DNA from: a virus
DNA length: 22,273 nucleotides
Virus record (IMG/VR): IMGVR_UViG_3300025548_000002
Coordinates: 1-22,273 of that record
Reading direction: 5' to 3' (one strand)
The notes beneath the pieces were generated by a model. It saw only the letters and a program-made list of their open reading frames with translations. It was not told where the DNA came from and ran no database searches. Positions 1-22,273 of the stretch are shown here, in pieces; the stretch's first letter is position 1; every line of letters starts with the position of its first letter. The translations under genes and the position numbers were made by a program.

Positions 1-75
1 TAAAAGAGCCGGTCCAGTGGATTGTTCAAATTGTTCCAGAGAATACATAGCAGTTAATAAATCCAAACTACTCAT
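1..75 (-). CDS. 5' end of a divergent gene, partial, unknown function
   Basis: The minus strand reads ATG at 75-73 followed by 25 open codons to the window edge, giving MSSLDLLTAMYSLEQFEQST and then GPALL. The composition (alternating Leu and polar residues, acidic/Gln turn) looks like a real amphipathic N-terminus. The start is preceded on its strand by TATTACGAT, an AT-rich SD-less context like most starts here. It would be the only minus-strand gene and would place a divergent promoter region between it and the gene at 125. A competing + strand reading (open from base 2 to TAA at 80-82, with a CxxC) could instead be the tail of an upstream gene. I slightly prefer the minus-strand gene because it starts cleanly with ATG. 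No function can be assigned. Confidence 0.42.
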   Translation of the reverse strand, partial: MSSLDLLTAMYSLEQFEQSTGPALL

Positions 76-82
76 ATCGTAA

Positions 83-90
83 TATAAATA
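83..90 (+). promoter_or_regulatory. T4-late-like promoter element TATAAATA
   Basis: An exact TATAAATA octamer lies 34 bases upstream of the ATG at 125, in the short divergent gap 76-124. In T4-like phages this octamer is the late-promoter -10 element read with a sliding-clamp-loaded sigma. If it worked the same way here, transcription would begin around base 97-100 and read the accessory genes. There is no clear -35 box, which also fits that class. The AT-rich gap makes a chance match quite possible. Confidence 0.3.
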
Positions 91-124
91 TTGCTTTGAC
101 GTTCGACAGATATAGTTATGTTAT

Positions 125-553
125 ATGAGCGAATATAATGGCTATAATGAATCGTGTCGGAAAGATATAATGAAATACCGGAAAGCCCATTTGGCTGATT
201 ATAAAAAATACCAGGCTGAGTACCACCGGGCTTGGTACGCCTCACATAAATCCTCGGTGCGAAAGTATAATAAGAACTGGCACGATGCGAATATGAAACA
301 TATCCGAGAACACGCCAAAAAGTATTACAAATTGAACTTCGAGCGAATATCGAAATACAAGAGCGATTACTATCAGCGGACAAAGGTTCAACGATTGAAA
401 TATATGAAAAAGTATTACAAACTACATAAAGTGGAAGTAAATAAGAATAGAATGAAGAGATATTATGCGGACAAACAATCTCAATTGAACAAATTTGTAG
501 CGTTGTATAGAGATAATGCAGTCGGTGCCAAAAAAAGAAACTCAACGGCGTGA
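125..553 (+). CDS. Lys/Tyr-rich 15-residue tandem-repeat protein
   Basis: This 142-aa, strongly basic protein is built from seven consecutive units between residues 18 and 123, six of exactly 15 residues and the last of 16. The unit pattern is roughly Y-x-K-x-(W/Y)-(Y/H)-x3-K-x2-(I/V/L)-x-(K/E); examples are YHRAWYASHKSSVRK and YMKKYYKLHKVEVNK. Similar repeats occur in phage and large-virus proteins, often in front of HNH endonuclease domains, and are thought to be helical and nucleic-acid binding. No catalytic domain follows here: the last 19 residues are short and featureless. The start has no Shine-Dalgarno sequence (context GTTATATG). The stop TGA overlaps a possible GTG start of the next gene. 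Function is inferred only as a DNA/RNA-binding or degenerate mobile-element protein. Confidence 0.75.
   Translation: MSEYNGYNESCRKDIMKYRKAHLADYKKYQAEYHRAWYASHKSSVRKYNKNWHDANMKHIREHAKKYYKLNFERISKYKSDYYQRTKVQRLKYMKKYYKLHKVEVNKNRMKRYYADKQSQLNKFVALYRDNAVGAKKRNSTA
176..493 (+). repeat. seven 15-codon tandem repeats inside the 125-553 gene
   Basis: Units begin at residues 18, 33, 48, 63, 78, 93 and 108. At DNA level the units have diverged, but a perfect 15-base repeat, AAAAAGTATTACAAA, remains at 317-331 and 407-421, exactly 90 bases (two units) apart. This indicates growth by internal duplication rather than simple-sequence composition. Confidence 0.75.
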
Positions 554-561
554 TTAACAGT

Positions 562-768
562 ATGGAAACAATCCAAGAGTTTGAGCGTATGTATCGCAAA
601 GAATACGAGCAAGAACTTGAGCATTGTGAGAGATGGTCTAAGTGGTGTGAGAAATTCAATGACACGCACGGCATTAACTTCTTTCAAGGGATGCGGGCAG
701 CACATATCTTCAACAACATTCAAATGGAACACCTTTTGCGGTGCTTAAAAAAGAAAAGGAATAATTGA
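562..768 (+). CDS. small hypothetical phage protein
   Basis: This 68-aa protein, METIQEFERMYRKEYEQELE and onward, is highly charged and mostly helical in character, with an acidic N-terminal half, an aromatic middle (WSKWCEKF) and a basic end (KKKRNN). I do not recognise its family. I chose ATG 562. An in-frame GTG at 550 overlaps the upstream stop as GTGA and would add four residues, so translational coupling from 550 is a real alternative. It ends in TGATATG, where the next ATG follows after a single base, so it is read as part of the accessory-gene operon. Confidence 0.6.
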   Translation: METIQEFERMYRKEYEQELEHCERWSKWCEKFNDTHGINFFQGMRAAHIFNNIQMEHLLRCLKKKRNN

Positions 769-769
769 T

Positions 770-997
770 ATGACTGAACAAGAATTTAACGCAAATAAGG
801 TCGAAACAATGAAAGTACTGTCTAGTACAATCAATGGCCTCTCCAATGCCTTACCATCGGCAATCATGATTCAATCTAATGCCTATAGCGAACAACCCGC
901 ATCAATCATAGCAAATAGAATTGTAAGATTAGTGGACGAAATCCTAAATGTGAAGAGCCAAGTGTATTACGATATGACTATCCCGAGCGGCACTTAA
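770..997 (+). CDS. small hypothetical phage protein
   Basis: A 75-aa protein of unknown function. The N-terminal part is polar, the middle (SSTINGLSNALPSAIMIQSN) is small-residue rich, and the C-terminal half carries a likely amphipathic helix (IIANRIVRLVDEILNVKSQV). It has no cysteines, signal peptide or membrane span. The start ATG follows the upstream TGA with one intervening base and no SD, suggesting termination-reinitiation. The next gene begins 6 bases downstream of its TAA. The family is not recognised. Confidence 0.6.
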   Translation: MTEQEFNANKVETMKVLSSTINGLSNALPSAIMIQSNAYSEQPASIIANRIVRLVDEILNVKSQVYYDMTIPSGT

Positions 998-1003
998 AAT
1001 AAT

Positions 1004-1417
1004 ATGAATACAGAGCCAGGATATTTCATAGAACAAATAGATATGAATAACAACGAGCCAAGATATTCAGTAAACGCAATCAACTCAGCAATTGTAAGCA
1101 AATTACAGGCAGAGATAGATAGGTTGCAGGCACGAGTCACAGAACTTGAACGTGGTATTCCAAAAGAATATCGTTCTAATTGTACTAACTGTGGACGCTT
1201 TGTTGATGTGGGCGAAGATGTAATCGTAGACGGTGACCAAATTATAAAGTGTTCAAAGTGTAAGAACGTCACACATGGCATATCCATATATAATCCTCAA
1301 GTAACTGTGACCTATGATAATCGCAAGTGTGTAGTCCAAACTATCCAACTCATCAAAGACTGTGAACCTGTAACACATCTACATCTTTGTTGTGTGATAA
1401 CAAATGAACCATTATGA
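1004..1417 (+). CDS. coiled-coil plus zinc-ribbon protein
   Basis: In this 137-aa protein, residues 28-50 form a heptad-like helix (V31, L34, I38, L41, V45, L48). It is followed by a four-cysteine ribbon with C60-x2-C63 and C83-x2-C86, 19 residues apart, which is typical of a structural zinc site. The tail holds three more Cys and two His (HLHLCC near residue 125). The likely role is a small DNA-binding or regulatory protein; the target is unknown. The first 13 codons look like a duplicate of the next 13-14 (MNTEPGY versus MNNNEPRY), so ATG 1043 is an alternative start. The gene overlaps the next by ATGA, the usual sign of translational coupling. Confidence 0.65.
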   Translation: MNTEPGYFIEQIDMNNNEPRYSVNAINSAIVSKLQAEIDRLQARVTELERGIPKEYRSNCTNCGRFVDVGEDVIVDGDQIIKCSKCKNVTHGISIYNPQVTVTYDNRKCVVQTIQLIKDCEPVTHLHLCCVITNEPL

Positions 1418-1638
1418 ATACAGAACAACCTATCAACGTACAATCATTAACCGATGAACAGTTGACTACGACATTACTTCAACTAACCATTCAAGAGACT
1501 GCATTAGGTCAAACTAAAATCGTATTGGTCAATGAATTGCTACGAAGACAACAGCAAGCGAGAACCGAACAGTCAATTGCTCTGCCCAAGCTAAAGAAGA
1601 TTGATTCGTTTGCGTTTCCAGCAGTACATCAGCCTTGA
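1414..1638 (+). CDS. small Gln/Leu-rich hypothetical protein
   Basis: This 74-aa protein starts inside the previous gene's stop (ATGA, 1414-1417). Residues 10-50 are likely helical and rich in Leu, Thr and Gln (LTDEQLTTTLLQLTIQ and VNELLRRQQQ), suggesting a coiled-coil oligomerisation segment. The C-terminus is basic and then extended (LPKLKKIDSFAFP). It is the last gene before the 193-base gap preceding the terminase. I do not recognise it. It could be a small regulator co-expressed with the zinc-ribbon protein. Confidence 0.55.
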   Translation: MNTEQPINVQSLTDEQLTTTLLQLTIQETALGQTKIVLVNELLRRQQQARTEQSIALPKLKKIDSFAFPAVHQP

Positions 1639-1831
1639 TTCTATTGATTTAAATGAACTATATCTATATACTATACCCCACTAAGGAGTCTCCTTATGTG
1701 TATAGATATAGGGATCGGGGTGCCGAGATTCGATATACTTATCCGAGACACTGAAAAATTAACACAACACAACATACAGTAGTAAGTACATACGCACTAC
1801 CATATAGAGGGTACAATCATCAAACAATACA
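1639..1831. promoter_or_regulatory. 193-base gene-free gap before terminase; candidate cos site or late control region
   Basis: There is no convincing ORF on either strand. It holds nested inverted repeats at 1658-1711, a further short stem TCGG-GGTG-CCGA near 1715-1726, then an A/C-rich stretch to the ATG at 1832. GpA-type terminases usually cut at a cos site just upstream of the small-subunit gene, so this gap is the natural place to look for one. It may also hold the late promoter: a TACAAT hexamer lies at 1812-1817, but without a good -35. I cannot identify the cut site or overhang. Confidence 0.4.
1658..1711. repeat. long imperfect inverted repeat enclosing a second hairpin
   Basis: The outer arms are CTATATCTATATAC (1658-1671) and GTGTATAGATATAG (1698-1711), a 14-pair stem with a single G-T wobble. 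The inner arms are TAAGGA (1682-1687) and TCCTTA (1691-1696) with loop GTC. A competing pairing CTATAC (1671-1676) with GTATAG (1700-1705) is also possible. No T-run follows, so it is not a classical intrinsic terminator. An operator, a terminase recognition site or an RNA switch are all possible. Confidence 0.6.
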
Positions 1832-2356
1832 ATGTCTCAAAATCATACAGCATCATTGGCAGATACACCGACCGTGAAAGATAACGCAGTATTCTCTGGA
1901 CTTGAGCAATGTGCTACCACTACTGGGATAAGTATGGAAATGCTTCGTAGGGCAAAGGCACATCCTGATTCAGTTGATGGGTCAAATGGGTTCAGTGTAT
2001 CGGGGCGTATCTATTGGGCGAAGTTGAAACCGTGGTTAAAAGAAAATGGCGAGGATTTAGTAGAAGGAAATGCCGATGATTATTTCCGTTGGCGTTCAAT
2101 TAAGATGGAGTATGCTGCCAAGAATGAACAGATGGAATATGAGAAGACGAAGGAAAGGCTGGTAGAACGTATAGAAGTACATGCGTTACTTCGTAGGATC
2201 GCCGCCGCACAATCTTCGCTACTCAATTCAAGGTTCAGGCAAGAATTAGTTTCCAAGCTCGAAGGACTCAGCGAACCACAAAGGCAGATATTAGTTGACC
2301 AAGCGATTTCTGATTTTATGGTTGTGCTTACGAAGGAATTGAAGGGGTGGGGATGA
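1832..2356 (+). CDS. terminase small subunit (Nu1-like)
   Basis: This 174-aa protein should recognise the packaging site and recruit the large terminase. Residues about 24-70 look like a helix-turn-helix/wing region (LEQCATTTGISMEMLRRAKAH, then WAKLKPWLKEN). They are followed by a long helical segment (about 86-125) with the KMEYAAKNEQMEYEKTKERL pattern typical of phage small terminases, a linker RRIAAAQSSLLNSRF, and a C-terminal helix that probably contacts the large subunit. Size fits the family (about 150-190 aa). The evidence is position directly before a GpA-type large terminase, ATGA overlap with it, and this architecture rather than a diagnostic motif. The start has no SD (AATACAATG). 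Confidence 0.7.
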   Translation: MSQNHTASLADTPTVKDNAVFSGLEQCATTTGISMEMLRRAKAHPDSVDGSNGFSVSGRIYWAKLKPWLKENGEDLVEGNADDYFRWRSIKMEYAAKNEQMEYEKTKERLVERIEVHALLRRIAAAQSSLLNSRFRQELVSKLEGLSEPQRQILVDQAISDFMVVLTKELKGWG

Positions 2357-4296
2357 AACTTTTAACCGATAGAATTGTCTCCATAACGCAATCGGTTTCT
2401 TCGTTTACTTCTTCAATAGACCGAGAGTTTTTGCCTTCATTTCTAAGTGGATTTACGCCACCATTTTCTGGTTCAATTGATGCTTGGGCTGAGAAGCATG
2501 TTACTCTCACGACTGCGTATAGACCTCCAGGCCGATTTTCAGTGGATCGAAGTCCATATATGATTGAGCCGTTTGCTGCTCTACAAGACCCATTCGTTCG
2601 CCAATGTAACATAATGGCCCCACCACGCTCAGGGAAAACTTTGGCAGCAGAGATATTTCTTCTCTATACAATTTCCAATAATCCTTCAACATTTTTATGG
2701 GTACAACAAACGGGTGAGCAAATGGAGAAGATTGGTGGACTACGGATGACTCAACTTCTAAATTTATGTCCACCCGTAAAAGAATTGGTTGACCCCAATG
2801 AGAGGTTTGCATTAACAAAGAAGCACTTTCGGTTCACCAATAATATGACTGTCCTTCTGGGGAGTGCTAAAATTGCAGACTTATCGAGCGTGGGCTATCG
2901 GTACGTTGTTGGGGACGAGTGTTGGCAGTGGGAAGAAGGATTTATAAATGAAAGTCATGCTCGCACAGATGATTTTAGAAATTGTTCCAAGGAACTATAC
3001 ATAAGTCAGGGCGGTGTTGTTGGAACAGAGTGGGACATGGAGTTCAGGAGAGGATTGATTTACGAATGGGGATGGGTATGTCCGAAATGTTCCAAGGAAC
3101 AAATTTACTATTGGAATTATCGTAGGCCCGACGGAAAATATGCTGGGCTTCAATGGTCACCCGATGCGTGTCACGATGGACAGTGGGACATTAGAGAGGC
3201 AGGAAAATCAGCTCATTTGGTATGTGTGCATTGTCTTCATAAGATTGCAGACACTTCCGAGAACAGGTGGGAGCTTCTTCATGGTGGGAAATATGTTCAA
3301 ACTAAGTCGGATGGATTTAGCACAGTGAAATCTTACCGCTGGAATTCGATGACTATCCCACAGATGAGTTGGGCATCACTGGTGGAGGAATTTTTATTTG
3401 CAAAGAAGCAAGCGGAGATGTTCAATTTCGTTCCACTCGAAAAGTTTGACCAGAAGAGATTGGCTATCTGTTACGGTGAGTACCGCAATAACAATCTACT
3501 TGAAATTGCGTTGGAAGATTACGACCCCAACATAGAGAGTCCTGATAGTATTAGGTTTATGACCATAGACATTCAGGAGACCTCTCCACACTTCTGGTAC
3601 ATTATACGGGAGTGGAGCAAGAAGACGAGCGACAGTCGTCTTATCAAATATGGCAGTTGCAACACATGGGCCGAGGTTGAAGAGACACGAAAGACTGGGT
3701 TGGTGAAGGTTTTCAATGTGCTTGTTGACAGTGGGTTCTCTACGACAGACACGTACACTGCCTGTACTAAGGCAGGACGGTGGGGAATCATTGGTGGTCA
3801 GAAGAGATGGCTTTGCTACCTCGCAACGAAGGGTACAGCATCTCCGGGGTTCAAGCATGTTATTAAAGATAAGAAAGAAAGCAAAGTAGTATGGCGGTTC
3901 TATACGCCCGTGGAAATCAAGTCGGTGAACTTTGGTGGCGACCCGAAGTATGCTGGTGTTCAAGGATGTCCGTTTGTGGCATGGTCAACAAACCAAATAA
4001 AAAATATACTTAATGGGTTGATACATGGAAAAGGACCACGTTGGGTAGCGAAAGAAGTCTGTGACGTTTATCGCAAGCAGTTAACCAGTGAACGTCCTAT
4101 CGCTGTGTTTAAGGATGGTAGAAAGTATATTCGGTGGGAAAAATATAATGCGAAGGACAGGAATGAATATCTCGACCTAGAAGCCCTCCAAGTATTAGCG
4201 AGTAACATGTCTGGAATTCTGAAAACGGAGCGTGATTCACCTATGCCAGAAGAGGTTAATGCTACGGAAGAGCCAAAGGTTGGAGCGAAGGAATAA
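2353..4296 (+). CDS. terminase large subunit, GpA family
   Basis: This 647-aa ATP-driven DNA-packaging motor and nuclease acts at the portal vertex. The ATPase domain has Walker A APPRSGKT (residues 89-96) and Walker B YVVGDE (183-188). A zinc-binding insert has CPKC (242-245) and CVHC (290-293), a feature of the lambda gpA-type family. The C-terminal nuclease region carries acidic candidates D405 (MTID) and D458 (VLVDSG), and the family-like closing stretch YLDLEALQVLASNM. The length matches gpA (about 640 aa). I chose ATG 2353, which forms ATGA with the small-subunit stop and has GAAGGGG five bases upstream. GTG 2347 is in frame but less likely. GpA-type enzymes usually make cohesive (cos) ends, so this phage probably packages cos to cos. 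Confidence 0.95.
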   Translation: MKLLTDRIVSITQSVSSFTSSIDREFLPSFLSGFTPPFSGSIDAWAEKHVTLTTAYRPPGRFSVDRSPYMIEPFAALQDPFVRQCNIMAPPRSGKTLAAEIFLLYTISNNPSTFLWVQQTGEQMEKIGGLRMTQLLNLCPPVKELVDPNERFALTKKHFRFTNNMTVLLGSAKIADLSSVGYRYVVGDECWQWEEGFINESHARTDDFRNCSKELYISQGGVVGTEWDMEFRRGLIYEWGWVCPKCSKEQIYYWNYRRPDGKYAGLQWSPDACHDGQWDIREAGKSAHLVCVHCLHKIADTSENRWELLHGGKYVQTKSDGFSTVKSYRWNSMTIPQMSWASLVEEFLFAKKQAEMFNFVPLEKFDQKRLAICYGEYRNNNLLEIALEDYDPNIESPDSIRFMTIDIQETSPHFWYIIREWSKKTSDSRLIKYGSCNTWAEVEETRKTGLVKVFNVLVDSGFSTTDTYTACTKAGRWGIIGGQKRWLCYLATKGTASPGFKHVIKDKKESKVVWRFYTPVEIKSVNFGGDPKYAGVQGCPFVAWSTNQIKNILNGLIHGKGPRWVAKEVCDVYRKQLTSERPIAVFKDGRKYIRWEKYNAKDRNEYLDLEALQVLASNMSGILKTERDSPMPEEVNATEEPKVGAKE

Positions 4297-4332
4297 TGAT
4301 GGTTTGCCCTCGGGGAACAATATGTATATAAT

Positions 4333-4566
4333 ATGGGACGATTATTTATTATAGGCGTGGATACTATTGATGATGTAACCGCTATTCGAGAACAAGTGTT
4401 ATCCGTTCTCAGAGTTGGGGGGACAACAATCACGGGATGGTCGAGTGAGGGTACATCAGTGACAAAAACTCAAGGATTTTCGCTGTCTCGTATTCTGGAT
4501 GAATGCAATTGGTTTCTTGATCCTGGTCGTCGTGTAACTCGTACCTCACCAGCCTTCATGTTGTAA
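4333..4566 (+). CDS. gpW-like head-tail joining protein (candidate)
   Basis: This 77-aa protein lies between large terminase and portal, exactly the position of lambda gpW (68 aa), which plugs the portal after packaging. The sequence fits the small helix-strand-helix plan: an N-terminal helix (DDVTAIREQVLSVL), two short strands (TTITGWSSEGTSVTKTQ) and a C-terminal helix (SLSRILDECNWFL). No diagnostic motif proves the family, so the call rests on size, order and fold pattern. The start has the SD-less context TATAATATG. The stop is doubled (TAATAA). Confidence 0.6.
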   Translation: MGRLFIIGVDTIDDVTAIREQVLSVLRVGGTTITGWSSEGTSVTKTQGFSLSRILDECNWFLDPGRRVTRTSPAFML

Positions 4567-4574
4567 TAATTTCT

Positions 4575-6131
4575 ATGCGAAAGAAGAAAGCATCAGCCAT
4601 ACCAAAGGAGAAATCCTATCGCATTCTTGACCGTAGAGGTCAACCAGTGGCGAGTTCTCTATACCCAACCCCGAATAGTTCAGGTAACTATGGTAAGTAT
4701 CGTCCTCGTTTGACGGTGGTCGGAGACACAAAAAACGTTCAAACTGCTTACGATAGATTGTCCCAAATCAGGTTCGCTCGTGGTCTATTCGCTTCAATGA
4801 CTGATTTAGGTGGGGCGATTCTCGCAAAATCCCAATGGTGTGTTGGTGATGCTTTTTCCCCAGGTTATACTGGAATTGATAAAGAATGGGGAGACGAAGC
4901 CGAGACATGGCTCTTGGAAAATTTCTATCCTGTCTGCAATGTTCTCGGTCCTAATTTCGATTTCCGAACTACTCTTACTCTATCCTCTCTTTCAATTGAC
5001 GTTGACGGGGATTCGGCATTAATATTAACAACTTCTCGTTCGGGGTACCCGCAGGTGATGTTAGTTGCATCGCACCGAATTGCTCAGAGAGATAGTAGCA
5101 AAACAGTTACAACTGGAAAATTTGCAGGCTATGACATTGCGGATGGATGCATATTTAATGATGTGGGAAGATGTATTGGATACAGAATTCTCGGGGACAC
5201 TGTTGATGACGATGTAGATATATCTTCTGCCAACCTTCAAAATTTGTATGAGCCGGAATGGAGTGATCAGGGCGGGCATGGTATCAGTAGGATTGCTCGT
5301 TCGACACTTGACTGGCTCGATTCCCAGGACATTGCCGAATACACCAAAAGAGGATTAAAAATCGCATCTTCCATTGGGCTTATACATTCGACCGAAAATG
5401 GCGTGCCCGACACGAGTGCTGCGAGTGCTGGATTTGTTGGAGCAACCGAGGACGCCAGCGGGGCAGCAGTCGTACCAAACGACCTACAACTTGAATATAT
5501 TAAAGGTGGAGAAGTTTATTATCTTCATGCGGGTGCGGATGAAGACATCAAGTCCATGACGGATGAACGACCTTCTCAAAACTCTTCGGAGTTCATGGAT
5601 AGGATTCAACGCAAGGCTCTTTATTCAATTGGATGGCCAGTTGAACTCTTAAACGCTTCAGCCGTAGGTGGAGCTTCCGTAAGATTAGTCCAGGATTTGG
5701 CTCGTAAATCTATCTCTTCGAGGCAGATAACTCTTCAGAAAAGAGCTAAATGGATAGTAAATTATGCCATTGCTAAAGCGATGAATGCGGGGTTTATTCC
5801 CCAGAATAACGTTGACTGGTACTCTTGGTCTTTCACTAAACCTGGGCTTCTATCTGTAGATAATGGATACGAATTACAAGCAGATCGAGAGGGATTTAAG
5901 TTGGGTGTTAATACTCTTAGTGAAATATCTGCTAAAAAGGGAGCAGATTGGTGGGCAATTAGGGAACAACAAACGCTAGAGACCGAAGACCTATTGGAGC
6001 GAGCAACCAATCTATCAACGAAGTATAATATCACAATGTCAGCAGCACTTAATTTGCTTTCACAAAGGTCTCCTAATGCCTCGCCCGTGGTTGAACCTGT
6101 GGCGGAACCAGTGGCAGCAACTAAAAAATAA
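4575..6131 (+). CDS. portal protein (lambda gpB-type)
   Basis: This 518-aa protein forms the dodecameric ring through which DNA enters and leaves the head and on which terminase docks. The size fits lambda-type portals (about 500-535 aa). The N-terminus is basic and flexible (MRKKKASAIPKEK). The stretch from about residue 328 (DERPSQNSSEFMDRIQRKAL, then YSIGWPVELL) is the characteristic crown/clip region of this family, followed by long helices (QDLARKSISSRQITLQKRAK). The last 20 residues form a Pro-Val-Ala-Glu-rich tail. It sits between the gpW-like gene and the prohead protease, and the stop and next start form TAATATG. Confidence 0.93.
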   Translation: MRKKKASAIPKEKSYRILDRRGQPVASSLYPTPNSSGNYGKYRPRLTVVGDTKNVQTAYDRLSQIRFARGLFASMTDLGGAILAKSQWCVGDAFSPGYTGIDKEWGDEAETWLLENFYPVCNVLGPNFDFRTTLTLSSLSIDVDGDSALILTTSRSGYPQVMLVASHRIAQRDSSKTVTTGKFAGYDIADGCIFNDVGRCIGYRILGDTVDDDVDISSANLQNLYEPEWSDQGGHGISRIARSTLDWLDSQDIAEYTKRGLKIASSIGLIHSTENGVPDTSAASAGFVGATEDASGAAVVPNDLQLEYIKGGEVYYLHAGADEDIKSMTDERPSQNSSEFMDRIQRKALYSIGWPVELLNASAVGGASVRLVQDLARKSISSRQITLQKRAKWIVNYAIAKAMNAGFIPQNNVDWYSWSFTKPGLLSVDNGYELQADREGFKLGVNTLSEISAKKGADWWAIREQQTLETEDLLERATNLSTKYNITMSAALNLLSQRSPNASPVVEPVAEPVAATKK

Positions 6132-6132
6132 T

Positions 6133-6954
6133 ATGAATAACATTTTCGCTTTACAATATGATTTAAGACACAGTGTAACTGGAATAATACCTAAATATGC
6201 CAGTGCATTATCCGCCAAGATTGACAAGTATTTAGCTGACGGTATGCCAATGATGGAACCAGATAGCGGCAGTGTATTAAACGACGCGGCAGACATTCAA
6301 GGTTCAACCGCAATCATTACGCTTGAAGGTGTTATCTGTAAACGCGTAGGACTTCCTCAAGAGGTATGTGACTTTCTTGGTATTTGTGATTTAGACATTG
6401 TTGACGTTCAACTTAAGGAAGTATTGCAAGACGATAGCATTACGAGTGTTATTCTACATGTGACAAGTCCTGGCGGATACGTCCAAGGATTACAAAGCAC
6501 TTATGATTTGATTTCTCAAATGGAAGCTAAAAAGGAAACAGTTGTGTACAGTGATTTGCTAAATGCTTCGGCGGCTTATTATATTTCATGTGCGGCTAGT
6601 TCAATTCTCGCAAGCATAGATGCTGACATCGGAGCCATTGGACAATATTGCACTATTGAGGATTACTCAAAGATGCTGGATAACGAAGGTATTAAAGTAA
6701 GGATGTTCAAGTCGGGAAAGTATAAAGGATTAGGAGACCCGACACAAATGCTTACAGATGAACAAGCGGCATATATTCAATCTGAGGTAGATAAAGGCGG
6801 TGCAGAATTTCGTACAGTTGTCAGTAAGACTCGCAGTATTGAAGAAAACAATATGCAAGGCCAAATGTTTAGGGGACAAGAGGCAATAGATAAAGGATTC
6901 ATTGACGGCATTGTCCCCGATATTACAGAGGTACTGGCGTTACTGAATAGCTAA
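6133..6954 (+). CDS. prohead protease, S49 (SppA/lambda gpC-like) family
   Basis: A 273-aa serine protease that would cleave scaffold or capsid-internal proteins during head maturation. Visible landmarks are SPGG (112-115), the nucleophile region NASAAYY with likely catalytic Ser146, the IGAIG turn (167-170), and SGKYKGLG with the likely catalytic lysine (K196 or K198) of the SppA-type Ser/Lys dyad. Two Cys-containing stretches (residues 69-85) precede the core. I chose ATG 6133 because it follows the portal stop after one base (TAATATG). An in-frame ATG at 6076 would overlap the portal by 56 bases. It is shorter than lambda gpC (439 aa) because the scaffold is encoded by the separate next gene. 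Confidence 0.92.
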   Translation: MNNIFALQYDLRHSVTGIIPKYASALSAKIDKYLADGMPMMEPDSGSVLNDAADIQGSTAIITLEGVICKRVGLPQEVCDFLGICDLDIVDVQLKEVLQDDSITSVILHVTSPGGYVQGLQSTYDLISQMEAKKETVVYSDLLNASAAYYISCAASSILASIDADIGAIGQYCTIEDYSKMLDNEGIKVRMFKSGKYKGLGDPTQMLTDEQAAYIQSEVDKGGAEFRTVVSKTRSIEENNMQGQMFRGQEAIDKGFIDGIVPDITEVLALLNS

Positions 6955-6997
6955 CAAATACAAACGATTGGATTGAAACAACACTATTTATATTTAT

Positions 6998-7531
6998 ATG
7001 AAAATCATAACTCATAAGGAACTTACTGCTATTGAAGCAGAAAAGAAATGCTTGCTTGAAAAATGCCAGGGACTTGAAAACGAAGTTACCAATCTCAAGG
7101 ATATGTCAAAGGATATGACTGAGGCACAAGCGGAGCATAACAATGTAATTACCACACTGAAAGCAGATAGTGAGAAAGCTAGTGTTACAATGAAGGCGGA
7201 GTATGACAACAAACTGACGGCACTTAAAGTAGAAAGTGACAAAGCATTTATTGACTTGAAGACCGCAACAGACAAAACGATTTCCGATTTAACAAACCAA
7301 GTGAAGGAAGCTTCTGCTTCAAGTGAAGCAAAGGCTATTACTATTGTAGCGAACTTGGGTGTACCGATTGATGACTTACCGCCGATTTCCAACAACGTTA
7401 CAAATAATTCTCCAGAGGCAAAACTGAATACATTTTTAGCTATGTCGTCTGGAACAGAAAAAACTGCTTACTACAATACCAATCGTGCGGACATAGTACG
7501 TGCAAGTAATGCTAAAGCAGCAAACAAATAA
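6998..7531 (+). CDS. capsid scaffolding protein (coiled coil)
   Basis: A 177-aa protein placed between protease and major capsid protein, where scaffolds are found. Residues about 10-118 are one long, charged, Lys/Glu/Ala-rich coiled coil (KKCLLEKCQGLENEVTNL and repeated LK-x-ES/DK-A segments), followed by a compact C-terminal region (EAKLNTFLAMSSGTEKTAYY) that may bind the coat protein. It contains no enzyme motif. It would guide capsid assembly and then be removed or degraded by the S49 protease. The start lies in TTTATATG without SD. Confidence 0.75.
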   Translation: MKIITHKELTAIEAEKKCLLEKCQGLENEVTNLKDMSKDMTEAQAEHNNVITTLKADSEKASVTMKAEYDNKLTALKVESDKAFIDLKTATDKTISDLTNQVKEASASSEAKAITIVANLGVPIDDLPPISNNVTNNSPEAKLNTFLAMSSGTEKTAYYNTNRADIVRASNAKAANK

Positions 7532-7543
7532 TTAAACAAAGAC

Positions 7544-7560
7544 GTGTACTCTTAGTACAC
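7544..7560 (+). promoter_or_regulatory. hairpin in the leader of the capsid gene
   Basis: GTGTAC (7544-7549) and GTACAC (7555-7560) form a perfect six-pair stem with loop TCTTA, 23 bases upstream of the capsid ATG. No T-run follows. It could be an RNA processing or stabilising hairpin that sets off the capsid message. Confidence 0.45.
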
Positions 7561-7583
7561 AATATAAGGAAAAAAATAATTTT

Positions 7584-8507
7584 ATGGCAAATTCGATTTC
7601 AACTATGGCCCAGACCTTTCTTGGCTACAACGTTCCTGCTATCGCAGCAGAGCTTGATGCTCTCCAACCCGTGTATCCTGGCATTAGTCCGTTTGATGCT
7701 TTCAGCGTAGTTTTCAAAGGCGCTGATATGCCTGTTGGCATTCAGAGCGTAGTCATTCCTATCGCTACATATCCAACCGCTTCATTGAGCCAACTCTCTG
7801 GGCCAGTGTTTATGGATGCAACTACAACGGGCATAACAGTCACACTTGATGACGACACCGGGGTTTTGTATAAGTTTAACAATGTCGAGGCGCATAACTT
7901 GGGTATCCCCTTGTTAGTCAAGACGTTCCTACAACCCGCAATTTACGGAATTGAACGTTCTCTTTTGAGTGCATCATTGGCCGCTGGTATTGGTGGAATT
8001 AACTCAAGCTCGCTTCACGTTCCTGCGGTCACATCCTTCTCTGGTAGTACGGTGGCACAAATCGGTGGAGCTTTGGCGGCAGCTAATATCAAACCAGAAT
8101 TTATTATGGCAAGCAATGCCAGCTTCTGGAATTTGATTGGCGACCTTTCCAACCGTGGAAACGCTGCTGGTGCTGATGCTCTTCTGCGTGGTACTGGTAT
8201 GAACAACCCATTTGGTATTAGTATCATTGGTACAAACTTGCTTCCATCCTTAACGGGTTCATTTGGTAACAATACGGTGACAGCCATTGCTGGTCAACGT
8301 GGTTGGGCAGTTCTCGCAACAGCTTTGCCAGATGTTACTCACGCCAATGGTGAAGCATTTGCATATACATCTCCACGTTCAAACTTGAGCGTATTGGTGG
8401 AGCAGTACTATGACGAAAGCCGTCGTGCTCACGTAATTGGTGCAACGGTGCTCTTCAAGGCTGTTGCCGGTGTTCCTGGAGCAGCCGTGGCAATTACCAC
8501 AAGCTAA
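7584..8507 (+). CDS. major capsid protein (HK97 fold expected)
   Basis: This 307-aa protein follows protease and scaffold and is followed by a strong terminator, the standard position of the coat protein. An extended, small-residue-rich N-terminus leads to a beta-rich region (VGIQSVVIPIATYP; residues 50-95). A long spine-like helix follows (AHNLGIPLLVKTFLQPAIYG), then an axial-domain-like half with ASNASFWNLIGDL and a C-terminal strand (RAHVIGATVLFKAV). The leader holds AAGGA at 7566-7570, 13 bases before the ATG and too distant for a normal SD, with an A-rich spacer. No sequence motif alone proves the HK97 fold; the call rests on order, size and composition. Confidence 0.88.
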   Translation: MANSISTMAQTFLGYNVPAIAAELDALQPVYPGISPFDAFSVVFKGADMPVGIQSVVIPIATYPTASLSQLSGPVFMDATTTGITVTLDDDTGVLYKFNNVEAHNLGIPLLVKTFLQPAIYGIERSLLSASLAAGIGGINSSSLHVPAVTSFSGSTVAQIGGALAAANIKPEFIMASNASFWNLIGDLSNRGNAAGADALLRGTGMNNPFGISIIGTNLLPSLTGSFGNNTVTAIAGQRGWAVLATALPDVTHANGEAFAYTSPRSNLSVLVEQYYDESRRAHVIGATVLFKAVAGVPGAAVAITTS

Positions 8508-8534
8508 GATTTGGGTTCATAGTGTTAGTTTACA

Positions 8535-8572
8535 CGGGATGGGGTGGGGAATCTCATCCTATCCCGTTTTTT
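8535..8572 (+). terminator. intrinsic terminator after the capsid gene
   Basis: CGGGATGGGGTG (8535-8546) pairs with CATCCTATCCCG (8555-8566), a 12-pair stem with two G-T pairs and an 8-base loop, followed directly by TTTTTT (8567-8572). It lies 27 bases after the capsid stop and 4 bases before the next ATG. It is the only textbook terminator in the window and should set capsid mRNA above that of downstream genes. Confidence 0.88.
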
Positions 8573-8576
8573 GTAT

Positions 8577-8909
8577 ATGTCAACATTTCCATTACAAGAT
8601 ACAATCATCAACGATTTGAAAATGATTGCCGCAGATTTGGGCGATCAAACTTTTGAGTGGGAAGGAGAGAGCTATACTTGTATAGCATCAAGCAGAGGCG
8701 ACATTGCTACTCTTGAAGTCGGTGGATTTTCGATAGATGCGGATTTGAGTATTTCGGTGCTTAAAGAATTATTTGCTGACGGGATTTATCCGAGGTCACA
8801 AAAGAAAATTACTTATAAGAGTCGAGTATATAGAATCCAGACAGTTAGACAAGATACGACTGATGCGTTTATAAGATTGATTTGTGTCGATGATTCGAGA
8901 GGTATTTAA
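8577..8909 (+). CDS. head-tail connector / head closure protein
   Basis: A 110-aa protein located just after the capsid gene. An N-terminal helix (DTIINDLKMIAADLG) is followed by a beta-rich domain: FEWEGESYTCIASSRGDIA, a helix (SISVLKELFADG), and strands around YKSRVYRIQTVRQDTTDAFI and RLICVD. This pattern is common to the small head-completion proteins of siphoviruses that cap the portal after packaging, such as lambda gpFII-like proteins. I chose ATG 8577, which comes after the terminator T-run; an in-frame start at 8544 would lie inside the terminator stem. There is no SD (TTTGTATATG). Confidence 0.65.
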   Translation: MSTFPLQDTIINDLKMIAADLGDQTFEWEGESYTCIASSRGDIATLEVGGFSIDADLSISVLKELFADGIYPRSQKKITYKSRVYRIQTVRQDTTDAFIRLICVDDSRGI

Positions 8910-8911
8910 GT

Positions 8912-9718
8912 ATGGTAACTAAACAACAATTGCTTGATGATGGAAGTGTTTGGACCACGGATAATAAGTGGTTCAGAAAATGTCCATCGTGTGGTAATGT
9001 TATTGAGCATACCAATTATTTTAATGTCCGAAGATTACATTTGGAGAAATGTATATGCAGTAAATGTGCGGGTAAAAAACGATCAATACGTCAAATGGGA
9101 ATACGACCAAAAATGTCTCGTAAAGGATGTATAAACTCAGAAGAGAGTAAAAGAAAAGTATCGTTGGCATTAAAAGGTATAATTCGTGGACCTTTATCAG
9201 ATGAACATAGAGCGAAACTTTCATTGGTTCATACAGGATTATCAAACGGTCCTCATTCTGAAATTACTAAAAAGAAAATAGGAATGTCTAATAAAGGTAA
9301 TATACCGTGGAGTAAAGGAAAGAAAATGGGTCCGTTATCCGAGGATGTAAAACGACAACTTCGATGTGCTATGCTCAAGAAGTTTTTGGAAACGGGAATG
9401 GCAACCTGTATTGATGTGGGAGCCAACCAATGGTTCAATAAATATAATAGAGAACATAATGCGAATTTTGTTCCAACACCATTCCCAAATACATTGGGTT
9501 ATGATGCGGATGGATATGATGACCGTTTACATGCGTGGATAGAATACGATACAAAATATCATACACTTCCACACCAAGCGAAAAAGGACTTGATTCGTCA
9601 AAATAATATCATTAGGTATTTTGAGGATAAAGGCGAACCACTTACAGAATTTAAGAGAGTGTTGGCATATAATAATGAAGAAGTAAAAACTGTATATAGG
9701 GGGTACGAATATGCCTAA
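8912..9718 (+). CDS. homing-endonuclease-like protein 1 (zinc finger, NUMOD3-like repeats, Vsr/EDxHD-like nuclease)
   Basis: A 268-aa probable mobile-gene nuclease. It has an N-terminal zinc finger (C24-x2-C27; C47, C49, C52), then about four NUMOD3-like DNA-binding repeats between residues 75 and 150 (SKRKVSLALKG, HRAKLSLVHTG, TKKKIGMSNKG followed by IPWSKGKK). The C-terminal nuclease domain has D200-G-Y-D203, E211-Y-D213-x-K-x-H217 and K225-D226-LIRQ. The same core occurs in the proteins at 11225-11806 and 13293-13925. The EYD...H...KD arrangement suggests the Vsr-like EDxHD group of homing endonucleases, though a PD-(D/E)XK reading is also possible. It is free-standing between two connector genes and overlaps the next gene by 8 bases. 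Its last codons carry that gene's ribosome binding site. Confidence 0.85.
   Translation: MVTKQQLLDDGSVWTTDNKWFRKCPSCGNVIEHTNYFNVRRLHLEKCICSKCAGKKRSIRQMGIRPKMSRKGCINSEESKRKVSLALKGIIRGPLSDEHRAKLSLVHTGLSNGPHSEITKKKIGMSNKGNIPWSKGKKMGPLSEDVKRQLRCAMLKKFLETGMATCIDVGANQWFNKYNREHNANFVPTPFPNTLGYDADGYDDRLHAWIEYDTKYHTLPHQAKKDLIRQNNIIRYFEDKGEPLTEFKRVLAYNNEEVKTVYRGYEYA
9698..9703 (+). promoter_or_regulatory. Shine-Dalgarno site for gene 9711 inside the nuclease gene
   Basis: AGGGGG lies 7 bases before ATG 9711, within the codons for the last residues of nuclease 1. Most genes in this window lack any SD, so this one stands out and supports the start at 9711. Confidence 0.6.
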
Positions 9719-10346
9719 TGGTCTTACTATAAACGTCTCGACTGTCGAATTTGATCGTGTGTTTTCGGAATATATGAATTATACCAGTCGTGATTTAGTA
9801 GAGGCCGTAAATCAACACGCTTATTACATTGCCAGAAATTGCGTAGCCAATACAAAAGCGGTTCCGAAAGTGCAGATTGCTACTGAATTGGGAATGATGT
9901 CAAGAGATTATCCTCCCGCCCCATTGGGAGCGATTTTGGCTCAAGAACGTCGTGCTAAAAATGGATTGACAGGTCTATATGGACCTAAAATGGCAATGGA
10001 ATATAACCGGTTTGTGCGGTTCAGACAAAAGTCGCGGAATTTCATCAAGGCGGGATGGATACCAGCCATAAAATTATTGGAAAGAGTAGTTCCAAAAAAG
10101 AATGGAAAATCAATAGCAGGGATTAAGAAGTATGGTGTTGATAAGGGCGGGGCAAGACCTGCAATTCCGAGTCTGACCAATTGGAGTCCGATGGCAAGTA
10201 TTTGGAACTCAATAAGTGAATTGAGTGGTAAGGGATTTAAAATAATGGAAGCTGCCGCAATACAAAGTGTGGCGGACGAAACACAGTCAATGCGTGACTA
10301 CATCGAAAAAAAACTTGTAGAACGTGGAAAAAAACTCGGGGGATAA
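9711..10346 (+). CDS. neck / tail-completion protein (HK97 gp10-like)
   Basis: A 211-aa basic protein in the neck-gene position. Helical stretches (DLVEAVNQHAYYIARNCVAN near residue 30; SRNFIKAGWIPAIKLLERVV near 105) and a C-terminal helix (MRDYIEKKLVERGKKL) resemble the HK97 gp10 / minor tail protein Z type, which joins the head connector to the tail terminator. The phrase FIKAGWIPA is especially reminiscent of that family. It is longer than the usual 130-190 aa. It starts 8 bases before the upstream nuclease gene ends, so it is likely translationally coupled to it. Confidence 0.6.
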   Translation: MPNGLTINVSTVEFDRVFSEYMNYTSRDLVEAVNQHAYYIARNCVANTKAVPKVQIATELGMMSRDYPPAPLGAILAQERRAKNGLTGLYGPKMAMEYNRFVRFRQKSRNFIKAGWIPAIKLLERVVPKKNGKSIAGIKKYGVDKGGARPAIPSLTNWSPMASIWNSISELSGKGFKIMEAAAIQSVADETQSMRDYIEKKLVERGKKLGG

Positions 10347-10373
10347 ATTCCTCGATAACAGAATAGAAAATAT

Positions 10374-10784
10374 ATGAATTCAATATCAGTAAACACATCG
10401 GTTACGACTCAAGTTGATGATGCTCGAAACACATTATCAACCAATACTCTTACTAATGTATCAAGCAGCAACTATGTGGCATCGTCAACCACTCTAACTG
10501 GTTCCTCATGGACCAGTATAAGTGTGGGGTCATGCGCTGACGTTTCTCTTTTGACCATAATCAATAATGATAATGTCTATTCACAAAGTTTGATAGCAAT
10601 ATCAGGCAGTGCGAATGGATACCCAATGGGAGGTATGATTTATCCTGGGTTTCAATATACAACTAACTGGTCGGGGTCGATTACTTTAGCTGGGAGAGTA
10701 ATCGGAAGTTATGCTCCCGCTGTATCTGGAACATTTGTTCAGCAAGGACTGGGAGTGATCGAGGTTATCGCCCAACAGTCATAA
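10374..10784 (+). CDS. small Ser/Thr/Gly-rich beta structural protein
   Basis: This 136-aa protein is very low in charge and rich in Ser, Thr, Asn and Gly (SSSNYVASSTTLTGSSWTSI), with alternating hydrophobic strands and a C-terminal IEVIAQQS. It looks like an all-beta virion protein, for example a capsid decoration or small fibre domain, rather than an enzyme. It lies between the neck protein and the tail-terminator candidate, which is not the usual place for a decoration protein. No family is recognised. The start is SD-less (AAATATATG), and the next gene starts at TAATATG. Confidence 0.6.
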   Translation: MNSISVNTSVTTQVDDARNTLSTNTLTNVSSSNYVASSTTLTGSSWTSISVGSCADVSLLTIINNDNVYSQSLIAISGSANGYPMGGMIYPGFQYTTNWSGSITLAGRVIGSYAPAVSGTFVQQGLGVIEVIAQQS

Positions 10785-10785
10785 T

Positions 10786-11223
10786 ATGTCATTACCAATC
10801 CTAAGAACAACTGAACTGGCGTGTGCCGCTTTGGCATACAGTGCCTCGGTTACGTCTGGGTTGGGGTTGACGATTGATAAAGGTATCTATGCTGGGATCA
10901 GTAATGTGGATAAAGAGGCCCCCGCAATTATCTGCTTCTGCGATAATGCGACTGAGGACTTCCCGTTTTCGGGAATTAGTCATTGTAAAACACACGTATT
11001 GGTTAAACAAATAGCATACGATACTTCCACAACATCGAGTTTGTCCGATACAATCTTTAATGCATTTTGCTCGGGCAGTAATGGAGTATATGCGAAAGAC
11101 ATTCTCAATCGTTATCCTGGGTTCTTTTGCTATGAATATTTCATAGAAGGAACCAGCGATAGTATGTCGGGTGACGCATGGGTACAAGAATATGTGTTTG
11201 ATATTATATCAACACTAACTTAA
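10786..11223 (+). CDS. tail terminator candidate
   Basis: A 145-aa protein immediately upstream (apart from an inserted nuclease gene) of the tail-tube genes, where the tail terminator (lambda gpU-like) is expected. It has an alpha/beta composition: strands around APAIICFCDNATEDF and HVLVKQIAYDT, a helix (SLSDTIFNAFCSG), and a C-terminal strand (AWVQEYVFDIISTLT) of the type seen in terminator proteins. It contains six cysteines, more than is normal for this class. No diagnostic motif is visible, so the call rests on order, size and fold impression. Confidence 0.45.
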   Translation: MSLPILRTTELACAALAYSASVTSGLGLTIDKGIYAGISNVDKEAPAIICFCDNATEDFPFSGISHCKTHVLVKQIAYDTSTTSSLSDTIFNAFCSGSNGVYAKDILNRYPGFFCYEYFIEGTSDSMSGDAWVQEYVFDIISTLT

Positions 11224-11224
11224 T

Positions 11225-11806
11225 ATGAATAGAACTTGCCCACAATGCAATAGGTCTATCTCTTATAGGAACATAGTATCTTTTGAGCGGGCAATACGTC
11301 ATAATGGAATGTGCCATTTGTGTTCAATGCAAGGTAGGCAGGGACAGGGATTAGGTAGAAAGGTATCTTTGGAAACAAGACGGAATGTATCACAATCACA
11401 TAAGGGACAAATTCCTTGGAATAAAGACAAAGAGTGCCCTTCTATTGTAGAGGCAATGCATCGGCCCGACGTGCGTAAAAAACATATTACGGGGCTTCAC
11501 CATTCTAAATGGTTGAAAGTTAGAACTGATAAAGGTCAATTAGAAATGATTGCCTGCTGGAATAAGATGGGATTTAAGTTTGAGCCAAATTATCAGGTTC
11601 ATACCGATACGGATTTGTTCTATATTGACGGGTATGATAAAGAACATGGCGTAGTGTTGGAATATGATTCCAAATACCACAATAAAGGTCATCAACAACA
11701 AAAAGATTTAATTAGGCAGCAGAAGATTATAGACATTCTCAAGCCTAAGAAATTTTGGCGGTATAACGCTGTCAAAAAACAATGTAAGAATGTCTTAGGA
11801 GGATAA
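11225..11806 (+). CDS. homing-endonuclease-like protein 2 (zinc finger, Vsr/EDxHD-like nuclease)
   Basis: This 193-aa protein is the shortest of the three related nucleases. It has an N-terminal zinc finger C5-x2-C8 ... C30-x2-C33, one degenerate NUMOD3-like repeat (residues 48-66, ending GQIPWNK), and a nuclease domain with D135-G-Y-D138, E146-Y-D148-S-K-Y-H152 and K160-D161-LIRQ. Much of the repeat region present in protein 1 is missing, so target recognition probably differs. It lies between the tail-terminator candidate and the first tail-tube gene and starts one base after the upstream stop (TAATATG). Its last three codons, Leu-Gly-Gly, encode the AGGAGG ribosome binding site of the tail-tube gene. 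Confidence 0.84.
   Translation: MNRTCPQCNRSISYRNIVSFERAIRHNGMCHLCSMQGRQGQGLGRKVSLETRRNVSQSHKGQIPWNKDKECPSIVEAMHRPDVRKKHITGLHHSKWLKVRTDKGQLEMIACWNKMGFKFEPNYQVHTDTDLFYIDGYDKEHGVVLEYDSKYHNKGHQQQKDLIRQQKIIDILKPKKFWRYNAVKKQCKNVLGG
11797..11802 (+). promoter_or_regulatory. strong Shine-Dalgarno site for the first tail-tube gene
   Basis: AGGAGG lies 8 bases before ATG 11811, inside the last codons of nuclease 2 (stop TAA at 11804-11806). It is among the best SD sites in the window and fits a highly expressed tube protein. Confidence 0.8.
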
Positions 11807-11810
11807 AGCG

Positions 11811-12209
11811 ATGGCAGACAGAAATAAATACCACGGAATCGCAGTGAACTTCGGTGTTAACTCAGCAATCGGCAGTGTAGTCGGTGTCTTTCAAACAAGA
11901 GACCACGCACTTGAATCTGATAATGAAATCATTCGAAATGGAACTGGCGATGAAGTCGAGAAGACTTTCTACGGAACGGGTCGTGAAACTTGTACGTCCG
12001 AATATGTGGCCACTCAAACGGGTGCTGCATCTGGAACGGCAACTGTAACATACCCAACTATTGGAGATGCATTCACCGTCACGGACACTACCTACAGCCA
12101 AATCGCTGGAACCTCGTGGCTATGCGATGGAGTGGACATCAAGGGGAGCAATACCACGGCAGTTCGAGTCACCGTCAAAGCAACCAGATACGCCTTGATT
12201 ACCTCTTAA
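11811..12209 (+). CDS. tail tube-like protein A
   Basis: A 132-aa Thr/Gly/Ala-rich, beta-type protein. It is a clear paralog of the next gene: both share HG-x-(A/S)-(V/I)-x-FG, G-x-FQ-(T/S)-R-(D/E)-H, YVA-x-Q, (T/V)P-x-IG, and SNTTAVRV-(T/S)-VK followed by RY-x-L. Together with placement just before the tail chaperone and tape measure, this suggests the tail tube protein that stacks to form the tail. The length is at the small end for tube proteins. A strong AGGAGG fits high expression. Alternative: a tail-associated structural protein of another type. Confidence 0.6.
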   Translation: MADRNKYHGIAVNFGVNSAIGSVVGVFQTRDHALESDNEIIRNGTGDEVEKTFYGTGRETCTSEYVATQTGAASGTATVTYPTIGDAFTVTDTTYSQIAGTSWLCDGVDIKGSNTTAVRVTVKATRYALITS

Positions 12210-12232
12210 TCGTTGACAGTATTTGGCCAACC

Positions 12233-12240
12233 AAAGGAGG
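12233..12240 (+). promoter_or_regulatory. extended Shine-Dalgarno site for tail tube-like gene B
   Basis: AAAGGAGG (extending to T12241) gives a near-complete anti-SD match, with only 3 bases to ATG 12244. It decides the start: the in-frame TTG at 12223 lies upstream of the SD and is unlikely. Confidence 0.7.
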
Positions 12241-12243
12241 TAT

Positions 12244-12669
12244 ATGCCCAAAGTACATGGCGTAAGTATATCATTCGGCATAGGCACCACAATTTGGGGT
12301 GTCAATGGGATGTTTCAATCTCGTGAGCACCACTATATTGCTAATTCCGAAGAAATAACTGATGGGGGAGATACTACCATCAGTAAAATCTATTGGAATT
12401 ATAGAGAAGAAGCCTCGTTCGTATATGTAGCGTACCAGCCAGCGCATAATTATTATGATGCTGCCGTACAAGTTCCCCAGATCGGTTCATTTGTATCTGT
12501 CAGTGATTCTATCTATCCTGCCGTTTCCAGTGATGGCGGATACAACTATGCCATTAATTCAGCCCGTGGACAGTGGTTAGTAGATGATGTATCAGTATCT
12601 AATAGTAATACAACCGCAGTACGGGTAAGCGTTAAACTCAGCAGATACCCACTTATGCAAACTATATGA
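12244..12669 (+). CDS. tail tube-like protein B (paralog of A)
   Basis: This 141-aa tandem paralog of the preceding protein keeps the same N-terminal (VHGVSISFG, VNGMFQSREH) and C-terminal (SNTTAVRVSVKLSRYPL) blocks. It differs mainly by a loop insertion before the last block (SSDGGYNYAINSARGQW). Two adjacent copies suggest that one is the main tube subunit and the other a specialised ring (initiator, terminator-adjacent or decoration), or that the tube is built from both. The start is fixed by the strong SD, and the stop overlaps the next start as ATGA. Confidence 0.62.
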   Translation: MPKVHGVSISFGIGTTIWGVNGMFQSREHHYIANSEEITDGGDTTISKIYWNYREEASFVYVAYQPAHNYYDAAVQVPQIGSFVSVSDSIYPAVSSDGGYNYAINSARGQWLVDDVSVSNSNTTAVRVSVKLSRYPLMQTI

Positions 12670-13289
12670 GCAAACAGCTTGACCAATTCGTCCAATCATC
12701 AATCCCCGAACCATATACGATTCTCGGTTGCAAATTGCATAGTCTGTCGGTTGGCCATCTTATCTTGATGAAGAGATTTGAGTGTGCGTTTGGCCCCGAT
12801 GATGTTAATAGAGAAGGAACCGTTTGGGACTTACTTGTGGGAGTAGCCATATGCTGCCGCAAGTACAATGAGTTTCTCGATTGGTATTCTAATATAGAAG
12901 AGCGGGATGGGTGGATAACCGAATGGTTAAAAGTTCTTACAAACGAAGCAAATAATAATCCCAATTGGAAACTGATGAACAAATTCTCCTTGTTCAACAT
13001 GTATCGTAAAGAAGGTATTTCAGTTCCGAAGTACTTCGACGAGGGAAACCATGATGACGACAGAGAATCAGGAGCACATTGGATTCAGAATATTTTCACG
13101 GTCCTTATGACAGAAATGAACTATTCGGAACCAGAGATACTTGATATGCCAGTGGCCAAAGCATTATCCCTTTATTTCAAGACCTTGGAGAACAAGGGAC
13201 TAATTACTTTGATGGCCGATTGGCAAATTGATGAGGATGAACGACTTGCTGCACAAGCCGAACCAGTAAAAGAAGTAAAAAAGGAATAA
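12666..13289 (+). CDS. tail assembly chaperone (lambda gpG-like)
   Basis: A 207-aa, mostly helical protein between tube and tape-measure genes, the position of chaperones such as lambda gpG that hold the tape measure before tube growth. It has an N-terminal strand/helix (YTILGCKLHSLSVGHLILMK), a central Trp-rich helical region and an acidic, then Lys/Glu-rich tail (EPVKEVKKE). The last codons contain a perfect in-frame slippery heptamer A AAA AAG at 13277-13283, as in G/GT frameshift pairs. A -1 shift there would add only five residues before a stop, because a nuclease gene occupies the downstream space. It starts by ATGA overlap with the tube gene. Confidence 0.62.
   Translation: MSKQLDQFVQSSIPEPYTILGCKLHSLSVGHLILMKRFECAFGPDDVNREGTVWDLLVGVAICCRKYNEFLDWYSNIEERDGWITEWLKVLTNEANNNPNWKLMNKFSLFNMYRKEGISVPKYFDEGNHDDDRESGAHWIQNIFTVLMTEMNYSEPEILDMPVAKALSLYFKTLENKGLITLMADWQIDEDERLAAQAEPVKEVKKE
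13277..13283 (+). promoter_or_regulatory. candidate -1 frameshift slippery site A AAA AAG
   Basis: The heptamer falls in the correct phase (gtA AAA AAG gaa taa) two codons before the chaperone stop. The -1 frame continues Gly-Ile-Thr-Asn-Gly and then stops, so any product would be only slightly longer. The following AAGGA also serves as a possible SD for ATG 13293. Confidence 0.4.
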
Positions 13290-13292
13290 CAA

Positions 13293-13925
13293 ATGGTTAA
13301 TCCAAACATATCTAATTCAGTGAAACGACTTTGGGAGAACCCCGAATATCGTGAACGCATGAGAAAGGCACACTTGGGTCAGAATGCTTGGAATAGGGGT
13401 ATTCCCATGTCAGATGAACAAAAGACGAAGATTTCAGTTACATTGACGGGAAGTGTTTCTCCGAACAAGGGAAAAAAGGCAGACCGAACTTTGAGAAACA
13501 AATTGTCTAATGCTCACAAAGGATACAAATGGGCGGCAGATAGTAAGCGTAAATTGCGCGAGTCTGTTGTCAATCGTCTCAAAGAACTAAAGATAGCTCC
13601 CCGAATAGACAGAGGAGCGACCGAATGTTTCGACCAGTTAAACAAAATGGGATACAACATTATTCATCCCAACATCCATATAGATACTATGGGATATTTT
13701 GTAGATGGATATGACTCTATTCGTCATATCATATTTGAGTTTGATACTCCAACACATCTTGCCCCACGGTATGCCGATAAGGATATGATACGCCAACGGA
13801 ACATCATAGGTTATTTCAATTCAATTGGAAAGCCTCTCAACGGGTTCATTCGTATAAATGATACTGGTGTAGGAGAAGAAGGTATGACCAATGTAATGAA
13901 TGGAGGCTCTTATGGCAAGTCCTAA
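13293..13925 (+). CDS. homing-endonuclease-like protein 3 (NUMOD3-like repeats, Vsr/EDxHD-like nuclease)
   Basis: This 210-aa protein lacks the N-terminal zinc finger of its two relatives and begins directly with NUMOD3-like repeats (residues 10-80: WENPEYRERMRKAHLG, EQKTKISVTLTG then SPNKGKK, LRNKLSNAHKG). The nuclease core reads D138-G-Y-D141, E149-F-D151-T-P-T-H155 and K163-D164-MIRQ. The Lys found after the Asp in the other two is Pro here. This argues that E, D, H and D rather than a (D/E)XK lysine are the essential positions. It sits between the chaperone and the tape measure. Its 3' end overlaps the tape-measure gene by 14 bases and contains that gene's SD. Confidence 0.84.
   Translation: MVNPNISNSVKRLWENPEYRERMRKAHLGQNAWNRGIPMSDEQKTKISVTLTGSVSPNKGKKADRTLRNKLSNAHKGYKWAADSKRKLRESVVNRLKELKIAPRIDRGATECFDQLNKMGYNIIHPNIHIDTMGYFVDGYDSIRHIIFEFDTPTHLAPRYADKDMIRQRNIIGYFNSIGKPLNGFIRINDTGVGEEGMTNVMNGGSYGKS
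13902..13906 (+). promoter_or_regulatory. Shine-Dalgarno site for the tape-measure gene inside nuclease 3
   Basis: GGAGG lies 5 bases before ATG 13912, within the last codons of nuclease 3. It supports the start at 13912 over the in-frame ATG at 13900, which lies upstream of the SD. Confidence 0.7.
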
Positions 13926-15141
13926 AGTTCAAGTTTCCGTGGGTGCTGATGCCAAAGGATTCAATCGAGTCATGTCTGGTGTGGAAGACCGTTTGAAAGG
14001 TCTTGGAAAGGGAGGATTTGGGGGAGGTATTCTCGGGGCTATTAGTGGTGGGGGTATCAGTGGAGTCGGTGCTATGACTGGCATGGGAGCAGTCATCGGT
14101 GCGTCTGCCGCAGCTGGGGCAGCCATTCTTGCTTTTACTGTTAACACGGCTAAATTTGCCAAGGAGATGGAAGAAACGGCAGCAAGGTTGAATATCACTA
14201 CTACCCAAGCTCAGCAATTATCTTTTGCCGCTGAATTGATGGGTAAGGATTTGGCATTCTTGGAAACGATGATGCATAAGGTAGATATTTTTGCCGAGAA
14301 GGCACTTGTTCGTGGTTCTAAAGAAGCTGAAATTGCCGAGAAACTTGGTATTACAAGAGAACAATTGCAACATTTGGATGATGCTGAATTGATAAAACTT
14401 ATTGCTAAAAGGGCAGCCGAGAAAAAACTCGGAGTAGCCGATTTGGATGTCATCGGGGGGAAAAAAGGTGGACGGGAAATAAAGAAAGCTGGAGAATCTA
14501 TCGAGAAATCCGAAAAGTTCGGATTTACGATTGACGATAGGGCTATGGCGGCAATGAGAGATGAGTGGGAGAAATTCTTGGTTGTTCTTCATGATGGTCT
14601 TACTATTCTTCAAATGGCTGCGGCAGGATTTATTATATTGTTCCGTATGTTAAAAGTCATGTCTAATCCTATGACTTACATACAGTTAATGACTGGTCAT
14701 TGGAAAGACGTGGTAGAAGATTTGAAACATGCTACTGGACGCGGACTGGTGAAACCAGTTGATGAAACAAATAGAAAACTTCCCACCGAAAAACTTCCTG
14801 AACTTGGGCCTATGGGGGGGAACAATCAATTCCTAAAGATTGGTGGTTTAATGGGAATTGATACGAATTATCGTATTGAGCGACTTCTATCTATGATTGA
14901 ACAGAATACTCGTAAAGATCAAATTTCTACTCCCGCGACTCCACCATCAACAAGTCCATTTCCAATGAGCCAACCATTGGCACCATCACCAGCGAGAGTA
15001 GCGGGACCAAGTGGGTATGGAAAAGCAGGTTCGCCAGGAATGTCAAGTCAGAATGCTCCGGTATTTAATCCCGCAACCCCACATTCAACCCCCGTATCAC
15101 AACCGGCATCATCGGCATTAAAACGTAATTTGACACAATAA
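13912..15141 (+). CDS. tail tape measure protein (short)
   Basis: A 409-aa protein. It has an N-terminal basic/amphipathic segment, a Gly/Ala-rich hydrophobic stretch (residues 32-78), a typical tape-measure phrase MEETAARLNITTTQAQQLSF (near 85-104), then a helical, Lys/Glu/Ala-rich section (120-205). A second hydrophobic segment follows (about 222-250, LTILQMAAAGFIILF). The C-terminal 80 residues are Pro/Ser-rich and probably disordered. Tape-measure length sets tail length at roughly 0.15 nm per residue, so this would give a short tail of about 60 nm if it is the full ruler. The position after the chaperone supports the call. No peptidoglycan-hydrolase motif is visible. Confidence 0.75.
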   Translation: MASPKVQVSVGADAKGFNRVMSGVEDRLKGLGKGGFGGGILGAISGGGISGVGAMTGMGAVIGASAAAGAAILAFTVNTAKFAKEMEETAARLNITTTQAQQLSFAAELMGKDLAFLETMMHKVDIFAEKALVRGSKEAEIAEKLGITREQLQHLDDAELIKLIAKRAAEKKLGVADLDVIGGKKGGREIKKAGESIEKSEKFGFTIDDRAMAAMRDEWEKFLVVLHDGLTILQMAAAGFIILFRMLKVMSNPMTYIQLMTGHWKDVVEDLKHATGRGLVKPVDETNRKLPTEKLPELGPMGGNNQFLKIGGLMGIDTNYRIERLLSMIEQNTRKDQISTPATPPSTSPFPMSQPLAPSPARVAGPSGYGKAGSPGMSSQNAPVFNPATPHSTPVSQPASSALKRNLTQ

Positions 15142-15142
15142 T

Positions 15143-16111
15143 ATGAGTAATTTAGGACAAATAGGACCAGTTCCAAACAATACCACATTGCGTGGAATTA
15201 TTAGAAATGCACTTGTCACAGGCGTAACTACAAGTACCTGGAATCCACGTACAGGTGGAACAAGCAAATCCGTCTTCAAAGGTACTCAACAGCAAGTTAC
15301 CGACATGGCCAATGACTGTCAAACAGCGGGTTTTGAGTATTCAATTTCGGGGGGTCACATATGGACACTGGAAGTTACATTCCCCGTGGACATTATTATC
15401 AATGATATTGAGCATGAACCCGCTCCCATTGCTACTTGGGAACTTTCATATCAACCGTTTGAAAAGAATCTTCTTGAACTTAATGATAGAAAATTAATTC
15501 AGAATCTTAGTACTTTGACCAAGCAAAATATAGAAATGAAAATGAAACTTCCTGCGGAAAAACAAACACTCACGCCGTGGGGGGATGATGACATTGAACA
15601 TTGGGCGGAGGCAACTGTTGCCTATAATCTTAAAAGATCAGGAGTAGAGGGAAAACAAGGATGGGTTCATACGTTGAAGAAGACGATAGTTGTTAGTAAT
15701 AGCGCGGATACCACATCACTTCTTTTGCATCCAGAGTGGGATGGTAAAATATTTCTCAAAGATGATTTGGTTACTAAATATAGTACCGCAGAACCCAATC
15801 CTCTGAGTCGTATGCCAACAGTTATTAATACAAACATGCCAGTTCAAACCGATGCTACAAATTGGAATGGAACGACGGCATTACCTGTAATAGCCGAAGG
15901 ATATGTTATGGATAAAAATGGTATTGTATCCTATATTGGATGGCTACAATATCCTGCCGAATACCAAATGATTTCTTTGCTCAAATGCTCTATCAGTCAA
16001 CACTGGGTATTTAATAATTGGAGTGCAGGACCAAAATGGGGAGAATATGATCCAGCAGTTTCCGGTGCAGAACCAGACCCGTCAGTGTTTGGTGGTCCTC
16101 TATCAACATAA
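15143..16111 (+). CDS. distal tail / baseplate structural protein (unknown family)
   Basis: A 322-aa, mostly beta, soluble protein directly downstream of the tape measure, where distal-tail proteins are normally encoded. It begins MSNLGQIGPVPNNTTLRGII and contains a strand-rich N-terminal half (HIWTLEVTFPVDIIIND, TWELSYQPFEKN) and a C-terminal half ending in Trp/Gly/Pro-rich sequence (WVFNNWSAGPKWGEYDP). I do not recognise a family. The role as Dit-like or baseplate component is inferred from order only. It starts at TAATATG after the tape measure. Confidence 0.5.
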   Translation: MSNLGQIGPVPNNTTLRGIIRNALVTGVTTSTWNPRTGGTSKSVFKGTQQQVTDMANDCQTAGFEYSISGGHIWTLEVTFPVDIIINDIEHEPAPIATWELSYQPFEKNLLELNDRKLIQNLSTLTKQNIEMKMKLPAEKQTLTPWGDDDIEHWAEATVAYNLKRSGVEGKQGWVHTLKKTIVVSNSADTTSLLLHPEWDGKIFLKDDLVTKYSTAEPNPLSRMPTVINTNMPVQTDATNWNGTTALPVIAEGYVMDKNGIVSYIGWLQYPAEYQMISLLKCSISQHWVFNNWSAGPKWGEYDPAVSGAEPDPSVFGGPLST

Positions 16112-16124
16112 ACTACCGATTCAT

Positions 16125-16958
16125 ATGAGTGATTTAAGAGAAGTAGGAAGTTCAAATGACCCGTTTAGTTATTGGGCGAATTCGGTAACAGATGTTATTC
16201 GTGAAAAAGCTCTTTCTAAGAGCAGTGATATTTTGTTGCGTAATACCCACATGGGGTCTTCTATTTCTATCTCTCCACAATACAAATATCCACCCACGTT
16301 CATGAATTATTGCGGGAAATATGACCCCGTTCAATCATATGGGGTGAATGATGTTGTGAGAGTGTTACCTGACACGAACTATAACTTTGGAGAGAGGTTT
16401 ACAGATCAAGTAACCAGACAATATACTAATGCTTCTACAGCCGTTCCACCAAGAAAACCGTCACTAATTATTGGCGGAACCATATATCCTCAGAGTGCTT
16501 TTATTAGCGTTGGTATTTATGCCACCAATGACAATAACACAATTGCATATGGACTTAGATCGGATAATCCAGTTGTTGGAACCTGGATATGTGTATCACC
16601 AATCCCAAATGCATTTATATATGCGGAATTAGTCGCTCATATGGGTAACATTGAGTATTATACAGAAGCAACCAGCAATAGCAATTTCCTTACGCTCAAT
16701 CCATTCGAACAAAAAAACATTCAATATCTTAGATTGGCGAATGTAAATTATTCCCCCGATTGGCCCGAGTGGGGCAATGTTGCTGAATTGCAGAGGACGA
16801 ATTTGACCAAGACTCAAGGGAAATATTGGGAACTTTTATCTTTACTTCCAATGACTCAAAATTACTGTTCTAATGGAACTACCACGCCTGTACTTGTTGA
16901 CGCTAGTAATCTATCTTCGGGTAGTATGTATCCTGTTGATGAAACAAAGACATTTTAA
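16125..16958 (+). CDS. tail-associated structural protein (unknown family)
   Basis: This 277-aa protein has a beta-rich, Asn/Tyr/Pro-rich composition and no enzyme motif. The stretch YDPVQSYGVNDVVRV (residues 66-80) resembles the aromatic/Gly-Asp turn seen in small carbohydrate-binding modules (pattern W/Y-x3-Y-x2-G/N-D-x-V), which hints at surface-glycan contact but does not prove it. I chose ATG 16125, preceded by TTCATATG; an in-frame ATG at 16023 would overlap the previous gene by 89 bases. It probably forms part of the tail tip with the two neighbouring large genes. Confidence 0.5.
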   Translation: MSDLREVGSSNDPFSYWANSVTDVIREKALSKSSDILLRNTHMGSSISISPQYKYPPTFMNYCGKYDPVQSYGVNDVVRVLPDTNYNFGERFTDQVTRQYTNASTAVPPRKPSLIIGGTIYPQSAFISVGIYATNDNNTIAYGLRSDNPVVGTWICVSPIPNAFIYAELVAHMGNIEYYTEATSNSNFLTLNPFEQKNIQYLRLANVNYSPDWPEWGNVAELQRTNLTKTQGKYWELLSLLPMTQNYCSNGTTTPVLVDASNLSSGSMYPVDETKTF

Positions 16959-16960
16959 TT

Positions 16961-19900
16961 ATGAACATACGTCCTGCATGTGGCCAAACGGTTTATCATG
17001 ACCCGATTCCCGTGCTGGGAAGATGCGGCCAATCATTTTCTTTAATTGGGACAGAATCAAGCAGCATCAAGATAAAGCACAACGTCACTAAGATGTTGAA
17101 TTATGCAACTGGGTCTCCTTCCCCACCTACATGGATACCTGTATTTAAGATAGCTCAAGGCGGGGGACTTGAATCAAGTTGCTCTCCATATGCCTCAGAC
17201 CCGCCACAGAATTTCATTTGCGGTGATGGTGTCAATGGTTTTATATGGTGCCATATGGGTTTTAACTCGGCATCAATTCAGGCTTGCACTGGCACAGGTA
17301 GTTATACTTTCCCCGTAGGTAATTACTGGAATTGTTATTCTCAGAGTCAAGATACTGCTTCCAGTAATCCATGTAATACTGACAACAGAGCATTTGGATA
17401 TAAAAATCTATATTCAAATAAAACATGGTCTGGTAGAAAATCATATACCAGTCGTGACTGGCAAGCCCCAGATGGATTTGATTGTTGCGGGGATGGTTGC
17501 TGGTATCACGAAGCAGATTTGGGTTCTTCTGACCCGATAAAATACAGAACCATTAGTGCAACTTTTACTGAAAATTTTAATGAAACAAGTCCAGTATGCT
17601 CTTATTATACTCCCGAAGGTGCCGGTGAATTCTGTTGTATAGACGGATATACTCCTTGTGATTGCACGAGTGAAGGTTGCCCGCTCCCGGGGTCTCCAAT
17701 ATGGTGCCGGACATGTGAAGCAGGTTCAACGGTTGACCGTGGATGTGATGCTTCTGCTACAACTACCGTGGATATATATGGAGATGTTGTCGTTGCCAGT
17801 TGTGCTTCAAGTTCATATGGATATTATGATGATATAGCAATTGCAAATGAATCAGAACGAGCACTGGGACTGATTGAAAATGCTAATAGTAATATATCTA
17901 TTTTAGCCAATTCATTTACTATTGAATATTCAAAGTTCTATTTCATCATGGGAATACCCCAAGTGCTGACGAGTGATGGACCTGGTTCTTGGCACGCCGA
18001 ATGGCATATTACAGCCGAAATATGTCATGCTGGTTGTGGAGGCGTAACTTCAACAAGCGATATAACACTATATTCAATAACCGTAACTCCTAATTCATTT
18101 AGCGAAACAATAGAAAATGTCAATACAAATGGTGAGTCAAGTTGGTGTGTTGGTGATGAACAATGTGCATCGGTAACGTCTGGAACTTCCACACTTACCT
18201 TTTCGGAAACAACTTACGACAATATCAATGGTGCTGAATTTGAACCGTCATATAGTTTTGGAGGAACATATACTTCAGAATTACATGCAATTTTAGCAAA
18301 CCCGTATACGATTTCGGATGTTAAAAAAGACATGGTTGACATGATGGCATTGTGGGACTTAGGTGACGACCTACAATTACCGTGGAGACGTGATGCTATT
18401 ACCACACTTGGGCCAAAAATCTGTCACGATGAAGGTCTCGCAATTCCATCAGTTCCTCAATGTCAAACTACAAGTTTCTATACTGGTGTTATCAAAGGAG
18501 CACCAGCACCCATTGGAATAGATTATGTATGGGATTTTGACCATCCTAATTATTGTATTTGTGCATTCGTTACTGATACAGAGACATGTTATGCCCCATA
18601 TGTTTTGGACTGGGGGGCATCCTCTACTGACTGTGGAACACCGAGGGCGACAAATTGGCTCGATTATATGGAAGGAAATTCCATGCCCCAAGGTGCATTC
18701 CTTGGTTCAAGTTTTCTATGGACTCATCCTTCTACCTGTAATCTGGCAGGTCCAAGTCAGCCCCACGATGAGGTCCTATGGGCATGTAAATATGCTGAAG
18801 CAGTGTTTCCAAAACAATCATTTAATTATATCAGACCTTGTGGGGCTGACCGACTTGCTATAAGCGAATCAAGTACTCGTTGTATTTCAAGTACATCGGA
18901 TAATACTATCTTTATTGAACCGAGTGGTCCTCCTACTGACATACAAAGCACAAAAGTATTTGTTTGTGGCACTAGTACATTGGATGGTCTATGGGAAGCC
19001 AGTAGTGATTGGAATTATACTATCACGTTGACTGAACCAAGGTTGGCGAGCGCCTCATATTTTCCTACCACACCCATAAGTGATTGTGGTAGTGGAATGA
19101 TATACAAACTCCAATGGAAATCTGTGCCTGGCATTTGTGGAACATTGGATATTTTAGCTGTTAGCAATGAGAATCCAGTTACTTGCTCAATTTCCAGTGG
19201 TGGGTATCTTATTGATGGTGATGCCGTTCAGATTGTGGGTGTTAAAGGATTAACGTCAATCAACGGATTCCATAATATCCACGTCATAGGTCTTGATACG
19301 ATTACCATTGATGGTATTGATGGTACAACTCTATCTCCTTACGCTGGCGGAGGTACTATTCAGAATCAGTTCTCTCCCGATCAAGCTTGGAATGACACGA
19401 ATGGTAAAGGTGATTTCACATATAAAACATGGTTATACAACTATAGAGACCTTGGGGAGTATAATCGGGTTCTTGGAGAATACAATTGGAATATGGGATT
19501 GTCAGATTGCATAACATTTACTCCACCTTGCAGTCAATTACCTACACTTATTCCAGAACCACGACCATATCAGAATGCATGTGGACTTGACCCAAATGTT
19601 ATCAGTATGTCTTGTGTAACTTCTTGTATGCCATTCAATCCATGTGGAGCCAATGCTGCTTATTTCTCTCCAAATAAAGAATCATTTAACAGTTCGAGTC
19701 ATAACTGTGGATGGGCACCAAATACATTCGTCCCCCTTGACCAGGTATATCCGACCTACTGGGCTGGAATTATTACTCAACAGATGGACGATTTATACTA
19801 TCAGGCACCACCTTGTACTTGCATACCCAATACTGACCCAGATACAGAGATTACTACTTATGCGTGTGATTCCAATTGTTCATGGGCCGAAGACAATGGA

Positions 19901-20302
19901 ACGTGCCAGACAGATATTCCAGGTGATTCTGAATTGGGTATTCCATGTCATAAATACTTTGCTGCCCGAGATGTATTTGAGGCACGATGCGAAGTTCCAA
20001 CAGGTGCTCCACCATTGATAGGAGGGAAACATTTGGGTTGTCTTACGGTGGCGCAACTCAATACCCCAAATTGTCCAGAAGGAAATGTTTGCAATTCACC
20101 TGCGAATTCTTGGGGTATATTTCCATTAGCTGAATCCTGTGCCCCATTCGTTGCATATCAATATCATAATTATGGTACACCGTGGATTCCGTGGTTATCA
20201 AAGGAGGGATGCGTTTGTTCAGATTCCAGATTTGCAGAAACATATATTGCCAATGGGGTGGGTGTCTCTCCAACATGCGACATGGTTTTTCCTCCACCTT
20301 AA
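16961..20302 (+). CDS. giant cysteine-rich tail protein
   Basis: This 1113-aa protein has about 60 cysteines (about 5%), in clusters such as DCCGDGCW (near residue 174), FCCIDGYTPCDCTSEGC (near 225) and PPCTCIP (near 950). It has few charged residues and many Ser, Thr, Gly, Asn, Trp and Tyr. There is no N-terminal signal peptide (MNIRPACGQTVYHDPIPVLG). Around residues 745-800 there is a phage-type module with pattern I-x-GV-x-G...I-NG-F...D-T-I-T-I-x-G...Y-x-GGG-T-I, resembling the E1-FCCH-like beta module of tail proteins. It is probably a receptor-binding, baseplate or fibre protein. The cysteines would be free thiols, metal sites or disulfides formed after lysis; the sequence does not tell which. 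Confidence 0.6.
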   Translation: MNIRPACGQTVYHDPIPVLGRCGQSFSLIGTESSSIKIKHNVTKMLNYATGSPSPPTWIPVFKIAQGGGLESSCSPYASDPPQNFICGDGVNGFIWCHMGFNSASIQACTGTGSYTFPVGNYWNCYSQSQDTASSNPCNTDNRAFGYKNLYSNKTWSGRKSYTSRDWQAPDGFDCCGDGCWYHEADLGSSDPIKYRTISATFTENFNETSPVCSYYTPEGAGEFCCIDGYTPCDCTSEGCPLPGSPIWCRTCEAGSTVDRGCDASATTTVDIYGDVVVASCASSSYGYYDDIAIANESERALGLIENANSNISILANSFTIEYSKFYFIMGIPQVLTSDGPGSWHAEWHITAEICHAGCGGVTSTSDITLYSITVTPNSFSETIENVNTNGESSWCVGDEQCASVTSGTSTLTFSETTYDNINGAEFEPSYSFGGTYTSELHAILANPYTISDVKKDMVDMMALWDLGDDLQLPWRRDAITTLGPKICHDEGLAIPSVPQCQTTSFYTGVIKGAPAPIGIDYVWDFDHPNYCICAFVTDTETCYAPYVLDWGASSTDCGTPRATNWLDYMEGNSMPQGAFLGSSFLWTHPSTCNLAGPSQPHDEVLWACKYAEAVFPKQSFNYIRPCGADRLAISESSTRCISSTSDNTIFIEPSGPPTDIQSTKVFVCGTSTLDGLWEASSDWNYTITLTEPRLASASYFPTTPISDCGSGMIYKLQWKSVPGICGTLDILAVSNENPVTCSISSGGYLIDGDAVQIVGVKGLTSINGFHNIHVIGLDTITIDGIDGTTLSPYAGGGTIQNQFSPDQAWNDTNGKGDFTYKTWLYNYRDLGEYNRVLGEYNWNMGLSDCITFTPPCSQLPTLIPEPRPYQNACGLDPNVISMSCVTSCMPFNPCGANAAYFSPNKESFNSSSHNCGWAPNTFVPLDQVYPTYWAGIITQQMDDLYYQAPPCTCIPNTDPDTEITTYACDSNCSWAEDNGTCQTDIPGDSELGIPCHKYFAARDVFEARCEVPTGAPPLIGGKHLGCLTVAQLNTPNCPEGNVCNSPANSWGIFPLAESCAPFVAYQYHNYGTPWIPWLSKEGCVCSDSRFAETYIANGVGVSPTCDMVFPPP

Positions 20303-20317
20303 ACTCTATTTATTCTT

Positions 20318-20623
20318 ATGAGAATACTTTTGAAAGCAATTGAAGCCAATGCGAAGAATCGTCCTCCTGACTATCTGAAAGATGTCCTTGCACACGGAGC
20401 AGTCAACGGTGAGTTTCTCGAAATAGATACAGCCTCATACAATGAACTTCTAAACAAATATAGAGTCCACGCCAGGGGTTTGGGAGACATCGTTGAGAAA
20501 CTGGCCCGACCTATTGCTCATACCATTGATAAATTATCTGGTGGTAGGACCCACGTCAGTGGGTGTTCCGGCTGTAAACATCGCCAGGAAGTTCTCAACG
20601 AATTAGTTCCTTTTAAACAATAA
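20318..20623 (+). CDS. small CxxC phage protein
   Basis: A 101-aa protein with a helical N-terminal half (ILLKAIEANAKNRP, SYNELLNKYRV), then RGLGDIVEKLARPIAHTIDK (53-72) and a C-terminal GCSGCKHRQEVLNEL with C83-x2-C86. The combination of a GD-V-KLA-P-I-I-D helix and a G-C-x-G-C-K-x-R-x-x-x-L-N ending recurs in small proteins of phage tail regions. Its function is not known to me; it may bind a metal with a second subunit. It lies between the giant Cys-rich protein and the methyltransferase-like gene. Confidence 0.6.
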   Translation: MRILLKAIEANAKNRPPDYLKDVLAHGAVNGEFLEIDTASYNELLNKYRVHARGLGDIVEKLARPIAHTIDKLSGGRTHVSGCSGCKHRQEVLNELVPFKQ

Positions 20624-20627
20624 TTAT

Positions 20628-21434
20628 ATGCCTTGGATAAGTTCCAGTTCTCTTGAAGCATATTCCGATATTTGTCGTAATATGGTCAGTCAAAGCGTTA
20701 CACTATCAACGTTCAAACTCAATCCTATATTTACTGCCGTGGTTGGAACAACCAGTCACGCTTATGCAGTGTCAGCCCTGTATAGGATTGCTACAGCCCC
20801 ATCACAATCCATCAGTGGTTCATTTTCAAGTCTGGGGTTGCCCGTGTTGAGCAGAGGAACCCACAGCATCAGTGGAGCACTTACACCATTTTTGGTCAAT
20901 GATACAGTGGGTAATCCACAGATATTAGGCACACAATTCGGGCCAATTGGGACAGATACAGTCCGTTTTGTAGAAAGTGTATTTACTCTCTCGTCATCCT
21001 TCGGGGATTTGAATGGTAAACATGTAGTTGAGTTTGGTAGTAATTATGGCGGGTTAGCGGTCTGTATGCATCAATGGTGGCCAAGTATCGCCACACATAG
21101 TTTAATTGACTTGCCAGAGGTTCAAGCATTATCGAGTAAGTATTTTGAATCAATTGGAATGGACACCAGTTCCATTAGTTATGACGATCCCATCGGGAAA
21201 CCAATTGACATTTTTATAAGCGAGTACGCCTTAACAGAATTTGACGACTGGATTACGTATTACAATACATACGTTCAACCAGCGGCTCAAGGCTTTCTCA
21301 TCCGGGCGAATTTCCAGAGGCCAGCAGATTACTTTACGTTCTTGGCAACTTGTAGTTTGGATTTCAGTTGCAGTGTATTCGAGGAGCCAAAATACAGATA
21401 CCCAAACAAACTGGTTTGTGGTTACAAATTATAA
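20628..21434 (+). CDS. methyltransferase-like protein (putative sugar O-methyltransferase type)
   Basis: A 268-aa protein. The N-terminal 110 residues are Ser/Thr-rich and of unknown fold. From residue 131 the sequence has a Rossmann methyltransferase core: VVEFGSNYGGLAV (133-145, SAM-binding motif I), SLIDLPEVQALSSKYF (158-173, acidic end of strand 2 and following helix), and IDIFISEYALTEFDDW (193-208). The DLPE step and the S-x-YA-x-(S/T)E phrase are hallmarks of the NanM-type putative sugar O-methyltransferases. It would use S-adenosylmethionine to methylate a sugar or related hydroxyl. Its place among tail genes is unusual. It could modify host surface glycan or a virion component, or be a domain recruited as structure. 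Confidence 0.68.
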   Translation: MPWISSSSLEAYSDICRNMVSQSVTLSTFKLNPIFTAVVGTTSHAYAVSALYRIATAPSQSISGSFSSLGLPVLSRGTHSISGALTPFLVNDTVGNPQILGTQFGPIGTDTVRFVESVFTLSSSFGDLNGKHVVEFGSNYGGLAVCMHQWWPSIATHSLIDLPEVQALSSKYFESIGMDTSSISYDDPIGKPIDIFISEYALTEFDDWITYYNTYVQPAAQGFLIRANFQRPADYFTFLATCSLDFSCSVFEEPKYRYPNKLVCGYKL

Positions 21435-21508
21435 CGTGTTGCCTTGCTTGGGCAATATGTATATTATGTCTGCGAAGGCGGACACGTACGAGGGTACAAT
21501 AGAAGCAT

Positions 21509-22273
21509 ATGATTTCTCAGTATTTTTCATTCCGCACAGCGGCAGGCATTGTCGTAGATTCACCATTTTCGGTACGCCCGATTCAATTCCCTACTACTTC
21601 TGGGTCGGTGATTTTTACGGCAGACCCAGTTTATTGCCTACACAGCCCCCAGACGCTCGATTTAGTTTCTAATACTTATGACATAAGTCTTCGAGGATAT
21701 TCGGATAATCACTTCTATATTCAGACAAGCGGGAGTGTAAATGAAACGGCATCATACAACCTAATTTCAGGTTCGCAAATAACTTCAAGCATTTCTAACG
21801 TCCTATTCGACTGGGAAAATATAATTGGAAATCCTACCGAAGGTATTACTGTATCAATCCTCCCCATTGCCCGAAATATATCATGGGAAGACTCGTTTGT
21901 AATACATGCATCCATTGAATGTGTCACGGATGCGAATGGAGAGTTTACTACCTCATTAATTCAAACCGAATATGCAGTAATATATGAGGGGCTAACCAAG
22001 CACACGCCTCTCTATCTATCCATATCTGGTTCTTCGGCCACGGCTTCTCAATGCATTATAAATGAACCATACAGGAGTAGTAAAGTTGTAATACCAAAGC
22101 AGACCTATCCATATGGAAATCCTCCGATTACATCGAGTAATCTTTATACGCCTTTACATCAGACATATTTTCAAGAACAGCAATTTCAATTTGCATTATG
22201 TACGGGGGAGATAATATCTCAGAATTTCCAAGTCATTCCAATGCAACCACCGTGGGTGTCTGGGAGCATAATT
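21509..22273 (+). CDS. tail protein, partial (runs off the right edge)
   Basis: 255 codons are open from ATG 21509 to the window end, with no stop. The product begins MISQYFSFRTAAGIVVDSPF and is Ser/Thr/Ile-rich, low in charge and strand-rich (TVSILPIARNISWEDSFVIH, PLYLSISGSSATASQCI), typical of a tail-fibre or baseplate beta protein. The start has no SD (GAAGCATATG). It follows a 74-base gap containing a small GTCTGC-GAAG-GCGGAC hairpin (21468-21483). A short competing frame (stop at 21670-21672) covers its first 55 codons, but only this frame stays open. Family not recognised. Confidence 0.65.
   Translation, partial: MISQYFSFRTAAGIVVDSPFSVRPIQFPTTSGSVIFTADPVYCLHSPQTLDLVSNTYDISLRGYSDNHFYIQTSGSVNETASYNLISGSQITSSISNVLFDWENIIGNPTEGITVSILPIARNISWEDSFVIHASIECVTDANGEFTTSLIQTEYAVIYEGLTKHTPLYLSISGSSATASQCIINEPYRSSKVVIPKQTYPYGNPPITSSNLYTPLHQTYFQEQQFQFALCTGEIISQNFQVIPMQPPWVSGSII

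Follow-up and report, generated by a model that had tools for sequence, protein, structure and literature searches.

Analysis of a stretch of viral DNA of 22,273 nucleotides (hereinafter, the window) indicates that a tailed phage carries, within its late structural operon, three genes (denoted here HEG1, HEG2 and HEG3) that are very probably free-standing homing endonuclease genes (HEGs), with homing itself putative. Each of the encoded proteins consists of an N-terminal arm and a nuclease core resembling those of Vsr and PvuRts1I. As expected of free-standing HEGs, the three genes are optional, the respective sites being closed in related phages.

Three genes with a common nuclease core and different arms

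All three genes are intact open reading frames on the plus strand, located between head and tail genes exactly where the first-pass annotation had placed them: HEG1 at 8912-9718 (268 aa), HEG2 at 11225-11806 (193 aa) and HEG3 at 13293-13925 (210 aa). Pairwise BLASTP, run as single comparisons, yielded E values of 3e-13 for HEG1/HEG2, 1e-26 for HEG1/HEG3 and 3e-15 for HEG2/HEG3, so that chance similarity can be ruled out. The C-terminal core consists of D-G-Y-D, 7 residues, E-(Y/F)-D-x3-H, 7 residues and KD-(L/M)-I-R-Q-x2-I-I; thus, the common core proposed in the first-pass annotation is borne out, with the correction that the first motif is D-G-Y-D rather than D-x-GYD. The N-terminal modules differ, as had also been proposed. 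HEG1 contains a zinc finger (C24/C27/C49/C52, read from the sequence) and three NUMOD3 stretches (Pfam search, E 3.3e-10) upstream of its Vsr-like nuclease. HEG2 combines a zinc finger (C5/C8/C30/C33) with a single weak NUMOD3 stretch (E 0.0044, under the curated cut-off), followed from codon 77 by a linker and the nuclease. HEG3 has no zinc-finger cysteines and carries two NUMOD3 stretches (E 3.8e-7). NUMOD3 was detected in 61 of the 83 family members, and the weak matches to PHROG homing endonucleases arise from this motif. Neither the HNH nor the GIY-YIG family was found in the three proteins.

The cores of HEG1 and HEG3 are about 36% identical to that of HEG2 and, therefore, the three genes are not recent copies of a single core. 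The suggestion that one core had been combined with three arms thus holds for the re-use of a core with differing arms and fails for the mutually distant cores of the window itself: as judged from sequence comparison, the clear re-use involves HEG2 and genes of other phages.

Relatives were sought in several collections. A query of viral contigs with the family alignment identified 77 loci; HEG1 as a single-protein query of these contigs retrieved nothing, and a tail-gene query added no further contigs. Among named phages, HEG2 showed weak matches (best E 0.01) and the matches of HEG1 were confined to the NUMOD3 part; HEG3 matched one uncultured phage (E 6e-15, 30.5% identity) and, weakly, Lak phages. 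One pattern scan of 84,980 bacterial and archaeal species detected no relatives. An intron or intein setting was considered as well and not found: the flanking genes are whole on each side, and there is no match in Rfam and hence no recognised intron.

Predicted fold and active site of the nuclease core

The AlphaFold model of HEG2 (pLDDT 89) assigns a PD-(D/E)XK/Vsr fold to the core, with a helix (103-114), three strands (120-126, 131-138 and 143-148) and a second helix (155-172); D135 and E146 lie on strands 2 and 3, as expected for this superfamily. Superposition, which the first-pass annotation had recommended, matched the model with Vsr (1cw0; Z 7.7, 89 residues, 2.6 A) and I-Bth0305I (3r3p; Z 7.0, 79 residues, 3.3 A), although Z scores of 7-8 are frequent among unrelated pairs and are not specific to either protein. 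The predicted model of HEG1 has a similar fold (Vsr match, Z 6.8). The top match of HEG2 is a mitoribosomal protein of T. gondii (Z 10.5); we read the ranking of these mitoribosome chains above Vsr as a common fold and not as a common function. Foldseek alone gave no PDB match below E 0.02.

The active-site pattern D..E-x-D-x3-H..D is almost invariant among 99 distinct cores from viral contigs (D35, E46 and D61 in 100%, H52 and R64 in 98%, D48 in 94%). The corresponding residues are D200, E211, D213, H217 and D226 in HEG1; E107, D135, E146, D148, H152 and D161 in HEG2; and E111, D138, E149, D151, H155 and D164 in HEG3. In a search of PDB sequences, the core profile aligned with D57, E68, D70 and H74 of PvuRts1I (E 0.046), and mutation of PvuRts1I at these sites abolishes activity, in part for D70A (PMC4157451). 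The conservation of E, D, H and D noted initially is therefore upheld, but the lysine of the DTK/DTP motif, discussed in the first-pass annotation, does not correspond to that of (D/E)XK: the motif aligned there is E-(Y/F)-D, in which Asp takes the place of the lysine, as in PvuRts1I. Single family members matched Pfam DUF559, MTES_1575 and PvuRts1I-like_N with E values of 0.0001-0.002. On these sequence grounds, the core resembles DUF559 and the catalytic domain of PvuRts1I and AbaSI, which has the same order of residues (D..E-x-D-x3-H) and the same Asp in place of the lysine. The architectures differ: in PvuRts1I, the nuclease is N-terminal and is followed by an SRA domain for 5hmC, whereas in the HEG family the nuclease is C-terminal, the arms consist of the zinc finger and/or NUMOD3, and no SRA domain was found.

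The assignment to the EDxHD (I-Bth0305I-like) group made from the sequence alone stands as far as a Vsr-like nuclease, neither HNH nor GIY-YIG, is concerned; strict membership in the I-Bth0305I family, as opposed to a separate Vsr/DUF559 branch, is a serious contender to which we give somewhat less than even weight. The match to 3r3p, the same domain order (a DNA-binding arm followed by a Vsr-like nuclease) and the conserved E, D, H and D would fit such membership. However, the score of I-Bth0305I is tied with those of Vsr and further PD-(D/E)XK folds, and the nearest PDB sequence match of the core is PvuRts1I; 3r3p was absent from the matches in profile searches of PDB sequences, a missing match that is not counter-evidence. 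The I-Bth0305I gene lies within a recA group I intron, whereas HEG1-3 are free-standing between genes. This question concerns classification only and is compatible with the interpretation of HEG1-3 as homing genes. The Vsr-type nucleases of phrog_559 are likewise phage homing nucleases, matched by 7 of 30 family cores (best E 1.8e-4), but these are intron-encoded, in terL of Bastillevirinae (PMC11878797), which HEG1-3 are not.

One conserved feature is altered in HEG1, where a helix position occupied by Glu in most family members is Q173. Because substitution of the PvuRts1I counterpart (E20A) strongly cuts activity, HEG1 may be weak or dead as a nuclease. The dN/dS values of 0.07-0.14 for the HEG2 core, obtained where dS is unsaturated, indicate that the cores evolve under purifying selection.

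Occupied and empty sites in the structural module

The HEG1 site lies between the genes at 8544..8909 and 9711..10346 (both on the plus strand), the ATG of the latter overlapping the end of HEG1. The site is empty in 34 distinct contigs, where the gap ranges from -5 to 51 nt compared to 804 in the window. The phage homology switches across HEG1: the left gene is closest to the related phage L005 (52% aa identity; just 28% to L023, another relative) and the right gene to L023 (72%; just 30% to L005). HEG2 is flanked by plus-strand genes at 10786..11223 and 11811..12209, which are 81% and 91% identical (aa) to their counterparts in L023; the site is closed in L023, L024 and L086, with a gap of 6-15 nt vs 590 in the window. 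The last codons of HEG2 contain GGAGGA, just upstream of the ATG of the right-hand gene. HEG3 is located between g12666 (12666..13289, plus strand) and the tape-measure protein (TMP) gene (13900..15141, plus strand), which starts inside the end of HEG3, and this site is closed in L005, L016 and L024. The comparison with related phages proposed in the first-pass annotation has thus yielded empty sites for all three genes, and its view of a nuclease family spread through one structural module agrees with the mobile genes found at several junctions of this module.

L005 lacks HEG1-3 and carries a fourth family member between the portal and S49 protease genes, the corresponding genes of the window overlapping; L023 carries five members. 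Among the relatives, such genes appear and vanish at many sites of the module.

Aligned blocks of the window (9768-16363) are 70-84% identical to L023 at the nucleotide level, whereas terminase and portal show about 31% aa identity. The bracketed genes are thus similar in nucleotide sequence between otherwise dissimilar phages, as in the HEG islands of T5orf172 and IPA-HNH genes (Barth et al. 2023, PMC10448857). In those islands, too, essential structural genes are flanked by homing genes, the set of HEGs is unstable from one relative to the next, and both DNA-binding and nuclease parts are swapped; the nuclease class is different, and in the present case about ten sites of a single module are occupied by one Vsr-like family.

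Domesticated HEG parts have been discussed as well (PMC10448857), and the window proteins could, in principle, be HEG derivatives that now serve the phage, as regulators or by excluding rival phages, with homing lost. The lost helix Glu of HEG1, the purifying selection on the cores and the tight packing of the genes in the operon, with a GGAGG motif provided by both HEG2 and HEG3 immediately ahead of the gene that follows, would all be compatible with such a role. Nevertheless, we consider it improbable, given that HEG2 and HEG3 retain every conserved acidic and His residue and that occupancy is erratic among close relatives, which is typical of selfish elements.

Re-use of the core and proposed exchange of arms

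The block 11453..11806 (plus strand) of HEG2, encoding the linker AMHRPDVRKKH and the nuclease core, appears to be portable: similarity at the DNA level to HEGs that occupy three further sites, in two phages, begins at base 11453 in every case. The cores of HEG2 and of four genes from other phages (L023a, L023d, L024b and L066) are 69-85% identical across five sites and are joined to dissimilar arms; in three comparisons, aa identity leaps at codon 76 from 13-20% to 73-80%. HEG3 displays the reverse pattern. Its first 110 nt (13293..13402, plus strand) are identical to L023:10087-10196, in the same-site gene L023e, and beyond this block the two genes are 44-71% identical (nt) in codons 61-195, the flanking genes being about 78-81% identical (nt) to those of L023. 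An identical arm start combined with a divergent core requires recombination inside the gene.

The arms could also differ through fast divergence of the DNA-binding regions after whole-gene duplication, not exchange. The synonymous sites of HEG2 and its core relatives are near saturation, weak similarity (25-35%) persists among the arms of this group, and arm and core similarity are correlated family-wide (r 0.50), all of which such divergence would explain. It would not readily explain the sharp switch at codon 76, the unlike zinc-finger and repeat content, or the intragenic recombination required by the HEG3/L023e pair, and we regard it as unlikely, though by no means negligible. A family-wide scan detected no case in which similarity was high for the whole arm and low for the core. 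A link between site and arm type, tested across the module, is supported for the g12666/TMP site only; outside it, same-site genes with notably similar arms were not found. The DNA-binding region of I-TevI (1i3j) likewise combines a zinc finger with a NUMOD3 segment (family profile match, E 0.011), but its nuclease is an N-terminal GIY-YIG domain, unlike that of the HEG family.

Under the favored interpretation of HEG1-3 as homing genes, the arm (zinc finger and/or NUMOD3 repeats) would locate a gene-junction site in a co-infecting phage devoid of the gene, the core would cleave there using metal ions, and repair off the occupied genome would transfer the gene together with flanking markers. 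In the long run, the nuclease core would be joined to other arms and so reach new junctions, arm exchange being the putative mechanism of re-targeting. Tentatively, this unnamed Vsr/PvuRts1I-like family might represent a natural interchangeable-arm system, in which a portable linker-nuclease block with a fixed joint is repeatedly re-aimed, by way of different zinc-finger/NUMOD3 arms, at new junctions within one structural module, and its cutting drives mosaic exchange of head and tail halves among phages.

HEG islands and arm swapping are already known for other nuclease classes; the nuclease family described here is uncharacterised. The present analysis extends both phenomena, documented for homing genes of the T5orf172 and HNH types, to a Vsr-like class, the members of which are mostly unannotated and, in this analysis, come nearly all from uncultured phages. 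Closely related cores that carry unlike arms at known junctions, along with relatives in which the sites are empty, provide ready test pairs for target acquisition, and the same pairs are suited to asking whether homing nucleases set the breakpoints of phage mosaicism.

Three homologous insertions among the connector and tail genes

The window, a 22,273-base fragment of an uncultured tailed-phage genome, encodes, in this order, a GpA-type terminase, portal protein, S49 protease, capsid protein, connector and tail proteins and the tape-measure protein (TMP). The connector and tail part is interrupted by three additional, mutually homologous ORFs (BLASTP E-values 3e-13, 1e-26 and 3e-15), namely HEG1 (8912-9718), with an N-terminal C-x2-C...C-x2-C zinc finger and three NUMOD3 repeats, HEG2 (11225-11806), with such a zinc finger and one weak NUMOD3 repeat, and HEG3 (13293-13925), with two NUMOD3 repeats and without a zinc finger. 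The first-pass annotation, which described these as Vsr/EDxHD-like homing endonuclease genes, was correct in coordinates, motif and description of the N-terminal DNA-binding parts (arms), minor wording aside. The best explanation is that all three are free-standing genes for homing endonucleases of Vsr-like type; no intron context was detected for them in the window, and their cleavage activity, target sites and homing are steps that we infer. The last codons of HEG2 (11785-11813) and HEG3 (13890-13912) contain GGAGG immediately 5' of the following structural gene's start, which looks as though the inserts supplied a ribosome-binding site for that gene.

Predicted active site and fold of the nuclease core

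Relatives retrieved by an alignment query from 77 loci in IMG/VR yielded 99 distinct C-terminal cores, in which, by core position, D35 and E46 do not vary, D61 is conserved in 100%, H52 and R64 in 98%, D48 in 94%, and a helix glutamate at position 7 in 66%. The best PDB sequence match of a core-only profile is PvuRts1I (E-value 0.046), with D35, E46, D48 and H52 aligned with D57, E68, D70 and H74. The importance of these residues and of the helix Glu20 in PvuRts1I has been established by mutation, although E68A was testable in one of two studies and D70A is partly active; the aspartate of its E-I-D motif replaces the (D/E)XK lysine (PMC4027163, PMC4157451). The family E-(Y/F)-D motif, aligned with E-I-D, therefore occupies the (D/E)XK slot, and the lysine position of DTK/DSK/DTP, initially read as that of (D/E)XK, is the wrong residue, two positions beyond. 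Matches of single cores to Pfam DUF559 and MTES_1575 and to phrog_559, a Vsr-type nuclease known in terL introns (PMC11878797), are in agreement with this. HEG2 and HEG3 keep all conserved residues; HEG1 has Gln at the helix position (GANQWF) and, judging from this substitution, may be impaired. A subgroup of cores (e.g., in the viral contigs L051, L039, L015 and L041) contains an N-G-G-E insertion and, in the family alignment, often lacks the helix glutamate, for which a glutamate in the hairpin might stand in.

AlphaFold, given 83 sequences, models HEG2 (pLDDT 89) as a zinc-finger unit, arm helices and a core of a helix, three strands, a helix and two strands, and the HEG1 model (pLDDT 86) presents the same picture. 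Using VIA-align, the HEG2 core groups with PD-(D/E)XK folds; the middling Z values of the model (10.5 against Toxoplasma gondii mitoribosomal proteins, 7.7 against Vsr, 7.0 against the catalytic domain of I-Bth0305I of the EDxHD family) indicate fold, not function. Membership of these nucleases in the EDxHD family in the strict sense is possible. The closest named viral models in BFVD are DUF559 and NUMOD3 proteins and phage homing endonucleases. The core is under purifying selection (dN/dS 0.07 and 0.14 where measurable), which argues for function.

Occupied and empty sites

In the window 804 nt separate the genes flanking HEG1; 34 distinct contigs have -5 to 51 nt there, the exceptions being L005 and five others (139-556 nt). 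In L005, the homologue of g9711 (window genes are named by start base) carries an N-terminal extension of ~175 aa at this junction (L005:7537-8709). At the HEG2 site, three other contigs have 6-15 nt where the window has 590 nt; in the DNA alignment with L023 the insertion takes the place of a short stop-to-start spacer. L005, which is closest to the window at the terminase (74% aa) and portal (65%), is without all three genes; it carries a fourth family member between the portal and protease genes, which overlap in the window. At the tail the closest relative is L023 (72-91% aa), whose five members lie at the junctions S49|x, x|MCP (capsid), g11811|g12223, g12223|g12666 and g12666|TMP. With one or two members each in L024, L016, L066 and L007, the family holds about ten different junctions in one conserved module.

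The module also hosts homing endonuclease genes of another class, since L016 (3091-3696) has, directly 5' of its portal gene, a GIY-YIG nuclease that weakly matches NUMOD3. An Endonuclease VII-type homing endonuclease gene lies directly 3' of the g9711 homologue in L007 (2673-3134; Pfam E-value 4.5e-21), and L066 has a TnpB-type-like ORF between terminase and portal (2614-3753, minus strand), with a C-terminal CxxC...CxxC judged by eye. An ORF at window 125-553 is made up of Y-x3-H/N-K-type repeats similar to those at the N terminus of Endo VII-type homing nucleases, weakly matches L007:2673-3134 (E-value 0.001) and has no detectable catalytic domain; it is possibly an orphan DNA-binding array. 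At the tail end, window 16961-20302 encodes a cysteine-rich protein of 1113 aa with an E1_FCCH domain match (E-value 2.9e-8).

Probable exchange around and within the genes

Upstream of HEG1 the window resembles L005 (g8544, 52% vs 28% to L023), and downstream L023 (g9711, 72% vs 30% to L005; later genes up to 91%). Collinear DNA similarity to L005 stops at 8665 and that to L023 starts at 9768, bracketing HEG1, a single case that fits the described occurrence of homing endonuclease genes at boundaries of genetic exchange (PMC10448857). Further homology switches occur in the capsid region; similarity to the capsid protein was not detected in L005.

The linker and core of HEG2, starting at codon 77 (base 11453), are 69-85% alike in amino acids to those of four relatives (L023a, L023d, L024b and the L066 member), the group spanning five different junctions, and the arms, where delimitable, are 25-35% identical, also with corrected domain limits. 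Profiled in three comparisons, amino acid identity rises abruptly at codon 76, from 13-20% to 73-80%, and base 11453 is the common starting point of BLASTN similarity to three core relatives. With synonymous sites close to saturation (pS 0.60-0.75), the differences between the arms may also stem from rapid divergence. HEG3 and L023e, which share the g12666|TMP junction, present the opposite pattern, with a similar arm start and a divergent remainder: the first 110 nt are identical, nucleotide identity is 91-100% over codons 1-45 and 44-71% over codons 61-195, vs 78-81% in the neighboring stretches of the flanking genes. At synonymous sites, codons 1-50 differ by 0.16, against 0.64 for the flanking gene and 0.81 for codons 61-206. 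In the compared sequences, this contrast points to intragenic exchange. At three other junctions common to two phages, the cores fall into separate clades, with core ranks of 67-86 among 105, and the paired arms show no notable likeness; hence a linkage of arm to site is clear only for g12666|TMP.

Homing endonuclease islands and exchange between DNA-binding and nuclease parts are ideas already in the literature for homing genes of the T5orf172 and HNH types; this case extends them to another class of nuclease and contributes a portable block of linker and core and a rich supply of natural test pairs.
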